Shown in pieces: positions 1 through 64,000 of a stretch of 64,000 nt of DNA; within the stretch, counting starts at the first letter, position 1, and each line of letters starts with the position of its first letter. The translations under genes and the position numbers were made by a program. The notes beneath the pieces were generated by a model that was given only the letters and a program-made list of their open reading frames with translations, was not told where the DNA came from and searched no databases. The DNA is from Erysipelotrichaceae bacterium. GTDB lineage: Bacteria > Bacillota_I > Bacilli_A > Erysipelotrichales > Erysipelotrichaceae. The DNA lies in NCBI GenBank assembly GCA_030694975.1, contig JAUYTU010000017.1, positions 1 through 64,000 on the forward strand, in the 5' to 3' direction.

Positions 1-94
1 CTGCTCCATCAACAGTCTTGTTTTTCTTACTCAAACCTCAAGAATTTCATCCGTTCACACCTACAGCGCCATCAACGCTGTTTATTTTTGAAGT

Positions 95-161
95 ATTAAA
101 AAGTGCACCCTGTTAAAAGGTGCACTTGTCATCAGTCTGAGGGACATCCGAGGATGTCCCT
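95..161 (-). terminator. Tandem hairpins ending the binding-protein transcript
   Basis: Two hairpins lie just after the stop codon of the gene ending at 170. The first pairs 140-148 with 153-161 around a 4-nt loop. The second pairs 101-109 with 119-127 (9 bp, AAGTGCACC arm) and is followed on the minus strand by a T-rich tract, which is the usual form of an intrinsic terminator. No gene is visible in 1-169 otherwise. Confidence 0.75.
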
Positions 162-169
162 GCATGTTG

Positions 170-1777
170 TTATTCGAAATCTGAATCTTTATAGCCGTAG
201 AATTGTTTTAGACCGTCTTTCAACGCTTTTGAAGATTCTTCGAAACGTTGATTGAACGCTGTGTTCCAATCGCCAAGTTTGGACTTAACATTGTCAGCCC
301 AGTTAGCATCATTACGGCTTGCGCCAGCAACAGCCGGATCCCACATATTTAACCATTCATAGAGAATCGGACGGCTTGCGCCTTCATAATTGTAAGTCCA
401 AGGATAAGCTTTATCTGAAACAGCCCAGAATTGACCTTCTTGGAAAATACGTAATACTTCATGGAATCCAGGCATGACAGCCGGATCTTTGAAGCGTGCA
501 TGGTTAGGAGCGGAGAACCAGATTTCCATTTGGTTGTCAAACTCTTCACCTGTAACCAACGGAATCGAGTCATTCAAAGCAGTCTTCAGAACTTCACCAT
601 CTTTAAACGTTTGGTCTGCACGAGCTTGCCATGAGCGTGTATCGCCAGCCCAGAATGCTGAGAATGTATAAGCTAACTTAACTTGAGCAGATTCTTCTTC
701 GGTACATTCCGAATCACCATCTGCCATACAGGCATTATAAACTGCCAATGGGTCAAGAACTACACCGACTGTATTCGGTTGATAATCTGTTGAAGGACGA
801 GGATAGATATCCCAATCCGAAGATTTACATACGCCCCAGTGATTTGGATCCGGATTTGCGCAGTCGCCCATCATCCAAGGATCTCCGCCGAGTGTTAAAA
901 TTTTATTTTCCATAAAGAATTTGAAGCCCCACCACCAGTTGGCATTCATGACTTCATCAGACACTAAGCCTAAATCTCTTTGTGGCCAAACAGCAACTTT
1001 TGCCCATTGTGGTACATAATCGATAAGTGCTTTAACTTCATCGGTATTCAAATCAACATAATCGCCTTTGCCATCGTAATTGAACATCATTTGTTCAAAC
1101 TTCGTTGTTCCGGTGCGAAGGAAATCAAATTCAGTATCCATTGTTCCCCAGAAATTGACGCCATCCGCTTTACCGATAAAATCGGTATATTCTTCAATCG
1201 TCCAAGTCGGTGCCGGAACATCAAGATTATTATCTTCGGCCAATGCTTTATTTACATAAACGCCCCAAGGTTGTAAAAACTGCGGAACACCTGCTTGGAA
1301 TCCGTAGTAATTCATCATACCCATAACGGATTTGTTGAAGGTTTTGTATAGTGGATCATTTTCAAACTGTGACAAGTCAGCAATCAATCCCTTTGAAATA
1401 TCGCCTACCAAGTCAGTGCTTGCATAAACATCCGGATAACGTCCGTATTCTGCTTTGAAGTTTTCAAGTTCTTGTTGCCAAGTAACGCCGTTATCATGCG
1501 GTCCACCGCTTTTTGCAAATACATTAATCTTAACATTTGGATAGATTTGATTGAAAGCCTTAGCTACTGCATATGCAGCCGCCTGATTTTGGCCTTTCAA
1601 GTCTTCTGGTGCGAGTTCCTTTCTTCCGATATCTTCCATAAACGTGCCATCCCCAGACCAGAGCATGATTGAAATCTCACCCTCTACTTTGGAGTCCAGT
1701 GCTTTATAACTGGAACAGCCTGTCAATATGGAAGCCATCAGGAAAATCGAGAATAATACTACGATTGTTTTTTTCAT
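170..1777 (-). CDS. Sugar ABC transporter substrate-binding lipoprotein
   Basis: This is a 535-residue extracellular solute-binding protein (family 1 type), anchored by lipid to the outer face of the membrane, that would capture an oligosaccharide for an ABC importer. The start at 1777 is chosen because AGGAGGG lies 5-6 nt upstream (1783-1788). An upstream in-frame ATG at 1837 would add 20 residues before the signal peptide and falls at the operator. The N-terminus has a Lys-Lys charge, a hydrophobic stretch and a lipobox ending LTGC. Next to a GH16 glucanase and a LacI regulator it probably binds laminari- or other beta-gluco-oligosaccharides (inference). No permease genes are in the window, so they may lie beyond position 1 or elsewhere. 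Confidence 0.85.
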   Translation of the reverse strand: MKKTIVVLFSIFLMASILTGCSSYKALDSKVEGEISIMLWSGDGTFMEDIGRKELAPEDLKGQNQAAAYAVAKAFNQIYPNVKINVFAKSGGPHDNGVTWQQELENFKAEYGRYPDVYASTDLVGDISKGLIADLSQFENDPLYKTFNKSVMGMMNYYGFQAGVPQFLQPWGVYVNKALAEDNNLDVPAPTWTIEEYTDFIGKADGVNFWGTMDTEFDFLRTGTTKFEQMMFNYDGKGDYVDLNTDEVKALIDYVPQWAKVAVWPQRDLGLVSDEVMNANWWWGFKFFMENKILTLGGDPWMMGDCANPDPNHWGVCKSSDWDIYPRPSTDYQPNTVGVVLDPLAVYNACMADGDSECTEEESAQVKLAYTFSAFWAGDTRSWQARADQTFKDGEVLKTALNDSIPLVTGEEFDNQMEIWFSAPNHARFKDPAVMPGFHEVLRIFQEGQFWAVSDKAYPWTYNYEGASRPILYEWLNMWDPAVAGASRNDANWADNVKSKLGDWNTAFNQRFEESSKALKDGLKQFYGYKDSDFE

Positions 1778-1823
1778 TTTTTCCCTCCTGTGGATAACTT
1801 CTATTTTCATATTAGCATGGTAC

Positions 1824-1857
1824 GAAAACGTTTTCAACTACTTTATAAAACGTTTTC
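1824..1857 (-). promoter_or_regulatory. Paired LacI-type operators
   Basis: Two near-identical palindromes, GAAAACGTTTTC at 1824-1835 and AAAACGTTTTC at 1847-1857, sit just upstream of the binding-protein gene. Their centres are 22 bp apart, about two helical turns, so two repressor dimers would lie on one face. They match the motif found before the GH16 gene and before the lacI-type gene itself. Confidence 0.65.
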
Positions 1858-1875
1858 ATTGTTTTTTTAATGATT

Positions 1876-1889
1876 TGTAAGCGCTACCA
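1876..1889. promoter_or_regulatory. Candidate cre site (CcpA)
   Basis: TGTAAGCGCTACCA fits the catabolite-responsive element consensus TGWAARCGYTWNCW at every position. It lies 99-112 nt upstream of the binding-protein start and would put the gene under carbon catabolite control if a CcpA is present; none is seen in this window. Confidence 0.5.
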
Positions 1890-2037
1890 CCAATTTTTGG
1901 CTTAACAGGCCATTTATCTTGATTTTTGTTAATTTTTTTCAAAAAATATTCAAAAATCTTACAATATTTTCATCATAATCTTCTCTTTTTTTAGATAGCT
2001 TTTGGTGCTTTGGGATCAAAAACTATAATTTTGTGCC

Positions 2038-2751
2038 TTACTGAAAAATTCGTATAGACTCAATTTCCATAGATGCCGGAAGACACGTCATATCAACACT
2101 TCCGCCAAAGCCTCCACCGATCGCTACATTTAAAATAAGATAGTGAGGCTTATCAAAGGGCCATGAATCCGCATAATCTTTTTTAAAAAATCGGCAATGT
2201 TCAATCCCATCAACCTCAAAAGATATCTTCTCTTCATCCCAATCCATAACATAGTCATGGAATTGCTCGGTGACTCCTTCAATTTTCGTTGTATGAGTTA
2301 TTTGCGTTCTCTTTGGATGATTGTATTTACCCGTATGAAGACTGAAATGAATAGTGTCAAGATCTCTGCCGACATGTTCCATGATGTCAATCTCTCCGAT
2401 GTGAGGCCATCTCTGCCCTTCTTCATCAATTCCGAGTGTCCAAATCGCAGGCCATGTTCCTTTTCCTGCCGGAAGCTTAGCTCTAAATTCAAAGCGTCCG
2501 TACAACCAATGCAGTTTGCCACGACTGACTAGTCTGGCAGATGTAATCGGGTGATCTTCCATATCTTCTTTGATTGCTGAAATAATGAGTTTACCATCTT
2601 TGATTATGACGTTATCGGTATCCCCACGGGTATAGTACTGTAATTCTTTATTTCCCCAGCCACCGCCGCCGACATCATAATCCCAGTGATTCTCATTGGG
2701 AAGAACACCTTCATTGAAAGTTTCTTCAAATACAAGGGTTCGATTTTTCAT
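2038..2751 (-). CDS. GH16 family beta-glucanase (laminarinase type)
   Basis: A 237-residue glycoside hydrolase family 16 protein that hydrolyses internal beta-1,3 (or mixed 1,3-1,4) glucan bonds. The catalytic signature GEIDIMEH is plain, in the order nucleophile Glu, Asp, acid/base Glu, near residue 130. The W-P-A-I-W-T segment before it and W-P-F-D-K-P-H-Y further on are typical of the jelly-roll cleft. The start at 2751 has GGAGGT at 2756-2761; an earlier start at 2781 would overlap the operator. No signal peptide is seen, so the enzyme probably acts in the cytoplasm on imported oligosaccharides, consistent with the neighbouring binding lipoprotein. Confidence 0.9.
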   Translation of the reverse strand: MKNRTLVFEETFNEGVLPNENHWDYDVGGGGWGNKELQYYTRGDTDNVIIKDGKLIISAIKEDMEDHPITSARLVSRGKLHWLYGRFEFRAKLPAGKGTWPAIWTLGIDEEGQRWPHIGEIDIMEHVGRDLDTIHFSLHTGKYNHPKRTQITHTTKIEGVTEQFHDYVMDWDEEKISFEVDGIEHCRFFKKDYADSWPFDKPHYLILNVAIGGGFGGSVDMTCLPASMEIESIRIFQ

Positions 2752-2763
2752 GTTTACCTCCTT

Positions 2764-2777
2764 CGAAATCGTTTTCG
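2764..2777 (-). promoter_or_regulatory. LacI-type operator before the GH16 gene
   Basis: CGAAATCGTTTTCG lies directly upstream of the ribosome-binding site of the GH16 gene and matches the operator pair at 1824-1857 and the site at 3913-3930. Two looser related palindromes, TAAGCGCTTA near 2798 and TAAACGTTT near 2820, lie further upstream. Confidence 0.6.
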
Positions 2778-2844
2778 TCATTATTATAACACGAAGTTAA
2801 GCGCTTACAAGAGCTGAAGTAAACGTTTCGTTCAATCATTAAAA

Positions 2845-2862
2845 AAAGGAGCTAAGCTCCTT
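2845..2862 (-). terminator. Terminator after the LacI-family gene
   Basis: AAGGAGC and GCTCCTT arms (2846-2852 and 2856-2862) enclose a TAA loop, followed by a T7 run on the minus strand. It overlaps the stop codon and separates the regulator transcript from the GH16 gene. Confidence 0.8.
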
Positions 2863-3856
2863 ACTTCCATCGGTTGGTCGATTCTCTAATAATTAATTTT
2901 GTCTCAATAATTGTTCTCTCTTCGACTTTTTCACTATTTATGCTTTTATTCAAAATCTGAGCCAACGCTCTTCCGATCGCTTTGCGATTTTGTTTAACTG
3001 TTGTTAACGCAGGATGAATGTGAGAGGCAAGTTCAATATCATCAAATCCCACGACCGAAATATCTTCCCCGACTTTCAAACCATGCTCGTGAATAGCATG
3101 AATAGCCCCCAATGCAGTTAAGTCACACATTACAAAAACAGCGGTCGGGGGTTGTGGCAGTTGTAGCAGTTGCTTCATACAGGTATAACCCGAATGGCTG
3201 TCATACTCCGGTGCTTCAATCACTAACGACTCATCATACTGAATGTTGGCTTTTACCAATCCAACGCGATAACCATCCAAACGTTCTTGGCCGGCAATTG
3301 ACGTCAGCGGTCCGGCAATGTGAGCAATACGGCGATGACCTAATTGAGTCAGGTGATCTACAGCCAAAATGCTTCCCTGACGGTTATCAGAATAAACCAG
3401 TGGTATTGATTTGTAAGGAACATCTGTCGTGACACACTTGATCTTGCTATCAAACAGTTCTGTCAGTCCTGTGTCCATCAAATCTGCCGTAACCACAAAA
3501 ACACCGTCAACATTACGCACTTGGCAGCGCTTCAAATAACCGATATCTTTCCCAGATATAAAAACTACATCATAACCCAAGGACTCTACTTCACGTTTGA
3601 AAGCTTCCAATATCCCGGAAAAGAAATTATGTTCTAGCCCGATGTGAAGATGTTCAGAATAAACGATTCCAATCAGCCACGTCCGTTTTGTACTCAGAGC
3701 TCTGGCACTTGAATTAGGGATATATCCAACCTCTTCAACAATCTTCAAAATACGAACTTTCGTCGCATCGCTTACTTCACTGTAATTATTCAAAACTTTT
3801 GAAACCGTAGCTGTTGATACTCCGGCAAGTCTTGCTATATCTCTGATATCTACCAC
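2861..3856 (-). CDS. LacI-family transcriptional regulator
   Basis: A 331-residue repressor of the LacI/GalR family. Residues 2-60 hold the helix-turn-helix and hinge (DIARLAGVSTATVSKVLN), with the hinge-helix region SSARALSTKRT after it. The rest is a periplasmic-binding-protein-like sugar-sensing domain, with VVGFDDIELASHIHPALTTV near the C-terminus. It is the first gene of the beta-glucan locus. Its own promoter carries a palindrome of the same type as those before the GH16 and binding-protein genes, so it probably represses all three and itself, releasing on binding a glucan oligosaccharide. The inducer is inferred from context only. Confidence 0.9.
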   Translation of the reverse strand: MVDIRDIARLAGVSTATVSKVLNNYSEVSDATKVRILKIVEEVGYIPNSSARALSTKRTWLIGIVYSEHLHIGLEHNFFSGILEAFKREVESLGYDVVFISGKDIGYLKRCQVRNVDGVFVVTADLMDTGLTELFDSKIKCVTTDVPYKSIPLVYSDNRQGSILAVDHLTQLGHRRIAHIAGPLTSIAGQERLDGYRVGLVKANIQYDESLVIEAPEYDSHSGYTCMKQLLQLPQPPTAVFVMCDLTALGAIHAIHEHGLKVGEDISVVGFDDIELASHIHPALTTVKQNRKAIGRALAQILNKSINSEKVEERTIIETKLIIRESTNRWK

Positions 3857-3912
3857 GCAAAGACCCCCTTTTTAAGACATTATATCACAAGTTTTGTGAA
3901 ATAAAAGACGTT

Positions 3913-3930
3913 TACGAAAGTGTTTTCGTA
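3913..3930 (-). promoter_or_regulatory. LacI autoregulatory operator
   Basis: TACGAAAGTGTTTTCGTA has matching arms TACGAAA/TTTTCGTA and lies about 57 nt upstream of the lacI-type gene. It is the most symmetrical copy of the motif shared by the three promoters of the locus. Confidence 0.6.
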
Positions 3931-4048
3931 TTTAATTGCACAAGTTTAACGAAAAGCTCGAACTCGATTATTGACATATAACAAGAAATCCATTTTATTT
4001 CATGCAATCTTCCTTTTGCAAGCAATTGAAAGAATTTGACAGATTATG

Positions 4049-4077
4049 TTGAATTAGGTTAGAAACTACTTTATAAT
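4049..4077 (+). promoter_or_regulatory. Sigma-70 type promoter of the methyltransferase operon
   Basis: A -35 box TTGAAT (4049-4054) and a perfect -10 box TATAAT (4072-4077) are separated by 17 nt. Transcription would begin near 4084, which places the ATG at 4082 outside the mRNA and supports the start at 4124. Confidence 0.7.
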
Positions 4078-4123
4078 TTTTATGAACGATAAAGAAACAA
4101 TAAATATCATAGGAGGTCTAGAT

Positions 4124-4924
4124 ATGATGATCATCGCAGAGAAAATCAACAGTACCTTAAAGTCCATCCGTCCCGCCATGGAATCACGCGACAAAGCCGC
4201 CATTCAAGAATTGGCGATACGCCAAATCAATGCCGGAGCTGATTTTATTGACGTCAATGCCGGAATGTTTCACGAAAATGAAAGTGAGGTATTGCAATGG
4301 CTGATCGAAACGATTCAAGAAGTTACAGACATTCCCTTCGCCATCGACTCGCCAAGCGCAATGGCAATACTGACCGGTCTTAAAGCAAACAAAAACGGAA
4401 AACCGATCATCAATTCAATAACTGCTGAAAAGGCGCGCTTTGATGCCATTATCCCATTGATTAAGCAATTTGATACGAAAGTCATTGCTTTATGCATGGA
4501 TGACAGTGGAATGCCCGAAACCATTGAAGAACGTGTTGCGATTGCCAGAACACTGATTAAAAATCTCTCTGACGAAGGTGTGGCATTGGATGATATTTTC
4601 ATTGATCCGATGGTCCGTCCGATTGGAACTGGATCGCATTACGGAATGATCGCGATTGAGACCATCCGACAAGTCAAACTGGAGTTTCCAGACGTTCATA
4701 TTGCTTGTGGTTTAAGCAATATCTCCTTTGGATTACCAGCACGGAAAATACTAAATCAGGCATTTATGGTAGCTGCTATGGCTGCCGGTATGGATGGTGC
4801 TATTTTAGATCCTTTAGATAAAAAACTGATGAGTTTTGTTTATGCAACCGAAGCATTGTTGGGCAAGGATGATTATTGCATGGAATTTCTGACAAAGTTT
4901 CGCGAAGGCGAAATTGAAGTGTGA
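4124..4924 (+). CDS. Methyltetrahydrofolate:corrinoid protein methyltransferase
   Basis: A 266-residue pterin-binding TIM-barrel protein like AcsE of the Wood-Ljungdahl pathway and the folate domain of methionine synthase. It moves the methyl group between methyltetrahydrofolate and the cobalt of a corrinoid protein. Family marks are AGADFIDVNAG, FAIDSPSA, FIDPMVRPIG and the ACGLSNISFGLP loop, whose Asn contacts the pterin. The start at 4124 follows AGGAGG at 4111-4116; the adjacent ATG at 4127 is equally possible. It is first in an operon with a folate reductase and EtfBA. No corrinoid methyl-carrier protein, CO dehydrogenase or methionine synthase gene is present, so the methyl donor or acceptor must be encoded elsewhere. 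Confidence 0.9.
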   Translation: MMIIAEKINSTLKSIRPAMESRDKAAIQELAIRQINAGADFIDVNAGMFHENESEVLQWLIETIQEVTDIPFAIDSPSAMAILTGLKANKNGKPIINSITAEKARFDAIIPLIKQFDTKVIALCMDDSGMPETIEERVAIARTLIKNLSDEGVALDDIFIDPMVRPIGTGSHYGMIAIETIRQVKLEFPDVHIACGLSNISFGLPARKILNQAFMVAAMAAGMDGAILDPLDKKLMSFVYATEALLGKDDYCMEFLTKFREGEIEV

Positions 4925-4932
4925 GGTAAGCT

Positions 4933-5739
4933 ATGCACGATCCACGCGACCACATTGTTAATAAAATCTACCATGTAGAGGTTTTGCCGCCGAAGCAAGA
5001 CAGTACGAAACTGCTTATAGATCTCGATCTTTTCAAAGAGAAGTATCTAAGAGTTTTAAATAGCGGGTATTGTGTTTGTATTACTGACAACGCCATGGGA
5101 ATTATGGCTTTTCAAGGACATGAAATCATTGAAGAAATGAGCTTGTACGTTCATCCGAATCAAGTGATGATTCATCTCAATACCTTTCATACCAAAGCAG
5201 ATTTAGATAATATTCTTGAATCATGTAAGAATTTAAAAATCGAGTCTCTGTTGGTCATCACCGGTGACGGATCGGATCGCTTACCCAAACTACAACCAGC
5301 GGATATCGGTGAAAGTGATGTCGAGTCTGTTACCTCCGTTGAACTTCTGCGCTACATTCGCAGAAGTTATCCAAATACTTTCGTTTTGGGAGTCGCCTTT
5401 AATCCCTATGAACCGCCGGAACATGAATTCGCTAAAATGAAACGTAAGATAGCGGCCGGTGCATCATTCATCATTACCCAACCGATTATTGAACGAAATG
5501 CACAGGTAGATCAATTAATAAATGAGTATCCAACTATACCGGTCACGGTCGAAGCTTGGATGAGTAAAAAATTGAGTTTGCTTTCCGATGCCATCGGCTA
5601 TGAAATACCTGCGGATACTGAGTACGACCCCATTGAAACCCTAAAAATGTTACATGAAGTATATCCGCAATGCGGAGTTTACTTATCGTTGGTCGGATTT
5701 AAAACGCAGTATGACTTGATTAAAGATGTTTGGAAGTAA
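4933..5739 (+). CDS. metF: Methylenetetrahydrofolate reductase
   Basis: A 268-residue flavoprotein of the MetF/MTHFR family, interconverting 5,10-methylene- and 5-methyltetrahydrofolate. Near the N-terminus the motif VEVLPPK carries the catalytic Glu of the family; LLVITGDGSD, LGVAFNPYEPPE and GASFIITQP are the expected barrel motifs. It follows the methyltransferase by 8 nt with GAGGT as ribosome-binding site, so methyl groups can pass directly between the two enzymes. The next genes encode EtfB and EtfA, which suggests that the reductase exchanges electrons with an electron-transfer flavoprotein instead of, or as well as, NAD(P)H (inference). Confidence 0.88.
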   Translation: MHDPRDHIVNKIYHVEVLPPKQDSTKLLIDLDLFKEKYLRVLNSGYCVCITDNAMGIMAFQGHEIIEEMSLYVHPNQVMIHLNTFHTKADLDNILESCKNLKIESLLVITGDGSDRLPKLQPADIGESDVESVTSVELLRYIRRSYPNTFVLGVAFNPYEPPEHEFAKMKRKIAAGASFIITQPIIERNAQVDQLINEYPTIPVTVEAWMSKKLSLLSDAIGYEIPADTEYDPIETLKMLHEVYPQCGVYLSLVGFKTQYDLIKDVWK

Positions 5740-5767
5740 ACAAGGTAGAAATCTTGATGGAGGTACT

Positions 5768-6556
5768 ATGAAAATCGTTGTATGTATAAAACAAGTCCCT
5801 GCCAGTAATGATGCAAAAATCGATCCTGAAACCAAGCGAATCATTCGGGATGCCGTTAAATCCATTTTGAATCCCTTTGATAATTATGCATTGGAAGAAG
5901 GCGTTGGTTTACGTGAGAAATTTGGCGGTGAGGTCATCGCTTTAACCATGGGACCACCGGCCGCAGAAGCCGTTATAAAAGAAGCCATCGCCTTAGGTGT
6001 CGACTCAGGAATACTTTTATCCGATCGGGCTTTTGGTGGTTCGGATACGTGGGCGACCAGCTATGCTCTGGCTAAAGCGATTGAGAAAATCGGAAATGTT
6101 GACTTAGTTATCTGCGGTAAGCAAGCCATTGATGGTGATACGGCTCAAGTCGGACCAGGTATCGCAGCTCATCTCAACTGGCAACAAGCCACGTATTTGA
6201 TGGAAATTAAACGAAAAGATGAAAAGGTAATATTAGCAAAACGACTTCATGAAAGTGGTTATGATATTTGTGAAATGACATTGCCGGCCGTTGTTACTGT
6301 GGTCAAGGGAATCAATACGCCTCGGGTACCCACGTTAAAAGGTCGCTTGACTTCATTGAATGCTGAAATTCCGGTTTGGAAGCCAAGTGATATTGACGCA
6401 AATGTTGATCAATTGGGTCTGAATGGATCGCCGACACGTGTAGTAAGAACCGACCCCCCTGCACCGCGCTTGTCCAGTACAATTAAAATCGAGGGTAGTG
6501 CACAGCATTGTGCGAAAGAATTGGTTCGTCAGTTGCGTTTGCGAAGCATTGTGTAG
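5768..6556 (+). CDS. etfB: Electron transfer flavoprotein, beta subunit
   Basis: A 262-residue EtfB. The N-terminus KIVVCIKQVPA and the CGKQAIDGDTAQVGP motif, part of the nucleotide-binding site, are diagnostic, followed by TLPAVVTVVKG. The start at 5768 has GGAGG just upstream; the longer frame from 5726 would overlap the folate reductase and add residues foreign to the family. The DGDTAQVGP form is shared by ordinary and bifurcating ETFs, so the motif alone does not settle whether this one bifurcates. EtfA follows 8 nt later. Confidence 0.93.
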   Translation: MKIVVCIKQVPASNDAKIDPETKRIIRDAVKSILNPFDNYALEEGVGLREKFGGEVIALTMGPPAAEAVIKEAIALGVDSGILLSDRAFGGSDTWATSYALAKAIEKIGNVDLVICGKQAIDGDTAQVGPGIAAHLNWQQATYLMEIKRKDEKVILAKRLHESGYDICEMTLPAVVTVVKGINTPRVPTLKGRLTSLNAEIPVWKPSDIDANVDQLGLNGSPTRVVRTDPPAPRLSSTIKIEGSAQHCAKELVRQLRLRSIV

Positions 6557-6564
6557 GAGGCCCT

Positions 6565-7575
6565 ATGATCACCAAAACCGAAATAGAAAAAATGAATTTC
6601 AGAAATGTATGGGTCATCGCTGAGGTCGAAGGCGGGATTGTTCAGCCGGTTACTTTCGAACTGCTTGGATCCGCCAGAGAACTTGCGGATAAACGCGGCA
6701 GTGAAGTTTGGGCTATACTTTTGGGATACAAGATTCAAGATATCCAACTGTTCGCTTATGGAGCAGATGTTTGTGTTGTTATCGATGATCATCGATTGAC
6801 TCACTTTATTGATGAACTTGAAGCTAAAATACTTTCAAGATTAATCGAAAAGTATCTTCCGGAGATTATTCTATGTGGTGCAACTTCACGTGGCCGCGCA
6901 TTGATTCCACGGGTTGCCGTAGCGACTTATTGCGGATTAACAGCCGACTGCACTCAATTGGACATTGATCCAAACAATGGCGACTTACTACAGACGCGTC
7001 CGGCTTTTGGCGGAAACATCTTAGCTACGATTCGAAGTTCGAATCATCGTCCTCAAATCGCTTCCGTTCGTCCGCGTGTTATGAAAATTCCACAACCCAA
7101 CAATGACAGAGATGGTATTATCATCTTTGAGAGCATCCTTCCTTCGGATGAATTAAACAGTAAAAAAGTCGTGGATGTATACCACGACGCACAATCAGCT
7201 ATCAATCTGGCCGATGCAGAAATTATTATTGCCGGTGGAAGGGGAACCCATGGTAAGGCCGGGTTCGAATTACTTCGGCAGCTCGCTCAAAAAGTTGGAG
7301 GGGCCGTAGGAGCCAGTCGGGCAGCCGTCGATTCCGGTTGGATTCCGTATACTCATCAGGTAGGACAAACCGGGCAAACTGTTCAAACGAAGATTTATAT
7401 AGCTTGTGGCATTTCTGGCCAGATTCAACATCTCGTCGGGATGCAATCGTGTGATCTGATAATCGCAATTGATAAAAATCCAGATACACCCATGATGCAG
7501 ATGGCTGATATCGCAATAGTTGGTGATATGTTTGAGATTCTTCCTGAACTAATTAACGAAATCAATTTACGCTAA
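6565..7575 (+). CDS. etfA: Electron transfer flavoprotein, alpha subunit
   Basis: A 336-residue EtfA, partner of the preceding EtfB in a heterodimeric FAD protein. The N-terminal Rossmann part has VWVIAEVEGG. The C-terminal FAD domain shows AGGRGTHGKAGF, GASRAAVDSGWIPYTHQVGQTG, IYIACGISGQIQHL and AIDKNPDTPM, all typical. The start at 6565 follows TAGGAGG. No N-terminal ferredoxin domain is present. It ends the operon at a terminator. Its redox partner is not an acyl-CoA dehydrogenase here, because none is nearby; the folate reductase in the same operon is the best candidate. Confidence 0.93.
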   Translation: MITKTEIEKMNFRNVWVIAEVEGGIVQPVTFELLGSARELADKRGSEVWAILLGYKIQDIQLFAYGADVCVVIDDHRLTHFIDELEAKILSRLIEKYLPEIILCGATSRGRALIPRVAVATYCGLTADCTQLDIDPNNGDLLQTRPAFGGNILATIRSSNHRPQIASVRPRVMKIPQPNNDRDGIIIFESILPSDELNSKKVVDVYHDAQSAINLADAEIIIAGGRGTHGKAGFELLRQLAQKVGGAVGASRAAVDSGWIPYTHQVGQTGQTVQTKIYIACGISGQIQHLVGMQSCDLIIAIDKNPDTPMMQMADIAIVGDMFEILPELINEINLR

Positions 7576-7592
7576 GAGCTCCTAGAGCTCTT
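7574..7592 (+). terminator. Terminator of the folate/ETF operon
   Basis: AAGAGCTC (7574-7581) pairs with GAGCTCTT (7585-7592) around CTA, followed by TTATTT on the plus strand. It separates the operon from the converging gene. Confidence 0.75.
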
Positions 7593-7979
7593 TTATTTGA
7601 CCTTCAACTCTCTATATCCGGTATTCGGATCATATTCGCGAGTCAAGTCATCTTCCAATGCCATCAAAACGAGCTCCAATGTTGTATGGACCAAACACCC
7701 TTCCATCAGATGACCGCCAATGACCGAACCATCAAGTCCGCTTAAAGATATATGAACATGCATTCCGTCTTTGGTCAGAATTCCAGATAAGGAAACGATT
7801 TCACGGTTCTCAAAACCTTTAATAACGGATGTTCCGTCACTGACCCTTAGAGCGTACTCTTGCACACTTCCAACCGCACTGATAATTGCAGCGGAAGAAA
7901 GATGGTTCTCATCTAGAAAACTGTTTAGCGATTTCTTTATGTCTTGATTGGGTACCAATCGTCGAACAATCGTTTGCAT
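7593..7979 (-). CDS. PPC/DUF296 domain protein
   Basis: A 128-residue single-domain protein of the PPC (plant and prokaryote conserved, DUF296) family. The C-terminal half has the conserved GGHLMEGCLVHTTLELVL segment, and MHVHISLSG precedes it. These proteins form trimers; members occur alone in bacteria and fused to AT-hooks in plants, and the bacterial function is poorly known. The start at 7979 is preferred over 8045 because a GTGAGG site precedes it and because the longer form would run through a strong hairpin (8001-8037). Confidence 0.8.
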   Translation of the reverse strand: MQTIVRRLVPNQDIKKSLNSFLDENHLSSAAIISAVGSVQEYALRVSDGTSVIKGFENREIVSLSGILTKDGMHVHISLSGLDGSVIGGHLMEGCLVHTTLELVLMALEDDLTREYDPNTGYRELKVK

Positions 7980-8000
7980 AATTTGCCTCACTTCTGTAAT

Positions 8001-8037
8001 ATGCAAAACCGTGCGGTTTGACCACACGGTTTCGCAT
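8001..8037 (-). promoter_or_regulatory. Strong hairpin in the leader of the PPC gene
   Basis: On the minus strand ACCGTGTGGT and ACCGCACGGT form a 10-bp stem with a CAA loop (one G-U pair), followed by TTTT. ATGC/GCAT arms at 8001-8004 and 8034-8037 extend it. It lies 22 nt upstream of the chosen start, so it could act as an attenuator or as a transcript boundary. Confidence 0.55.
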
Positions 8038-8218
8038 AAATACAAGGTTACGGGATTTATATCAGAGGGGGAAAAATGAAAAAATTACTTTATTTTCCTT
8101 GTATGAATATATGATACATAAATATTGTGAATTCTATGTGAAAGAAAAATAACAAAACAAAATAATTTTAAATTTCTTATCAATTTAATTTAAGACCATT
8201 CATTCAAACTAAAATTAA

Positions 8219-8602
8219 TCATTCATCTTTCAATTTTGTTGCACAATAAGGACAGACTTTGAACTCGGGTGAAACATTTCTTGAGCAACTTGGACATAAC
8301 GGATGTAAATTGATGCCACAGTGAGGACAGTGATGAAATGTCTTGTCAATTGGTTGTTGGCAAACCGGACAGGGAACTTTGATAGGATCTGATGCCTGAG
8401 TAACAACTGCTTGGTTTACTTGAGGAGTCTTCGTTGCAAACAGATTACTAATGACCATCAATAAACCAAATGCCCCAGCTACAAATACCATGATTCTTCC
8501 GATATCGGTTTTTGATGCAGGTTCATCAGAAAAGTATGCACCAACAGAAAAATAAATCAGTGCAGCTCCAAGGATAAATCCAATAATTCTTCTAAGTTTC
8601 AT
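8219..8602 (-). CDS. Membrane protein with double zinc ribbon
   Basis: A 127-residue protein of unknown role. Two hydrophobic segments lie in residues 5-50, then a linker, then four CxxC knuckles (CPVC, CPHC, CPSC, CPYC) making two zinc ribbons in the C-terminal 50 residues. The ribbons would face the cytoplasm. The ATG at 8602 is chosen because the AGAGG site is 6 nt before it; the GTG at 8608 would overlap that site. It stands alone between two gaps. The ribbons could bind protein or nucleic acid, but nothing here shows which. Confidence 0.75.
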   Translation of the reverse strand: MKLRRIIGFILGAALIYFSVGAYFSDEPASKTDIGRIMVFVAGAFGLLMVISNLFATKTPQVNQAVVTQASDPIKVPCPVCQQPIDKTFHHCPHCGINLHPLCPSCSRNVSPEFKVCPYCATKLKDE

Positions 8603-8608
8603 AGCCAC

Positions 8609-9004
8609 CTCTTTAATTGTTATTTATAATCTGATTATACATCCATTATCAACGAAATAAATCAATCACTTTAAAATTTCTAGTCGTAAAATGTGTTTTT
8701 CAGAATACTAATTTTTAGCCCCTCCTCGATTGAATAATAGAATTGATAAATCGTCGGTTTATTTAAAAGCACTATGTTAGAAACTGTTAACGAGTTTCAA
8801 GCGGTTGGATAAGTCATCGCATATGTTATGGCAATATTTAACCGTTCGCCTATCAATAAGTATTACATAATAATTACACAATTTTAACTCACTTTAGATT
8901 TCCAAATCAACATTATTAGTGTAGAGTTTATCAGGTTAAGAAAGCTCATTTAATTACTCATTTGAGATATTCTTAATCTATATAGAGTCTATTGCACTCA
9001 AGAG
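8609..9004. other. Intergenic gap of about 395 nt
   Basis: This stretch is AT-rich and lies between divergently transcribed genes, so it should hold both promoters. I see no open frame with a ribosome-binding site, no strong hairpin and no repeat. No -35/-10 pair with good spacing stands out. Confidence 0.5.
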
Positions 9005-9013
9005 GTGATGACA

Positions 9014-10747
9014 TTGAGTCTAGAGAATACGTTTAACTATATTCTGCAAATGCAAGCGATTAGTACAGTATTTCAACCCATTGTTTCTCTTGAAACCGGA
9101 GTCGTTTTCGGTTACGAAGCTCTTAGTCGCAGCACTTCCTCAAATAAATTAAACATCGAAGACCTTTTTAAAACCGCTCTTCAAGAAGATCGACTCTGGG
9201 AACTTGAAAAACTATGTCGGACAAAAGCTCTTCAGAATGCCGCATTACAGCGCATTTCAAGCGTTCTTTTTATAAATGTGGATGTTAACATCATACATGA
9301 TTTGAAATTCCAATCTGGTTTTACTGTGGAACGACTAAAGGAATACGGCATAAGCCCTGAAAATGTTATTATAGAGCTAACCGAAAAAAGTGCAATACAG
9401 GATATAAATGGCTTTATTACCTCTGTTAAACACTATAAAAGACAGGGATTCAAAATCGCCATTGACGATTTTGGCTCAGGCTATTCTGGGCTCAACCGAG
9501 TTTGCGAATTATCTCCCGAGTTTCTGAAGATTGACATGAATCTGATTAGAAACATCAATACTGACCCCATTAAGTGTTCGGCCGTAAGTTCAACAGTTGA
9601 GTTTTGTCGACAAGCAGGTATACGGGTAATCGCGGAAGGAATTGAGAGTCTTGAAGAACTAAAAACAGTCATCCGTCTAGGCGTTGAATTTGGACAAGGA
9701 TACTTTATCAGTCGACCCCATAGTGAATTTAAAGATATTCCAAAAGACTGCCGAGATACTATCATGGAGAACTACTCAAGAACATGTATTCATCATCGAT
9801 TGTACTCTAGTAATCGAGTGGTCGATCTTGGAATCTCGAGCCCTACGGCCTCCATGAATTCATCCGCGTTAGACCTGTTTGAAAAGATGAAACATGACTC
9901 AGAACTCTCGGAATTTTTCGTCGTCGATGAAAACGGTACCGTTCGAGGAATCATACCTCGCTATCATGTCTTCGAGAGATTTGGAGGTCAATATGGCTAT
10001 GTTTTAAGTCAGCGAATGCATGCTGAAGATATCATGCTCACAGATTTTTTAGTCGTAGAAGAACATCTTCCCGTTGAGAAAGTATCTGATTTAGCGATGA
10101 ATCGTAATTTGAATCGCGTTTATGAGTCGATTGCCATATCGAGTAACGGAAAATATCTAAATTCCGTCACAGTTCGAGATCTTTTATTGGCATCAATAAA
10201 TTTGCAATTACAAAAAGCAACAGATGCCAATCCATTGACTAATCTTCCCGGAAATCATGAAATTCAGCGTATGATCGAGACTATTTTTAGCCAGAATGTC
10301 CCTTGGTCCATCATCTATATCGATCTTGACAACTTTAAAGCCTACAATGATGCCTATGGCTTCTCCAAGGGGGATGCAATGCTCAAAGCATTGGCAGATG
10401 TGATGAGACGATGTGCTGGTAAGAAAGACTTTCTTGGGCATATTGGCGGTGATGATTTTGTTATAATCAGTCCTGACCACGAAGTTTTGCATATATGTCA
10501 ACATATTACCAATGAGTTTCACAGAGATATCGAACAACTTTATTCTACGCACGATTGGCGTCAGGGAGTTTTCGTATCAAAGAATCGAAGCGGATTTCCA
10601 CAAAGTTTTATTATTGCTTCTCTTTCAATAGCCGTCGTCACTAATCGTGATCATCAGCCAAAAACAATTGATGAACTTTCTAGTCTTATCGCAAATACTA
10701 AAAAACAATGTAAAATGCAGTTAGGAAATGCAATCGTTATTGTATGA
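9014..10747 (+). CDS. EAL-CBS-GGDEF c-di-GMP signalling protein
   Basis: A 577-residue cytosolic protein. An EAL phosphodiesterase domain lies at about 15-245, with EALSR, IELTEK, IDDFGSGYS, FLKID, IAEGIES and GQGYFISRP, so all catalytic positions look present. A CBS pair at about 270-395 may sense an adenine nucleotide. The C-terminal GGDEF domain (about 405-575) has GGDDF in place of GGDEF and no RxxD inhibitory site. It most likely degrades c-di-GMP, with a modified cyclase domain that may bind GTP and regulate. The start is uncertain: the GAGGTG site at 9002-9007 best serves TTG 9014, whereas GTG 9005 and ATG 9008 overlap it. Confidence 0.88.
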   Translation: MSLENTFNYILQMQAISTVFQPIVSLETGVVFGYEALSRSTSSNKLNIEDLFKTALQEDRLWELEKLCRTKALQNAALQRISSVLFINVDVNIIHDLKFQSGFTVERLKEYGISPENVIIELTEKSAIQDINGFITSVKHYKRQGFKIAIDDFGSGYSGLNRVCELSPEFLKIDMNLIRNINTDPIKCSAVSSTVEFCRQAGIRVIAEGIESLEELKTVIRLGVEFGQGYFISRPHSEFKDIPKDCRDTIMENYSRTCIHHRLYSSNRVVDLGISSPTASMNSSALDLFEKMKHDSELSEFFVVDENGTVRGIIPRYHVFERFGGQYGYVLSQRMHAEDIMLTDFLVVEEHLPVEKVSDLAMNRNLNRVYESIAISSNGKYLNSVTVRDLLLASINLQLQKATDANPLTNLPGNHEIQRMIETIFSQNVPWSIIYIDLDNFKAYNDAYGFSKGDAMLKALADVMRRCAGKKDFLGHIGGDDFVIISPDHEVLHICQHITNEFHRDIEQLYSTHDWRQGVFVSKNRSGFPQSFIIASLSIAVVTNRDHQPKTIDELSSLIANTKKQCKMQLGNAIVIV

Positions 10748-10796
10748 TTACTTCACTTAAGACATTGAATCAATGTATTTGCTCATTCGATCCTCT

Positions 10797-11747
10797 TCAT
10801 AATTTAGTTGATTCAGCGACATTGATAACAACTTTACCTTTAGCATGACCTTCCATGACATATTTTACAGCCTCACCTGTCTGCTCAAGCGAATAACTTC
10901 TGTCAATTATCGGACGAATCCGACCCGCAGTGACAAGATTCAAGATAAATTGCAAGTCGGCATGGTTGGGTTTGGCAGATAGAACTCGCAGTTTTTTATT
11001 GCCAGGAAATACGAACTTACCAAAGAAAATAGACTTGATCAATTGTGATAGTGATCCGCCAACAATTACAACTGTACCCTTTGAAGTCAGCGCACTCTTA
11101 TAATCGGATAAAGAATAGTTGCCATTTACTGCCAGAATAAGATCGTATTGTTTATTGCTTTGAGTGAAGTTCTTCTCATTGTAATTAATGATGTGATCCA
11201 CATTGAGATCCTTCATAATCGCTACATTACTCTTGCCACAGACCGCTGTTACTTCGGCTTGAAAATGTTTTGCAAGTTGCACAGCAAATGTACCGACGCC
11301 ACCTCCGGCACCACAGATCAAGACTTTCTGACCCGGTTGAATGTTTCCTTTGTTACGCAGTGCCTGTAGCGCTGTAACGGATGACATGGGAATAGCTGAT
11401 GCTGTTTCAAAAGATAGGGATTTCGGTTTCAAAACTAGCGCACTTTCCACAACTGTGACATATTCTGCGAATCCGCCAAAGCCATGGGCAGATAAATCAC
11501 CCACGACTTCATCTCCGATAAAAAACTTCTTAACATTTATACCCACGGCTTCGACAACTCCGGCAATATCAGATCCGAAGATTTTATTCTTCGGAATTAT
11601 TCCCATCTTCATTGACCGAACATCCGCAGCATTAACTGATACAGAATGTATTTTTATGAGTACTTCGTTTTCTTTTGGGGCAGTTTTTTCTACTTCCTGT
11701 AACTTTAAGAGATCTTTATGACTTTTATCATAGATTATAGCTTTCAT
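10797..11747 (-). CDS. Zinc-independent MDR family NAD(P)H oxidoreductase
   Basis: A 316-residue medium-chain dehydrogenase/reductase of the quinone oxidoreductase branch. An N-terminal GroES-like fold (VLIKIHSVSVNAADVRS, FGSDIAGVVEAVG) is followed by a Rossmann NAD(P) site near residues 140-165 (VLICGAGGGVGTFAVQLA). The cysteines that hold the structural zinc in classical alcohol dehydrogenases are missing, as expected for quinone-reductase-like members. It follows an XRE regulator gene by 4 nt and is probably cotranscribed with it. The substrate is unknown; quinone or enone reduction is the family norm. Confidence 0.85.
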   Translation of the reverse strand: MKAIIYDKSHKDLLKLQEVEKTAPKENEVLIKIHSVSVNAADVRSMKMGIIPKNKIFGSDIAGVVEAVGINVKKFFIGDEVVGDLSAHGFGGFAEYVTVVESALVLKPKSLSFETASAIPMSSVTALQALRNKGNIQPGQKVLICGAGGGVGTFAVQLAKHFQAEVTAVCGKSNVAIMKDLNVDHIINYNEKNFTQSNKQYDLILAVNGNYSLSDYKSALTSKGTVVIVGGSLSQLIKSIFFGKFVFPGNKKLRVLSAKPNHADLQFILNLVTAGRIRPIIDRSYSLEQTGEAVKYVMEGHAKGKVVINVAESTKL

Positions 11748-11751
11748 CGTG

Positions 11752-11976
11752 TCAGTCCCCTTTCACTTCGATATCAAATATCTCGTTAATCTTAACTTCA
11801 AATGCCACAGCAATTCGAAAGGCAAGTTCCAATGAAGGTGAATATTTGCCCGCCTCGATTGAAATAATGGTCTGTCTGGATACCCCAACTTTCTCAGCCA
11901 GCTGTTGCTGAGTCATTTCATTGGCAAAGAAGCGAAACTTTCTGATTTCATTGGTAATCACAATTTTTTTAGCCAT
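11752..11976 (-). CDS. Small XRE-family transcriptional regulator
   Basis: A 74-residue protein consisting of one Cro/C1-type helix-turn-helix (MTQQQLAEKVGVSRQTIISIEAGKY, residues 21-45) and a short tail ending FDIEVKGD. It belongs to the minimal YozG-like regulators commonly paired with a membrane protein. Here its start overlaps the end of such a gene by 8 nt, and the oxidoreductase gene follows. GAGGG gives a good ribosome-binding site. The three genes probably form one operon that this protein controls, perhaps through the near-palindrome TACATAATGTATGTA close to 12541-12556. Confidence 0.88.
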   Translation of the reverse strand: MAKKIVITNEIRKFRFFANEMTQQQLAEKVGVSRQTIISIEAGKYSPSLELAFRIAVAFEVKINEIFDIEVKGD

Positions 11977-12475
11977 GTTTTATCCCTCGTCTATAAAAGT
12001 ACAACTGTGTAAATCCTTCAAATAGCGATCCTAAACTAAAGGATGCAAACATGACGTTGATCATCACAACTGCAGAGTAGTCTAGAAAGATGAGTAATAG
12101 TGCCAAAACAAATCCGATGCCTGCTACAATGAAGCCGACCATGCTGGACTTAAGTTCAATCAGTTTATCCATTTCATCTGTAACCATTTCTGACTGAATG
12201 GATTTCTCAATTTCTTTATCATCACAATCCTCATTGTTCACTTTTGCTTTTACGGCAATCGTTACTGAAAGTAAGATATGAAACACGATTTGAATGATGA
12301 TTGTAGAAACAATTCCGATGGCAATAAACAGAAGCATTGCGCCTGCCCAAAATTTCAGATCACCTTCAATGACCACGCCAGACTTATATTTTCCGTACGT
12401 ATATAGAGAATAAGCGCTTAGAATGATTAAACCGGATATGATAGAAACGATAGTTCTCTTCTCTTGATATGACAT
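11969..12475 (-). CDS. Four-helix membrane protein paired with XRE regulator
   Basis: A 168-residue integral membrane protein with four predicted hydrophobic helices (about 10-30, 45-70, 112-132 and 138-158) and a charged, Asp/Glu-rich cytoplasmic loop between the second and third. It resembles the loosely defined DUF2178-type proteins found next to small XRE regulators, but I do not assign a function. The start at 12475 has GGAGA upstream; a longer frame to 12526 lacks one. It leads the operon with the XRE gene and the oxidoreductase. Confidence 0.65.
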   Translation of the reverse strand: MSYQEKRTIVSIISGLIILSAYSLYTYGKYKSGVVIEGDLKFWAGAMLLFIAIGIVSTIIIQIVFHILLSVTIAVKAKVNNEDCDDKEIEKSIQSEMVTDEMDKLIELKSSMVGFIVAGIGFVLALLLIFLDYSAVVMINVMFASFSLGSLFEGFTQLYFYRRGIKHG

Positions 12476-12574
12476 AAAGTATTCTCCTTTGTTTTTATGT
12501 ACATATTGTAATATATTCCGTACCATATGTCAAATATATTATACATAATGTATGTAATTATTTACTTAAAAAGA

Positions 12575-12596
12575 AAAATCCCTGATTGGGGATTTT
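12575..12596 (-). terminator. Terminator after the alpha-amylase gene
   Basis: AAAATCCC (12575-12582) pairs with GGGATTTT (12589-12596); the minus strand continues TTCTTTTT. Confidence 0.8.
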
Positions 12597-12604
12597 ATTG
12601 AAAT

Positions 12605-14095
12605 TTAGCTTTCATCTTCTTTTGAAGCATCTTTGGTCAAAACGTTATCTCTGACCCATACGGATACCTGTCCTGTGTTACACGGAAATAATCCATTACC
12701 CTCATTGTCGATTGTGATCTTAACCGTTTGATTGCCGGTGTAATCCGCATAAACCGCGCCTTGATTAATGGAGCCGACATTCATCTTCTTTTCGCCACCA
12801 GAGCCATTGCTCATGATAACTGCACATCCATAAGGATGTCCTTCATCGCCCATTCGTACCCAACCGATGATATCCGTATGATCTAAGTAATCCACTTCTT
12901 CACCATACGCATGGTAAGTTCTTATATACATTAGTTTATCAATGACTGACTGATGTCCTTCAATAAATTCAGGTCCTTTAATCCCATAGTAATCCCCGTA
13001 GAAAATCATCGGATAACCGTCTTTGCGAAGCAAAATCAATGCATAACCTAATGGCTTAAACCATGGTTCTACCCAGGATTGTAAACCTTGTGTCGGTTGT
13101 GAGTCATGGTTGTCCACAAAAGTCACGGCATAGTCCGGATGTTCTTTTACCAGCGTATCATCAAAGATCTTCCTCATATCATAGTAACCACCGGAGGTAC
13201 TGGCTCTGTGCATATTAAAATGGAGGTTCACATCAAACAAATCCATCTCAAATCCGATATTATTCAAGTAGTCATTAAGTTCACCACTGCTCTGACTCCA
13301 ATATTCGCCTACAAAGTAGAAGTCTGTTCGGTATTCACCTCTGATTTTGCGAATCAGATCGCGCATAAAGTAATCATTGATGTGTTTAACCGCATCAAAG
13401 CGGAACCCATCGACACCGGTTTCATTAACAAACCAAAGCGCCCACTTTCGGATTTCTTCAACAACTTCGGGATGTTTATAATCGATGTTATTGAACATTA
13501 GATAATCAAAATTGCCATTCTCAAAATTAACACCTTGTGACCAACCTTTATTTATGCCCTCTATCCTGTAAATTGCACGTTTTTTATCTCTTTCATTGAA
13601 GTCCACTCCGGAGAAATGGGTCCAATTCCACTTGAACTCAGAGTACTGATTGCCGCGTCCTGGAAACGTAAACTTTGTCCAAGATTCAATTTCATAAGGT
13701 TCCGTGATTACTTTGTTGCGATCGGACGGATCTACTTCCACCACTTTAAACGTTTCCTTCTCATCGCCATTGGCCTTATGATTCAGCACAACATCAACAT
13801 ATACTTGGATGTTGTATTGGTGAAGTGCTTTAATAGCCTCCAAAAGTTCTGCTTTTGTCCCATACTTCGTTTTAACAGATCCCTTCTGATCGAACTCGCC
13901 TAAATCATAGAGATCATAAATGCCATATCCCGTATCAAAAGGTGATGTACCTTTGAAAACCGGTGGGATCCAAACCCCGGTAACACCCATTTCTTGCAGA
14001 TGTTTGGCATCCTCTTTCAGATTAATCCACAGTCTGCTATCAAGTCCATCCATAAACCATTCAAAATATTGAAACATTATTCCGTTGCGAGCCAT
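12605..14095 (-). CDS. Cytoplasmic alpha-amylase, GH13
   Basis: A 496-residue GH13 alpha-amylase of the GH13_5 type (like AmyS of bacilli), cleaving internal alpha-1,4 glucosidic bonds of starch, glycogen or maltodextrins. The four conserved regions are present: VDVVLNHKA, GFRFDAVKHI with the Asp nucleophile, FVGEYW with the Glu acid/base, and FVDNHDSQP. No signal peptide is seen (the protein starts MARNGIMFQYFEWF), so it acts inside the cell, probably on maltodextrin or storage glucan. It is monocistronic with AGGAAA as ribosome-binding site and a 16-bp palindrome in its leader. Confidence 0.93.
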   Translation of the reverse strand: MARNGIMFQYFEWFMDGLDSRLWINLKEDAKHLQEMGVTGVWIPPVFKGTSPFDTGYGIYDLYDLGEFDQKGSVKTKYGTKAELLEAIKALHQYNIQVYVDVVLNHKANGDEKETFKVVEVDPSDRNKVITEPYEIESWTKFTFPGRGNQYSEFKWNWTHFSGVDFNERDKKRAIYRIEGINKGWSQGVNFENGNFDYLMFNNIDYKHPEVVEEIRKWALWFVNETGVDGFRFDAVKHINDYFMRDLIRKIRGEYRTDFYFVGEYWSQSSGELNDYLNNIGFEMDLFDVNLHFNMHRASTSGGYYDMRKIFDDTLVKEHPDYAVTFVDNHDSQPTQGLQSWVEPWFKPLGYALILLRKDGYPMIFYGDYYGIKGPEFIEGHQSVIDKLMYIRTYHAYGEEVDYLDHTDIIGWVRMGDEGHPYGCAVIMSNGSGGEKKMNVGSINQGAVYADYTGNQTVKITIDNEGNGLFPCNTGQVSVWVRDNVLTKDASKEDES

Positions 14096-14112
14096 TGATC
14101 ATTTCCTGCCTT

Positions 14113-14128
14113 TCAGTGATATCACTGA
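14113..14128 (-). promoter_or_regulatory. Perfect 16-bp palindrome before the amylase gene
   Basis: TCAGTGATATCACTGA is a perfect inverted repeat lying 18-33 nt upstream of the amylase start. It differs from the LacI motif of the beta-glucan locus, so a different dimeric regulator could bind, most simply a maltose-type repressor (inference). Confidence 0.5.
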
Positions 14129-14317
14129 GAAGATTCATATTATCTCTTTTATATTTATATCTTAAAAAGATAGAATCATTTATAGAATGTTTGCCTTTAC
14201 CATTATACCACCATTCACACCTTATGAAGTCTATCAACGATTGATATTGATTGAGAGAACTTCAAATTGCCAAAAAAATAGCTCGTAAGCGATCTGGTAA
14301 CGCTTGTTTCTGCTTAG

Positions 14318-14872
14318 TTATCGATGAGTCCTTGCTTGACGTCTAGAAACATTTAATACAATCAGAAGATGAAAAATACTGATAAATGTAGATTCTATAA
14401 TCAAAATCGATGCATACAGAATGTTATTATCACTCGAAAGTTTGAGCATCATAACATGCAAGGGTGTCTGAAAAATGATATCCGTAAGTCTGAGTCCAAG
14501 ATAAAGAAGAAGAGCATTTATTAGTAGGTATAGAATAATCAGTAAGTTACGATGGCGAGGTCCTCTTTGAATCGTTGAAACGAGAATCAAAAGTAGAAAG
14601 GCCATCATTAGATAGATGATCATAAAGATTATTTGGGTGAGAAAGAAAGCCAAGGTTAGCATCAACAATGAAATGCCAGCCGCAAAAGTGTACTTCCATG
14701 GCTGTTTGATCGTCATTATGACCATAACAATTGGAATGATAAGTGCTTGTAGTAAACTCAGCGGTCCCCTGAAGATCATCAAACTTAACAAGCACAGTGC
14801 CAGCGTCATACCCGATAATGCAATGTAATGAGTGTTTCTTCCATTGAACTGAGTTCCGTTTGCTTTTTTCAT
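14318..14872 (-). CDS. Polytopic membrane protein in the B12/GGDEF operon
   Basis: A 184-residue membrane protein with about five hydrophobic helices after a short polar N-terminus (MKKANGTQFNGRNTH). I do not recognise the family. It is the third and last gene of an operon: its ATG overlaps the stop of the GGDEF gene (14869-14872), a sign of translational coupling. By position it may be an output or anchoring partner of the c-di-GMP circuit, but the sequence shows no known ligand motif. No clear terminator follows in the 220 nt up to the amylase leader. Confidence 0.7.
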   Translation of the reverse strand: MKKANGTQFNGRNTHYIALSGMTLALCLLSLMIFRGPLSLLQALIIPIVMVIMTIKQPWKYTFAAGISLLMLTLAFFLTQIIFMIIYLMMAFLLLILVSTIQRGPRHRNLLIILYLLINALLLYLGLRLTDIIFQTPLHVMMLKLSSDNNILYASILIIESTFISIFHLLIVLNVSRRQARTHR

Positions 14873-15927
14873 AGTTCTTTAACTTGGTGATAAAGATTCT
14901 TATCGAAGCGCCGAAATGTATTTTTTCCTAGTTTTTTCGCTTGATACATGGCAAAATCAGCGTATTCTATCAAGTCATAAATTTCAAATGTATCCAGACC
15001 ATAAATTGCCATCCCTGCACTTAGGCGAACAGGAATCGATGCTCCCTCGATCAGCGCGGGTTCAAAGAGGACTCTTATCTCAATTTCTTTCCAGATGTTC
15101 AATACGTCAACTTCTTCAATTGAATCAAAACCATGTATATATAAACCAAATTCATCTCCGGATATGCGCATGCAAATTTTGTTATTTAAATCAAGCTGTT
15201 GCAATCTGTTCGAAAATATTTTAAGAAAATCATCTCCTGCCCGATGCCCGTATGTATCGTTGATTCTCTTAAAATTATCTATATCAATGAACGTGAAAAT
15301 CCCTAATTTCTTAGGCTGATTGCGTATACATATTTCAATTTCTTCCCTATATTGATATCGACTGACTAAACCGGTCAGTTCATCCTTTACCAACCGATTG
15401 TTTAAATAACTGTTCAATCGATTTATCTCGGCATTAACCCTACTTAATTCTCGCTGTGTATTAATCATTCGATTGTTCAATTTTTGAATCTGCTCAAACT
15501 GCATACGAATGGTACTTTCTCTTTTCCCAGTATTTTCACTTTCAGAAGTTAGGATATTTCTCATGAACTCATTAATAATGTATCCATTGTGACTATCCGC
15601 TTGCTCTGAAGTCAAAATGTCACCATCCAATCCTAAGATCAATAATTGATTTTCAATTGACAGCATTCTGACAGAAACAGCTGACTGAGGACTGCGTAAG
15701 TGCAGCTTTATCGATCGGGTAAGTATGTTTTTTGTCTCAACCGCATCACAGATCAGTTGGTCAAGGTCATGTAGATCAGATTCATCGAAAAGATCTGACA
15801 AATGCTTTTGAAAAGGCGAAACAAAGTATACCGGTTGATACCAGTAAACTTTTATTATTTGACCTTTCTTATCGCACTTTATCAAAAACGTTGTCAATGA
15901 TGATTGCATGTTCTCACTCTCAGTCAT
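14869..15927 (-). CDS. PAS-like sensor diguanylate cyclase (SGDEF)
   Basis: A 352-residue soluble protein. Residues 1-110 look like a PAS-type sensor domain (LTTFLIKCDKKGQIIKVYW). Residues 138-177 form a likely coiled coil, and 180-350 a GGDEF domain with DELTGLVSRYQYREEIE, FIDIDNFKRINDTYGH and the signature SGDEF at 256-260, where the first Gly is Ser. There is no RxxD inhibitory site. This arrangement is normal for an active cyclase driven by signalling through a coiled coil. Its gene overlaps the upstream B12-binding gene by 8 nt and the downstream membrane-protein gene by 4 nt, so the B12 protein is its probable input partner. Confidence 0.88.
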   Translation of the reverse strand: MTESENMQSSLTTFLIKCDKKGQIIKVYWYQPVYFVSPFQKHLSDLFDESDLHDLDQLICDAVETKNILTRSIKLHLRSPQSAVSVRMLSIENQLLILGLDGDILTSEQADSHNGYIINEFMRNILTSESENTGKRESTIRMQFEQIQKLNNRMINTQRELSRVNAEINRLNSYLNNRLVKDELTGLVSRYQYREEIEICIRNQPKKLGIFTFIDIDNFKRINDTYGHRAGDDFLKIFSNRLQQLDLNNKICMRISGDEFGLYIHGFDSIEEVDVLNIWKEIEIRVLFEPALIEGASIPVRLSAGMAIYGLDTFEIYDLIEYADFAMYQAKKLGKNTFRRFDKNLYHQVKEL

Positions 15928-17029
15928 GCTGATTAGCTAATGAAGCTTTTTTTAGTGCACGGAATTCTTTATGACTCCACTCAATGAGCTCAGCCGCTGT
16001 ATCTGAATAAAAATCAATTGGCCACTTTTCCCAGATTCGATTTGTCATTTTAAACGCGTGACCGCCAACAGCAATTTTGACCTCAGGATACTGACTTCTG
16101 ACAGCTCTCACCGTACTTTCACATTCAAGCAAATGCTGTGGCATTGTGACAGAAAGTGCAATCAAATCGGGCCGATGTTCAGAAATGGCATGTAGTAATG
16201 CCTTTTGAGGTACGGCTGCTCCTAAATAATAGGTATCCCAACCGTCGTACTCAAACAAATCAGAAAGCATTCGACCGCCAATTTCATGCAGTTCACTGCC
16301 AACCGCACAGCAGATGAGGCTTCGATGATTTCGAGGTTGTAAAAACAGAACATCATAAAATTGTGACATTACTGTCTGAGTCACGGATGAGCAATAATGC
16401 TCTTTATCAACTGTCAGCTTACTTTGGTGCCAGAGTCGGCCCACTTCGTACATGACTACATTGAGGATGTTTTCATAAATGTTGAGGATTGAAACACCTT
16501 GCTCTCTTGCACGACTTATAACAGCATAGGCTTCTCTGGTATTGCTGTGCAACATTGCATCCAAATACATCTTGCGATATTCGCTGAAAGGACCTTGCAT
16601 AAATTGATCTGACAAAGGTACGTCTGTAACAACTTCTTCGGTAATTTCTATTGCCCTTTGAATATAGCGTTGGGCAGACTCAATTTCATCAACATTAAGT
16701 AATTCTGATGGAAGATCTTTTAAAGTTTTGGATAGAATACGATAATGATCTTTCATTTGAGTCATAATTCGAACGCGATCCAAATCTGGCATAAGATTGC
16801 AGAGCAATTCATTTAGCCAACGAGCATAACTCGTAAAAATTTTCTCATCAGATAAATGTACGGCTGTCATAAGAAAACTAATATTATATAGAATGTCCTC
16901 ATACATCAGTTTTTTACGGCGATCATCATATTCAAGTTCTAACTTTGGATCGTACGTGAAATGATCGGCGTATACTTTCTGAGCCAGTTGCAAGACACGC
17001 GGATCATTTAAACTTGTCATCAAACTCAT
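15920..17029 (-). CDS. CarH-like B12-binding sensor without DNA-binding domain
   Basis: A 369-residue soluble protein. Residues 1-135 are helical and of unknown type. Residues about 145-230 form a B12-binding cap (four-helix bundle) containing WHQSKLTVDKEH, the Wx9EH motif (W200, E210-H211) that marks adenosylcobalamin photoreceptors of the CarH/LitR group. Residues about 237-340 form a Rossmann B12-binding domain with ELHEIG, the ExHxxG motif whose His (248) coordinates cobalt, followed by SVTMPQHL and VAVGGHAF-like strands (here IAVGGHAF). No MerR helix-turn-helix is present. The start at 17029 has AGGAGG 8 nt upstream, better than ATG 17035 or 17065. It heads an operon with a GGDEF gene. 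Light, oxygen or B12 status are possible inputs. Confidence 0.85.
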   Translation of the reverse strand: MSLMTSLNDPRVLQLAQKVYADHFTYDPKLELEYDDRRKKLMYEDILYNISFLMTAVHLSDEKIFTSYARWLNELLCNLMPDLDRVRIMTQMKDHYRILSKTLKDLPSELLNVDEIESAQRYIQRAIEITEEVVTDVPLSDQFMQGPFSEYRKMYLDAMLHSNTREAYAVISRAREQGVSILNIYENILNVVMYEVGRLWHQSKLTVDKEHYCSSVTQTVMSQFYDVLFLQPRNHRSLICCAVGSELHEIGGRMLSDLFEYDGWDTYYLGAAVPQKALLHAISEHRPDLIALSVTMPQHLLECESTVRAVRSQYPEVKIAVGGHAFKMTNRIWEKWPIDFYSDTAAELIEWSHKEFRALKKASLANQHD

Positions 17030-17065
17030 TATCATTTCCTCCTTTAGTAACTTAATATCGAACAA

Positions 17066-17447
17066 ATAGATTTTAGTATTTCAAATAATTATATTGAGAT
17101 CTTTTACTTATTATACCATGTCTGTTTGCTATTATCGAAATTCCGCGAATTTAAGATTATACTCTCTATCTCGTTATCTGACAAATTTAAGTCCATGTGA
17201 TATACTTTGTTTGACAACAAGTGTGTTGAAGAATAAGTGCCGATTTAGGCAATAATTTTTCGAGACACGAGATATGCACCCTATTTTCAGTACTTATCAT
17301 ATAACATGTAAATATGAAATCAATCTTCAACCTAGTGCAATTTATTCAACTGTTTTGATGATTTTTTACCTATAACTTAAAAATTAATACTGTTAAAAAT
17401 TTAGTTCAGGTTTGAACTTAAATACGAGGTATTAGGGAGGAACTGGT
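17066..17447. other. Divergent promoter region of the signalling island
   Basis: This 380-nt AT-rich stretch separates the B12-sensor operon from the hybrid c-di-GMP gene. On the minus strand TATAAT boxes occur at 17110-17115 (in GGTATAATAAG) and 17156-17161, either of which could serve the B12-sensor operon. On the plus strand TTGACA occurs near 17212 but without a convincing -10 box. No open frame or strong hairpin is seen. Confidence 0.5.
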
Positions 17448-19328
17448 GTGGAAATGAATAAACTGAAAATATTGGTAATAAGTGATAGTGCTACAAATGC
17501 AAAGTATTTTGAGAATACGATTTCTGAAGCTCTTCCTCAAACGGAAGTTTATATAACCGAAGACAGAGCAGATGCTGTTTTACTTGCAAAAAAAAGAGAA
17601 CCGGACGTAATTCTGATCGATATTTCCATAACGAAATCAGAAAGTTTGAAAATCAGTCGTATAATCAAGAAAGATAAAACCTTGCACATGACTCCGATAC
17701 TTTTTGTCACGGATCTGTCAGAAGATCGGAGTTTGCGCGATAAGGCTATAAAAGCTGGCGCAGAAGCTTTTCTGTTAAAACCCATCGATGATGCTATTTT
17801 GATAACGCAATTAATGGCCATGGCAAAAATCAAAGTGCGCAACATCCTTATTAACGCACAAAACTCAAAACTTGAAACACTAGTTGATCGTCGCACAGGA
17901 GATTTGAAAAAGGAAATTGTGAATCGAAAGAATCTTCAGATAGAATTACGTACGAGCGATGAAATTTTTAAAACATACATTGAGAAAGCGCCGATTGGTA
18001 TTTTTGTTACTGATGCAACAGGTAAGTACGTTGACGTCAATACGATGGCATGTAAACTTATGGGGCGACCAAGAAAAGAAGTCTTAAAACTCTCTCTCTC
18101 CGATTTTTTAATACCTTCTGAATTTGAAAAAATAGCAAAGGAATTCAAAAAGCTTACGGGTAAGAAGATTATAGATGTAGAATACCGCGTCAGAAAAAAG
18201 GACAGTCCGGATTACTGGATCAGTCTTCGTGCAGCAAAGATTAGTGACAACCGCTTTATCACTTTCTGTACAGATATTTCTGCTCGAAAAGAGAAAGAAG
18301 CCAAAGTCGAATATCTCAATTACCACGATTCGTTGACCGGTATAAATAATCGGAAATTTTATGAGGAAGCCATCAATAAACTCGATAACGAAGCGAATTT
18401 TCCTCTGTCTGTACTAATCTGTGATGTTAACGGACTGAAACTCACAAATGACGCTCTGGGTCACGCGGCGGGCGATCGAGTCCTAATTGAAACATCAAAA
18501 ATGCTCAGTAAGCACTTGAGAAAAGATGACGTCTTGGCACGTGTTGGTGGTGATGAATTTTCGATAATATTACCCAAAACAAACAGTCATGAAGCACAAA
18601 AGATTGTTAATAGTATTACCACAGCTTGCCCGGCGTTGAATGTAGATTCCTTAGCTAAGTCGGTTAATATTAGCATCTCCATTGGTTTTGCAACCAAAAC
18701 AAAAAAAGCTGAATCATTTTATGATATCAGCCAATTGGCCGAGGATTACATGTTCAGAAGAAAACTTCTTGAACGCGAGAGTTTCCACAGCAAATTGCTT
18801 GAAACGCTGCGGATAACTTTATTTGAGAGAAGCCATGAAACAGAAGAACATACCTCAAGAATGGCAGTTTTATCCACGAAATTGGGCAAAGCCATGGGTT
18901 TGAGCAATGATGACCTTAACAATCTCACCTTACTATCCTCCTTACATGATATCGGCAAAATAAATATTGATGACAGTATTCTGACAAAACCAGGAAAGTT
19001 AACTGAGGATGAATGGGTTGAAATGAAAAAGCATCCGGCAATCGGATACAGAATTGCGATGGCTTCATCCGAACTTCGCTCAATCGCTGAACTGATTTTG
19101 TGTCACCAAGAGCGTTGGGACGGCAAAGGTTATCCTCAGGGATTGAGTGGTGAAAACATACCGCTACTTTCAAGAATTATTTCAATCGTTGACGCTTATG
19201 ATGCTATGACGCATGATCGTTCGTACCGAAAAGCTCTTTCAAAAGAAGTAGCCATTAATGAAATATCTGTTAACGCAGGCAGTCAATTTGATCCTGAAAT
19301 CGCACAATTGTTTGTATCTTTGATGTAA
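17448..19328 (+). CDS. Receiver-PAS-GGDEF-HD-GYP hybrid protein
   Basis: A 626-residue cytosolic protein with four domains. Residues 6-125 are a response-regulator receiver (phosphoacceptor Asp58, Lys111) and 165-285 a PAS domain. Residues 288-425 are GGDEF with an intact GGDEF (367-371) and RxxD inhibitory site (358-361). Residues 455-626 are HD-GYP with HD at 500-501, HPAIG and GKGYP at 559-563, the c-di-GMP phosphodiesterase form. It can in principle make and degrade c-di-GMP under control of an unidentified histidine kinase. The start is GTG 17448, 7 nt after GGGAGG; ATG 17454 is too far from it. It is divergent from the B12-sensor operon. Confidence 0.92.
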   Translation: MEMNKLKILVISDSATNAKYFENTISEALPQTEVYITEDRADAVLLAKKREPDVILIDISITKSESLKISRIIKKDKTLHMTPILFVTDLSEDRSLRDKAIKAGAEAFLLKPIDDAILITQLMAMAKIKVRNILINAQNSKLETLVDRRTGDLKKEIVNRKNLQIELRTSDEIFKTYIEKAPIGIFVTDATGKYVDVNTMACKLMGRPRKEVLKLSLSDFLIPSEFEKIAKEFKKLTGKKIIDVEYRVRKKDSPDYWISLRAAKISDNRFITFCTDISARKEKEAKVEYLNYHDSLTGINNRKFYEEAINKLDNEANFPLSVLICDVNGLKLTNDALGHAAGDRVLIETSKMLSKHLRKDDVLARVGGDEFSIILPKTNSHEAQKIVNSITTACPALNVDSLAKSVNISISIGFATKTKKAESFYDISQLAEDYMFRRKLLERESFHSKLLETLRITLFERSHETEEHTSRMAVLSTKLGKAMGLSNDDLNNLTLLSSLHDIGKINIDDSILTKPGKLTEDEWVEMKKHPAIGYRIAMASSELRSIAELILCHQERWDGKGYPQGLSGENIPLLSRIISIVDAYDAMTHDRSYRKALSKEVAINEISVNAGSQFDPEIAQLFVSLM

Positions 19329-19354
19329 TTCATCAAATGATTGATGTTGTATTT

Positions 19355-19378
19355 AAAAAGTCCTGAATGGGACTTTTT
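19355..19378. terminator. Bidirectional terminator
   Basis: AAAAAGTCC (19355-19363) pairs with GGACTTTTT (19370-19378), giving U-tracts on both strands between two converging genes. Confidence 0.85.
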
Positions 19379-19392
19379 AGTCTAGACAAAAG

Positions 19393-19938
19393 TTATAGGC
19401 CGAAGCTTTGCACGATGTACATCACCAGAACAAGGGTTGCTGCTATTGGCAAAGTAACCTTAAAGGGATTGCCGGATATTTTATGAAATAAGCTGAACTC
19501 ACTATACTTGTCTGTGGTGAGAACACCTCTTTTTGTGAGATTTTCAAACATCATCGCAAATATAACGGTTCCCAATACGATTCCAATAAACCCACCCGTT
19601 ATCGCATCCATCGCTCCAGTTCCGATTGCACCGGCTATGGTTCCAGGGCAGTAGCCTAAAAGTCCGAAACCGACACCAAATATGAGCCCGCCTATGACTG
19701 CATTCTTAATGGATCCTGGTTTGGTCTTAACGGGGACCATGCCTTTAGGATAGAAATAACTCACACCAAGCATCGATACAATAATCGACGTTAGAATTAT
19801 TTTTATAACTGAGAAATCAGTAAGTCTTAACTGCCCCATAATAACATCATAATTGGCTACTCCTCCTTTTTGAAGAAAGAAACCAAACAATATACCAATA
19901 CCAAGTCCTTGTATCAATTTGTTATTTTTCTTTGTCAT
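19393..19938 (-). CDS. YeeE/YedE family sulfur transporter subunit
   Basis: A 181-residue membrane protein with about five helices of the YeeE/YedE family (DUF395), which includes thiosulfate channels. The conserved Cys motif is GYCPGTIAGAIGTGAMDA, near residue 100. It overlaps nothing in the chosen form (start 19938 with GGAGAT upstream); a longer reading to 19959 would overlap the next gene. It and the 170-residue protein encoded just upstream each carry one half of the Cys pattern found in full-length YeeE, so they probably work as a two-part transporter. Sulfur compound transport is inferred from family and operon. Confidence 0.83.
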   Translation of the reverse strand: MTKKNNKLIQGLGIGILFGFFLQKGGVANYDVIMGQLRLTDFSVIKIILTSIIVSMLGVSYFYPKGMVPVKTKPGSIKNAVIGGLIFGVGFGLLGYCPGTIAGAIGTGAMDAITGGFIGIVLGTVIFAMMFENLTKRGVLTTDKYSEFSLFHKISGNPFKVTLPIAATLVLVMYIVQSFGL

Positions 19939-19948
19939 TTTTATCTCC

Positions 19949-20461
19949 TTACATTCCATAAATCAAGAATGCAATCGCAATTCCACCTACAAAAAATGCA
20001 ATCGATGCTACCCAACTGATAACAGATAAAAGACTAGTGCCACTTATACCATGTCCGCTGGTACAGCCATCTGTCCATCGCGATCCTATTCCAAGAAGCA
20101 CTCCTCCGACAAGAGCGACAACAAATCGCAAAGTCGAGCTGTCTGATATTTCATTAGCCCACATGTTTGGCACCATATCAAAAGCCAAACTACCCGAAAG
20201 CAACGCCGAGATAAACGCTCCCAAGATGATTCCGACAATTAACATAATTCCCCAATCAAGCGATAGTTTACTTTTTTGATAATATGCGTTTTGCTCAACT
20301 TTTTCTTTATTAAACATACGATAAACAATGCCACCCAGTTTCATAAAACTGGTAGATGCTCCCAGCGGTTTTTTAGAAACCAACAGTGCACCAACATTTA
20401 AAAGTCCAATCAGGATGCCTATAATATAAGGCGACCATCTTTCGAGTATTAAGAAATCCAT
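19949..20461 (-). CDS. YeeE/YedE family sulfur transporter subunit
   Basis: A 170-residue membrane protein of the YeeE/YedE family, companion of the following gene 10 nt downstream. Its signature is GIGSRWTDGCTSGHGISGTS near residues 120-140, where the Cys is proposed in the family to handle thiosulfate through transient persulfide-like contacts. Four hydrophobic helices are visible. It lies in an operon with an SLC13-type permease and a metallo-beta-lactamase/rhodanese protein, which supports a role in moving thiosulfate or other reduced sulfur across the membrane. Confidence 0.85.
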   Translation of the reverse strand: MDFLILERWSPYIIGILIGLLNVGALLVSKKPLGASTSFMKLGGIVYRMFNKEKVEQNAYYQKSKLSLDWGIMLIVGIILGAFISALLSGSLAFDMVPNMWANEISDSSTLRFVVALVGGVLLGIGSRWTDGCTSGHGISGTSLLSVISWVASIAFFVGGIAIAFLIYGM

Positions 20462-20485
20462 TTTTATCCTCCTTTGAAAGGTTTG

Positions 20486-22276
20486 TTAAATATAAAAGAA
20501 ATATACAAGCAATGTCGATACAAGCAGAAATATGATACTCATGAGCCCTCCGGCTTTGATGAAGTCAGCATTCTTATAATTGCCCGCACTCATAATATAC
20601 GCATTTACTTGATGTGTTGGTAAAATAAAAGCATTTGAGGCAGCTACGGCGACAAGTAAGGCCAATCCTCTGGGGTCGATACCAAAACTCTCACCCATGA
20701 TTAATATTAGTGGTACTAATAATACCGTTGCTGCAACATTGGACATAAACAATGAGAAGAAAGAAGTAATCAATCCAATAACTACTAATATAAATATGAC
20801 CGGCCATGATTCAACAATATTTATGATGGCCTCTGCGACTAAGGTTGCAGCACCTGTCTTTTCAAAGGCTATTCCCAGCGGTATAAGACCTGCAAGCAGA
20901 AACACGGTTTTCCAATCGATGGCTTTATAAAGTTCTTCCTTGAGAATGACCTTGGTAAAAAGCATCATGATGGCCGCCGAAAGGAAACTTAAAGCCAATG
21001 GGACACCGAGAAGTACCAACACGATACTTTCTCCCAGAATCAGCATTGCAGGGATTTTCTTATCAGTCCTTGAAATTTCCGCTACCCGTATAATTTGCTG
21101 ACTGATAACTACGAAATCCTTTGAATCCTTTAGACTTGCAAGATCTTCCCATCTTCCAAAAACAATGGCTTTAAGTCCTGGCTTTATTTCTGAATCTATG
21201 ACATCCATTCGGTTTCCATCATTATTAATGTAGACAATCGGTTCAATTTTGTAGTTTTTCCTTAAAGCTATTTCTTCAATGGATTTACCCTTCAGACTTG
21301 AATCCGGTGGAAGAATAATTTCAGCAAACCCAGCTTCCTTGTCATCCTGAAGCTCTGCGAATACATTCAAATGATCCTTGATTTTTAAATTAAAAGTTGT
21401 AACAAACTGCTTTAACTGGTCTTCTTCCCCAAAGATTGCTAAGCTTTGTCCTTTTTTGAACGTAGTTTTTCGCCATGGAATGTAGATTTTGCTTCCAGAC
21501 TCCCAAAGAGCAAGAATGTGAATCCCTGAATCCTTCCACACCTCAAGTGAGTCAATGGTCTTACCGATTAACTTATTGTCATTCTCTATGTCCACTTCAT
21601 AGATCTTGTTTGGAAGATCATAGATATCAAGAAGTTCATCTTTTAAAGCGGAGTCATCCTCCTTTTTTGATGGCAAAACAAACTTAGAGAAAAAGAAAAA
21701 GTATAATGTACCTGCAATAAGAAGGCTTAAACCGATCGGAGTCACGCTGAACATACCAAAACTATCATATCCGCCATCTGCTAGCAAATCATTTAAAATT
21801 ATCAGAGGTCCTGAGGCAACCATGGTAATTGTTCCACCGATAATTCCGGAGAATGCCATTGGCATAATTAGTCTTTGCTGATTGATTCCCGATTGATTGC
21901 CGATTTTCTTAACAGCTGGCAAAAACAGCGCAACCGCCCCAATGTTTTGCATAAAGGATGAAATGATCCCCGTCACACCCATCACCGTGGCAATTACGAT
22001 ATTCTCTTCATTTCTAATCTTCTTCATAATTATCTGTGCCAAACCATCCATTATTCCTGTTTTTTCAATCCCATATCCCATAATCATGACGCCTATGATT
22101 GCCATCACTGCATTGGATGAAAATCCTGAAAATGCCTGTTCTAAAGAGATGACACCTGTCCATGCCAATGTAAGCATGATAATAATAGACGCCACATCAT
22201 TTCTGATATTTTCTATGGAAAACATAATGACTGCGGCAAAAAGTATTATAAATACGATAATTACATCAGTACTCAT
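20486..22276 (-). CDS. SLC13-type permease with two RCK-C domains
   Basis: A 596-residue polytopic protein of the divalent anion:sodium symporter (SLC13/CitM-like) superfamily. Two blocks of membrane helices (about 1-190 and 395-596) flank a cytoplasmic insert with two TrkA-C (RCK_C) domains at about 200-370 (IGKTIDSLEVWKDSGIHILALW; LKGKSIEEIALRKNYKI). The helix-break motif FMQNIGAVALFLP in the first half has the counterpart FMSNVAATVLLVPLIL in the second. Members of this shape carry sulfate, thiosulfate or dicarboxylates. The operon points to a sulfur oxyanion. Start 22276 has GGGAGAG at good spacing. Confidence 0.85.
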   Translation of the reverse strand: MSTDVIIVFIILFAAVIMFSIENIRNDVASIIIMLTLAWTGVISLEQAFSGFSSNAVMAIIGVMIMGYGIEKTGIMDGLAQIIMKKIRNEENIVIATVMGVTGIISSFMQNIGAVALFLPAVKKIGNQSGINQQRLIMPMAFSGIIGGTITMVASGPLIILNDLLADGGYDSFGMFSVTPIGLSLLIAGTLYFFFFSKFVLPSKKEDDSALKDELLDIYDLPNKIYEVDIENDNKLIGKTIDSLEVWKDSGIHILALWESGSKIYIPWRKTTFKKGQSLAIFGEEDQLKQFVTTFNLKIKDHLNVFAELQDDKEAGFAEIILPPDSSLKGKSIEEIALRKNYKIEPIVYINNDGNRMDVIDSEIKPGLKAIVFGRWEDLASLKDSKDFVVISQQIIRVAEISRTDKKIPAMLILGESIVLVLLGVPLALSFLSAAIMMLFTKVILKEELYKAIDWKTVFLLAGLIPLGIAFEKTGAATLVAEAIINIVESWPVIFILVVIGLITSFFSLFMSNVAATVLLVPLILIMGESFGIDPRGLALLVAVAASNAFILPTHQVNAYIMSAGNYKNADFIKAGGLMSIIFLLVSTLLVYFFYI

Positions 22277-22320
22277 GGCTGCTCTCCCATGCATTATAAA
22301 ACAAGAACGTCAAATTGATT

Positions 22321-23673
22321 TTAAACAAAGTTTCTGTACATCTCTATGCCGCCGGTAATGACCACAACATCGTACCCCTTGGTTGTGAGGTATGCTGCAG
22401 CGGTTGTCGCTCTATTGCCCGAACCACAAAGAATGTATAATCTCTTTTTCAAATCCAATTTGCCTAAGCTCTCATAGAGACTCTTTAGTGGAATGCTTAC
22501 TTTGTTCTTATCTGGATCTTTTTTCTCAACCTCGTTATCATTCCTAATGTCTAACAGTATAAAGTCATGGTTCTTCGTCATTTCCTTATACGCCTTCGCA
22601 GATATTGTAGCCAGTTGTTCAACTTCATGACCGTTTTGCTGCCACATTTCGATGCCATCCGGTAAGTATCCGACGATGTTGTCAAATCCCATTCTTCTGC
22701 AATACCAATAGATCTCTTCCATCTCGCCGATTTGTCCATCAATGACAAATGCTATTTTTTCTTCCGGCATGAATATGGAGCCCAAAAATGCAGAGATGTT
22801 TCCTTTGGGTAAATAGATGGACCCCGGAATATGTCCGCCAATAAAACCTTCTTTTGTTCTGGCATCCAACAGAATAATCTTATCCTTCATCTTAACGATT
22901 TCATCTACTGTCAGCACATTGAGAATAACTTCATCACCAACAAAATCACTGCCCTTTACGTTAAGTTCTTCCATTCGTTCAAAATATCTTGGCTTGATCC
23001 TCATTCTTGCAAAATCCTCAACGAATAATTTCTTTGAGTTAAATTGCAACAGCCTGTTTGTAATCTTTTCATATCCAAAGGAAGATGAATCTCGTTCATC
23101 CATGGATTCACCGCACGCAGACCCTGCACCGTGAGCCGGGCAAAGTATCACGTGATCACCCATTGGTAACAACTTTTCAAAAACACTCTTGTATAAAAGT
23201 TCTGTCATTTTCTCCAGATTTTCCTCACCATAAAAGTCCGTTCTGCCAAGGTCTCCCATAAACAGACAGTCACCCGTGAACACCATGAAGGCTTTTTTTA
23301 CTTTTTCTTCATAGACCGCATAACTCATGTGACCCAAGGTGTGTCCGGGGGTGTGAATGGCTTTCAGTGTAATCTCGCCGATGACAAGTTCAAACCCATC
23401 CCTAATTTTCTCACCATAAACATGTTTCAAGTCCTCGTGAGCAGAAATGTAAATGGTTGCTCCGGTTTTTTCTGCCAACTCCATTGATCCCGCAATAAAA
23501 TCTTCGTTTCGATGAGTTTCAAAAATGTATTTGATTCTCATACCGGCTTCTCTTGCTTCATGCATGTAAACCTGCACATCCCTCATAGGATCGATGATGG
23601 CGATGTCGTTACCATCACCGATCATGTATGAATAATGTGATAATCCTTTAGTTTCGATTTTCTTAAAAAACAT
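22321..23673 (-). CDS. Metallo-beta-lactamase fold protein with two rhodanese domains
   Basis: A 450-residue protein of the persulfide dioxygenase/CstB-like group. Residues 1-240 are the metallo-beta-lactamase fold, with HTPGHTLGHMSY, TGDCLFMGDLGRTD and CPAHGAGSACG. The first metal motif is THRNED, not THxHxD, so the metal site differs from ETHE1. The first rhodanese (about 260-345) has Asp where the catalytic Cys should be (VIDGQIG). The second (about 365-450) keeps it (ILCGSGNRATT). It probably processes persulfide or thiosulfate sulfur taken up by the permeases of the same operon. Whether it is a dioxygenase is doubtful given the metal-site change. Confidence 0.83.
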   Translation of the reverse strand: MFFKKIETKGLSHYSYMIGDGNDIAIIDPMRDVQVYMHEAREAGMRIKYIFETHRNEDFIAGSMELAEKTGATIYISAHEDLKHVYGEKIRDGFELVIGEITLKAIHTPGHTLGHMSYAVYEEKVKKAFMVFTGDCLFMGDLGRTDFYGEENLEKMTELLYKSVFEKLLPMGDHVILCPAHGAGSACGESMDERDSSSFGYEKITNRLLQFNSKKLFVEDFARMRIKPRYFERMEELNVKGSDFVGDEVILNVLTVDEIVKMKDKIILLDARTKEGFIGGHIPGSIYLPKGNISAFLGSIFMPEEKIAFVIDGQIGEMEEIYWYCRRMGFDNIVGYLPDGIEMWQQNGHEVEQLATISAKAYKEMTKNHDFILLDIRNDNEVEKKDPDKNKVSIPLKSLYESLGKLDLKKRLYILCGSGNRATTAAAYLTTKGYDVVVITGGIEMYRNFV

Positions 23674-24034
23674 TAATTTTCTCCTTAATTTTCATTAGTT
23701 ATTTACGTATTCTAAGCTCTATTTTTCACAGCATAAATGAGTCTATTATCCTTAAAAAGAACAATATTCCCTTTTTTTGTCCACTAAAACAAACACCTGC
23801 TACGAATTATTGAGCAATGTGTCTGGCAGTATCTGACTATACATTTTATATCCGCTTTCAACTCAAAGAGTTGCTTCCACATATAATTATACCTTTAATG
23901 CCATATTTTGTCCATATTATCGGTGCAATGCTAGCTCGAGCCCCAGATCATAGTATGATTTTTTGATACTCAAAAAGCCATTATGGTTCAATGGTTGCAT
24001 TAATTAAATATCTCATTTTGGGGTAAATACAAAA
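23674..24034. other. Intergenic region upstream of the sulfur operon
   Basis: About 360 nt of AT-rich sequence holding the presumed promoter of the sulfur operon. A short inverted repeat CAACTCAAAGAGTTG occurs near 23860-23874. No open frame with a ribosome-binding site was found on either strand. Confidence 0.4.
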
Positions 24035-24064
24035 AAACCATCTGATCGTGAAATCTAATGGTTT
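24035..24064 (-). terminator. Terminator after the DUF305 gene
   Basis: AAACCAT and ATGGTTT arms with inner GAT/ATC pairing, followed on the minus strand by a T7 run. Confidence 0.7.
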
Positions 24065-24099
24065 ATTAATTATTGAATCAAATCTCTGAATAACCGGAT

Positions 24100-24555
24100 T
24101 TAATTATCTTTACTGTTAATATCTTCGATTAATTCTTGCATTCTCTTAATCTCTTTTCGCTGTGCTTCAATGATCTCATTGGCTAACTCTTGCACGCGAG
24201 GGTCCTTGAAATTAGCACGTTCACTGGTCAATATGGCAATCGAATGATGTGGAATCATTGCTCTCATATATGAGCTATCATCGACTGTCGTTTGGCTTCG
24301 GACTAAGTACAGAGATGAACCAAAGACTACTATGCTTACTAATAATATTCCAATATTCAGCCTTTTATCCTTAAGCATGTTTAACATAAAAGCCAACATA
24401 ACTATAGCCATTGATGACCCCATGAGTATGGACATATAGAGCCTTGTCTCACTGAAATACACATGATCTAAACTATAGGTGTTTAAGTATGTAAAGATAA
24501 ACATTAAAACGGTGGACGTCAAAATCATGGCTGCGAACCTTATATAATTCTTCAT
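24100..24555 (-). CDS. DUF305 family membrane protein
   Basis: A 151-residue protein with three hydrophobic helices in residues 1-85 and a C-terminal helical DUF305 segment. The family pattern is clear: YMRAMIPHHSIAILTSERA, then DPRVQELANEIIEAQRKEIKRM. DUF305 domains are ferritin-like helical bundles, often linked with copper or other metal handling through the HH pair and Met residues. The domain should face the outside or the membrane surface. It is a single-gene unit with its own terminator. Confidence 0.83.
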   Translation of the reverse strand: MKNYIRFAAMILTSTVLMFIFTYLNTYSLDHVYFSETRLYMSILMGSSMAIVMLAFMLNMLKDKRLNIGILLVSIVVFGSSLYLVRSQTTVDDSSYMRAMIPHHSIAILTSERANFKDPRVQELANEIIEAQRKEIKRMQELIEDINSKDN

Positions 24556-24739
24556 ATTAAAAATCTCCTTTTGTAAGTTTTCTTATCTTACTTGTTTTTT
24601 TATCCAAAACTGTAAAGCATTGACACCGATTATGACAGATACTAATGCCTTGCTAATTTTATTGTATCCCTATTTCCAAGCTGTGTCTAACAATGAGCAT
24701 GTTATGAAACGGTGATTGATCTATTTGATTCATATAAAA

Positions 24740-24774
24740 ACCATCGATGACAAATTGCTTTGTTGATCGATGGT
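24740..24774 (-). terminator. Terminator of the tRNA cluster
   Basis: ACCATCGAT (24740-24748) pairs with ATCGATGGT (24766-24774); the loop can pair further, and the minus strand continues TTTTTATAT. It lies 10 nt after the last tRNA gene. Confidence 0.8.
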
Positions 24775-24783
24775 GTTGTTTTC

Positions 24784-24859
24784 TGGTGGAGCTGAAGGGA
24801 CTCGAACCCTCGACCCCAACGCTGCCAGCGTTGTGCTCTTCCAGCTGAGCTACAGCCCC
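24784..24859 (-). tRNA. tRNA-Ala (GGC)
   Basis: A 76-nt cloverleaf with acceptor GGGGCTG/CAGCTCC, encoded CCA end, TTCGAGTC T-loop and anticodon loop CTGGCAG giving anticodon GGC for the Ala codon GCC. It is the last of four tRNA genes in one cluster. Confidence 0.93.
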
Positions 24860-24866
24860 ATAATCT

Positions 24867-24943
24867 TGGTCGGGACGACAGGATTTGAACCTGCGACCTC
24901 TTGCTCCCGAAGCAAGCGCACTACCAAGCTGTGCTACGTCCCG
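24867..24943 (-). tRNA. tRNA-Pro (CGG)
   Basis: A 77-nt cloverleaf with acceptor CGGGACG/CGTCCCG, encoded CCA, TTCAAATC T-loop and anticodon loop TTCGGGA giving anticodon CGG for codon CCG. Confidence 0.92.
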
Positions 24944-24960
24944 GCATAAACAAAAAAAAT

Positions 24961-25036
24961 TGGCGCGCCCGACAGGAATCGAACCTGTAGCCTTTTGAAT
25001 CGGAATCAAACGCGCTATCCGTTGCGCCACGGGCGC
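24961..25036 (-). tRNA. tRNA-Arg (CCG)
   Basis: A 76-nt cloverleaf with acceptor GCGCCCG/CGGGCGC, encoded CCA, TTCGATTC T-loop and anticodon loop TTCCGAT giving anticodon CCG for codon CGG. Confidence 0.92.
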
Positions 25037-25049
25037 ACATATATAAAAA

Positions 25050-25125
25050 TGGTGGACACTAAGGGACTCGAACCCCTGACCCTCTGCACGTCAAGCAGAT
25101 GCTCTCCCAACTGAGCTAAGTGTCC
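25050..25125 (-). tRNA. tRNA-Val (GAC)
   Basis: A 76-nt cloverleaf with acceptor GGACACT/AGTGTCC, encoded CCA, TTCGAGTC T-loop and anticodon loop TTGACGT giving anticodon GAC for codon GTC. First of the cluster in the direction of transcription. Confidence 0.92.
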
Positions 25126-25189
25126 ATCGCTGTGCCATAAAATATTAGCACAAAAAAAGCAATTAATCAATGACCAAACCTACACAAAC

Positions 25190-25417
25190 CTATCTCTTTA
25201 CCACAAAAACAGTTTCACCCGGATTTATCGTTTTGATTTTTCCGATGACCTTATGATGCTCATACTTACTGACAAAAGTCCTTAAACGGACACCCGACTG
25301 ATAGCCATGAATAACGGCTACCTCCGTAGCTTCTTTGGGCAGTCGGTCTAAAAAACGATCGAGAACCAGTTTCGCCTCATACACCGTTAACCCATGCAAA
25401 TCGACGGTCATTTTCAT
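25190..25417 (-). CDS. Stand-alone Smr domain protein
   Basis: A 75-residue protein made only of a small MutS-related (Smr) domain: VDLHGLTVYEAKLVLDRFL at the start and VIHGYQSGVRLRTFV in the middle. In MutS2 this domain is a nuclease placed at the C-terminus; a free-standing version may nick branched DNA or cleave RNA. The usual HGxGxGxLR motif is HGYQSGVRLR here, so one Gly is shifted. Its start overlaps the end of the DtxR-family gene by 4 nt, so it is the last gene of the feo operon, an unexpected companion. Confidence 0.85.
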   Translation of the reverse strand: MKMTVDLHGLTVYEAKLVLDRFLDRLPKEATEVAVIHGYQSGVRLRTFVSKYEHHKVIGKIKTINPGETVFVVKR

Positions 25418-25806
25418 GATTCGCCAAGAAACCGATCGACATGATCACTCAGACGGTCCACTGTGTCCTCACAAACCACATGTTCAATCTTACATGCTTC
25501 TTCATCCGCACGTTCATCACTTAAACCCAAAACATCGGTCAGAAAGAGTTTGATCACGGTATGACGATGCAAAATCTTCTTAGCTTGCTCTTTGCCTAAG
25601 TCAGTCAGGAAAATAACCGAATAGCGCTGTTGCTCAATTAACCCACCTTCGACCAAGCTTTTAAGTGCGCGGTTTACACTTGGCTTTGCGACGTGCAACT
25701 TCTCCGCAACATCGACGGAGCGCACCCCTTTTTTATCTTGATTCAATACATAAATAGCTTCCAAATAATCCTCAATAGAAGGTGTCAGCTTATCTTTTTC
25801 TGTCAT
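25414..25806 (-). CDS. DtxR/MntR family metal-dependent repressor
   Basis: A 130-residue regulator with an N-terminal winged helix (LTPSIEDYLEAIYVLNQDKKGV, VDVAEKLHVAKPSVNRALKSL) and a metal-binding dimer domain with EEACKIEHVVCEDTVDRL. The E-x-C-x-x-E-H pattern gives typical metal ligands, and the C-terminal SH3-like domain of long DtxR members is missing, as in MntR. Its location inside the feo operon suggests iron as co-repressor. A matching palindrome overlaps the feoA start region. The start at 25806 is coupled to the Cys-rich gene by an ATGA overlap, with GGAGG 6 nt upstream. Confidence 0.88.
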   Translation of the reverse strand: MTEKDKLTPSIEDYLEAIYVLNQDKKGVRSVDVAEKLHVAKPSVNRALKSLVEGGLIEQQRYSVIFLTDLGKEQAKKILHRHTVIKLFLTDVLGLSDERADEEACKIEHVVCEDTVDRLSDHVDRFLGES

Positions 25807-25979
25807 TTTACTACCTCCGAATGACAATTGTCTTTCTCAACATCTTTCAAACAACAATCTGTCGCATATTTGCATGAACCGCAGGTAATCGAACGTCCCT
25901 TACGTTTCGAAACGATCATCCGATAAACGATCACTGATAATAGAATTGCGAGAATACCGCCAACGATGTAATCACCCAT
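25803..25979 (-). CDS. FeoB-associated Cys-rich membrane protein
   Basis: A 58-residue protein in an open frame shorter than usual annotation limits. One N-terminal membrane helix (YIVGGILAILLSVIVYRMIV) is followed by a basic turn SKRKGRS and a Cys-rich tail with CGSCKYATDCC and NC near the end, five Cys in all. Such small proteins regularly follow feoB and are thought to assist iron transfer or assembly of the FeoB pore. It begins 4 nt after the feoB stop, with GAGGTG as ribosome-binding site, and its TGA overlaps the repressor ATG. Confidence 0.85.
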   Translation of the reverse strand: MGDYIVGGILAILLSVIVYRMIVSKRKGRSITCGSCKYATDCCLKDVEKDNCHSEVVK

Positions 25980-25983
25980 ATTT

Positions 25984-28002
25984 TCACCTCAATCCCATTA
26001 AGAGACCACCTTGATAAATGGCAAATGCCACTAACCAGGCCACCGTTGTTTGATAGGTTACCGCAATCAACGTCCACTTCCAAGAATTCATTTCTCGTTT
26101 CATCGCGGCAAACGCCGCAATACATGGCATGTATAACAATGTAAATGCCATAAACGCATAGGCACTTAACGGTGTAAACATCGTGCGCAACGGAGCGGAG
26201 AGCAATTCCGGATTATCGACGGCTGCTTCACCGACGCCATATAAAACACCCAGCGTTCCTACCACGGCTTCCTTAGCCACTAAACCCACGATCAGACTCA
26301 TGGCTGAACGCCAATCCCCAAATCCCAAGGGTTTAAATACGATGGCAATTTGAGTTCCGATGATACCAAAGATACTGTTAACACTATCATCAACCATTTT
26401 AAGCGAAAAGTCAAAACTCTGCAAAAACCAAATGATGACCATGGCCACTAAGATAACGGTTCCGGCCTTGATGATAAATCCTTTGACGCGATCCCATGTG
26501 TGCAACAAAAGATTCTTAAGTGTTGGCCAACGATATTCCGGAAGTTCCATGATGAAACTGGATATCTTCCCTTTGGTTACAAATCGTTTTAAAATAATTC
26601 CTGATAACACAGCAATGACGATTCCCAGCAGGTAAATCGAAAATACGACCGTTGCCTGTGAATCCGCAAAGAAGGCCGCCGCAAACACAGCGTAAATGGG
26701 AAACCTGGCCCCACAGGACATAAACGGTGTAATCATCATGGTCAGTCGACGATCTCGCTCACTTTCAAGTGTACGAGTAGCCATAAGCGCTGGAACTGTA
26801 CAGCCAAAGCCCATAATCATCGGAATGAATGAGCGACCCGACAAACCGAACTTACGTAACAGACGATCCATTATGAATGCGGCACGCGCCATATAACCGG
26901 TATCTTCAAGGATCGACAAAGTTAAAAACAAAATCGTGATTTCCGGCATAAAACTGAGCACGGAACCAACACCGCCCAATACGCCATCGACCACCAGACT
27001 GTACAGCCAATCCGATACCTCTAAAAGTTTTAATAGAGATGAAATCGGAACGATGACCCCCTCTTGTATGAGCCATTCAAAATTGGACTTAAAGAAGCTG
27101 CCCACCGGACCAAAGGATAGTGAGAATAAACCAAACATAATCAAAAGAAAGATTGGAATTGCGAATATCCGATGTGTTACAATCGCATCGATTTTATCCG
27201 AAAGCGAATATTTTTCCTTTTCCTTGATTTGCTTTATCACACCTTTTACCAAGGATGTGATAAATGCGTATTTTTCATCGGATATAACCATATCCCGATC
27301 AATATTTTTAAAAGCAATTCGCTTCTCGACTTCTTCATTTAACTGAGCCAAGAAAATGGGATCAATGGTATGTCCTAAAACTGCAATACCACCTTCATCA
27401 ACAAAGCGAACGGCATGCATGCGTGACATTACATCAATTTTCAGTTTCTTTTCTACCATTTGAATTACATGTTCAAGTTGCTCGTTGTAAATCATGGGTA
27501 ATGCAGGTACAATTCCCATCTGATTCGCTGCTGTCTGAAGTAATTCTTTGATTCCCTGTGATTTACTGGCGACAATCGGAACGATCGGTACATTTAACTG
27601 TTTGGAAAGCTCTTCACAATCTAATAATGTACCTCGGGTTTTAAGAACGTCCATCATATTCAAAGCAATAACCATCGGTTTACGCATTTCTAACAGTTGC
27701 AACGTCAGAAACAGATTACGTTCGATATTGGATGCATCAACGATGTTAATAATGACATCCACATCGCCGCTCTCCACAAACTCTCTGGCAATAACTTCTT
27801 CCAACGAATACGTTGAAAACGAATAAATGCCCGGTAAATCGGTGATGTCAATCGGTAAGTGATCATGTTTCGCCTTACCTGTTTTCTTCTCCACCGTAAC
27901 ACCCGGCCAATTGCCTACATATTGATTTGATCCGGTCAGATCATTAAACAACGTCGTCTTCCCGCTGTTTGGATTTCCGACAAGTGCTATGTGCAACCCC
28001 AT
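25984..28002 (-). CDS. feoB: Ferrous iron transport protein B
   Basis: A 672-residue FeoB, the GTP-dependent Fe2+ permease of the inner membrane. The N-terminal G-domain has GNPNSGKTTLFN (G1), the DLPGIYSF G3 motif and NMMD (G4). A helical regulator domain follows at about 165-265, then two Gate motifs within the transmembrane half (GFGCTVPALMATR near 400 and LVAKEAVVGTLG near 575), with Cys in the first as expected. Its ATG overlaps the feoA stop (TGATG). Confidence 0.95.
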   Translation of the reverse strand: MGLHIALVGNPNSGKTTLFNDLTGSNQYVGNWPGVTVEKKTGKAKHDHLPIDITDLPGIYSFSTYSLEEVIAREFVESGDVDVIINIVDASNIERNLFLTLQLLEMRKPMVIALNMMDVLKTRGTLLDCEELSKQLNVPIVPIVASKSQGIKELLQTAANQMGIVPALPMIYNEQLEHVIQMVEKKLKIDVMSRMHAVRFVDEGGIAVLGHTIDPIFLAQLNEEVEKRIAFKNIDRDMVISDEKYAFITSLVKGVIKQIKEKEKYSLSDKIDAIVTHRIFAIPIFLLIMFGLFSLSFGPVGSFFKSNFEWLIQEGVIVPISSLLKLLEVSDWLYSLVVDGVLGGVGSVLSFMPEITILFLTLSILEDTGYMARAAFIMDRLLRKFGLSGRSFIPMIMGFGCTVPALMATRTLESERDRRLTMMITPFMSCGARFPIYAVFAAAFFADSQATVVFSIYLLGIVIAVLSGIILKRFVTKGKISSFIMELPEYRWPTLKNLLLHTWDRVKGFIIKAGTVILVAMVIIWFLQSFDFSLKMVDDSVNSIFGIIGTQIAIVFKPLGFGDWRSAMSLIVGLVAKEAVVGTLGVLYGVGEAAVDNPELLSAPLRTMFTPLSAYAFMAFTLLYMPCIAAFAAMKREMNSWKWTLIAVTYQTTVAWLVAFAIYQGGLLMGLR

Positions 28003-28226
28003 CAGATTAACCTCACAAAGACTTCAGCTGCTTCAGCTTTGCGCAAACTGAGATGATATCCGCGAATAAGAATTTCAATCGGATCTCCCAATGGCGCCAA
28101 TTTTCTCACTTCAATCGTCGTTCCGATCGTCAGTCCCATATCTATGATTCGCTTACGCAGCGAACTTTTTTTCCCGATACCCTCAATGACACATACTTGT
28201 CCGGGGTTTACATCTTTTAACGTCAT
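28002..28226 (-). CDS. feoA: Ferrous iron transport protein A
   Basis: A 74-residue SH3-like FeoA with GKKSSLRKRIIDMGLTIGTTIEV and GDPIEILIRGYHLSLRKAEA, both typical. It is a small cytosolic partner needed for FeoB activity. It is first in the feo operon (feoA, feoB, Cys-rich protein, repressor, Smr). The GGAGG site lies directly upstream, after the palindromic operator. Confidence 0.95.
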   Translation of the reverse strand: MTLKDVNPGQVCVIEGIGKKSSLRKRIIDMGLTIGTTIEVRKLAPLGDPIEILIRGYHLSLRKAEAAEVFVRLI

Positions 28227-28248
28227 ACATCCTCCGATTACTAAAAAA

Positions 28249-28293
28249 GTTAGTATACACTAACAATTATAGTTTTTCAATTCACAAAGTCAA
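28249..28293 (-). promoter_or_regulatory. feo promoter with DtxR-type operator
   Basis: On the minus strand TTGACT (28293-28288) and TATAAT (28271-28266) are 16 nt apart. Directly after the -10 box lies GTTAGTGTATACTAAC (28264-28249), a palindrome with one mismatch pair. It covers the start of transcription, a suitable place for repression by the DtxR-family protein of the operon. Confidence 0.75.
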
Positions 28294-28329
28294 TATTTTA
28301 TATTAATAATTACTTCTGATAATAAAAAA

Positions 28330-28348
28330 ACTCTCACTTAGTGAGAGT
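28330..28348 (-). terminator. Terminator of the hydrolase/membrane-protein transcript
   Basis: ACTCTCAC (28330-28337) and GTGAGAGT (28341-28348) around TTA, followed by T7 on the minus strand; overlaps the last codons of the gene ending at 28334. Confidence 0.85.
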
Positions 28349-28660
28349 CGGTTTTGAACGTTTTCTAATGCCTGAAGCAGCAATTGCGAAGACCCCGTAG
28401 GTCAATGTTCCAGCGAGTGATAACCCGAAATAGCTGACACTTTCCACAAAGGCTGAACTTAGTTCCCCCTGATAAGTCGGAAATACCATGAAAAGAAAAA
28501 CGACATTGATGACCAATGGGATAATCAATCCCAAAACATAATTTACATTTTTATTAATTCTTTTCAACAGCATGATCACTAAAAAATAGGCGAAGCCTAT
28601 TGCAATCGGTGCTAGGAAGACAAATAAGTAGTCGATATATTTCAGTATTAATGCTTTCAT
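28334..28660 (-). CDS. Small three-helix membrane protein
   Basis: A 108-residue protein with three hydrophobic helices (about 8-33, 40-62 and 72-95) and a basic tail RKRSKPTLTK. I do not recognise a family. It overlaps the stop of the upstream alpha/beta hydrolase gene by 4 nt and ends in a terminator, so it is the last gene of the transcript starting with the cysteine desulfurase or the hydrolase. Confidence 0.6.
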   Translation of the reverse strand: MKALILKYIDYLFVFLAPIAIGFAYFLVIMLLKRINKNVNYVLGLIIPLVINVVFLFMVFPTYQGELSSAFVESVSYFGLSLAGTLTYGVFAIAASGIRKRSKPTLTK

Positions 28661-29481
28661 GAATTATTTCCTCTATTCTTCATCAAGAATCCCAGTAAGC
28701 AAGTGTTCAGAGCGTCAGTCGCTTCATAAATGGCTACATGACCACACTGTGGCAGCACCACCAGCTCGCAATCCGGAATGATCTGAGCCATTTGTATGGA
28801 ATATCTGACAGGTTTAAGTATATCATCCTGTCCGCAAACTACCAATGCTTTTGAGGTTATTTTTGTCAAATCCCAGGTAAAATCCACGTCATTGACAAAA
28901 GTATCAATCAAACTGCACAATCCGCTGAAATAATCCTTGGGTAAATCATTAAAACTTACCGCACGTTTTTTTAGGGTTTCACCATATTCACGCAAGTATT
29001 TCTCACCATAAACACTTCCCAACACTCCCAAAAAGAAGTCCTCACCTGAAAGTTTTTTTGCCATCATTTGCCACATACGCACCTGATGAACCATCAGTGC
29101 ATCTGTCTCACTGGTCGAATCGATAATAGAAATTGTTTTAACTCTTTGTGGAAAGTTAATTGCCATTTTCATCGCAACTTCTCCACCATAACTGGTCCCG
29201 ATCAAATGAGCCGACTCAATTCCTAACTCATCCATGATGGTGACAATGTCTTCACAATGACCCGCCAATGTATATACGTCATCACTTTTATCTGAGCGAA
29301 GCTGGTTGATGAAATCATGAAAAATCAGACGGAATCCTGTGTCTTCGAAGATGGGGCGTTGATAACCCCAACTGTTGACCGAAGCCATGACTCCATTAAG
29401 AAAGAAAATTGCATCTCCACCTTTGTCCAAATTGAGCGTCTCTACATACAACTTTAACCCTTGCTTATTGTAAATATACAT
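28657..29481 (-). CDS. Alpha/beta hydrolase
   Basis: A 274-residue alpha/beta-hydrolase fold protein. The oxyanion region is FFLNGVMASVNSW, the nucleophile elbow GTSYGG carries Ser at about residue 97, the acid lies in VVCGQDDILKPV and the catalytic His in LPQCGHVAIYEA. No signal peptide is visible, so it is cytosolic. The substrate cannot be told; ester or lactone hydrolysis is likely. It starts 12 nt after the thioredoxin-CcdA-like gene and overlaps the following membrane-protein gene. Confidence 0.85.
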   Translation of the reverse strand: MYIYNKQGLKLYVETLNLDKGGDAIFFLNGVMASVNSWGYQRPIFEDTGFRLIFHDFINQLRSDKSDDVYTLAGHCEDIVTIMDELGIESAHLIGTSYGGEVAMKMAINFPQRVKTISIIDSTSETDALMVHQVRMWQMMAKKLSGEDFFLGVLGSVYGEKYLREYGETLKKRAVSFNDLPKDYFSGLCSLIDTFVNDVDFTWDLTKITSKALVVCGQDDILKPVRYSIQMAQIIPDCELVVLPQCGHVAIYEATDALNTCLLGFLMKNRGNNS

Positions 29482-29493
29482 ATTCCCTCCCTA

Positions 29494-30684
29494 TCAGCTG
29501 AAATTAAACATCAGCCAACCCGGTTTAACCACCATTAATATTCCAAGAATAATCATAATCGCTCCACCAATCAAATGTGAATATTTCGCGTATTTTGTGG
29601 AAATGCCGGTCAGTTCAAAGGTCTTCATAGCAATCACAAATACGATGATATCATCCAATAAGAAGAAAGTAACATAAATCAACAAATATCCAATTTTCTC
29701 CCAATACGTTACTTGATTAAGAGCCAGTACCTGGGTGAAGACAATGGGTAATCCGGCAGAGCACAACAACTCAACCAAATTAACAGTGATGGCCAAACCC
29801 ATAATCCCAAGGATTGCCAGAATAAAGGTCGGTTGGTCTGAGATTTCTTGAATGCGTTGACGCAACTTTTTGCGTTGTGCTCCATCGACGACTTCACAGC
29901 CATCATCTTTTTTTAAACCGTTTTTAATATTGATCGTACCACCACCAACAGCCACGGCTCCGATGATCAATCGTAAGATAAACACTGAACCAAACAACAT
30001 CGTGATATTCAGCCATGATAACATAAAGAAGAAATACATGATGGCAGAGGTGAATAAGAATATCAATCCCAATGTCCACATCTTCCATTTTTCTTTGATA
30101 TGAATAAGCATACTGATCAAAAGCAACAATACCCACATCGCACACGGATTAAAGCCATCCAATGCTCCGATTACAACGGCTAACAATGGCAACGAAACTG
30201 ATTTCGCCTGAACTTCACCAAAAAACGGCAAGCGAATGACTGATTCCTTTGGATCATCTTCATCACCCGTAAACGGAACAGCAACTCCCAGCATTTCTCC
30301 TACGATATCACGAACGACATGCGTACGGTTGTACTCAATTGCTTCTAAGATTTCCTCATCCGTAATCCCTTCGGTAAAACCGATGATCGATTGACGACCG
30401 ATGATCACATAAGGTACTGTCGATATTTTTACTCCCAGTAAATCTTCAACTTTCTTAGCAACTTCTTGTCCTTCTTTATCATAAGCGATTTCAAAACGGT
30501 AAATACGGATATTTTTATCCGTTTTCTCGAGCTCTTGAAAAAAAGCTTCTTCTTTCGCGCAGTACAAACACCCTTCCGCACGGAAGGAGAAGATATTGAT
30601 AACCTTATCTTCAGCTTTTACCGAACTAAAAATAGGAGTCAACAGTAAAAAGGCAAACAACAAAATTCCAATTTTCTTAACCAT
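29494..30684 (-). CDS. Thioredoxin-like/CcdA-like fusion membrane protein
   Basis: A 396-residue fusion. A signal-anchor (residues 1-24) leads an extracytoplasmic thioredoxin/glutaredoxin-like domain with CLYC near residue 40 and the cis-Pro loop STVPYVIIG. From about residue 165 there are six or more membrane helices of DsbD/CcdA type with GFNPCAMW near 180 and a second Cys in ELLCSAGLP. The Cys in helices 1 and 4 form the usual relay. It would pass reducing power from cytosolic thioredoxin to outside thiols, a role supported by the thioredoxin-like gene overlapping its start by 8 nt. Confidence 0.82.
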   Translation of the reverse strand: MVKKIGILLFAFLLLTPIFSSVKAEDKVINIFSFRAEGCLYCAKEEAFFQELEKTDKNIRIYRFEIAYDKEGQEVAKKVEDLLGVKISTVPYVIIGRQSIIGFTEGITDEEILEAIEYNRTHVVRDIVGEMLGVAVPFTGDEDDPKESVIRLPFFGEVQAKSVSLPLLAVVIGALDGFNPCAMWVLLLLISMLIHIKEKWKMWTLGLIFLFTSAIMYFFFMLSWLNITMLFGSVFILRLIIGAVAVGGGTINIKNGLKKDDGCEVVDGAQRKKLRQRIQEISDQPTFILAILGIMGLAITVNLVELLCSAGLPIVFTQVLALNQVTYWEKIGYLLIYVTFFLLDDIIVFVIAMKTFELTGISTKYAKYSHLIGGAIMIILGILMVVKPGWLMFNFS

Positions 30685-30937
30685 GGAATACATCCTTTAC
30701 TAAGCGATCCTTTGATAACTCACCGATAACTCTGCGAACTTCTTTTCCGTTTTCATCCAAGATAATAAATACCGGCAACGTTTTACCTGGATTCCACTTC
30801 AATGCTTCATCTTCATCCATGTCTAAATCAAGTTTCTCAAATGTCCAATCGGGAAATTGGTTCAATGCTTCTTTGACCCGCTTACCCATAATCAGACAAG
30901 CCGGACACCAGATTGCGGAGATAACGACTAATTTCAT
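30677..30937 (-). CDS. Small thioredoxin-like protein
   Basis: An 86-residue thioredoxin-fold protein with active site WCPAC at residues 10-14 and the cis-Pro loop TLPVFIILDE near 53-62. No signal peptide is present, so it acts in the cytosol. Its gene lies between a cysteine desulfurase and the membrane-bound thiol relay, making it the probable electron donor to the latter, or a partner accepting persulfide sulfur. Confidence 0.87.
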   Translation of the reverse strand: MKLVVISAIWCPACLIMGKRVKEALNQFPDWTFEKLDLDMDEDEALKWNPGKTLPVFIILDENGKEVRRVIGELSKDRLVKDVFHG

Positions 30938-32053
30938 TCAATCACCCATTTCTTTTAAGAAATCTTCCAATACATCTAAAAACGCACGTAACTGATCCAT
31001 TGTGGTCAAGTGTGACAAACTGATTCGAAGAGAGGATGTCGCACGGCCGTTATCTTTGGTGATGGCATAGACCGATTTCGAGAAATTCTCCTTCCCTGAA
31101 CAAGCGCTGCGCGCAGAAATACAAATATCGCGATCAGAGAATTTCATAACCCATTGATCCGAGTCAATACCTTGAATACTGATATTCAATATCTGATCAA
31201 TGGCAAACTCATTGGAGTTTATGGATATTTTATCAAATAACGACAATTGTTTCACTAAAAACGTTCGTAACTCCTTCACTCGCTGAACTCTTGTTTCCAT
31301 ATTCCAGAAAGCATGCTCCATGGCATGAGCAAATGCACAGATCAATGCGTTCTGAGGAGTACCGGATCGAAACGAAGTTGTTGAGCGACCGCCATGAATC
31401 AACGGAACCAAGGATACGGATTTCTTCTTAACCAAAAGACCAATGCCTTTGGGTCCATATATCTTATGAGCACTACAACTTGCAAGATCGATGTCTGATA
31501 AATCAATCGGACACTTACCCAAAGCTTGGGTAATATCACAATGAAACAGAATATTTTTGCTTTTCGCAAGTTTAGCGATTTCTTCAATGGGCTGACGGAT
31601 TCCGGTTTCACTATCGACTGAAACCAAACTGATCAATAATGTATCTTCTTTGATTAAGGATTCCAGATGATTCAAATCATATCGACCCAATTCATCGAGA
31701 TTGACCATGTCAATGACATAATCATTCTCCTGTAAATAGGTAAGTGGAGCCACCACCGAGGAGTGTTCAAGCTCCGATGAAATGATGTGTTTCTTATGGG
31801 GATACTTTAAAGCAACACCTTTGATTGCGGTATTGTTTGCCTCCGAAGCGCATGATGTATAGATGATTTCACTTGGATCAACGTTCAAAAGTACTGCGAT
31901 TTTCTTGGTCGCATCCGCTATTTCAGAATTTGCTCGTAAGCCTAGTGAATGCTTGGAGTTAGCATTGGCAAAAGTATGTCTTTCAACATGTACATAACGC
32001 ATCAATACTTCCTCATCAATGGGAGTTGTAGCACTGTAATCCAAATAGATCAT
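30938..32053 (-). CDS. Cysteine desulfurase
   Basis: A 371-residue pyridoxal-phosphate enzyme of the NifS/IscS class, taking sulfur from L-cysteine to make a protein-bound persulfide for Fe-S clusters or tRNA thiolation. Seen are YLDYSATTP, the HSSVVAPL segment, the PLP-Lys in SAHKIYGPKGIGLL and the mobile loop Cys in SARSACSGKE. The short loop after the Cys resembles NifS/IscS rather than SufS. No IscU or SufU scaffold is in the window. The two following genes encode thiol redox proteins. Confidence 0.9.
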   Translation of the reverse strand: MIYLDYSATTPIDEEVLMRYVHVERHTFANANSKHSLGLRANSEIADATKKIAVLLNVDPSEIIYTSCASEANNTAIKGVALKYPHKKHIISSELEHSSVVAPLTYLQENDYVIDMVNLDELGRYDLNHLESLIKEDTLLISLVSVDSETGIRQPIEEIAKLAKSKNILFHCDITQALGKCPIDLSDIDLASCSAHKIYGPKGIGLLVKKKSVSLVPLIHGGRSTTSFRSGTPQNALICAFAHAMEHAFWNMETRVQRVKELRTFLVKQLSLFDKISINSNEFAIDQILNISIQGIDSDQWVMKFSDRDICISARSACSGKENFSKSVYAITKDNGRATSSLRISLSHLTTMDQLRAFLDVLEDFLKEMGD

Positions 32054-32078
32054 ATCAATTCCTCGCTCTTTATATAAA

Positions 32079-32096
32079 AAGGGGATTTCTCCCCTT
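32079..32096 (-). terminator. Terminator of the ABC exporter operon
   Basis: AAGGGGA (32079-32085) pairs with TCCCCTT (32090-32096); the minus strand continues TTTATATA. Confidence 0.75.
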
Positions 32097-32134
32097 CATT
32101 TTAATGCTTTTTTGATAATGGCGCAACACACTGT

Positions 32135-32812
32135 TTAGCGGTTATCCTCAATGACAAATGTTCCCTTGGTTGCGTGTAAACGCAAAATGACATCGGCTTG
32201 CTTTGCTACCTTTTCAGAATGAGTAACAACGATGACACATTTGTCCTTCTCAGTGGCCAATTTTCTAAATAGTCCGATGATGGTATCTTCGGTTTCTCCA
32301 TCAAGATTTCCGGTCGGTTCATCCGCAACGATGATATCCGGCTGATTAGCCATGGCCCGTGCAATGGCAATACGCTGTTGCTCTCCACCCGATAAACGCC
32401 GGACATTACGATTGGCTTTATTTTTCTCTATCCCAATCGAATCAAGCAAATCATAGGCTGAATCTTTCATGTGAGTTTTACCGGAAATTCCCATAGCTAC
32501 CAAGACATTTTCCAAGCCCGTCATATAAGGAATCAAGTTGTAACTCTGAAAAACCATACCGACATGGTTGCGTCGGTACTCCCACAATCCAATTTCAGAA
32601 ATGTCTTTGCCTTTAAAGGTAATACTGCCTTCTTGAGCGGTATCAAGTCCGGCAATCAATGTAAGAAATGTCGTTTTCCCTGATCCGGAAGAACCGACAA
32701 TCGCATACATACTGCCTTTTTCGAAAGTTACGTTGACATGATCGAGAATCGTGCGGACACTATCACCATCGGGATAGGTAAAGAATACATCCTTTATATC
32801 TAACAGTTTCAT
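32135..32812 (-). CDS. ABC transporter ATPase, MacB/LolD type
   Basis: A 225-residue ATPase with Walker A GSSGSGKTT, Q-loop VFQSYNL, signature RLSGGEQQRIAIARA, Walker B IIVADEPTGNLD and switch His in VTHSEKVA. The LSGGEQQR form and DEPTGNLD are typical of the MacB/LolD/FtsE group that drives type VII ABC systems. It follows two FtsX-like permeases in the same operon. Confidence 0.93.
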   Translation of the reverse strand: MKLLDIKDVFFTYPDGDSVRTILDHVNVTFEKGSMYAIVGSSGSGKTTFLTLIAGLDTAQEGSITFKGKDISEIGLWEYRRNHVGMVFQSYNLIPYMTGLENVLVAMGISGKTHMKDSAYDLLDSIGIEKNKANRNVRRLSGGEQQRIAIARAMANQPDIIVADEPTGNLDGETEDTIIGLFRKLATEKDKCVIVVTHSEKVAKQADVILRLHATKGTFVIEDNR

Positions 32813-32820
32813 ACGCCCTC

Positions 32821-34200
32821 CTATAACAATATTTCTTTTGGTTTTAACTTTAATATGTTTACAATGGGTACAATCGTTGATGCGGTTACGGTTAACATTG
32901 AAAGTCCGACAAACAACAATACATATTCATTGGACATATTCACCGTATAAGCTGCAACGACCTCATCACGGGTCGGGATATTATCGTTAACGACATCAAC
33001 TTTACCTTTTTGTACATCCGCGATTAATAATTGCAATCGGATCAATTCCGATGAAAACCCCCTGGCAATCCAAGTTCCGGCAAACACAGAGAGTGTCATG
33101 GCCAAAGCACTGACGATCCACACTTCCATGACGACTTGTAGTACGATGTTGCGCTTCTTTTCGCCTAAGGCAAAATAAATGCCAATCTCCTGTCTTCTTT
33201 CTTTCAGATAGAGCAGAATAATCAGTGAACATACAAATACAGCAATAATCATGGTAAATATCATAACAGCCTCAGCAATCATATTTAACGTGCCGATCGG
33301 ACCCAATACGGCAAGTATCTGATCGTCCGCAAAGTTAAATTTAAATGGCATCGGCAGCTGCTTGCCATACAGTTGTCTCATTTCCTTAACAGCTTCAAAG
33401 GACTCCATTTCCAAGATGGGTATTCGCATGCGAACATTCTGACGCAAGTTAATTCCAACCAAGCGATAATTGAGTTTCGTATTTATGATTTGTTGGTCGA
33501 TAACAATGTTTGGAGCAATCGCCATCGGAAATATATCCCAATCTCGTTGAGTTTCTGAATAGTAATACGTCATGTATCCTTCATAATCACCCTCAAATAA
33601 CCAAGGTCTTGTGACTTCAGGTCCATCGACAATTCCAATGACTTCCATATCAAACCATTCTTCAATAGGATCAAAATACATAACATACCTTCGACCCAAC
33701 GGATAATTATCACCGACCTTTATACTATGTACATCCGCCATTTGTTTTGAGACGACCATGACATGTGCGCCTTCAGATAATTCTTGTTTAGTGAATGTAC
33801 GTCCTTCGATTATTTCGGAATTTGGCCAATAATGTTTTATATCTGGATTTTGTGTGCCTTCCACCAGAACCATGGATTGTTGGTGGGCTTTAAATGCCTG
33901 AAACGGATAAGAAATCCCGTAGTTGTACGATTTGACACCCTTATAACTTATGACTTTTTCTAACTCACGATATGGAATGTGCTGACCAACCATACCATAG
34001 GCCAATTCTGTACGTTCAGGAGCAATCGATACTTGTAATCCGATACGATTTTGCATTTCAGCAGTGACATTATTGCTGGCAATACGGATCGCCAACGATG
34101 CGGCCATCAAGGTGGTAAGCAAGGTCACGATGAAAAATAACAAGAAGTTCTTGCCTGGTTTTCGAATAACACTTAACCACGCACGTTTCAATGAATTCAT
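32821..34200 (-). CDS. FtsX/MacB-like ABC permease
   Basis: A 459-residue permease. One N-terminal membrane helix (residues 16-40) is followed by a large extracytoplasmic MacB-type domain (about 41-310). Three C-terminal helices form the FtsX domain, with IAEAVMIFTMIIAVFVCSLIILLYLKERRQEIG and the coupling segment RRQEIGIYFALGEKKRNI. Such systems use mechanical movement to handle peptides or lipoproteins rather than classical transport. It pairs with the next permease as a heterodimer. Confidence 0.87.
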   Translation of the reverse strand: MNSLKRAWLSVIRKPGKNFLLFFIVTLLTTLMAASLAIRIASNNVTAEMQNRIGLQVSIAPERTELAYGMVGQHIPYRELEKVISYKGVKSYNYGISYPFQAFKAHQQSMVLVEGTQNPDIKHYWPNSEIIEGRTFTKQELSEGAHVMVVSKQMADVHSIKVGDNYPLGRRYVMYFDPIEEWFDMEVIGIVDGPEVTRPWLFEGDYEGYMTYYYSETQRDWDIFPMAIAPNIVIDQQIINTKLNYRLVGINLRQNVRMRIPILEMESFEAVKEMRQLYGKQLPMPFKFNFADDQILAVLGPIGTLNMIAEAVMIFTMIIAVFVCSLIILLYLKERRQEIGIYFALGEKKRNIVLQVVMEVWIVSALAMTLSVFAGTWIARGFSSELIRLQLLIADVQKGKVDVVNDNIPTRDEVVAAYTVNMSNEYVLLFVGLSMLTVTASTIVPIVNILKLKPKEILL

Positions 34201-34209
34201 CTTGACCCC

Positions 34210-35652
34210 CTACATCAATATTTTCTTCGGCTTGACCGAAACGATTAGCACCATGGGAACAATCGACGACAGAAGTCCGGTCGTCATTAATATTCCGTAT
34301 AGGAATAATGCATACTCCGCGCTCATTTCGATTTTATAAGCTCTGGCAACTTCTGAAGCACTGATTAACGCAGCTTCCGACTGATCGACTTTGATCAGTT
34401 TTGCTTCATCAACCATTTCTAACTGCTTCAATACGATCGAATTGGAAAGTTGCTGAGCGAGTACTTGACCGGTGAACATCGCGATGGATGCTGATGCAAA
34501 CGTGATGATCAAAATCTCCATGACGATTTGCATAACACTGAAGATCTTTTTCTCACCCAAAGCTCCATAAACACCGACTTCGTATACTCGATCACGCAGA
34601 AACAGCAAAATGACCAAACTGACACTGAGAATCGTAGCACCAAAAGCCAAAATGAGGATGTATTCCGCGATCAGTGAAATAATTAAAACCGGTGCTGCGA
34701 CAGATTCGTAAGCATCATTGGATGTTATGACATCCACATTTTGCTGATTAATAAGACCAATCGCAAACTGTTTGTACTCATCCAAATATTCATCCGATTT
34801 CAAAATAACTTTGGGGTAAAACGCCTGATGCCAATGGTCACTCGGATCTTCGTAATACTGCGCATCAACATACATCTGTTTGTCCATCAGATAACGCTCT
34901 TCCACATACTTTTCGGGAACATAAATATAGTAATACTCTTCTTTCAAATCTCCGGATTCATTATATATCTCATCGGTATTGAGTTTAAAAAATCCAACAA
35001 CTTCAATTTCGTAGGATTCTCCCACATAGGTTGCATATTGATGATTTCGTTTATCACCAATCTGATGGCGGAACGGAATTTTATCTCCCACGTTTATCAT
35101 ATTGTACTTGGCTAAAAATTCTGGAATCAGTCCTACAGCAGCACCTGAATCAATTTCGGTCTGTGTCATGTTTCGACCTTCAGTAATCGTGATTTTTTTG
35201 CTCTCTAAATCAAAGAATCGTTCAGACATAATCCCGCGTCCATATAAATCATCGGTATAAATAACATATACATCATCAATCCGATAAACCTGTAAATTCG
35301 TATTTGTTCCCCTATAGTAAACAAAGGGATATTGATGTCCCATATCAAAAACTTCAACACCCGGATGTGTCGACAGCTGACTAAGAGTTTCCTCAGATAG
35401 GTTTAGTCGTACGGGCAAGGGCTTATCAAAAGGATCCTTCCCCACAAAATTCGGATCTACTTCATCTGTCGGTCGTATCGCCACCGTCGTACCCAGTTTC
35501 TGCTTAATTTCCTTAGCAACCTTCTCACCGGTCTGACGGATCGCCAATGAACCAGCCATGACGTTGCCCATTACGAAAAGGATCAGAAAAAGAATTAGCG
35601 TTTTTGAACGTCCTCGAACGATGCTTAGCCAGGCTCGTTGATAAAATCTCAT
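34210..35652 (-). CDS. FtsX/MacB-like ABC permease
   Basis: A 480-residue homologue of the downstream permease with the same layout: N-terminal helix, extracytoplasmic domain of about 280 residues, and three C-terminal helices with LRDRVYEVGVYGALGEKK as coupling segment. The extracytoplasmic domain is rich in Tyr and acidic residues (for example EEYYYIYVPEKYVEERYL). It is translated from AAGAGGT at 35658-35664. The substrate is unknown; antimicrobial peptide resistance or envelope signalling is common for the type. Confidence 0.87.
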   Translation of the reverse strand: MRFYQRAWLSIVRGRSKTLILFLILFVMGNVMAGSLAIRQTGEKVAKEIKQKLGTTVAIRPTDEVDPNFVGKDPFDKPLPVRLNLSEETLSQLSTHPGVEVFDMGHQYPFVYYRGTNTNLQVYRIDDVYVIYTDDLYGRGIMSERFFDLESKKITITEGRNMTQTEIDSGAAVGLIPEFLAKYNMINVGDKIPFRHQIGDKRNHQYATYVGESYEIEVVGFFKLNTDEIYNESGDLKEEYYYIYVPEKYVEERYLMDKQMYVDAQYYEDPSDHWHQAFYPKVILKSDEYLDEYKQFAIGLINQQNVDVITSNDAYESVAAPVLIISLIAEYILILAFGATILSVSLVILLFLRDRVYEVGVYGALGEKKIFSVMQIVMEILIITFASASIAMFTGQVLAQQLSNSIVLKQLEMVDEAKLIKVDQSEAALISASEVARAYKIEMSAEYALFLYGILMTTGLLSSIVPMVLIVSVKPKKILM

Positions 35653-35664
35653 ATAAACCTCTTT

Positions 35665-36198
35665 TTAGATAAGTTGCGGATCGTTTTTGATCCGATTAAA
35701 GATATAAATGTACAGGATCGCAAAGAATACAGAAATGATCATTGCTACTAGAGCCAGAAGCGGGACTATAACAATAAGCAAGGTAGCAGCTGCGGCTGAT
35801 ATCGCATGATACTTGAAAATCTGATACAAACGATCTGCTTCGCTCGGGTATGCCATGCGTGGTTTCAAATCCAAAACGGCAAGCGTAAGTAAGTATAATA
35901 AGTATAACTCGATGATCATGATTACTACGCCTACTGCCCAGTTGAACAACGTCATTTGAGCCATCGCGGCACTGATTCCGAAGATATCCATGACAAAGAA
36001 AACAGCGAATATGACTGAAAGTAACCTAGAAAAGGCGGATACATTATCAAATTTGACAGAAGCATCGATCCATTCCTTTGCTCCTTCGGAAATAAGTAAA
36101 TAGCCGACGAAATCTGGCAATAAAGGTAAAATCGTCGAATCTAAGGTAATGTTAAAATTAAAGAAGATAAAAATGAGGCCAATAAGTATTCTTTTCAT
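35665..36198 (-). CDS. Polytopic membrane protein, first gene of ABC operon
   Basis: A 177-residue membrane protein with about five hydrophobic stretches. The segment STILPLLPDFVGYLLISEGAKEW recurs in a widespread but uncharacterised family of Gram-positive membrane proteins. The start at 36198 follows GGGGG at 36206-36210. It ends 12 nt before the ABC permease gene, so it may be an accessory of the exporter. Confidence 0.65.
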   Translation of the reverse strand: MKRILIGLIFIFFNFNITLDSTILPLLPDFVGYLLISEGAKEWIDASVKFDNVSAFSRLLSVIFAVFFVMDIFGISAAMAQMTLFNWAVGVVIMIIELYLLYLLTLAVLDLKPRMAYPSEADRLYQIFKYHAISAAAATLLIVIVPLLALVAMIISVFFAILYIYIFNRIKNDPQLI

Positions 36199-36243
36199 AT
36201 TATTTCCCCCCGATTGTTCAATAATTACTTTAGCACAATCAAA

Positions 36244-36263
36244 AAGAAGGGGCAACCCTTCTT
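36244..36263 (-). terminator. Terminator of the mevalonate operon
   Basis: AAGAAGGG (36244-36251) pairs with CCCTTCTT (36256-36263); TTTT follows on the minus strand, 33 nt after the fni stop codon. Confidence 0.85.
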
Positions 36264-36296
36264 TTAATTACGATGATGATTAAACGATTCACCCTT

Positions 36297-37346
36297 TTAT
36301 GAATTGCGAAGCGAGAACATTTGAATCGGTATTTTGCGTTGTTCGCACCAACTGATTAACGGTCGATCAAGAATCAGATCACACGAACCAAATTCTTCAA
36401 TGTGACTTACCCCAAGCATCAACATGATCATCATGAGCTCCTCTTTCCAATTCTCAATGACTGAGATCGCGTACTTGACCCCGCCGCTATGCAACAGACT
36501 CAAAATCGTACCGGACAGTCCAATGGCTTTTGCTCCTAAAGCAAAGGCTTTGGCCATGTCCAATGGATGACGGATGCCACCGGAGGCTATTACATCGATT
36601 TTGTCCGATAGCGCATAACAATCCATCAGTGATTCAACGGTCGACAGTCCCCATTCATCCAAATATTCAAGAGCAATCGGTCGACGAGCATTTTCAATAC
36701 GAATAAAATTCGTTCCGCCCCGACCGCTGACATCCACGGTTTTTACACCCAGCTGAATAAGTTGTTTAACGGTTTGCCGACTCATACCAAATCCGACTTC
36801 CTTGACGATAACCTCAACTCCGACATTTTTGACAATCTCAGAAATATTGCGTTCCCACAAATGGAAATCACGATCTCCTTCGGGCATGACGATTTCCTGA
36901 GGAGCATTGAGATGTATTTGTAAAGCATCCGCGTTAAGAATCTTAACGGCTTTTAAAGCATCGTCTAGATTTCGGTCGGCGCCGATATTGGCAAAAACTA
37001 TGCCGTTCTCATTTGTCTGACGGACAATACGATAACTTTCTTCCAAAGCTGCATCTTTAAGTGCAGCACTCAGCGATCCGGTCGCCATGGCTAAACCCGT
37101 AGCATTTGCGACCTGCGCAAGCTGCGCATTGATCTTTTTAGCGGTTTCACTTCCACCCGTCATAGCATTGATATAAAACGGAACACTCAGATGTAAACCG
37201 GCGATGGTCGTATGTAAACTGATTGATTCCTTGTTGATCGGAATCGATCGATGAACAAAGCGAATCCGATCAAAATCAGATATCGGATTTTCCTCATTTT
37301 GTTGAAGCGCTAAACGAATGTGATCATCTTTTCGAATACTGGTCAT
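36297..37346 (-). CDS. fni: Type 2 isopentenyl-diphosphate isomerase
   Basis: A 349-residue FMN- and NADPH-dependent enzyme converting isopentenyl to dimethylallyl diphosphate. Typical are FYINAMTGGSE, AMATGSLSAAL, FANIGADRN, QIHLNAPQE, KEVGFGMS, DVSGRGGTNF and IASGGIRHPLD, the FMN phosphate site. It is the last gene of the mevalonate operon and overlaps the phosphomevalonate kinase stop by 4 nt. Type 2 isomerase with mevalonate genes is the usual Gram-positive arrangement. Confidence 0.94.
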   Translation of the reverse strand: MTSIRKDDHIRLALQQNEENPISDFDRIRFVHRSIPINKESISLHTTIAGLHLSVPFYINAMTGGSETAKKINAQLAQVANATGLAMATGSLSAALKDAALEESYRIVRQTNENGIVFANIGADRNLDDALKAVKILNADALQIHLNAPQEIVMPEGDRDFHLWERNISEIVKNVGVEVIVKEVGFGMSRQTVKQLIQLGVKTVDVSGRGGTNFIRIENARRPIALEYLDEWGLSTVESLMDCYALSDKIDVIASGGIRHPLDMAKAFALGAKAIGLSGTILSLLHSGGVKYAISVIENWKEELMMIMLMLGVSHIEEFGSCDLILDRPLISWCEQRKIPIQMFSLRNS

Positions 37347-38359
37347 ACGACCTCCCTCTTGGCTATTTGCATAGTCAATGGCATGATGCCTTTACTTAAT
37401 AATATATCATTAATAGCTACTTTATGTGGGAAAAATGCTATTGCACAATCACCACCACCGGCACCGGACGATTTTCCAGAGCCATGGTGTTGTGCACAGA
37501 TTTCTATAAATAACTTTATTTGAGGTGTCTCTATGGTCAGTTTTGTTATTGTTTCGAGATGATTTAGCCAATCGCGATATTTGCGGATGCCAAACATAAA
37601 ACCCTCGATATCGTGACTATGAATCATATCCTGTACGATCTTCTTCGATAAATCCAACAATCGAATATACTCTTCATTTTTTCTAAATTCATTGACCCAA
37701 TCCACACGGTTTTGCGTGGAAACCGGTTCTCCTGTCCAACCCACAACCCAATGTAAATCGAAAGGAACGTTTAGATAAGAAATCGATAACTGAGGCCATT
37801 CGTTTTTAAGTAAATCTGAGATTGATCCGTTCATATCTATCTCATCGAATCGAGTATATCGTATGATCCCACCATAAATCGCCGCCGCCAAATCTCCATA
37901 GGAACCTCGAACTTTCAAATCACTTTGACTGATAACACAAAGTTTAAATATTGCAACCGAATCAAGATTCAATTGATAAAATCGATTTAGCCCTTTGATA
38001 ATTGCGGCTACAATGGCCCCGCTCGATCCCAATCCCAGTTTTCTGCCATCTGCACTATCCAAATTACTATCGACAGTTACGGAAACTGGAGAATATATAT
38101 AATCTATCTCGTGGAGTAATCGATAGAAAACGTTAAGCGCAGCGACAGCGAATTTCCAATAATCATCGCTTACATTCAAATCATCAAAAACGAATTCCTT
38201 CTGATTATTTATATTCCTCAAGCAGAATTGATGTGACGTTTCAATCGTAACCCGAATGCGCCGGTCAGTCGCAAGGATAATGGCCGGTTGACCCGGCTGA
38301 ACAACTGCATACTCTCCTGCCAAAAACAGTTTCCCCCAGCCAATCCCTTCAGCTTTCAT
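37343..38359 (-). CDS. mvaK2: Phosphomevalonate kinase
   Basis: A 338-residue GHMP kinase phosphorylating 5-phosphomevalonate. It has GKLFLAGEYAVVQPGQPAI at the start, the glycine-rich ATP loop KLGLGSSGAIVAA near 110 and KSSGAGGGDCAIAF near the C-terminus, and the substrate-binding segment VRGSYGDLAAAIYGG. It overlaps the upstream fusion gene by 11 nt and the following fni gene by 4 nt, indicating coupled translation. Confidence 0.92.
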   Translation of the reverse strand: MKAEGIGWGKLFLAGEYAVVQPGQPAIILATDRRIRVTIETSHQFCLRNINNQKEFVFDDLNVSDDYWKFAVAALNVFYRLLHEIDYIYSPVSVTVDSNLDSADGRKLGLGSSGAIVAAIIKGLNRFYQLNLDSVAIFKLCVISQSDLKVRGSYGDLAAAIYGGIIRYTRFDEIDMNGSISDLLKNEWPQLSISYLNVPFDLHWVVGWTGEPVSTQNRVDWVNEFRKNEEYIRLLDLSKKIVQDMIHSHDIEGFMFGIRKYRDWLNHLETITKLTIETPQIKLFIEICAQHHGSGKSSGAGGGDCAIAFFPHKVAINDILLSKGIMPLTMQIAKREVV

Positions 38360-40214
38360 TGAGGATCGTCGCCCCCTCTCCTGGTGAACAAATGATCATA
38401 TTCTTCTTGTCGATCCACAAAGAAAGTTCTTCAACAAGGGTTTCAACTTTCGATTGACGAGTTAAGATTTTAACATTCGGACCGGCATCCATGGTGGCAT
38501 AACAATCCAACCCCTTCTTATTTAACTCATCAACGATTCGCAGAATATTCAGTGTTTCCGGTTGCCAATAGATAATCGGTGGTATTGCACTCATCATGCT
38601 GGCATGCATGCGCAAAGCATTGCTCTGCGTTATCTCGCCAACGACTTTAAAATCATGCTTCTTAATGGCTTTTTTCATATTTTCAATATCCGATTGCGCG
38701 CTAACTACCCAAGCCGGATAATATGGGGATGTCAGCACCGTTTTGCGCATCGCCTCTTTACTGGAAATTTCTTTCTTTTCTTTATTTATCACAACGACAA
38801 TCATAGCAATGTCCCAATCAGCACTGTCAAATTCATAAGCATAGGGATTTTCATCCTTTTGCCACACAACAAAACCACCGAACAAACTTCGGGTGGCCGA
38901 TCCAGAACCAAAGCGTGTGATGACGGACAGTTCTTTTTTAGACATGTTTCGGTTGAAATAGCGGTTTGCGGCGGTGGCTAATGCCGCAAAGCCCGAGGCA
39001 CTGGAAGCTAAGCCAGCAGCGGTTGGAAAATTGTTCACCGAAGTGATGCGAACCGGACTCTTTCGATGACTTGCTTGGCGAAAGCGATCTACAAACCGTA
39101 TGATTTTCTCCGTCTCACTGCTTCCTTGAACCGCGCCATTAAGAACAAACGCATCCTTATCTGAACTCTCAATGATCGTATCCGTATAAAGTTTATCCAG
39201 CGTCAATGAGAGTGAACTGTTATAGGGCATGACCTGCTCTTCATTTTCTTTTCCCCAATATTTGACCAATGCAATATTGGCGTGTGCACGTGCTTTAACC
39301 AATTTTAAATTAAGATCCAACACCCAGCAATTTTCATCGCTCCAACGCTCCTTTACCGCATCCCGTACAATCTCATCTTGACACAAAGCAATCACACAAC
39401 CCCCACGTCCGCCGCCCGTCAATTTTGCGCCGAGGGCTCCGACAGCCAGTGCTTCTTCAACTAAACTATCGATTTGAGGATGACTGACCGTTAACAATTT
39501 TAACAGACGTTGAGCCAGAGTCATTAAACGTCCTAACTCACTCATATTTCCTTCTTCAATCATTCGAATCGAACGCTCACTCAATTTTCCCAGTTGATCA
39601 AGCGCATCCCGATATTCACCATCCGATTTTATCAATTGTGCTATATCCGCAACGGCTTGTTTTGTTGATGCCACAACACCCGTATCCCGGATAACCAAAT
39701 AGCCATGCAATCGCGATTGGATCGGTACAATGCCTTTTCCACGTTTAAACAAGACCGGTACTTTGCTATTGACAACAACTCCATCCAGTCCCGAAGGATT
39801 GCCATGGGCAATGGTTTCACCGATATGTACAATTTCCAGTAATTGTTCTTGAGTCAAGAAAATTGACTTATAGTGATACATCGCTTTGATGATCGAGGAT
39901 ACAACTGCTGCACTTGAACCCATGCCTCGCCCCGATGGAATTTGACTTTTTATCGTAATTTTCAAGAATTCTGCAATCTGAAGTCTATTTTTAACCTCCG
40001 CAATGACTGCACTTACATTATTCAGTTGAATCGGTGCATGGTTCAATTTCCCCTGATATAATGCGCAGTCCAGAAAGTCTGCGTCACTTTTTTCTATCGT
40101 TGATGAAACAGCATGCGAAAAAAGCGGCAATGCGATGGCTCCATAGCCATACACGACCGCATGTTCACCCATCAAAATGATCTTTCCGTGACTCAACAAT
40201 TCATCCATAAACAT
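38349..40214 (-). CDS. Mevalonate kinase-diphosphomevalonate decarboxylase fusion
   Basis: A single 621-residue frame joins two GHMP enzymes. Residues 1-300 are mevalonate kinase: GKIILMGEHAVVYG (10-23), IPSGRGMGSSAAV (92-104), catalytic Asp144 in NPSGLDG, and LTGGGRGGC (265-273). Residues 305-621 are diphosphomevalonate decarboxylase: KARAHANIALVKYWGK (307-322), FPTAAGLASSASG (396-408), SGSATRSLFGG (437-447) and catalytic Asp577 in TMDAGPNVK. The linker is only a few residues. The protein would perform steps one and three of the lower pathway, with the middle kinase encoded next. I know these as separate proteins in characterised bacteria. Both halves keep their active sites. Confidence 0.93.
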   Translation of the reverse strand: MFMDELLSHGKIILMGEHAVVYGYGAIALPLFSHAVSSTIEKSDADFLDCALYQGKLNHAPIQLNNVSAVIAEVKNRLQIAEFLKITIKSQIPSGRGMGSSAAVVSSIIKAMYHYKSIFLTQEQLLEIVHIGETIAHGNPSGLDGVVVNSKVPVLFKRGKGIVPIQSRLHGYLVIRDTGVVASTKQAVADIAQLIKSDGEYRDALDQLGKLSERSIRMIEEGNMSELGRLMTLAQRLLKLLTVSHPQIDSLVEEALAVGALGAKLTGGGRGGCVIALCQDEIVRDAVKERWSDENCWVLDLNLKLVKARAHANIALVKYWGKENEEQVMPYNSSLSLTLDKLYTDTIIESSDKDAFVLNGAVQGSSETEKIIRFVDRFRQASHRKSPVRITSVNNFPTAAGLASSASGFAALATAANRYFNRNMSKKELSVITRFGSGSATRSLFGGFVVWQKDENPYAYEFDSADWDIAMIVVVINKEKKEISSKEAMRKTVLTSPYYPAWVVSAQSDIENMKKAIKKHDFKVVGEITQSNALRMHASMMSAIPPIIYWQPETLNILRIVDELNKKGLDCYATMDAGPNVKILTRQSKVETLVEELSLWIDKKNMIICSPGEGATILNES

Positions 40215-40223
40215 ACTCCTGTC

Positions 40224-41576
40224 CTAAAGTAAATATTGTACCAAAAACGGTGCCGCATACAATGACATAAACTGTACACCGTAGTTAACGCCTAGTTTAT
40301 TGAGCGTTCCGCTGATCAGTGCAATAAGAAGCACACCGAAAATATTGATCAATCCGGCATCCATGTAGGCTAATAGCAGGATAAAGGCGACAAACAGTCC
40401 CAAAACAGCTTCATGGGGGATACGTTTGAGAATGAAATTCGTAAAACTATTGGCATACCGGCTGATAAACGTATAGGTGATTGCACTTGCAATTACTGCC
40501 GCAACGATGACCACGATGATAAACTGAGAAGATGACAGGATATGGTGTAAATTATTCTCAAGCGTAAGTACAGGAGGCGCATTGAACAATGCACTGCCCG
40601 GACCGATAGCCACGGGCGACAATGGAATACCCAATGCCAATAAAGGAATGATGATTTGGGATAAATACGTCGATTGGGCCATTGCCGCTTTTGAAACAAT
40701 ACTGATTTGAGCACTTTCCGTTACGTCTTTACTGCGCTTAGCCGCCAGTTCTCCTATCAGAATGATGAGTCCAACGGGGCTGAGCACAAAGAGGAAGTTG
40801 GTAATAAGTGCGGAAAGCGATGCGCTTTGAAGTTCCTTTTTTGTTAAAATTTTAAAAGGATTTAACGTCTTGATTTTTTCATCGTGCCTGTTCAACTTAA
40901 TGGTTTTATAATCCGAAACTTCCATTTGTTTATATGCTTTTTTATTTAACAATGAGAAAAGGGAATGAACCAACGGTCCAATCGTAATTGCCAAAAAGAA
41001 TGAGGTGGTAATATTAACGTTGGTTGGGATGAGCCCGATTCCCCAATATAAATAGCGCAAACTCTGAAACAGGATAGCCAGGGGTAATATACTTAACAAT
41101 GACAGTGTCCTAGCTTTTGACGTGAGGGATAAAAAGATGGCTCCACCGATAAACAGATAGCGGGCATACGGAGTGATCGAGGTTGCATAAGGTGCTAACA
41201 GGTTTGCCAATAGTAAAGATAGTGGGACCGATATGGCTATACTGATCAAACCGCCGGCCGCCATTTTCTTAATCGTCATGGCTGCCATTCCTTCATTTTT
41301 AAGATGAATAGCATTCTCTATCATCGGACTCGATAAAACTCCACCAGGTAGACCAGCCAACGCTGTAGGCATGGCATTGGTAAAGTTCAGAGTTACGATT
41401 GCTGAAATGAAAAAGGCAAGCACGACCATCGGATGGACTTGTGCTAAGACAATGACCAATGTGACCGGCAGTAAAACCGAGGTCTCATCTGTTCCTGGAA
41501 TAAAACCGATAAATATATAAATTGCCGTGGCTATTAAAATGGCCGCTAGCATTTGAATGATTAGTATCGTATCCAT
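40224..41576 (-). CDS. TctA-like permease in the mevalonate operon
   Basis: A 450-residue polytopic protein resembling the large subunit of tripartite tricarboxylate transporters: IGFIPGTDETSVLLP near residue 20 and ALAGLPGGVLSSPMIENAIHLK near 70-90, with a matching PLSPVAIGPGSALFNAPP repeat in the second half. A binding protein (TctC) is absent. The gene ends 9 nt before the mevalonate kinase fusion, so the permease is very likely cotranscribed with isoprenoid genes. The substrate is unknown. The start at 41576 has GAGGAT 8 nt upstream and lies one base after the previous stop. Confidence 0.72.
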   Translation of the reverse strand: MDTILIIQMLAAILIATAIYIFIGFIPGTDETSVLLPVTLVIVLAQVHPMVVLAFFISAIVTLNFTNAMPTALAGLPGGVLSSPMIENAIHLKNEGMAAMTIKKMAAGGLISIAISVPLSLLLANLLAPYATSITPYARYLFIGGAIFLSLTSKARTLSLLSILPLAILFQSLRYLYWGIGLIPTNVNITTSFFLAITIGPLVHSLFSLLNKKAYKQMEVSDYKTIKLNRHDEKIKTLNPFKILTKKELQSASLSALITNFLFVLSPVGLIILIGELAAKRSKDVTESAQISIVSKAAMAQSTYLSQIIIPLLALGIPLSPVAIGPGSALFNAPPVLTLENNLHHILSSSQFIIVVIVAAVIASAITYTFISRYANSFTNFILKRIPHEAVLGLFVAFILLLAYMDAGLINIFGVLLIALISGTLNKLGVNYGVQFMSLYAAPFLVQYLL

Positions 41577-41577
41577 C

Positions 41578-41817
41578 CTATTTATCCTCAACAATCAAAT
41601 GTCGTTTGGGTTTAATCAAAAATACGGAAATAAGAAATCCGATGACTGCTCCAGTCAATCCCAGTAATATTCCCATCGGTCGATCTCCTTTGGGTGCAAA
41701 TGAAAACAAGGAGAATGTCGTCACGGTGGTAATAATCATGGAGATCAGCAGATGGCGACTCTCAACGACGTCCCCCCAAATCTCAATAAATTGCTTTTCT
41801 TTTAGAAACTTTCTCAT
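41578..41817 (-). CDS. Small two-helix membrane protein
   Basis: A 79-residue protein with hydrophobic helices at about 22-42 and 48-67 and a charged tail (KPKRHLIVEDK). It stops one base before the TctA-like gene and is the first gene of the operon. It may be a reduced small subunit in the place of TctB, which is normally about twice as long with four helices; similarity is not visible by eye. Confidence 0.6.
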   Translation of the reverse strand: MRKFLKEKQFIEIWGDVVESRHLLISMIITTVTTFSLFSFAPKGDRPMGILLGLTGAVIGFLISVFLIKPKRHLIVEDK

Positions 41818-41889
41818 ATTTCCTCCATTACGTTCATTCTTATTATACCGAAAGATTACTAAAAGAGTGGAATTTTACACTTAAAGAAA

Positions 41890-41905
41890 AAGTCCTTTCG
41901 GACTT
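41890..41905 (-). terminator. Terminator of mtlD
   Basis: AAGTCC (41890-41895) and GGACTT (41900-41905) around TTTC; TTTTCTTT follows on the minus strand. It overlaps the mtlD stop codon. Confidence 0.75.
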
Positions 41906-43040
41906 AGTATTGTTTGATGATGCGAGCAATCAATTCACTGCCTGAATCTAACCCGCTGACCTGTGCTAATGTGGCTTTCAATCCCTTATTCTTAATGAGT
42001 TCTTGTAACTTCACAGCTTCGATATCGTCGATCGCATCATAGTGAAGCGCATTGGCAATGGAGGCAATTAGATGATCAACGGGTAGACCCACGCGTGAGC
42101 ATTCTTGAAGTGGTTTGATAAAGCGATCATTGGCGGATAACTTGCGTAAAACACCTCTGGCAACTCGAACGACCTCATCTACAACATATGGGTTTTTGAA
42201 GCGTTTTATGGTTTTGAGAATGTATTTCTGCTGTACTTCCGCATCAAATCCGTACTGATTGACCAAATAAGCTCCGGTTTCATCTAAAACTCCAGCAAGC
42301 AAGCGCTCAACCTGCTCATCTTTCATTGCTTCTGGAATGGTGGGATATCCCTTACGAAATGCCGCATAAGCCACGGTCGCATGACCGGTATTGACGGTGA
42401 ACAGTTTGCGTTCTATGAAGGCTTCCAGGCGATCCGTAAAGTTCGCTCCTTCGATTGTCAGCGGACCTTTGATGCCTTTGGTATCAATGACCCATTCAAA
42501 GAAGGGCTCAACCTTTACGAGCAAGGGATCTTCGTTGACTTGATTAGGTACGATCCGATCTACGGCCGCATTGGGGAATCCGACCCATTGGTCTAAATAC
42601 AATCTTGCTTCTTGCGATAACAATGCACGCAGAGCCCTTTCCAACTGGTATGAACCGCCAATGGTATTCTCGCAGGCTATGATATTCAAATAGGATTGAA
42701 CTTGGTTATGTGATCTGTTTTCAATGGTTTGAACGAGTGTCTTCGCTATGACGGGCAATATCGACGGACCGACTGCGGTGGTAATCAGTTCCGCCTGATT
42801 CAATGAGTCTTGCGTTAATTGTGGTTCCGTACGACTGTTAACTCCGGTCACATTGACTACTTGGATTGATTCAACGGTCTCACCAACATGCTCAACCGCA
42901 TATTCGTTGCGTTGCTTCAGAGCTTGAATGACGGTGTCATTAACATCCAAAAAGGTAACATGATAATCCGATTGCGTTAATAAAAGTCCGATAAACCCGC
43001 GACCGATATTCCCTGCCCCAAAATGTACTGCTTGTTTCAT
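41904..43040 (-). CDS. mtlD: Mannitol-1-phosphate 5-dehydrogenase
   Basis: A 378-residue NAD-dependent polyol dehydrogenase converting mannitol 1-phosphate and fructose 6-phosphate. The N-terminal NAD site is AVHFGAGNIGRGFIGLLL. Typical segments are NIIACENTIGGS, GFPNAAVDRIVP, FTVNTGHATVAY and the C-terminal helical domain. No mannitol PTS genes are near, so it could also serve mannitol formation as a redox sink or osmolyte route. It is a single-gene unit. Confidence 0.94.
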   Translation of the reverse strand: MKQAVHFGAGNIGRGFIGLLLTQSDYHVTFLDVNDTVIQALKQRNEYAVEHVGETVESIQVVNVTGVNSRTEPQLTQDSLNQAELITTAVGPSILPVIAKTLVQTIENRSHNQVQSYLNIIACENTIGGSYQLERALRALLSQEARLYLDQWVGFPNAAVDRIVPNQVNEDPLLVKVEPFFEWVIDTKGIKGPLTIEGANFTDRLEAFIERKLFTVNTGHATVAYAAFRKGYPTIPEAMKDEQVERLLAGVLDETGAYLVNQYGFDAEVQQKYILKTIKRFKNPYVVDEVVRVARGVLRKLSANDRFIKPLQECSRVGLPVDHLIASIANALHYDAIDDIEAVKLQELIKNKGLKATLAQVSGLDSGSELIARIIKQY

Positions 43041-43194
43041 GGGTAACCCTCCTCAATCAAATTTGCTTCTACAGTTTCATTATAGAGGGGTTGGTTAAGA
43101 GGGTTAACTTAAAGAAATTCAAGTTAATGTTGCCAAGACTGAATAATGATGCCAAAATTTAATCAGATGAACTTGGAAATTCGAGGTTGAAAAT

Positions 43195-43950
43195 ATGAAC
43201 GATAAATTATTACAGCGATTGGATGATATAGGTAATTATCTGGTAAACCGCGAAGACGTACTGGGATTATTAGGTTTAGGGTCAGTCGGTGTCGAACTTA
43301 GTCGATTGGATCAGTATTCCGATCTTGATTTTTTCTTAATTGTAAAAAAAGGCAGTAAGTCCACATACCTTGATTCCCTGTTTTGGTTAAGTGATGTGCA
43401 TCCGCTGGTATACTCTTTCAGAAATACAGTTGATGGCTATAAGATCCTGTTTGCGGATGGAATATATGGAGAGTTTGCGGTGTTTGAGGAGAATGAAATG
43501 AAGAACATTTCATTCAGTGAGGGTCGCTGGATTTTTAAAAAGTCGGATTGTACGATAAAGAATGTTCAGTCAGGGCCTTTCAAACCTCTTGTAAGCAATC
43601 ACACGGATGTTGCGGTTAATGAGTTACTCACCAACTTGCTTGTGGGTTTACAACGTTTTCGAAGAGGTGAAAGACTGGCAGCGCAACGGCTGATCGAAGT
43701 TCATGCACTGAATCAGCTGATAAGTATCCTACCCTCAATTTATGTCGAGAAAAACATTGTTGCGGATAAGTTCAATTTTGAGCGACGCATCGAATTTCGC
43801 TTTCCTGCTTTTGCAAAAAAAATCCCTTTGTTTGTTCAAGGGATTGAAAACATTCCTGCTTCTGCGCAACATTTGCTTGATTTTGTGATGGCTCACTTCG
43901 ATGTGAATAAAGCCATGGCCGATGAGATCAGAAAATACGCAGCATTCTAG
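43195..43950 (+). CDS. Nucleotidyltransferase-fold protein, lincosamide-type
   Basis: A 251-residue protein with an N-terminal polymerase-beta-like nucleotidyltransferase domain: GLGSVGVELSRLDQYSDLDFFLIV (residues 31-54) gives the GS and DxD motif carrying the metal ligands. The rest is helical, with EVHALNQLISIL in the middle. This layout is seen in lincosamide nucleotidyltransferases and in many relatives with unknown substrates. Resistance should not be assumed. The ribosome-binding site is GAGGTTG. Confidence 0.72.
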   Translation: MNDKLLQRLDDIGNYLVNREDVLGLLGLGSVGVELSRLDQYSDLDFFLIVKKGSKSTYLDSLFWLSDVHPLVYSFRNTVDGYKILFADGIYGEFAVFEENEMKNISFSEGRWIFKKSDCTIKNVQSGPFKPLVSNHTDVAVNELLTNLLVGLQRFRRGERLAAQRLIEVHALNQLISILPSIYVEKNIVADKFNFERRIEFRFPAFAKKIPLFVQGIENIPASAQHLLDFVMAHFDVNKAMADEIRKYAAF

Positions 43951-44672
43951 AGTTTTGGTGTTTTCTTAAGTTTCCTCATCCCGAAAAGAACTAACATATA
44001 AAGGTACAATATGGGTAGTGCGGGAAGCAGAAAGAAAAAGTCATAGGGAAGCCATTGGGCGAAAAGTCCGAACGCCGGATTCGTCGGTGCTGACCAGTCT
44101 TTGATGGTAAAGAAATAATTGGCTGGAATCCGGAAGTTTTGGTACATAAATACATTGAATAAATGCAAGATTCCACCCAAGAACAATACCATAATCGTTA
44201 GCTTAATCGCTTTCTTAACGGATGGTTGAGGGTCGTAGAGTTTCCAGTGAGCCATCATCAGGGGAATCAAGAAGATTAATCCATGAAAAATGAAATATGA
44301 GATTGTCATACCGGAGTAAACGATGGCGTAGTCATTGCTTGGAATCAAAATCGCTGCCAGTGCACCCGGCAAACACAGGTAGAACGCAAAGTCCATCAAG
44401 AGAGTCTTTTTAAAATAAATTGAAGCGGGAATCAGAAATACTGCGATGTTGCATAATTGCAGAGGTAGTAATGTCAGTATGTGAGATCCTAGTATAAAGA
44501 AGTAGTAGACATTCCACACATAGGCAATAAAGTTCACAGCGCATAGAATATATAAGTAGCGAACTTTCGATTCGCTGCTTTTATTTTTATAAACATAAAA
44601 ACTGACCATCACAAAAACGATGGTCAGAAGATAGTAATTAAAAAGCGGAAACACTGAATAAATTATACCCAT
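43947..44672 (-). CDS. YwaF/TMEM164 family membrane protein
   Basis: A 241-residue membrane protein with about seven helices, of the YwaF (TIGR02206) family related to the human acyltransferase TMEM164. The conserved LLPLQLCNIAVFLIP segment holds the Cys that is catalytic in the human protein, and YSGMTISYFIFHGLIF carries the conserved His of the family. The bacterial role is not known; lipid acyl transfer is a possibility. It overlaps the converging plus-strand gene by 4 nt and follows the LURP-one gene by 2 nt. Confidence 0.82.
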   Translation of the reverse strand: MGIIYSVFPLFNYYLLTIVFVMVSFYVYKNKSSESKVRYLYILCAVNFIAYVWNVYYFFILGSHILTLLPLQLCNIAVFLIPASIYFKKTLLMDFAFYLCLPGALAAILIPSNDYAIVYSGMTISYFIFHGLIFLIPLMMAHWKLYDPQPSVKKAIKLTIMVLFLGGILHLFNVFMYQNFRIPANYFFTIKDWSAPTNPAFGLFAQWLPYDFFFLLPALPILYLYMLVLFGMRKLKKTPKL

Positions 44673-44674
44673 AC

Positions 44675-45169
44675 TTAGCGAGTAGAGGAATTAGCAGCTG
44701 CTCTTTGTTGTGACATGACTGCATCGATGGCTAATACGACTGCCAACGCATTGATTTCATCGCGTGAATCACCAATGTCTAAAACATAGGTATCTCCCCA
44801 GGTAATCCATTCTTTCTTTATCGTTACCACGACATGCCCTTGATTAAGAATCTCATAATCGTGTGCCCAGAAATTGCCGTTTACCTCCCAGTTTAATCCC
44901 AATACGGAGTATTTAGGTTTCATCAAGGTAAATTCTTTGACAATCTCAGCAACTTGAAGTCCGTCAACAAACACGAAGAATCTTGGCAAAAAACTCCAAA
45001 CTTTCTGTTGAAGAAATATGCGCTCCGTTTGGTTGGCATCGTAAACATGCAGTTTTTTACCCAATGAAAAAATTTGTCCTTCCACGAAGTAGCGATCATT
45101 GCCCATCTCGTCTTTCACAGTGAACTTATCGTTCCAAGAAAACACTTTTTGTTTAATGTAAAGTTTCAT
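44675..45169 (-). CDS. LURP-one-related (YxjI-type) protein
   Basis: A 164-residue soluble protein with the tubby-like LURP-one fold: KLYIKQKVFSWNDKFTVKDEMG at the start, YFVEGQIFSLGKKLHVYD, then IFLQQKVWSFLPRFFVFVDG and INALAVVLAIDAVM at the end. Relatives are thought to bind membranes or act like scramblases, but the bacterial function is unproven. It is paired with the YwaF-type membrane gene only 2 nt downstream, which hints at a shared lipid-related role. Confidence 0.82.
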   Translation of the reverse strand: MKLYIKQKVFSWNDKFTVKDEMGNDRYFVEGQIFSLGKKLHVYDANQTERIFLQQKVWSFLPRFFVFVDGLQVAEIVKEFTLMKPKYSVLGLNWEVNGNFWAHDYEILNQGHVVVTIKKEWITWGDTYVLDIGDSRDEINALAVVLAIDAVMSQQRAAANSSTR

Positions 45170-45302
45170 TTGGTTATCCCCTTATCTCTATCTCTGATTT
45201 TACACGGTGAATGAACAAATGTCATCCCAATTTCATCCGAGTATATACACAATCATCCTTAAAGATGTTATAGTGAAATCGCAACATGGAGACGTGAAAT
45301 AA

Positions 45303-46655
45303 ATGAAAATCAGAGTTAATATGCTTTCAAGTGCGGATGCTGTTGAAGGCCAAGGTGTCGGCAGTGCTTATTTAGAACTTATCAGTTTGTTGAAAGAAGA
45401 AGCTTATCACGCCCTCGATTTAACAATTAATGAATCCGGTTATTTTGATATCAACCATATTCATACCATTGACCCCATGAATTTTTACAAAGTCAAAATG
45501 CATAAAGGCGCTAATATTATGGCTGTTCATTTCCTTCCTCATACGTTAGAAGGTTCCATCGATTTGCCAAGATTCATCTTTGCCGGGTTAAAACACTATA
45601 TTGTTGATTTTTATAAAAGTGCAGATTATCTGGTGGTCGTCAATCCGATTTTCATCAAAGAATTAATTCAATTAGGTATTCCGGAAAGTCGGATCAAGTA
45701 TATTCCTAATTATGTTTCAAAGCAGAAATTCTATGCTTATGCTGATCAAAGACGTGATGAAGTTCGGGCGAAGTACAACGTCTCGAAAGAAGATTTTGTG
45801 GTTATCGGTGTCGGACAGGTCCAAATGCGAAAAGGTGTCGTGGATTTTGTTGAGGTGGCGAAACAATGTCCGGAAGTTAAGTTTTTGTGGTGTGGCGGAT
45901 TCTCGTTTGGAGCAATCACCGATGGGTACCATGAACTGAAAAATGTCATGGAAAATCACCCGGAGAATGTTCAGTTTTTAGGCATCATTCCTCGTGAAGA
46001 TATGAATGATATTTACAATGTAAGTGATGTTTTATTCATGCCATCTTATAACGAACTGTTTCCGATGGCAATTTTGGAGGCGTGTAACTTGCACAAGCCC
46101 TTATTGTTGAGAAATTTGGATTTATATGAAGATATTTTGTTTGATTCATATTTGAAAGCTGAGAATAATGAGGCATTTGCTAAGATTCTATGTGATTTAA
46201 GGAAGGACTTTGACTTCAATCAACAAGCCATGGCATACTCGCAGAAGATAAGCACGTACTACTCCAAGGAACATGTTTTGAAACAATGGTTGGATTTTTA
46301 CCATCAGGTGTATGAAAATTCGTATTCAGATATCAAGACTGTTAAAGTTGATTCAGAGGACTTTGATAAGATTCTTTGCAAGAAAAAACAGATGTTGATA
46401 CTCGATGAAAAGCATTATGCAAGCAGTGTGTTTATCAAGGATCAACCCTTTTCAATCTTGCATCGATTCAATAAAGATCGGGTAATCAGTGTAAAAATCG
46501 TTGATTTTGAGGAGTTCAATTATCTTGATGAGGAAACAGCTTTGGATATTCTCATTAAAAATCAGGATAAACTTAATCTTTCCGCTAAAGATATGTTTAA
46601 GTTTAGTAAAAAGAAAAATTTCGCACTTTTAGAATTTGGTTCAATTACAGAATAA
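45303..46655 (+). CDS. GT4 glycosyltransferase, likely glycolipid synthase
   Basis: A 450-residue GT-B enzyme of family GT4. The C-terminal donor domain has VIGVGQVQMRKGVVDF, then the EX7E-type motif NELFPMAILEACNLHKP near 265-285. The N-terminus NMLSSADAVEGQGVGSAY resembles Gram-positive diacylglycerol glycosyltransferases that make diglycosyl lipid anchors (inference). Residues from about 345 onwards are an extra 105-residue segment not needed for a GT-B fold; with DFDKILCKKKQMLILDE and VISVKIVDFEEFNYLDEE it looks like an ASCH/PUA-type fold. The gene is monocistronic. Confidence 0.8.
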   Translation: MKIRVNMLSSADAVEGQGVGSAYLELISLLKEEAYHALDLTINESGYFDINHIHTIDPMNFYKVKMHKGANIMAVHFLPHTLEGSIDLPRFIFAGLKHYIVDFYKSADYLVVVNPIFIKELIQLGIPESRIKYIPNYVSKQKFYAYADQRRDEVRAKYNVSKEDFVVIGVGQVQMRKGVVDFVEVAKQCPEVKFLWCGGFSFGAITDGYHELKNVMENHPENVQFLGIIPREDMNDIYNVSDVLFMPSYNELFPMAILEACNLHKPLLLRNLDLYEDILFDSYLKAENNEAFAKILCDLRKDFDFNQQAMAYSQKISTYYSKEHVLKQWLDFYHQVYENSYSDIKTVKVDSEDFDKILCKKKQMLILDEKHYASSVFIKDQPFSILHRFNKDRVISVKIVDFEEFNYLDEETALDILIKNQDKLNLSAKDMFKFSKKKNFALLEFGSITE

Positions 46656-46657
46656 TG

Positions 46658-46678
46658 ACCGCGCAAGCGGTTTTCTTT
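46658..46678 (+). terminator. Terminator of the glycosyltransferase gene
   Basis: ACCGC and GCGGT arms around GCAA (46658-46671), followed by TTTCTTTT. Confidence 0.8.
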
Positions 46679-46741
46679 TGGGCAAAGAAATCCAAAGCTG
46701 AATCACGATATGGTATACTCAGATGGAAATGAGGGATTCTG

Positions 46742-47221
46742 ATGATTGCTGAATCGATAAAATTATTAAAAACCAAAAAACTGATGGTTCAAGGATTACT
46801 ATTCTTTACCTTCTTTATGGTTATATATACAATGATTGACGGATTTAATTTGAGTTATGCGGCCATGTCGCAAGAATACGGATCTTATCTGGTTGCTACT
46901 AACATTATTTTAAATATAGCGATGGCATCTCTAAGTGCATTATTATTAAACTTAAGCACAGCGATGGCTTCCTTAAAAGGCAAAGACAGCAAAGGTTCGA
47001 ATCTTAGCTTCGTATCCGTCTTGTTTGGAATATTAACCTATGGATGTACACCTTGTGTTATTGCTTTCTTTGCTAGTGTGGGAATTGCCTTTTCGGTCAT
47101 AGCCTTACCTCTAGCAGGGCTTCCCTATAAATTGATATCGCTATTGCTCGTCGTCATCGGAATTATTTGGACTCTTCGCGAAATCAAGTTCGGACAATGC
47201 AAAGTTAATTATTCAAACTGA
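46742..47221 (+). CDS. Membrane protein with CxxC in a helix
   Basis: A 159-residue protein with four hydrophobic helices (about 16-34, 47-72, 87-105 and 110-150). The motif TYGCTPCVIAFFASVG places a CxxC with Pro at the start of a helix, similar in style to membrane thiol relays, but there is no match to CcdA that I can see. The ribosome-binding site is GAGGG. Function unknown. Confidence 0.65.
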   Translation: MIAESIKLLKTKKLMVQGLLFFTFFMVIYTMIDGFNLSYAAMSQEYGSYLVATNIILNIAMASLSALLLNLSTAMASLKGKDSKGSNLSFVSVLFGILTYGCTPCVIAFFASVGIAFSVIALPLAGLPYKLISLLLVVIGIIWTLREIKFGQCKVNYSN

Positions 47222-47244
47222 AACCACTTGGAAGTGGTTTTTTT
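47221..47244 (+). terminator. Terminator
   Basis: AAACCACTT (47221-47229) pairs with AAGTGGTTT (47232-47240), followed by TTTT. Confidence 0.82.
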
Positions 47245-47296
47245 ACGTTGACTAAATCATTTGATTTTTCTATACTTACATCAACGAGGTCACTAT

Positions 47297-47836
47297 ATGA
47301 AGATTAAAAAGGAAATCATCGCAAACAACGTTATATTACGATTAATCAATGTTGATGATAAGGAAGCCTATTATAATGCCGGATTTAAAACAATGGATGA
47401 GCAATCCAGGCATTTCACTCAGACCAAGCATGTTTATAGTCAACACCAGATATATGAATATGTTGATCGGATTGTGGAGGATGAAACTCGCTATGATTTC
47501 TTAATCATTGATTTGAATCATCAGATCTGTGGTGAGTCTGTCCTCAATGAAATTGATTGGGATAAGCGTAGCGCAAACTATCGAATTGCTTTGTTTGATC
47601 ATGAAAATTTTGGTAAAGGTGTCGGTAGCGCTTCTGTAAAACTCACAGTTCAATTTGGATTTAAAGAACTTGGATTAGATCGTGTAGAATTGGAAGTGTT
47701 CGACTTTAATGAAAGAGCCATTAAATCTTACTTAAAAGCCGGGTTTCAGGTTGAGAGTATTGAAAACGAAGTACAGCTGTTGGATGGCACTTCAGGCAAA
47801 ATAATTAAAATGAGCATAACAAAAAACAGTTTATAG
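47297..47836 (+). CDS. GNAT family N-acetyltransferase
   Basis: A 179-residue acetyltransferase of the RimJ/RimL-like type: VILRLINVDDKEAYYN at the start, IALFDHENFGKGVGSASVKL as the acetyl-CoA pyrophosphate loop and LDRVELEVFDFNERAIKSYLKAGFQ near the end. The start at 47297 removes 12 residues that would lie inside the preceding terminator region. The acceptor, an amino group of a protein or small molecule, is unknown. Confidence 0.88.
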   Translation: MKIKKEIIANNVILRLINVDDKEAYYNAGFKTMDEQSRHFTQTKHVYSQHQIYEYVDRIVEDETRYDFLIIDLNHQICGESVLNEIDWDKRSANYRIALFDHENFGKGVGSASVKLTVQFGFKELGLDRVELEVFDFNERAIKSYLKAGFQVESIENEVQLLDGTSGKIIKMSITKNSL

Positions 47837-47844
47837 CTTAAAGG

Positions 47845-47870
47845 AAAAAGTCACTTTATAGTGACTTTTT
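47845..47870. terminator. Bidirectional terminator
   Basis: AAAAAGTCACT (47845-47855) pairs with AGTGACTTTTT (47860-47870) between the converging acetyltransferase gene and the NQR operon. Confidence 0.88.
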
Positions 47871-47871
47871 G

Positions 47872-48957
47872 TTAGGAGAATTTATCGAAGAATACATGTT
47901 CATCTTGAATGTCATGTTTTTGTAACACTTTGATACATGCATTGATCATCCCTGGTGAACCGCACAAATAAGCTTCTGCTTCTTTTAAATCTCCGGTCAT
48001 CCGATCGACTACATCGGTAATCAAACCCACTTCTCCGGTCCAGTTTTCTTCAGGTTTTGGATCAGATAATGCCGGAATATATGTGAAATTCGGAAACTCT
48101 TCGGAGAGTTTGACAAACTCTTCGGTATAAAACAAATCTTTCGTCGTTCTTGCCCCAAAGAAATACTTAACCTTGCGTGGCATCCCTTGGTCTCTCAGAT
48201 ATTGCACGATGGAGCGAATCGGTGCTTTACCGGAACCTCCGGCGATACAGATCATATCGCGATCAGAATCTTCCTGTAGATAGAAGTGACCAAAAGGTCC
48301 GGTAACGATGATTGTATCACCCAGTTCCAAAGCTTTATGGACGAACGTTGTTGCCTGACCATTGGGGACCATCCGGATGATCATTTCAAGATGTTCCTTA
48401 TCCTTTGGATTAGAGGCCATCGAATAAGCACGAATGACTTCGATGCCCGGAACACGGATTTGTGCATATTGACCCGGTTTGAAATCGATCTGTTCGCCTT
48501 CTTTCAATTTAAAGCGAACCAATTTAATGTCATAGGTGAGATCTTCAATATAATCAACGACAGTTTCATATTCCTTAGCGTTTAACAACACTTCCGGAAT
48601 TTCGATTTTCATATCGCCGCGAACTTTTACCTGGCACGACAACCGTACTCCGCTGTCTCGTTCTTCTTGGCTGAGAAAGGGATCTTCGGTTGGCTTGATC
48701 TCGCCATCACCCCCTTCGATCAATCGGAATTTACACATTCCGCACGTCGCCTTGCCGCCACAAGCCGATGGTAAAAAGATTTTATTTTGATTGAGTGAAA
48801 CCAATACACTCTCATCACCCGAGACGGGAAATTTAGTGTCTTGATTGACAGTGATCATTTTCTCACCACTTCCACCCATTAGTTTATCCACTAATATCAA
48901 AATAAAGGTAATCGTTAATAGTATTCCAATCAGTACGATTGGTACGTAAATATTCAT
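47872..48957 (-). CDS. nqrF: Na+-translocating NADH:quinone reductase subunit F
   Basis: A 361-residue NADH dehydrogenase subunit. One N-terminal membrane helix (4-24) is followed by a 2Fe-2S ferredoxin domain with Cys66, Cys72, Cys75 and Cys108. A ferredoxin-NADP reductase-like part has RAYSMASNP for FAD and CIAGGSGKAPIRSIVQYL plus FFGARTTKDLFY and YLCGSPGMI for NADH. Somewhat shorter than the roughly 400 residues of the Vibrio protein. It marks the complex as NQR, since RNF has RnfB instead. It is last in the operon. Confidence 0.92.
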   Translation of the reverse strand: MNIYVPIVLIGILLTITFILILVDKLMGGSGEKMITVNQDTKFPVSGDESVLVSLNQNKIFLPSACGGKATCGMCKFRLIEGGDGEIKPTEDPFLSQEERDSGVRLSCQVKVRGDMKIEIPEVLLNAKEYETVVDYIEDLTYDIKLVRFKLKEGEQIDFKPGQYAQIRVPGIEVIRAYSMASNPKDKEHLEMIIRMVPNGQATTFVHKALELGDTIIVTGPFGHFYLQEDSDRDMICIAGGSGKAPIRSIVQYLRDQGMPRKVKYFFGARTTKDLFYTEEFVKLSEEFPNFTYIPALSDPKPEENWTGEVGLITDVVDRMTGDLKEAEAYLCGSPGMINACIKVLQKHDIQDEHVFFDKFS

Positions 48958-48966
48958 GCGAACCTC

Positions 48967-49545
48967 CTAAAAGCTCAGCCCGGTAAATCCTAGAAACGCA
49001 AGTGACAGGATTCCGAGAATGATGAATACGATTCCCTTACCAACCAAGCCGCGCGGTACATCACTTTGGATGGCTGCCATTTTCTCGCGGACACCGGCAA
49101 CGATGATGATAGCCATCATCCAGCCCAATGAAGATGCAAATGAGAAGGTTGCGGTTTGAAGGAAATTGTAATTACGATTGACAAAGAATAGCGATACAGC
49201 CAAAACCACGCAGTTAACGGTGATTAATGGCAAGAAGATACCGAAGGAAGAATAGACTTTCGGTAAGTATTTTTCAATAAAGATTTCAAGAATTTGAACG
49301 GTTGCGGCGATGGTGATGATAAACACCAACAACGCCAAATTTGTTGTATTCGTTGCTTTTAACAGCAAATAAATCGGATAGTTAATAATACCGGTTAATG
49401 TAACCACGATAACAACAGCAATCCCCATGCCTTTGGCATTTTTAACATTGGTAGAAATGGCGATCAACGGACACATACCCAAAATAAAGGTAAAGGCGAT
49501 ATTGTTATTAAGTAATGATGAAACAAAGAGATCAGTTAAGTTCAT
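48967..49545 (-). CDS. nqrE: Na+-NQR subunit E
   Basis: A 192-residue membrane protein of the NqrE/RnfA family, six helices. The conserved Cys residues that bind the intramembrane 2Fe-2S cluster together with NqrD are seen in FILGMCPLIAIST (Cys24 or so) and LITVNCVVLAVSLF. It ends 9 nt before nqrF. Confidence 0.92.
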   Translation of the reverse strand: MNLTDLFVSSLLNNNIAFTFILGMCPLIAISTNVKNAKGMGIAVVIVVTLTGIINYPIYLLLKATNTTNLALLVFIITIAATVQILEIFIEKYLPKVYSSFGIFLPLITVNCVVLAVSLFFVNRNYNFLQTATFSFASSLGWMMAIIIVAGVREKMAAIQSDVPRGLVGKGIVFIILGILSLAFLGFTGLSF

Positions 49546-49556
49546 ATCGATCCTCC

Positions 49557-50180
49557 TTAAACAGTTTCATAATAGTGGATCCATTCGCGGATCAACCATA
49601 TGAACAACCCTAGAACAAAGAAGCCACCCGGAGCTAAAGCCATAACCGCCCATGTCGGGAAGGTGACTGGCATGATTTGAATGTTTAACAAAGTTCCGAA
49701 GGCTAACAATTCGCGGACAACCGATACCATTAGTAATACAAAGGTATAGCCCATGCCACTGGCAAATCCATCGATCAATGAGTAACGCACCGGATTACGG
49801 ACAGCGAAGGCTTCCGCGCGTCCCATAACAATACAGTTCGTGATGATTAAGCCGACATAAGCACCTAACGCTTTACTGATGGCCGGGAAATAAGCGGCTA
49901 AGAACATTTGTACAGCAATAACAAAGGTAGAGATGATGACCATGTAGGTAACCATCCGAACTTTGGGAGGAATAAAATTGCGTATAGCGGCAACGGCTGC
50001 GGAGCTGGCCATAACGACAAAGGTCACACCCAATCCCATCGCAATTGCATTTTCTACTTTATTGGTGACGGCAAGTGAACTGCAAATCCCCAACACGGCC
50101 ACAACGACCGGATTGTTGCGGGATATACCGTCTTTCATGATGTTATACCATTTGGTATATCTTAATCGGATAAGTTTCAT
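49557..50180 (-). CDS. nqrD: Na+-NQR subunit D
   Basis: A 207-residue membrane protein of the NqrD/RnfE family with six helices. GICSSLAVTNKVENAIAMG and LIITNCIVMGRAEAFA hold the two Cys of the shared intramembrane 2Fe-2S cluster. NPVVVAVLGICS at the N-terminus is typical. The start at 50180 follows GGAGAG. Confidence 0.92.
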   Translation of the reverse strand: MKLIRLRYTKWYNIMKDGISRNNPVVVAVLGICSSLAVTNKVENAIAMGLGVTFVVMASSAAVAAIRNFIPPKVRMVTYMVIISTFVIAVQMFLAAYFPAISKALGAYVGLIITNCIVMGRAEAFAVRNPVRYSLIDGFASGMGYTFVLLMVSVVRELLAFGTLLNIQIMPVTFPTWAVMALAPGGFFVLGLFIWLIREWIHYYETV

Positions 50181-50181
50181 G

Positions 50182-50769
50182 TTACTCTCCTAACTGTGCT
50201 AAAGCACTGACACGCTCAGCATAATTGTCATTGAGCATTTGTTCAAAAGCCTTAGACGTGCGAGTCGCACCTGTGATACTGTCGACCTCATTGGGTTTAT
50301 TCGCTGCAGAGTCAGGAATGTTGACCTCAATTTTCGGAACGATCATGATTCCCACATATTTCGCCAAATATTTCAAATCTGCGACTACACCACCTAATCC
50401 CGGTGTTTCTTCCTGTTGCATGATTCGAATCTGACGAATCGTTTCCTTATCATTCTCCAATGTAATAATCCCAATGATCGGACCCCAGACTCCACCACCG
50501 CTAAATTGATAACTTACGCGGCCGGAGCTTTTTTCAACATAAAACGTATATTCTCCAACTTTTTCAGTTTCGATGTTTTCATCAAAAACCGCCGAGATAT
50601 TACCGGTATTAAACGATATATCATTGGCGCTTAATACAATTGATTTAAGTTCGTTGGCTGCGTTGGCATCAATCAAAGGACGAGTCCAGACTTCCATACC
50701 TACAAAAACGACTGATGTCAATGTTCCTAAAATCAAAATGAACCACACCATATTTAAGTAACGTTTCAT
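50182..50769 (-). CDS. nqrC: Na+-NQR subunit C (FMN-binding)
   Basis: A 195-residue protein with one N-terminal membrane helix and an extracytoplasmic FMN domain. SITGATRTS at 164-172 is the flavinylation motif; Thr169 should carry FMN through a phosphoester bond added by ApbE, whose gene is not in the window. The length is nearer to RnfG (about 200) than to Vibrio NqrC (about 257). The start overlaps the upstream gene by 4 nt. Confidence 0.9.
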   Translation of the reverse strand: MKRYLNMVWFILILGTLTSVVFVGMEVWTRPLIDANAANELKSIVLSANDISFNTGNISAVFDENIETEKVGEYTFYVEKSSGRVSYQFSGGGVWGPIIGIITLENDKETIRQIRIMQQEETPGLGGVVADLKYLAKYVGIMIVPKIEVNIPDSAANKPNEVDSITGATRTSKAFEQMLNDNYAERVSALAQLGE

Positions 50770-51692
50770 TGAGTTACCTCCGAGAATTTTCGATTAATTT
50801 TCATACTGTCAATAATCGGGGCAAGTGCATTCATAATAATGACCGCAAATACGACGCCTTCAGGGAAAGTTGCGAAATTGCGGATAATAACCGTAATCAA
50901 GCCGATTCCAATGCCGTAAATAATTTTGGAATAAGGATATTTAGGTGCTGTTGAAGCATCTGAAACTAAGAAGAATGCCGCAAACATGGCTCCACCTACC
51001 AATATTGAAAGAAGTGGATCTCTAAATTTCTCCGGCGATAACAATCCGCCGAGAAAGTTTACGATAAATACGGTTGCCAAAAATGACAACGGCGCTTTCC
51101 AATCAATGATTTTCAGAACTATTAATAATAGTCCAAGGACAATAATGCCCAATCGGAATGTTTCACCAATTGCTCCCGGTACGTTCCCCAATAGTAAATC
51201 TGTTATAGAGTATGGAAACTCAAGCGCTCGATTCAGTGTTATTAATGGCGTAGCAGTTGCAACGACATCCTCTGTAATCGGATTTAACCATTTGGTCAGC
51301 ATAGCGGGAGGGAAAGCAAAATAAAGAAACAGAATTCCGACGACGGATGGATGGAACACATTTTTTCCTAATCCGCCGAAGATGGCTTTTCCAAAGAATA
51401 CACCAAAGGTCGAGCCGATGGCAGCCATCCACCAGGTTGCTGTTGGTGGCATCATTAAGGAAAAAATCAACGGAACAATGATCCATGAATTCTCAATGGA
51501 TTTCTTGCGAACCTTAGCAAATAAAATTTCGACTAAGTAGGCAAAGACTGTGGATACAGCTGTAATCAGTAATACATTTAATCCAAAGATATACGTAGCA
51601 TAAAGCAGGAGTACCCCGAGTGCAGAAGTGAAGATGATCAGATTTTTCTGAGACATCACAACATTAGGGTTTGAGGATTGAATTAAAGTCAT
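50766..51692 (-). CDS. nqrB: NqrB/RnfD family membrane subunit
   Basis: A 308-residue membrane subunit, first gene of the operon. VATATPLITLNR (counted from 51692, about 144-155) is the covalent FMN site with Thr in TPL. FHPSVVGILFLYFAFP and LVGGAMFAAFFLVSDASTAP-like segments (here ILVGGAMFAAFFLVSD) are family marks. The start at 51692 has GGTGATC upstream; a longer frame to 51782 lacks a ribosome-binding site. The short N-terminus resembles RnfD, not NqrB of Vibrio, which has an added helix region. NqrA is absent. Confidence 0.87.
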   Translation of the reverse strand: MTLIQSSNPNVVMSQKNLIIFTSALGVLLLYATYIFGLNVLLITAVSTVFAYLVEILFAKVRKKSIENSWIIVPLIFSLMMPPTATWWMAAIGSTFGVFFGKAIFGGLGKNVFHPSVVGILFLYFAFPPAMLTKWLNPITEDVVATATPLITLNRALEFPYSITDLLLGNVPGAIGETFRLGIIVLGLLLIVLKIIDWKAPLSFLATVFIVNFLGGLLSPEKFRDPLLSILVGGAMFAAFFLVSDASTAPKYPYSKIIYGIGIGLITVIIRNFATFPEGVVFAVIIMNALAPIIDSMKINRKFSEVTQ

Positions 51693-52037
51693 TGGATCAC
51701 CACTTTCTAATATGAGCTTTTTCTTATGGTCAGAATATCTTTCCCGAATATTCGATTTGAGTATATCACATCCTTTTGTCATATTTAAGTGATATACATT
51801 ATCGATTGTGATGATAAAAAACCTACTAAATAGTGCAATTTCTTGATATTTTCACAATGTCGGTTTTATTCATTCACAAAGTCAAAAAAAGATGCCGAAA
51901 CTGTGAATCAATCGGTCAATCGCGTGATATTTTTCGATGTTTAATCATTCTATATCAATATTGTAACGGAAAACACTATTTTTTGATAGTAATTTGTTGG
52001 TTTGAAAATTGAAGGGAAAACCTATTTTCACAAAAAA
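51693..52037. promoter_or_regulatory. NQR upstream region with 22-bp-spaced direct repeat
   Basis: An AT-rich stretch without an open frame. The 11-mer TTCACAATGTC (51851-51861) and TTCACAAAGTC (51873-51883) recur at 22-bp spacing, two helical turns. The same 11-mer as the second copy is found at 28281-28291 in the feo promoter. The halves resemble TTCACAA half-sites of Rex-like redox regulators (inference), though no full palindrome is visible. Confidence 0.4.
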
Positions 52038-52054
52038 AGACCGCAATGCGGTCT
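52038..52054 (-). terminator. Terminator of the amino-acid ABC operon
   Basis: AGACCGC (52038-52044) and GCGGTCT (52048-52054) around AAT, followed by T7 on the minus strand; it overlaps the stop codon. Confidence 0.85.
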
Positions 52055-52772
52055 ACTCCATAACAAATTCTACAAATTTCTTTAGTGAGTCGGTTTGAGG
52101 TTTTTCTAAGATTGAAACAGGTCCATGCTCTACGATTCGACCATCCTCCATAAACAATATGTAGTCAGCGGCTTTTTTAGCAAATCCCAACTCATGAGTA
52201 ACTATGACAAATCGCATGTTCTTTTCACGTAGTTTCAAAACGGTTCGAAGTACTTCGCGGGCAAGAATCGGATCGAGTGAAGAGGTCGGTTCATCGAGAA
52301 ACATAACTTCCGGGGATATGGCCAGACTGCGAATGATGGATACACGTTGTGCTTGTCCTCCGGATAATTGGATGGGTTTTTTGTTCATGTGCTCGACAAG
52401 TTCAAACTGTGTAAGTAAATCGATGGCAATCTGCTTAGCTTCTTCCGGAGTTTTATTATGAACTTTCTCAAGAACGAGTGTGATATTCCTAAGCGCAGTT
52501 AAATGGGGGAACAGATTGTGAGACTGAAAAACAAACCCGATTTTTTTATAGTATTCTTTAGCTTCCGTATGGATGACATCAATATCATTGATATGAATAT
52601 CACCGCTGTCAGGATCTTCGATTTTGGACATCAGTCGTAATAACGTCGATTTCCCAGCTCCACTGGGACCGATGATCGCAATGGCTTCCGCATGTTCGAG
52701 TTTGAGGGTTAAATCTTGTAGAATAGCTTTTCCATTGTAGGAATGATTGATGTTGCTTAAGTTAATTTTCAT
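52053..52772 (-). CDS. Amino-acid ABC transporter ATPase
   Basis: A 239-residue ATPase of the GlnQ/HisP type: Walker A GPSGAGKSTLLR, Q-loop VFQSHNLFPHLT, signature LSGGQAQRVSIIR, Walker B VMFLDEPTSSLD and switch VTHELGFA. The FPHLTALRNI segment is typical of polar amino-acid importers. It overlaps the permease gene by 4 nt. Signature LSGGQAQR instead of LSGGQQQR is a small variation. Confidence 0.93.
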   Translation of the reverse strand: MKINLSNINHSYNGKAILQDLTLKLEHAEAIAIIGPSGAGKSTLLRLMSKIEDPDSGDIHINDIDVIHTEAKEYYKKIGFVFQSHNLFPHLTALRNITLVLEKVHNKTPEEAKQIAIDLLTQFELVEHMNKKPIQLSGGQAQRVSIIRSLAISPEVMFLDEPTSSLDPILAREVLRTVLKLREKNMRFVIVTHELGFAKKAADYILFMEDGRIVEHGPVSILEKPQTDSLKKFVEFVME

Positions 52773-53506
52773 GCGGACACCTTCTTTTCAATCCACCGTG
52801 ACAATGCGACCAGCGGAATGGTCATGAGCAAGTAGGTCACAAACATTAACAGATATCCTTCTACGTAGAGTAGAAGGTTCGCTTGAATGCGATCGATTTG
52901 AAAATACAGTTCTTTTACGCCAATGACACTGAGTAAACTGCTTCCTTTGATGATGAACGTAAGATTACCGATTAGTGGCGGAAAAATTACTTTCAATATT
53001 TGGGGTATAATAATATAGCGATAGGCTTGGGATTTGGTAAAGCCAAGCACTTGAATCGCTTGATATTGATTGGCATCGATGGATTCCATCGCACCAAGTA
53101 AGACACTTTTCATGTAGGGGGCCATGTATAAACTGAATGCCAAAATTCCTACGTTTAAGCGATTGCTTATTCCCATCGGTATGGCGATGAAGTAGTACAT
53201 GGCAATGATAAATACGATCAATGGCGAGCCGAAGACGATTTCTTCGAAAATTCGGCCGATGTAGCGGAAGAATGGTAATTTGGATACGGATGCCAAGTAC
53301 AGTACAAATCCGGTGAACACGCTGAAGAAGAGCGAGGCTAAACTGATATAAAGCGTCAAAAGCCAGCTCTGGAAAATTTCCGGACCGGCTGGCCATAGAC
53401 GTGTCATATCAAAGTTTTCTTTTCCTGGGTAAGAGTAGGCGATAAAGAAGATTAATAATCCATATAGCGCCAGTGCTAGCAGGAAATGAATACTTTTTTT
53501 AATCAT
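52769..53506 (-). CDS. Amino-acid ABC transporter permease
   Basis: A 245-residue inner-membrane permease of the HisM/GlnP type with five to six helices. The EAA coupling loop is AIQVLGFTKSQAYRYIIIPQILKVIFPP, recognised from ALGxxxxxAxxxIxxPQ. GSPLIVFIIAMYYF is also typical. Overlaps the binding-protein gene by 8 nt and the ATPase gene by 4 nt. Confidence 0.92.
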   Translation of the reverse strand: MIKKSIHFLLALALYGLLIFFIAYSYPGKENFDMTRLWPAGPEIFQSWLLTLYISLASLFFSVFTGFVLYLASVSKLPFFRYIGRIFEEIVFGSPLIVFIIAMYYFIAIPMGISNRLNVGILAFSLYMAPYMKSVLLGAMESIDANQYQAIQVLGFTKSQAYRYIIIPQILKVIFPPLIGNLTFIIKGSSLLSVIGVKELYFQIDRIQANLLLYVEGYLLMFVTYLLMTIPLVALSRWIEKKVSA

Positions 53507-54317
53507 TGGAGGTTAAGAATAAATCGAAACCTTCTTCAAGCAAATATTCGGATAATAGGATCGAATCGTACTTTTCGCGCAGACGGGTATTAACGCCTTC
53601 TGATTCCATTGAAGCAATGAATTCATTGGCTTTTTCAAGAAGTTCAGTATTTCCTTTTTTGACGCCCATGCCGATCGGATTTACTTGTAGAGCATCTAAG
53701 AAGAGAACAGTTGATGCAGGATTCGCTTTTTGATTGCTTGCAGCAGCCAGTAAGCTTAATACAGTGGCTTGAGCAGCACCGGTTGTAACTTCAATAACAG
53801 CAAGTGCTGCACTGTCAGTTTCAATGGCTGTGCCTGGGTTAGCCGCTTTAGAAGTCGGGATATCCAAGAATACTGTACCTTTTTGACCGGCAAATTTGAC
53901 ACCGTCAAACGCTAATACATCATCGATGGTTTTAATGTTATTGGCTTCAACGAACGTTTTATTCACTAAAGTAACCAATGGAAAGTAAACATAAGGGGTG
54001 GTGAAGTCAATGGTTTCCTGACGTGCCGGAGTGATGGACATGGATGCGATGATAATGTCGATTTCACCGGTTTGTAAGGATGTAATCAATGTGCCAAACG
54101 GTAAGTCAACAATTTCAACTTCGCGGCCCATAAATTCACCAAGTTCTTTGGCTATATCTACACTGATACCGCTTGGGTTGCTAGAGGAATCTACGGTTTC
54201 AAAGGGCGGATAGCGAAGATCCATACCTACTTTCAATGCGGGAAGTTCTTCTTTGGGTGCGCACGCAGACAATGCGAGCAAGATGACGGATATGATGAGG
54301 ATGAGTGATTTTTTCAT
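53499..54317 (-). CDS. Amino-acid ABC transporter binding lipoprotein
   Basis: A 272-residue family 3 solute-binding protein anchored at the outer membrane face through Cys19 (lipobox LSAC). The N-lobe has VGMDLRYPPFETVD and GISVDIAKELGEFMGREVEIVD; GEIDIIIASMSITPARQETIDFTTPY is the family core. The basic-residue pattern of the site includes SITPARQE, where Arg usually binds the ligand carboxylate. First gene of the operon; the amino acid cannot be told. Confidence 0.92.
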   Translation of the reverse strand: MKKSLILIISVILLALSACAPKEELPALKVGMDLRYPPFETVDSSSNPSGISVDIAKELGEFMGREVEIVDLPFGTLITSLQTGEIDIIIASMSITPARQETIDFTTPYVYFPLVTLVNKTFVEANNIKTIDDVLAFDGVKFAGQKGTVFLDIPTSKAANPGTAIETDSAALAVIEVTTGAAQATVLSLLAAASNQKANPASTVLFLDALQVNPIGMGVKKGNTELLEKANEFIASMESEGVNTRLREKYDSILLSEYLLEEGFDLFLTSND

Positions 54318-54405
54318 GTTAAGGGTTTCCTTTTCTAATCGTAAGTAAAGTATACGTATTTTATGCCACTGTTACAACAGATATGATTTTATACAATTTA
54401 ATTGA

Positions 54406-55272
54406 TTAAATATTCGTTAGTTCTGTCCAATCTTCTGGAATTTTGGAGTTTTGAGCAAAGATTGCACCTAACAACATAGCTCTTTCTGCACTAGCGCCAC
54501 CCAAACGGACATTAGTCTCGACCATGTCTTCAAATGAAGTACATTGATTCAAGATTCTGAAAATAAGTGGAACCGATTGTGGAATGTGACAGGCAATTCC
54601 TGCATATTGTTTAATAAAGTCTCGGGTGTTTTCCATACTCAATGCCATCGCGAGTTTTTCTTTATAAGTCTCTGGGGCAAGTTCAATGGCTTTTTCAAGA
54701 AGTTCCAATCTCGGCATACGAGCCATATTTTCGAAAATGTAGTCAAACATATCAAAGAACTGACGATATTCAACTTTATCGGTGAAAAGTTGTGTGAGTT
54801 GCCAGGCACGATCATTTCCAAGTCCAAGTTCTTTGCTTACTAAATATGGAATAAATCCGACCAAATGGTCATCAGATACCGGTAATGTTGGCAAATTGAG
54901 TCTCAATTTTGATGACATCGCATTGATTAACATTGTGTGGTTGTAGGTCTCAATGTACCCAATATAAGGTCCGCCTGGTTTGGTCTGTTCGAAGATCAAA
55001 TTCCGATAATCTTCAATATCGAAGTCCGATTTTTCTTTGATTGCATCAAAAAGCCATTTCAGATACATTCCCTGAGTTGTAACATCTCCGAGTTTGGCGT
55101 AGGGATAGCCGTAAAACGATGGTTTAGCTTTTGAGTAATGTTCAAGTGATGGAAGTTGAAATACGAGCGATTGTGTTTTTGCGAGTTCTTCAAGATAGTC
55201 CATGTCGTAAATCCAGTGAAAGCCAAGGCTGGCCGCGTTGGCGATAAGTGCGGGTTTGATATATTGGTTCAT
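54406..55272 (-). CDS. ADP-ribosylglycohydrolase-like protein (J1-crystallin type)
   Basis: A 288-residue all-helical protein of the ADP-ribosylglycohydrolase fold. ALIANAASLGFHWIYD near the start and CHIPQSVPLIFRILNQCTSFEDMVETNVRLGGASAERAML near 225-265 are the matching family segments. The acidic pairs that bind magnesium in active enzymes are lost: GGASAE replaces GGDTD, and GDVTTQG replaces the Thr-Asp-Asp region. This pattern resembles the J1-crystallin-like branch, so the ADP-ribose hydrolase activity is doubtful. Single-gene unit. Confidence 0.82.
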   Translation of the reverse strand: MNQYIKPALIANAASLGFHWIYDMDYLEELAKTQSLVFQLPSLEHYSKAKPSFYGYPYAKLGDVTTQGMYLKWLFDAIKEKSDFDIEDYRNLIFEQTKPGGPYIGYIETYNHTMLINAMSSKLRLNLPTLPVSDDHLVGFIPYLVSKELGLGNDRAWQLTQLFTDKVEYRQFFDMFDYIFENMARMPRLELLEKAIELAPETYKEKLAMALSMENTRDFIKQYAGIACHIPQSVPLIFRILNQCTSFEDMVETNVRLGGASAERAMLLGAIFAQNSKIPEDWTELTNI

Positions 55273-55344
55273 AGGTTACCTCTTTTCTCTATTATATTAC
55301 AATTTTACGTTTCGCCTAATGATATGCATTGCATACAATTTAAA

Positions 55345-55362
55345 AGCTCCTCTTCAGGAGCT
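55345..55362 (-). terminator. Terminator of the alpha/beta hydrolase gene
   Basis: AGCTCCT (55345-55351) pairs with AGGAGCT (55356-55362) around CTTC; TTTAAATT follows on the minus strand. Confidence 0.78.
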
Positions 55363-56148
55363 CGTACTGTGTAGAATGAAGTTTTCAAGAATTTGATTGA
55401 ATGAACCTGGGGAATCCAAATTGGCTACGTGAGACGCCCCTTCTACTGTGAATGTTTCACATCCCGGATAGGCTTCCGGCCAATGTTTCATACATTTCTT
55501 AATCGTGCTCGTTCTGTCATTTTCGCCACATCCGACAAACAATGGTGCGTCAAATTGGAAATTCATCTCTCTAAGACATGTATTAAGGCCTCCCCATGAA
55601 TTAACAAACTCCCTTTTGTTGAATTTATTTATCATAGATGCATACATTTTTCTGGCCTCAGGTGTCGTTGTGCATGCTTTGGTCATTTCTTTCATCAGCA
55701 TTTTCCAAGGATATAGGTTCATCAGTGAAACGGAGTGCTTAAGTGTCCACTTTTCAAAAGATGAATATACCGGCAGAAAGATCGGTGTCGATCCTGTGAT
55801 TAAATATCCTTTCGCTTTACCATAATTGTGAGCGAACTCTTGAATGATGTATCCGCCCATGGATAATCCAATCAAAAGATAGTTCTCAATCTCTTCTTTT
55901 AGAATGATGTTGTACACATCTTCGGCCGCAAGTCTTACGGAAAATTCTTCGCATGGTCTTGAACTTCCATGTCCTCGCACATCGATGTTAACGATGGAGT
56001 ACCGTTCACTGAAGTATTCTATCTGAGGCGTCCACATATCACTGTCGACTCCATACCCGTGAATAAAAATTAAAGTATATTCTGTCTTTAAATCATTCAT
56101 ATAATAAGTCGTATCGCATAAATAACCATTAATCTTACGTCGTTCCAT
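55354..56148 (-). CDS. Alpha/beta hydrolase
   Basis: A 264-residue alpha/beta-hydrolase. FIHGYGVDSDMW is the oxyanion part, LLIGLSMGGYIIQEFA the nucleophile elbow with Ser in GLSMGG near 94, VGCGENDRTS holds the acid and GASHVANLDSPGSF the catalytic His. It is cytosolic. The start at 56148 has AAAGGT at good spacing; the longer form would use GTG at 56172. The likely substrate class is esters or related small molecules. Confidence 0.86.
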   Translation of the reverse strand: MERRKINGYLCDTTYYMNDLKTEYTLIFIHGYGVDSDMWTPQIEYFSERYSIVNIDVRGHGSSRPCEEFSVRLAAEDVYNIILKEEIENYLLIGLSMGGYIIQEFAHNYGKAKGYLITGSTPIFLPVYSSFEKWTLKHSVSLMNLYPWKMLMKEMTKACTTTPEARKMYASMINKFNKREFVNSWGGLNTCLREMNFQFDAPLFVGCGENDRTSTIKKCMKHWPEAYPGCETFTVEGASHVANLDSPGSFNQILENFILHSTSS

Positions 56149-56324
56149 ATAATTACCTTTTGTTTCTGTCACTATATCATTATACCACGTAAATTGATAA
56201 ATATACGGAAAATCGAAATATAATCAGAATAATTATATGATATATTGTTCTTATAACTATTGACCTACATGATATTGTCTTTATTTGCCATATTTAAGGG
56301 TTTAATCGAATGAATGAAATAAAA

Positions 56325-56348
56325 AAATACCCTGCGAACAGGGTATTT
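56325..56348 (-). terminator. Terminator of the subtilase gene
   Basis: AAATACCCTG (56325-56334) pairs with CAGGGTATTT (56339-56348) around CGAA, followed by TTTTATTT on the minus strand. Confidence 0.88.
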
Positions 56349-56364
56349 GGATAATCGATAAGTA

Positions 56365-57741
56365 TTACGGTGTCAAACCCAATGCGGCATCAGCAGTAAT
56401 CAAACCATAACCGGTTGCATCAGCACCCCATGATATAACTTTGATCGATCCATTGGGTTGATAGACATTCTTCGAACCAGCACCCATTGGAATGGCAGCC
56501 GCTTCTAGAATATCTTCTGCATCAGAAGCAACTAATGTAGGATTTTTTTCAAGCATTAATGCAACGATTCCTGCGACATGTGGGCTCGCCATTGATGTTC
56601 CGCCTAAGAAATAGAATGTTCTTGCAATTCCACTATTCAATTGATATGGACCGACGATCCAGGAACCCGGAGCAGCAACATCTAAATCTTGACCTTCCTT
56701 TGCGCGACTTGAGAATTCAGTAATGTACATTTGATTGATAGAGTTAGTTTCTGTTACATTTAAACCATTCCACCAAGAACCACCTGTACCTGGATACCAT
56801 TCACCGATCCACCCGGAGGCGGCAACGGATATGACAGGTTCGTAAGCCCCAGGATAACCCATGCCTGCTGTACCGCTGTTACCTGCGGAAGCAACGATGA
56901 TTACACCAGCCGCAATTGCATAGTCAATAGCTTCTTTTTCAATTGCATCTAAAGCTGATCCACCTAAACTCATGTTAATAACAACTGGATAGTCTGCCAA
57001 TGGACCTAGCTTAAGGTTGGCTACATAAGTGATACCCATAGCTATTACTGAGGACCATCCGCTTCCATTTTGATTCAGTACCTTGACTGGAATAATTGTT
57101 ACATTTGGAGCCACACCGTTAATTGGTGTACCACGTAAGTTGTATCCCAAAATTGTGCTTGTAACATGAGTTCCATGACCATTTTGATCATGTTCCCATT
57201 TGTTCGGTTGGAACGAAACACTTCCTGCTAATCCAGCTCCACCGCCAAAGGAAGCCGCATATTCTTCTGCAATTCTTTCTTCTGGGAAGTATTGACGCCA
57301 GGAATCGTGTAAGCCAGTATCTAGTACTGCTACATAAACTCCTGTACCATCGTATTCTACTGTGCGATTATTTGGTCCAGGATTTGTTACGTTGATAACG
57401 TCAAGATTCCATGTACCATAACCACTATTAAAATCTGTTAATCCTACAGTGTCGATTGGAGCCCCATTACGCTCAGCATCTTCACCAACTGCTTCAACAA
57501 ACGGTAGCGCTACGATTAGCGCAACTTTATCTTCTCTAACCTTCATCGTCAAAGCGTCTAGTTCTTCAAAAACTGTAAGAACGGTTCCGTGTCCTTTTAA
57601 TACCTTAAGGACCTCAGCTGTGACATCTGATTTTAAGACGACATTCAAATTCACGGTTCCGATTTTACCGGCTGCCCCAACGGGTAGAAGCGCTAGGAGC
57701 ATAGTAGATACAACAATAAATCTCAACAAGATTCGTTTCAT
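56365..57741 (-). CDS. Secreted subtilisin-like serine protease (S8)
   Basis: A 458-residue secreted protease. A signal peptide (residues 1-24, ending VGAAG) is followed by an I9-like propeptide region (about 28-90) that acts as an intramolecular chaperone. The S8 domain has Asp141 (VAVLDTGLH), His192 (NGHGTHVTS), oxyanion Asn288 (ASAGNSG) and Ser383 (GGTSMASPHVAG). All catalytic residues are present. The mature enzyme should act outside the cell to degrade proteins. The gene has an unusual structured leader at 57782-57848. Confidence 0.92.
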   Translation of the reverse strand: MKRILLRFIVVSTMLLALLPVGAAGKIGTVNLNVVLKSDVTAEVLKVLKGHGTVLTVFEELDALTMKVREDKVALIVALPFVEAVGEDAERNGAPIDTVGLTDFNSGYGTWNLDVINVTNPGPNNRTVEYDGTGVYVAVLDTGLHDSWRQYFPEERIAEEYAASFGGGAGLAGSVSFQPNKWEHDQNGHGTHVTSTILGYNLRGTPINGVAPNVTIIPVKVLNQNGSGWSSVIAMGITYVANLKLGPLADYPVVINMSLGGSALDAIEKEAIDYAIAAGVIIVASAGNSGTAGMGYPGAYEPVISVAASGWIGEWYPGTGGSWWNGLNVTETNSINQMYITEFSSRAKEGQDLDVAAPGSWIVGPYQLNSGIARTFYFLGGTSMASPHVAGIVALMLEKNPTLVASDAEDILEAAAIPMGAGSKNVYQPNGSIKVISWGADATGYGLITADAALGLTP

Positions 57742-57781
57742 AAGTTACCCCTTTCTTAAACGACTTGGTCTTCCTGTTAAC

Positions 57782-57848
57782 TTCGGAGAAGATTTGGTAA
57801 AAGGCACTTCTGCTAAAAGAAGTGCTTATGACGATTTCTAACTCCGAA
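57782..57848 (-). promoter_or_regulatory. Structured leader RNA of the subtilase gene
   Basis: TTCGGAG (57782-57788) is complementary to CTCCGAA (57842-57848). Within this outer 7-bp stem lies an 8-bp hairpin, GCACTTCT (57804-57811) with AGAAGTGC (57818-57825), followed on the minus strand by CCTTTT. The element ends about 40 nt before the start codon. It could be a cis-regulatory RNA; I could not match it to a known riboswitch class. Confidence 0.45.
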
Positions 57849-58060
57849 TGCTTGGATTAATTCAATTATACTCCTTTAAAAATAAATGAAAACCGATATG
57901 CGATATATAATTGATGAAATGTAAGATAGTAGTCATGACTTTTCATGAATTTTCATGACAAATCAAAAAGTGACAAACCAATCTCATTAGAACAGGGTTG
58001 GCAAAGGTGTTATAATTAAATTATTAAAGATTTAATTAATAAGTAAAGAGAGGAAATACC

Positions 58061-58924
58061 ATGAACATCAAAGATTTTCGTTTTGACGGAAGTAAGAAAT
58101 TCAAAATCAATGACTTCGAAACGAAGCAGGAAGGCAATTTTAAAGATCGAGCAGAAGCTGAGGAACGACGTGATGATCACATCATGGATTTACAAGTTCT
58201 TCAAGAAAAGCTTTATGCTGAAGGTAAGGAAGGTGTTCTGATCATCTTTCAAGCGATGGATGCGGCAGGTAAAGACGGAGCGGTCAAATATGTTATGAGT
58301 GGTGTCAACCCTGCTGGCATATCTGTACACAATTTTAAAGTGCCCTCATCAGAAGAGTTGGCTCATGATTACTTATGGAGAGCGATGAAAGTTGCTCCGC
58401 AACGTGGTATGATCACTATTTTCAATCGATCTTACTATGAGGATGTGCTCGTTGTTAAAGTTCATCAATTGCACAAGAAAGTCGGTCTTCCTGAAAGAGT
58501 AGTTACGGACGGCATTTTTGAGGATCGTTACAATCAAATCATAAACTACGAAAAGCATCTGCATCAAAACGGCTTTCGAGTCATTAAGATTTTTTTGAAT
58601 ATTTCAAGAGAAGAGCAGAAGAAACAATTTTTACAACGAATTGATGATCCAGCAAAGAATTGGAAGTTCAGTGATGGAGATATTGTTGAGCGTGGCTATT
58701 GGGATAAATATATGGAAGCGTATGAAGCCGCAATCAATGCTACATCCACGCCGGAATGTCCGTGGTACGTTGTACCTTCGGATAAGAAATGGTTTGCACG
58801 AGCTTTGATCGCAGAGATTGTTGTGAGTACGTTGGAAGAAATTGATCCTAAGTATCCGGATGTCAGTGAGGAAAGAAAACAAAGACTCGCAGAATTCAGG
58901 GGTATGCTAATCAACGAAGAATAG
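58061..58924 (+). CDS. Polyphosphate kinase 2 family protein
   Basis: A 287-residue PPK2-type phosphotransferase using polyphosphate to phosphorylate nucleotides, or the reverse. Walker A is FQAMDAAGKDG (63-73), the lid region has VPSSEELAHDYLWR and Walker B lies in IFNRSYYEDVLVVKVH. RIDDPAKNWKFSDGDIVERGYWDKYMEAYE is the family C-terminal signature. A single-domain length fits class I or III enzymes working on NDP or NMP. It has its own terminator; preceding ribosome-binding site GAGAGGA. Confidence 0.92.
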   Translation: MNIKDFRFDGSKKFKINDFETKQEGNFKDRAEAEERRDDHIMDLQVLQEKLYAEGKEGVLIIFQAMDAAGKDGAVKYVMSGVNPAGISVHNFKVPSSEELAHDYLWRAMKVAPQRGMITIFNRSYYEDVLVVKVHQLHKKVGLPERVVTDGIFEDRYNQIINYEKHLHQNGFRVIKIFLNISREEQKKQFLQRIDDPAKNWKFSDGDIVERGYWDKYMEAYEAAINATSTPECPWYVVPSDKKWFARALIAEIVVSTLEEIDPKYPDVSEERKQRLAEFRGMLINEE

Positions 58925-58931
58925 CTTAGAC

Positions 58932-58955
58932 AGGCCGTAGTTATGCGGTCTTTTT
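58932..58955 (+). terminator. Terminator of the PPK2 gene
   Basis: AGGCCG (58932-58937) pairs with CGGTCT (58946-58951, one G-U), followed by TTTT. Confidence 0.7.
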
Positions 58956-58967
58956 GTTAAACAAAAA

Positions 58968-58988
58968 CACTCCATCAGGGATGAAGTG
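58968..58988 (-). terminator. Terminator of the ion channel gene
   Basis: CACTCCATC (58968-58976) pairs with GATGAAGTG (58980-58988, one G-U), followed by TTTTTG on the minus strand. Confidence 0.75.
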
Positions 58989-58995
58989 AGATATG

Positions 58996-59787
58996 TTATT
59001 TGATTGGTTCCCCACAGTTTGAACAATACTTCTTATCAGATACTGATTCTTTTGCGGATTCTTCAATAAAACCCGCGGATATAATCCCCGTGGGAACTGC
59101 TACCATTAAAATGCCGAGCACAGCAATGATACCTGCAACTATTCTGCCTCCCAAAGTAATTGGATAAATATCGCCATAACCAGCCGTGGTAAATGTTGCG
59201 ATAGCCCACAATAAACCTGAAAAGGCGTTAGCGAAGACTTCTGGTTGAGCACGATTCTCTAATGCATGCATTAGTACAGAAGAAACGACCATTAACAATG
59301 ATACGACAAATAACGATGACAGCAATTGGCTTTTCTTTGCTACGAAAACATTGGCAATGGTTTTAAGTGCTGATGTATAGCGATTTACTTTAAATATTCT
59401 CATCAATCGTATCATTCTGAAAATGCGCAAAACCCGCAGATCAATCGGCATTAAAAATGGTAAGTAAAACGGTAAAATAGCCACAAGATCTATAATGGCC
59501 ATGAAAGAATATGAGTGCTTCAATCTTGCTTTGAAAGGTTTAAGTTGGGGATACCTTAAATCCGCAGTCCACAGTCGCATGATATATTCAATTGTAAAAA
59601 TGACGATTGAAACTAACTCGATGTTGGAAGACCATCGATAATATGTCTCACTCATTTCAAACGTGTCCACGATTATAAGTAATATATTTACTATGATAAT
59701 CCCGATAATCAGAAAGTCAAAAATATCACTGGCAAGATTGTTCTCACCATCTTCTTTGATGATGTTATATGTCCACTTTTTAATCAT
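58996..59787 (-). CDS. Voltage-gated K+ channel-like protein
   Basis: A 263-residue six-helix channel subunit. Counting from 59787, helices S1-S3 lie in 20-110. S4 has regularly spaced Arg (DLRVLRIFRMIRLMRIFKVNR, about 116-136). The pore loop carries the selectivity filter TTAGYGDIYP (200-209). A single zinc-ribbon half CSNCGEPIK ends the protein. A tetramer would pass K+ through the membrane. The start at 59787 follows AAGGATGG; the upstream ATG at 59820 lacks such a site. Confidence 0.9.
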   Translation of the reverse strand: MIKKWTYNIIKEDGENNLASDIFDFLIIGIIIVNILLIIVDTFEMSETYYRWSSNIELVSIVIFTIEYIMRLWTADLRYPQLKPFKARLKHSYSFMAIIDLVAILPFYLPFLMPIDLRVLRIFRMIRLMRIFKVNRYTSALKTIANVFVAKKSQLLSSLFVVSLLMVVSSVLMHALENRAQPEVFANAFSGLLWAIATFTTAGYGDIYPITLGGRIVAGIIAVLGILMVAVPTGIISAGFIEESAKESVSDKKYCSNCGEPIK

Positions 59788-59952
59788 ATATAGTACCATC
59801 CTTAATTCAATTATACACATTCAACCTATATTTTGATTAAATGTCGTAATTTGATTCGAAATTAAAGAGATATACGATGCAAAAGTGTAAATATTGGGAA
59901 TTATTCGATAAGAAAAGTATTGGATCTATCAGACCAGATACTAGAAAGTTTA

Positions 59953-60423
59953 TTAGATTTCAACATTCATCAATACATTATATATTCCAATACATGCAAC
60001 ATATACCGTCGCAAATAGGTAGGTCCAGTTGGCTTTTTTTACATAAAGATAAATCAATAGCGGAACAATTATGAATCCTCCGGCTAGCAGAATGATCAAA
60101 TCAGATTGTTCATAAAGAGCAATTCCAATCATAACCAGAACTACCATTAGCAATAACGTCAGAGCGGCTGACCAAAGAGTATGTTTCAGTTGTTCTTTTG
60201 TCAGCAACCACTTAGCAACGAATACTAAGGCGATAGCTCCTACAGCATACGCCGCAAACGCCAGAAAGTAAGAGGAAACCTCTCCGGATGGTGTTTCGCC
60301 AAGCAGTTGAAAACCATTAATTATGATGGCTAGCACAATAAAGCCAATACTGAATAACACAAACCCTCCCAACATGATCGTTAGTGCAGAAACGATCATC
60401 GCAGATATGTTTTTTGTCTTCAT
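59953..60423 (-). CDS. Four- to five-helix membrane protein
   Basis: A 156-residue hydrophobic protein with helices at about 8-32, 48-68, 85-102, 107-123 and 130-152. I do not recognise it. It begins with GGAGAT as ribosome-binding site and follows an XRE-type regulator gene by about 27 nt, so the two are probably cotranscribed, a frequent arrangement of small regulators with membrane proteins. Confidence 0.65.
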   Translation of the reverse strand: MKTKNISAMIVSALTIMLGGFVLFSIGFIVLAIIINGFQLLGETPSGEVSSYFLAFAAYAVGAIALVFVAKWLLTKEQLKHTLWSAALTLLLMVVLVMIGIALYEQSDLIILLAGGFIIVPLLIYLYVKKANWTYLFATVYVACIGIYNVLMNVEI

Positions 60424-60450
60424 AAAGATCTCCTTTCTTTAAAGATAAGG

Positions 60451-60921
60451 CTATCTACATTTTTTAAGAATCTCTCTTGCTAAATGCTCTTCAATTTCAT
60501 CGAAATCAAAGGATGTAATCCTTCGTCGATTATCAGGATCAAGCAAGCGATAATGGTGTGAAAGGATATTCTGCTGAATACAGTAACCATCCTTTTCTAA
60601 AACAGCTTTCCACCAAATCTTACCTCCCATGGTTCTGGGATATTTCACACCTACATCATCAAATGCTATTGCCACAATAATATCCTCAACATCACCTCCC
60701 AGTTGATTATTGATGATTGTACTATTTGAAAAAATAATGGCTAACGCAACGGCACTTGTCCAGCTCAAAGTGCTTCGCCCTTTCTCGATTTCAACCAAAG
60801 TTTTCTTAGAGAGGCCCAATATAGCCGCCATTTTATCTTGGTTAAGACCATATTCATTGCGAATAAGCTTAATGTGTTCGTTCATAATATTAATAAATTG
60901 TGATTTTTTCATAGCAAACAT
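60451..60921 (-). CDS. XRE-family regulator with C-terminal domain
   Basis: A 156-residue regulator. Residues 10-70 are a Cro/C1-type helix-turn-helix (LIRNEYGLNQDKMAAILGLSKKTLVEIEKGR). Residues 85-156 form a second domain (VGVKYPRTMGGKIWWKAVLEKDGYCIQQN) rich in aromatic and basic residues, of a type seen in Gram-positive regulators of unknown ligand. It precedes a membrane-protein gene. Confidence 0.85.
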   Translation of the reverse strand: MFAMKKSQFINIMNEHIKLIRNEYGLNQDKMAAILGLSKKTLVEIEKGRSTLSWTSAVALAIIFSNSTIINNQLGGDVEDIIVAIAFDDVGVKYPRTMGGKIWWKAVLEKDGYCIQQNILSHHYRLLDPDNRRRITSFDFDEIEEHLAREILKKCR

Positions 60922-60987
60922 TGTGTCTCTCTTTGTAGTGTAATTTTACACTATTTGTATACATATTACAACATATTATCCAAAGAA

Positions 60988-61014
60988 AAATCACTTCGTC
61001 GATTGAAGTGATTT
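60988..61014 (-). terminator. Terminator of the His-rich protein gene
   Basis: AAATCACTTC (60988-60997) pairs with GAAGTGATTT (61005-61014); TTCTTTGG follows on the minus strand. Confidence 0.78.
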
Positions 61015-61053
61015 AGCAAAATCATTTATGCTAACTCTATGTCTGATTATAAT

Positions 61054-61356
61054 TTACTCGTCATATGCTGCATTCAACTGCTTAAGCATAACATAGACCG
61101 CTTCATAAGTTTCGCATACATCATTTGGAACTTCGTAATCATGCGTTATTTCTTTAAGCTGAATAAACTCCTCGTCTAAAAGTGGTTTAGCGGGGTGATT
61201 TTCTTTGGTTTTCTGATTGATAACATCGAATAATTTGCGAACATCATGGAACTCCGGATGATGATCTCCATGCACTCGATCTACTACAGGAACGTACTGG
61301 ATTAATACTGGTAATGTATCTTGAGATACTTTGTCATACATTGATAATTGTGCCAT
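61054..61356 (-). CDS. Small His/Asp-rich helical protein
   Basis: A 100-residue acidic protein. VVDRVHGDHHPEFHDVRKLF near residues 24-43 holds four His with acidic residues, and a further His lies at NHPAKP. The spacing of HGDHHPE recalls di-iron or hemerythrin-like iron-sulfur repair proteins (RIC/ScdA type), but the full pattern is not present, so I leave the function open. It is a single-gene unit with its own terminator. Confidence 0.6.
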   Translation of the reverse strand: MAQLSMYDKVSQDTLPVLIQYVPVVDRVHGDHHPEFHDVRKLFDVINQKTKENHPAKPLLDEEFIQLKEITHDYEVPNDVCETYEAVYVMLKQLNAAYDE

Positions 61357-61538
61357 TATATTTCCCTTCTTTCTTTGGGTATAGAGAATCTGATTCTCTT
61401 CTCAATTAATTATAATCATTAGTTATTTATCATGCTTTGATATGAATCAAATTTCTGTATATTTAGTATACTAAATTACAATTTTTGTGTATTTTACAGA
61501 ATAGTCGAGGATTCTTCTTGAGAATTCTCGACTTTCAT

Positions 61539-64000
61539 CTATTCTAAGATTTGCTTGTTCACTACAGCCTCGGTTAATTGTTTCGATAATTGGGTTTGCA
61601 AATTCGGTCGATATGAACGATTTGTTTCAACGTTTCGGACAATACGTTCTGATAAGATTTTCTTATAATTTAAAACATCCTCAATTACCTGTTTTACATT
61701 TTCTGCTTGTAATACGACAAGATCACCTTTATGCGCCATTTCTAATGCTATCTTAGTTGCTTCTTTTTCATCATTAACCAAGGTGATTCTCTCTTGTTTG
61801 AAACCGACTGCTAGAAGCCCTTCTTTCACAATTTCAGACGTTTCACCTGCGCCTCTACCCCTTGGTACAGCATCACAAATAATCACATGATCATAGTATT
61901 TTGCAAGAGCACTCCCGAATGCCAGAATGTCTCGACGTCTTCGATTGCCTACACCACATGTCATACGAATTTTTCTGCCTGGCATTAAACTATTGATAAA
62001 CTCGCCAGTAGCTTTGATAGCGCCAACATTGTGTCCATAATCAATTACTACTTTAAAATTACCCATATCTATTATGTTCATTCTTCCTGGAGTCTGGCCA
62101 ATCGAATGATTGAAGCTGAGTAGTCCAGCTCTTATTTCAACTTCATTCAATCCAAGTACAGCTGTTGTAGCCACTGCCGCCATAACATTTTCAATATTAA
62201 ACAAGGCTTTTCCTTCGAAAGTTATGGGGATTTCATTCAGATTGCAAACAATTGACATCCAACCTTTTCTAAGAATTACGACACGCCGATTTTGAATAGT
62301 AACATTAAAGTTTCCTTTATCAAAATTTTCTGCAAGAGCCGGATGTTTTGAATCTTTTGAGAATAGGACAGGATTTGCCCTTACTTTATCCAAGCGAGAA
62401 AGTACCATGGGGTCATCAGCATTCAGAATGGCATATCCAGATGGTTTAACCGCTTCAATTACTGTAGATTTTAATCTTGTCAACTCTTCCAAGGTGTCAA
62501 TACCGCCTTCGCCAAGATGATCAGAAGAAACATTGAGAAAAACCCCAACATCACTTTCATCATACCCAAGTCCACGACGAAGGATCCCACCTCTTGCGAC
62601 CTCAAGTACAGCTGTGTCAATTGTAGAGTCCATCAATACTCGGCGGGCACCTTCAGGACCACTATAATCTCCGGTTAGGATGGGTATATTATCTATAATT
62701 ACACCGTCCGTACAAGTCATACCCACAGTGCTACCACTTAGCGCTAAAATATGGGAAATCAGTCTTGTAGTAGTCGTTTTGCCATTTGTTCCAGTTACTG
62801 CAACAATCGGTACTGAATGTTCTGTTCCAAGCGGAAACAGTAAATCAATAATGTGCGACGCGATGTTCCTATGCTTTCCTTTGGTTGGATTAAGATGCAT
62901 TCTGAATCCTGGTGCCGCATTTACTTCTACGACTCCCGAATTTTCTCGAGTAAGGGGTACTTCGAGTGATTTTGCTATAACATCAATGCCTATAACATTT
63001 AATCCAATGATTTTTGAGATTCGCTCTGCCATCAATTGATTCATTGGATGAACATTTTCTGTAACATCCACGGCAGTGCCGCCTGTGCTGAGATTCGCTG
63101 TTGATTTGACATACATTTTCTCACCTTCAGGAAGAACACTATCTATCGTGAGGTGTTTAACCGCTAACTGACGTTCTGTCATAGAGTCGATAGTTATGAA
63201 GGTAAGATTTTTTTCATGTCCATAGCCCCGATTAGGATCTTTGTTGACTTCATTGATTAAACCTAGAATCGTATCTTTTCCATTACCGATAACGTACGCA
63301 GGTTCTCTGCGAGCTGCTGCAATAAATTTTCCATTGATTACAAGAATCCTAAAATCAAATCCCTTAAGATATTTTTCCACAAGACATATCTCGCAGACTT
63401 CCTGTGCTGCCTTAAATGCAACCAATAGATCTTCAACATTTAGGATATTGATAGTGATACCTCGCCCATGATTACCAACCAAAGGCTTTACAACCACGGG
63501 GTATCCGATGGCTTCAGCCGTTTGTAATGCTTCATCCACAGTTCTAACAGAAAGACCCATAGGTACGGGAATACCCATGGATGAAAGCAGTTTTTTTGTA
63601 CTCTCCTTATCATCAGCGATCTCAACTCCTATGGCTGAGGTATTGTCCATCATTGTCGCTTGAATCCTTCTTTGATGCACTCCTTGACCCAACTGCACAT
63701 AGCTATTATCGTTTAGACGAAAATGAGATATTCCACGGCTTTTTGCTTCGTCAATTATTGACTGTGTTGATGGACCTAACATACTGGACGCTGCTAAAAC
63801 CTTTAATTCTATAATAAGTGGCTGCACATCCGTAATGATTCCTTCGAAGAGTTTTTCAACTATTTCAACAGCCATCTTACCCGCTCTTAAACCTGTCTTA
63901 TACTCTAAGTAACTGTAAACTACGTGATAAATACCTGCGTCATCAGTCGTAAACGTTTTCCCAAAAGTTACATGATGTCCAGCAAGGTTTTGTAATTCCA
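61539..64000 (-). CDS. cphA: Cyanophycin synthetase (5' end outside window)
   Basis: The frame stays open to the window edge; the first Met at 63875 is internal, since residues before it (GIYHVVYSYLEYKTGLRAGK) fit the family. At least 819 residues are encoded. Domains in order: N-terminal domain, ATP-grasp (GYPVVVKPLVGNHGRGI), then a Mur-ligase-like domain with VTGTNGKTTTTRLI and the C-terminal MPGRKIRMTCGVGNRRRRDI part. The enzyme joins aspartate and arginine (or a relative) to the branched polymer multi-L-arginyl-poly-L-aspartate using ATP. No cyanophycinase gene is in the window. About 50-70 N-terminal residues are missing. Confidence 0.92.
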   Translation of the reverse strand, partial: ELQNLAGHHVTFGKTFTTDDAGIYHVVYSYLEYKTGLRAGKMAVEIVEKLFEGIITDVQPLIIELKVLAASSMLGPSTQSIIDEAKSRGISHFRLNDNSYVQLGQGVHQRRIQATMMDNTSAIGVEIADDKESTKKLLSSMGIPVPMGLSVRTVDEALQTAEAIGYPVVVKPLVGNHGRGITINILNVEDLLVAFKAAQEVCEICLVEKYLKGFDFRILVINGKFIAAARREPAYVIGNGKDTILGLINEVNKDPNRGYGHEKNLTFITIDSMTERQLAVKHLTIDSVLPEGEKMYVKSTANLSTGGTAVDVTENVHPMNQLMAERISKIIGLNVIGIDVIAKSLEVPLTRENSGVVEVNAAPGFRMHLNPTKGKHRNIASHIIDLLFPLGTEHSVPIVAVTGTNGKTTTTRLISHILALSGSTVGMTCTDGVIIDNIPILTGDYSGPEGARRVLMDSTIDTAVLEVARGGILRRGLGYDESDVGVFLNVSSDHLGEGGIDTLEELTRLKSTVIEAVKPSGYAILNADDPMVLSRLDKVRANPVLFSKDSKHPALAENFDKGNFNVTIQNRRVVILRKGWMSIVCNLNEIPITFEGKALFNIENVMAAVATTAVLGLNEVEIRAGLLSFNHSIGQTPGRMNIIDMGNFKVVIDYGHNVGAIKATGEFINSLMPGRKIRMTCGVGNRRRRDILAFGSALAKYYDHVIICDAVPRGRGAGETSEIVKEGLLAVGFKQERITLVNDEKEATKIALEMAHKGDLVVLQAENVKQVIEDVLNYKKILSERIVRNVETNRSYRPNLQTQLSKQLTEAVVNKQILE

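Follow-up and report, generated by a model that had tools for sequence, protein, structure and literature searches.

A probable photocobilin encoded beside a separate diguanylate cyclase in an Erysipelotrichaceae bacterium

Introduction

Three genes on the minus strand of a 64,000-nucleotide stretch of an Erysipelotrichaceae genome (the window; source assembly of 2.19 Mb in 42 contigs, 99.6% complete) raise the question of what a B12-binding sensor does when its gene adjoins that of a diguanylate cyclase. The original prediction described a CarH-type B12 sensor whose input, either light or B12 status, seems to feed c-di-GMP synthesis, and it offered this link as a novelty. The principle had already been shown with AbDPcob, a fused photocobilin-cyclase reported in 2024, in which the cyclase is more than 10-fold faster in light (PMC10979010); what stands as new is the split pair arranged in trans. 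Standalone photocobilins alter the activity of a separate, non-cognate diguanylate cyclase in vitro, some photocobilins have the B12 domain at the C-terminus, and the function of the standalone members has been called 'less clear' (PMC10979010). The best explanation of the present locus, with a probability of about 0.68, is an operon in which a photocobilin would place a separate cyclase under light control.

The sensor protein

The sensor gene and the features within it are as follows.

15920..17029, minus strand: photocobilin-type sensor gene, 369 aa (ORF, Pfam, PDB sequence matches, AF2 model)
16631..17002, minus strand: phycobiliprotein/photoglobin-like helical domain, residues 10-133 (profile of 42 homologues, model)
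16895..16897, minus strand: D45, corresponding to SasPcob Asp270 and to the Asp of the phycobiliprotein CxRD motif (alignment, profile)
16817..16819, minus strand: W71, corresponding to SasPcob Trp296 (alignment)
16364..16573, minus strand: B12 cap four-helix bundle (B12-binding_2), residues 153-222 (Pfam, invariant W200/E210/H211)
16427..16432, minus strand: W200-H201 (alignment with 5c8a/3whp)
15989..16321, minus strand: B12 Rossmann domain, residues 237-347, with lower ligand H248 (Pfam, AF2 model)

An AGGAGG ribosome site (17043-17038) lies ahead of the gene, and the chain runs from an N-terminal globin of the bilin type through the B12 cap to the B12 Rossmann domain. Pfam recognized B12-binding_2 (1e-12) and B12-binding (7e-19), and no DNA-binding family was among its matches, which bears out the prediction that such a domain is lacking. 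Where CarH/LitR proteins carry a MerR-type domain, a globin is found instead, and the NCBIfam CarH model reached only 42 of the 400 bits set as its cut-off. A sequence search of the PDB ranked the photocobilins 8j2w and 8j2x, then 8jbs and 8j2y, over CarH. The AF2 model (pLDDT 91.8, pTM 0.88) superimposed its B12 part on SasPcob at 1.7 Å over 204 columns (Foldseek). A fold unlike the CarH cap, which had been named as evidence against the prediction, was thus not what was obtained; the fold matches. Over its B12 part the sensor is only about 22-23% identical to characterised photocobilins, and this low figure counts against the main reading. The closest named sensor (73% identity) comes from a sediment MAG labelled Clostridiales; a genome of the host's own genus, L041, is labelled Erysipelotrichaceae, and no relatives were found on viral contigs.

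The signatures of adenosylcobalamin (AdoCbl) photoreceptors that the prediction had read in this 369-residue protein are present. The W-x9-EH motif is formed by W200 (codon 16432-16430) and E210-H211 (codons 16402-16397, minus strand), and the E/DxH motif of the Rossmann domain reads E246-x-H248-xx-G251. Together with G197, G251 and G270, the residues W200, E210, H211 and H248 are invariant in all 56 homologous sequences. The light signature of CarH-like proteins has been given as GxxW, EH, GxxH and GxxxP (PMC11796333). GxxW (197-200), EH and GxxxP (270-274) occur in the sensor, and Ser245 stands where GxxH has its Gly; 16 of the 56 homologues have Gly there, and the Ser was counted against the main reading. 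H201 aligns with the second residue of the 'WH' pair in Thermus thermophilus CarH (5c8a/3whp), which we take to be His132. In CarH, His132 becomes the upper Co ligand after photolysis and is required for monomer formation (PMC10442372). Within the c-di-GMP clade, 30 of 35 sequences have His at position 201; Gln or Leu prevails there among sensors of the kinase-partner clade, and SasPcob has Gln. Two photochemical subtypes may therefore track the type of output, with His201 accompanying c-di-GMP partners and Gln most kinase partners.

The description as a CarH-type sensor was correct for the AdoCbl-type photoreceptor domain and incomplete for the rest of the chain, since the first 145 residues form a second chromophore-type domain, a phycobiliprotein-like globin, that had been missed. 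The PDB search gave a weak second stretch, residues 28-77 against the C-terminal bilin globin of SasPcob. With an E-value of 23 this stretch alone is not significant, so a profile was built from 42 N-terminal domains. The profile matched allophycocyanin beta (2e-5), 8j2y (8e-5), 8j2x/8j2w (9e-4) and many other phycobiliproteins. PF00502 (Phycobilisome) matched 14 of the 42 members (best 2e-10) and gave no match to the window protein by itself. Residues 10-133 are all-helical in the AF2 model; the domain order is reversed and Foldseek could not align both domains at once, so the globin assignment comes from the profile searches.

With the chain-to-paper numbering of SasPcob anchored at W61 to W200 and H108 to H248, the bilin-contacting D270 and W296 correspond by alignment to D45 and W71. 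W71 is kept in 56/56 homologues and D45 in 51/56, the exceptions being L062, L063, L065, L066 and L068. SasPcob Trp296 contacts both bilin ring D and the corrin, and the bilin Asp is dispensable in the photocobilin family, being His in AbDPcob (PMC10979010). The Cys place of the CxRD motif is occupied by M42, so a covalent bilin link is not expected there. On its sequence, the sensor is classed as a photocobilin, globin followed by B12 domains on one chain, rather than a bare CarH domain, and it is probably a light-sensing vitamin-B12 protein.

In L062, L063, L065 and L066, which belong to Lachnospiraceae-type genomes or other anaerobes, some from the gut, D45 is lost and the AdoCbl signature W/EH/H is kept, as if bilin function were being lost and B12 sensing were staying. 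The loss of D45 in these four sequences of the c-di-GMP clade was counted against the main reading.

The cyclase and its pairing with the sensor

Downstream of the sensor gene the following features were found, together with a possible promoter on its 5' side.

14869..15927, minus strand: diguanylate cyclase gene, 352 aa, or 345 aa from the ATG at 15906 (GGDEF 6e-30, model)
15613..15894, minus strand: PAS-like adaptor domain, residues 12-105 (mixed alpha/beta in the model, homology to histidine-kinase partners)
15433..15477, minus strand: coil motif NNRMINTQRELSRVN, residues 151-165, a candidate sensor-docking or transmission helix (motif and plasmid searches)
14920..15384, minus strand: GGDEF catalytic domain with SGDEF motif (Pfam, alignment)
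14318..14872, minus strand: third gene, 184-aa hydrophobic membrane protein (homologues 3' of the cyclase gene in 11 loci)
17156..17184, minus strand: possible promoter TTGTCA-17-TATAAT 5' of the three genes (11/12 in a consensus scan whose total number of matches is close to chance)

The cyclase consists of the PAS-like domain, a long coil and the GGDEF domain. An alternative start, an in-frame ATG seven codons on (15906, MQSSLTTFL), is preceded by GAGAGTGAG and fits the homologues equally well. The 8-nt overlap that had been described between the sensor and GGDEF genes accordingly holds at the first ATG and turns into a 13-nt gap if ATG 15906 is used; the 4-nt overlap (ATGA) of the GGDEF and membrane-protein genes is real. 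The term 'PAS-like' agrees with the model and with Foldseek matches to PAS-GGDEF proteins, although no Pfam PAS model matches. The active-site residues D215, N223, D224 and G257-DEF260 are invariant in 23 homologues, and the RxxD inhibitory site is absent at its usual place. Since substrate and metal residues are present, the protein is predicted to be a diguanylate cyclase with an SGDEF variant. The protein of the third gene has no Pfam family; three of its homologues gave a weak match to DUF2232 (best E 0.0015), and a candidate homologue at L048, the Alkalibacter mobilis locus, was rejected as FTCD_C.

The gene order described for the window, with the GGDEF gene next to the sensor gene and the membrane-protein gene after it, is confirmed, and the genetic tie between sensor and cyclase proved to be conserved. 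A GGDEF-type ORF follows the sensor gene in 36 of 36 clade loci (L032-L067, of which some are truncated at the end of a contig and two repeat family genomes, L041 = L003 and L053 = L004), so the objection that homologues might not keep the GGDEF neighbour fails. These genomes are labelled Bacillota, Spirochaetota, Fusobacteriota, Synergistota and Mycoplasmatota, and the conservation of a split pair across several phyla is new. The invariance of the motifs in 56/56 sequences and the 36/36 pairing, when the 2.19-Mb genome has no more than 24 GGDEF genes, argue that neither is due to chance. Among 146 genomes of the host's GTDB family, the N-terminal domain of the cyclase occurs in only three, all with close, full-length sensors in the adjoining position; two others of this family (L005, L006) have divergent sensors with divergent GGDEF partners.

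In Lachnospiraceae-type genomes the partners are GGDEF-EAL proteins, and in a sister clade (Bacteroidota, Thermodesulfobacteriota, Pseudomonadota and Paenibacillus) they are histidine kinases or hybrid kinases. The partner type follows the clades on the tree, with 7 changes against a shuffled mean of 25, where L095 and L101 are labelled kinase though their next ORFs have no Pfam match.

A module shared by the partners

The partners differ in output (GGDEF, GGDEF-EAL or histidine kinase) and yet share an N-terminal module that ends in a coil of the form NNELxNxQRxLxKxN, an observation that is new. The N-terminal regions of cyclases and kinases were found to be homologous over 158 columns (hhalign 99%, 4e-18), and the PAS-like part by itself gave 95%; a standard PAS domain from a neighbouring window protein, used as a control, gave 0.2% against the adaptor, that is, no match. 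The coil motif occurred in 71 of 79 partners against 2 of 3183 other ORFs, one of the two (L078) being a partner with a different start. As the motif letters came from the partner alignments, the figure of 71/79 is partly by construction, and a plasmid search is the more independent check. When a 36-residue consensus coil was searched against 72,556 plasmids, nine records were returned, all with a photocobilin-type gene directly beside the coil. Two Skermanella plasmid sensors gave no coil match, and the one inspected had no kinase or cyclase gene directly downstream.

At L076 a sensor of the kinase clade stands beside an adaptor+PAS+GGDEF protein, an exchange of output, and Paenibacillus kinases keep only the coil of the shared module. 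The coil is the one element common to all kinds of output enzyme beside the sensor, and for this reason it is likely to be a docking or transmission helix. Its co-occurrence with the sensor is co-inheritance and no proof of contact; on this evidence the coil ranks first among candidates for docking or signal transfer. Alternatively, the motif may be no more than a signal helix belonging to the partner, without a part in docking. In two Rufibacter loci (L095 6947-7516, L103 6921-7523), the sensor is followed by a short adaptor+coil protein in which no catalytic domain was found; at L095 this protein ends shortly past the coil, with no kinase ORF directly after it.

Cofactor supply

The host, an anaerobe, encodes one adenosyltransferase, of the PduO type, and a second corrinoid-protein-like gene. 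ALAD was not detected in the host; corrinoids must therefore be salvaged, and AdoCbl made from salvage is plausible. Neither haem oxygenase nor ferrochelatase was detected in the host. In the clade genomes surveyed, of which many are incomplete MAGs, ferrochelatase and PF14518 were each found in 0 of 29 and PF01126 in 0 of 35, the last being present in 4 of 15 other genomes. A search for HutW as a bilin source was negative, and TIGR04107 was rejected as such a source because it matches all genomes as HemN-like paralogues, none of them over the cut-off. It seems that the host would need to obtain any bilin externally or by some unrecognised route, and a conserved bilin pocket in a host without an obvious source of its ligand is new. 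A bilin from clostridia is known as 'bactobilin'.

Mechanism and alternatives

The three genes would form one light-signalling operon. In the dark, the sensor would bind AdoCbl between W200, E210-H211 and H248 and assemble into CarH-like dimers. Green light would break the Co-C bond and change the shape and assembly of the sensor, possibly through H201 as a CarH-like upper ligand. The sensor's interaction with the separate cyclase at the PAS-like/coil region would shift in turn, so that the GGDEF domains pair differently and c-di-GMP output changes; in the model system, AbDPcob, the effect of light is activation. Given a supply of bilin, the globin domain would make the sensor responsive to red light as well. 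It is conceivable, with the odds against it, that the coil, with or without the PAS-like domain, is a portable plug by which one soluble B12/bilin photoreceptor drives a cyclase, a cyclase-phosphodiesterase, a histidine kinase or a hybrid kinase in trans, and that the bilin pocket of tetrapyrrole-auxotrophic anaerobes takes up a scavenged or unknown pigment, giving a light sensor made from two salvaged cofactors.

The gut species of the clade live in the dark, which was counted against light as the input. The pair might instead sense the supply of AdoCbl, in which case the cyclase would respond differently to holo and apo sensor and photolysis would be incidental. The salvage of corrinoids by a host without ALAD, its single PduO-type adenosyltransferase and the gut habitat of relatives (Enterocloster, Blautia, Faecalicatena) fit such a role, and binding of AdoCbl alone lowers the cyclase activity of AbDPcob compared with the apo form (PMC10979010). 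However, all 56 sequences keep unchanged the residues by which the adenosyl group is held and its loss is coupled to break-up of the dimer, as do CarH and photocobilins, the bilin-type antenna domain is retained, and neither a cobalamin riboswitch nor another Rfam cobalamin element was found within the window, which makes the sensing of B12 status unlikely.

It is less probable still that the protein is chiefly a reporter of some linear tetrapyrrole, exogenous or unusual, bound by the globin, and that the B12 domain serves as a partner site. The persistence of D45 (51/56) and W71 (56/56) in hosts lacking PF01126 (0/35), PF14518 (0/29) and ferrochelatase (0/29) would agree with it, but W71 may persist for its corrin contact, as with Trp296 of SasPcob, and D45 for structure, and AbDPcob works with weak bilin binding. 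A corrinoid protein of the methyltransferase type, or another metabolic B12 protein lying beside the cyclase gene by accident, is highly improbable: the B12 domains resemble MtbC/MtaC at the family level, but the sensor scores far under the family cut-offs (48 bits versus 215 for pyl_corrinoid), bears the signature of photoreceptors together with an additional globin, and is regularly paired with a signalling protein.

Relation to known systems

The window sensor has its nearest parallel in SasPcob of Saccharothrix syringae (8J2W/8J2X; PMC10979010), also a standalone protein, which has an AdoCbl domain with the W/EH/ExH residues and a globin holding its bilin non-covalently. The bilin Asp and Trp are conserved in the window sensor. 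Unlike SasPcob, the latter has its globin first and H201 in place of Gln, its gene adjoins that of a cognate cyclase, and its host has no detected bilin source. AbDPcob (8J2Y; PMC10979010) resembles the window system in its inputs and c-di-GMP output, but it is one GGDEF-B12-globin chain with His for the bilin Asp, whereas the window system comprises two proteins, keeps the Asp, and has a cyclase with adaptor and coil. With CarH/LitR of T. thermophilus (PMC10442372) the sensor shares the B12 cap and Rossmann domains and the W-H, EH and ExH residues; it differs in the missing MerR domain, the extra globin and an output through a cyclase rather than promoter repression. Its N-terminal domain is homologous to phycobiliproteins (allophycocyanin beta), photoglobins and BBAG-2 globins (PMC10151467), including the Asp of CxRD. 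In contrast to phycobiliproteins, M42 replaces the Cys for covalent attachment, and the protein would be a sensor, not an antenna. The abstract of another paper, on photoglobins, reportedly mentions gene neighbourhoods with signalling domains.

The window system is thus read as a split form of photocobilin signalling in which the cyclase is cognate and the partners have a module in common. Of greater interest are the arrangement in trans, this module and a bilin pocket carried by a host seemingly unable to make tetrapyrroles. The target of a standalone photocobilin would be readable from the genome, as its operon partner is conserved across phyla. A short shared helix can be mutated, which offers a direct test of in-trans photocobilin signalling, and the coil could serve as a small tag for green- and red-light optogenetics. 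The question is also raised of what use a light-type sensor is to anaerobes, some of them in the gut, that seem unable to make its bilin.

Genomic surroundings

Three c-di-GMP proteins, the photocobilin partner among them, lie within about 10 kb (window 9005-19328). The other two are an EAL-CBS-GGDEF protein with a GGDDF motif (9005-10747) and a receiver-PAS-GGDEF-HD_5 protein divergent from the sensor gene (17448-19328). The 24 GGDEF matches of the genome are accompanied by only 3 EAL matches. Further along the window, four tRNA genes stand in a row on the minus strand (24787-25125).
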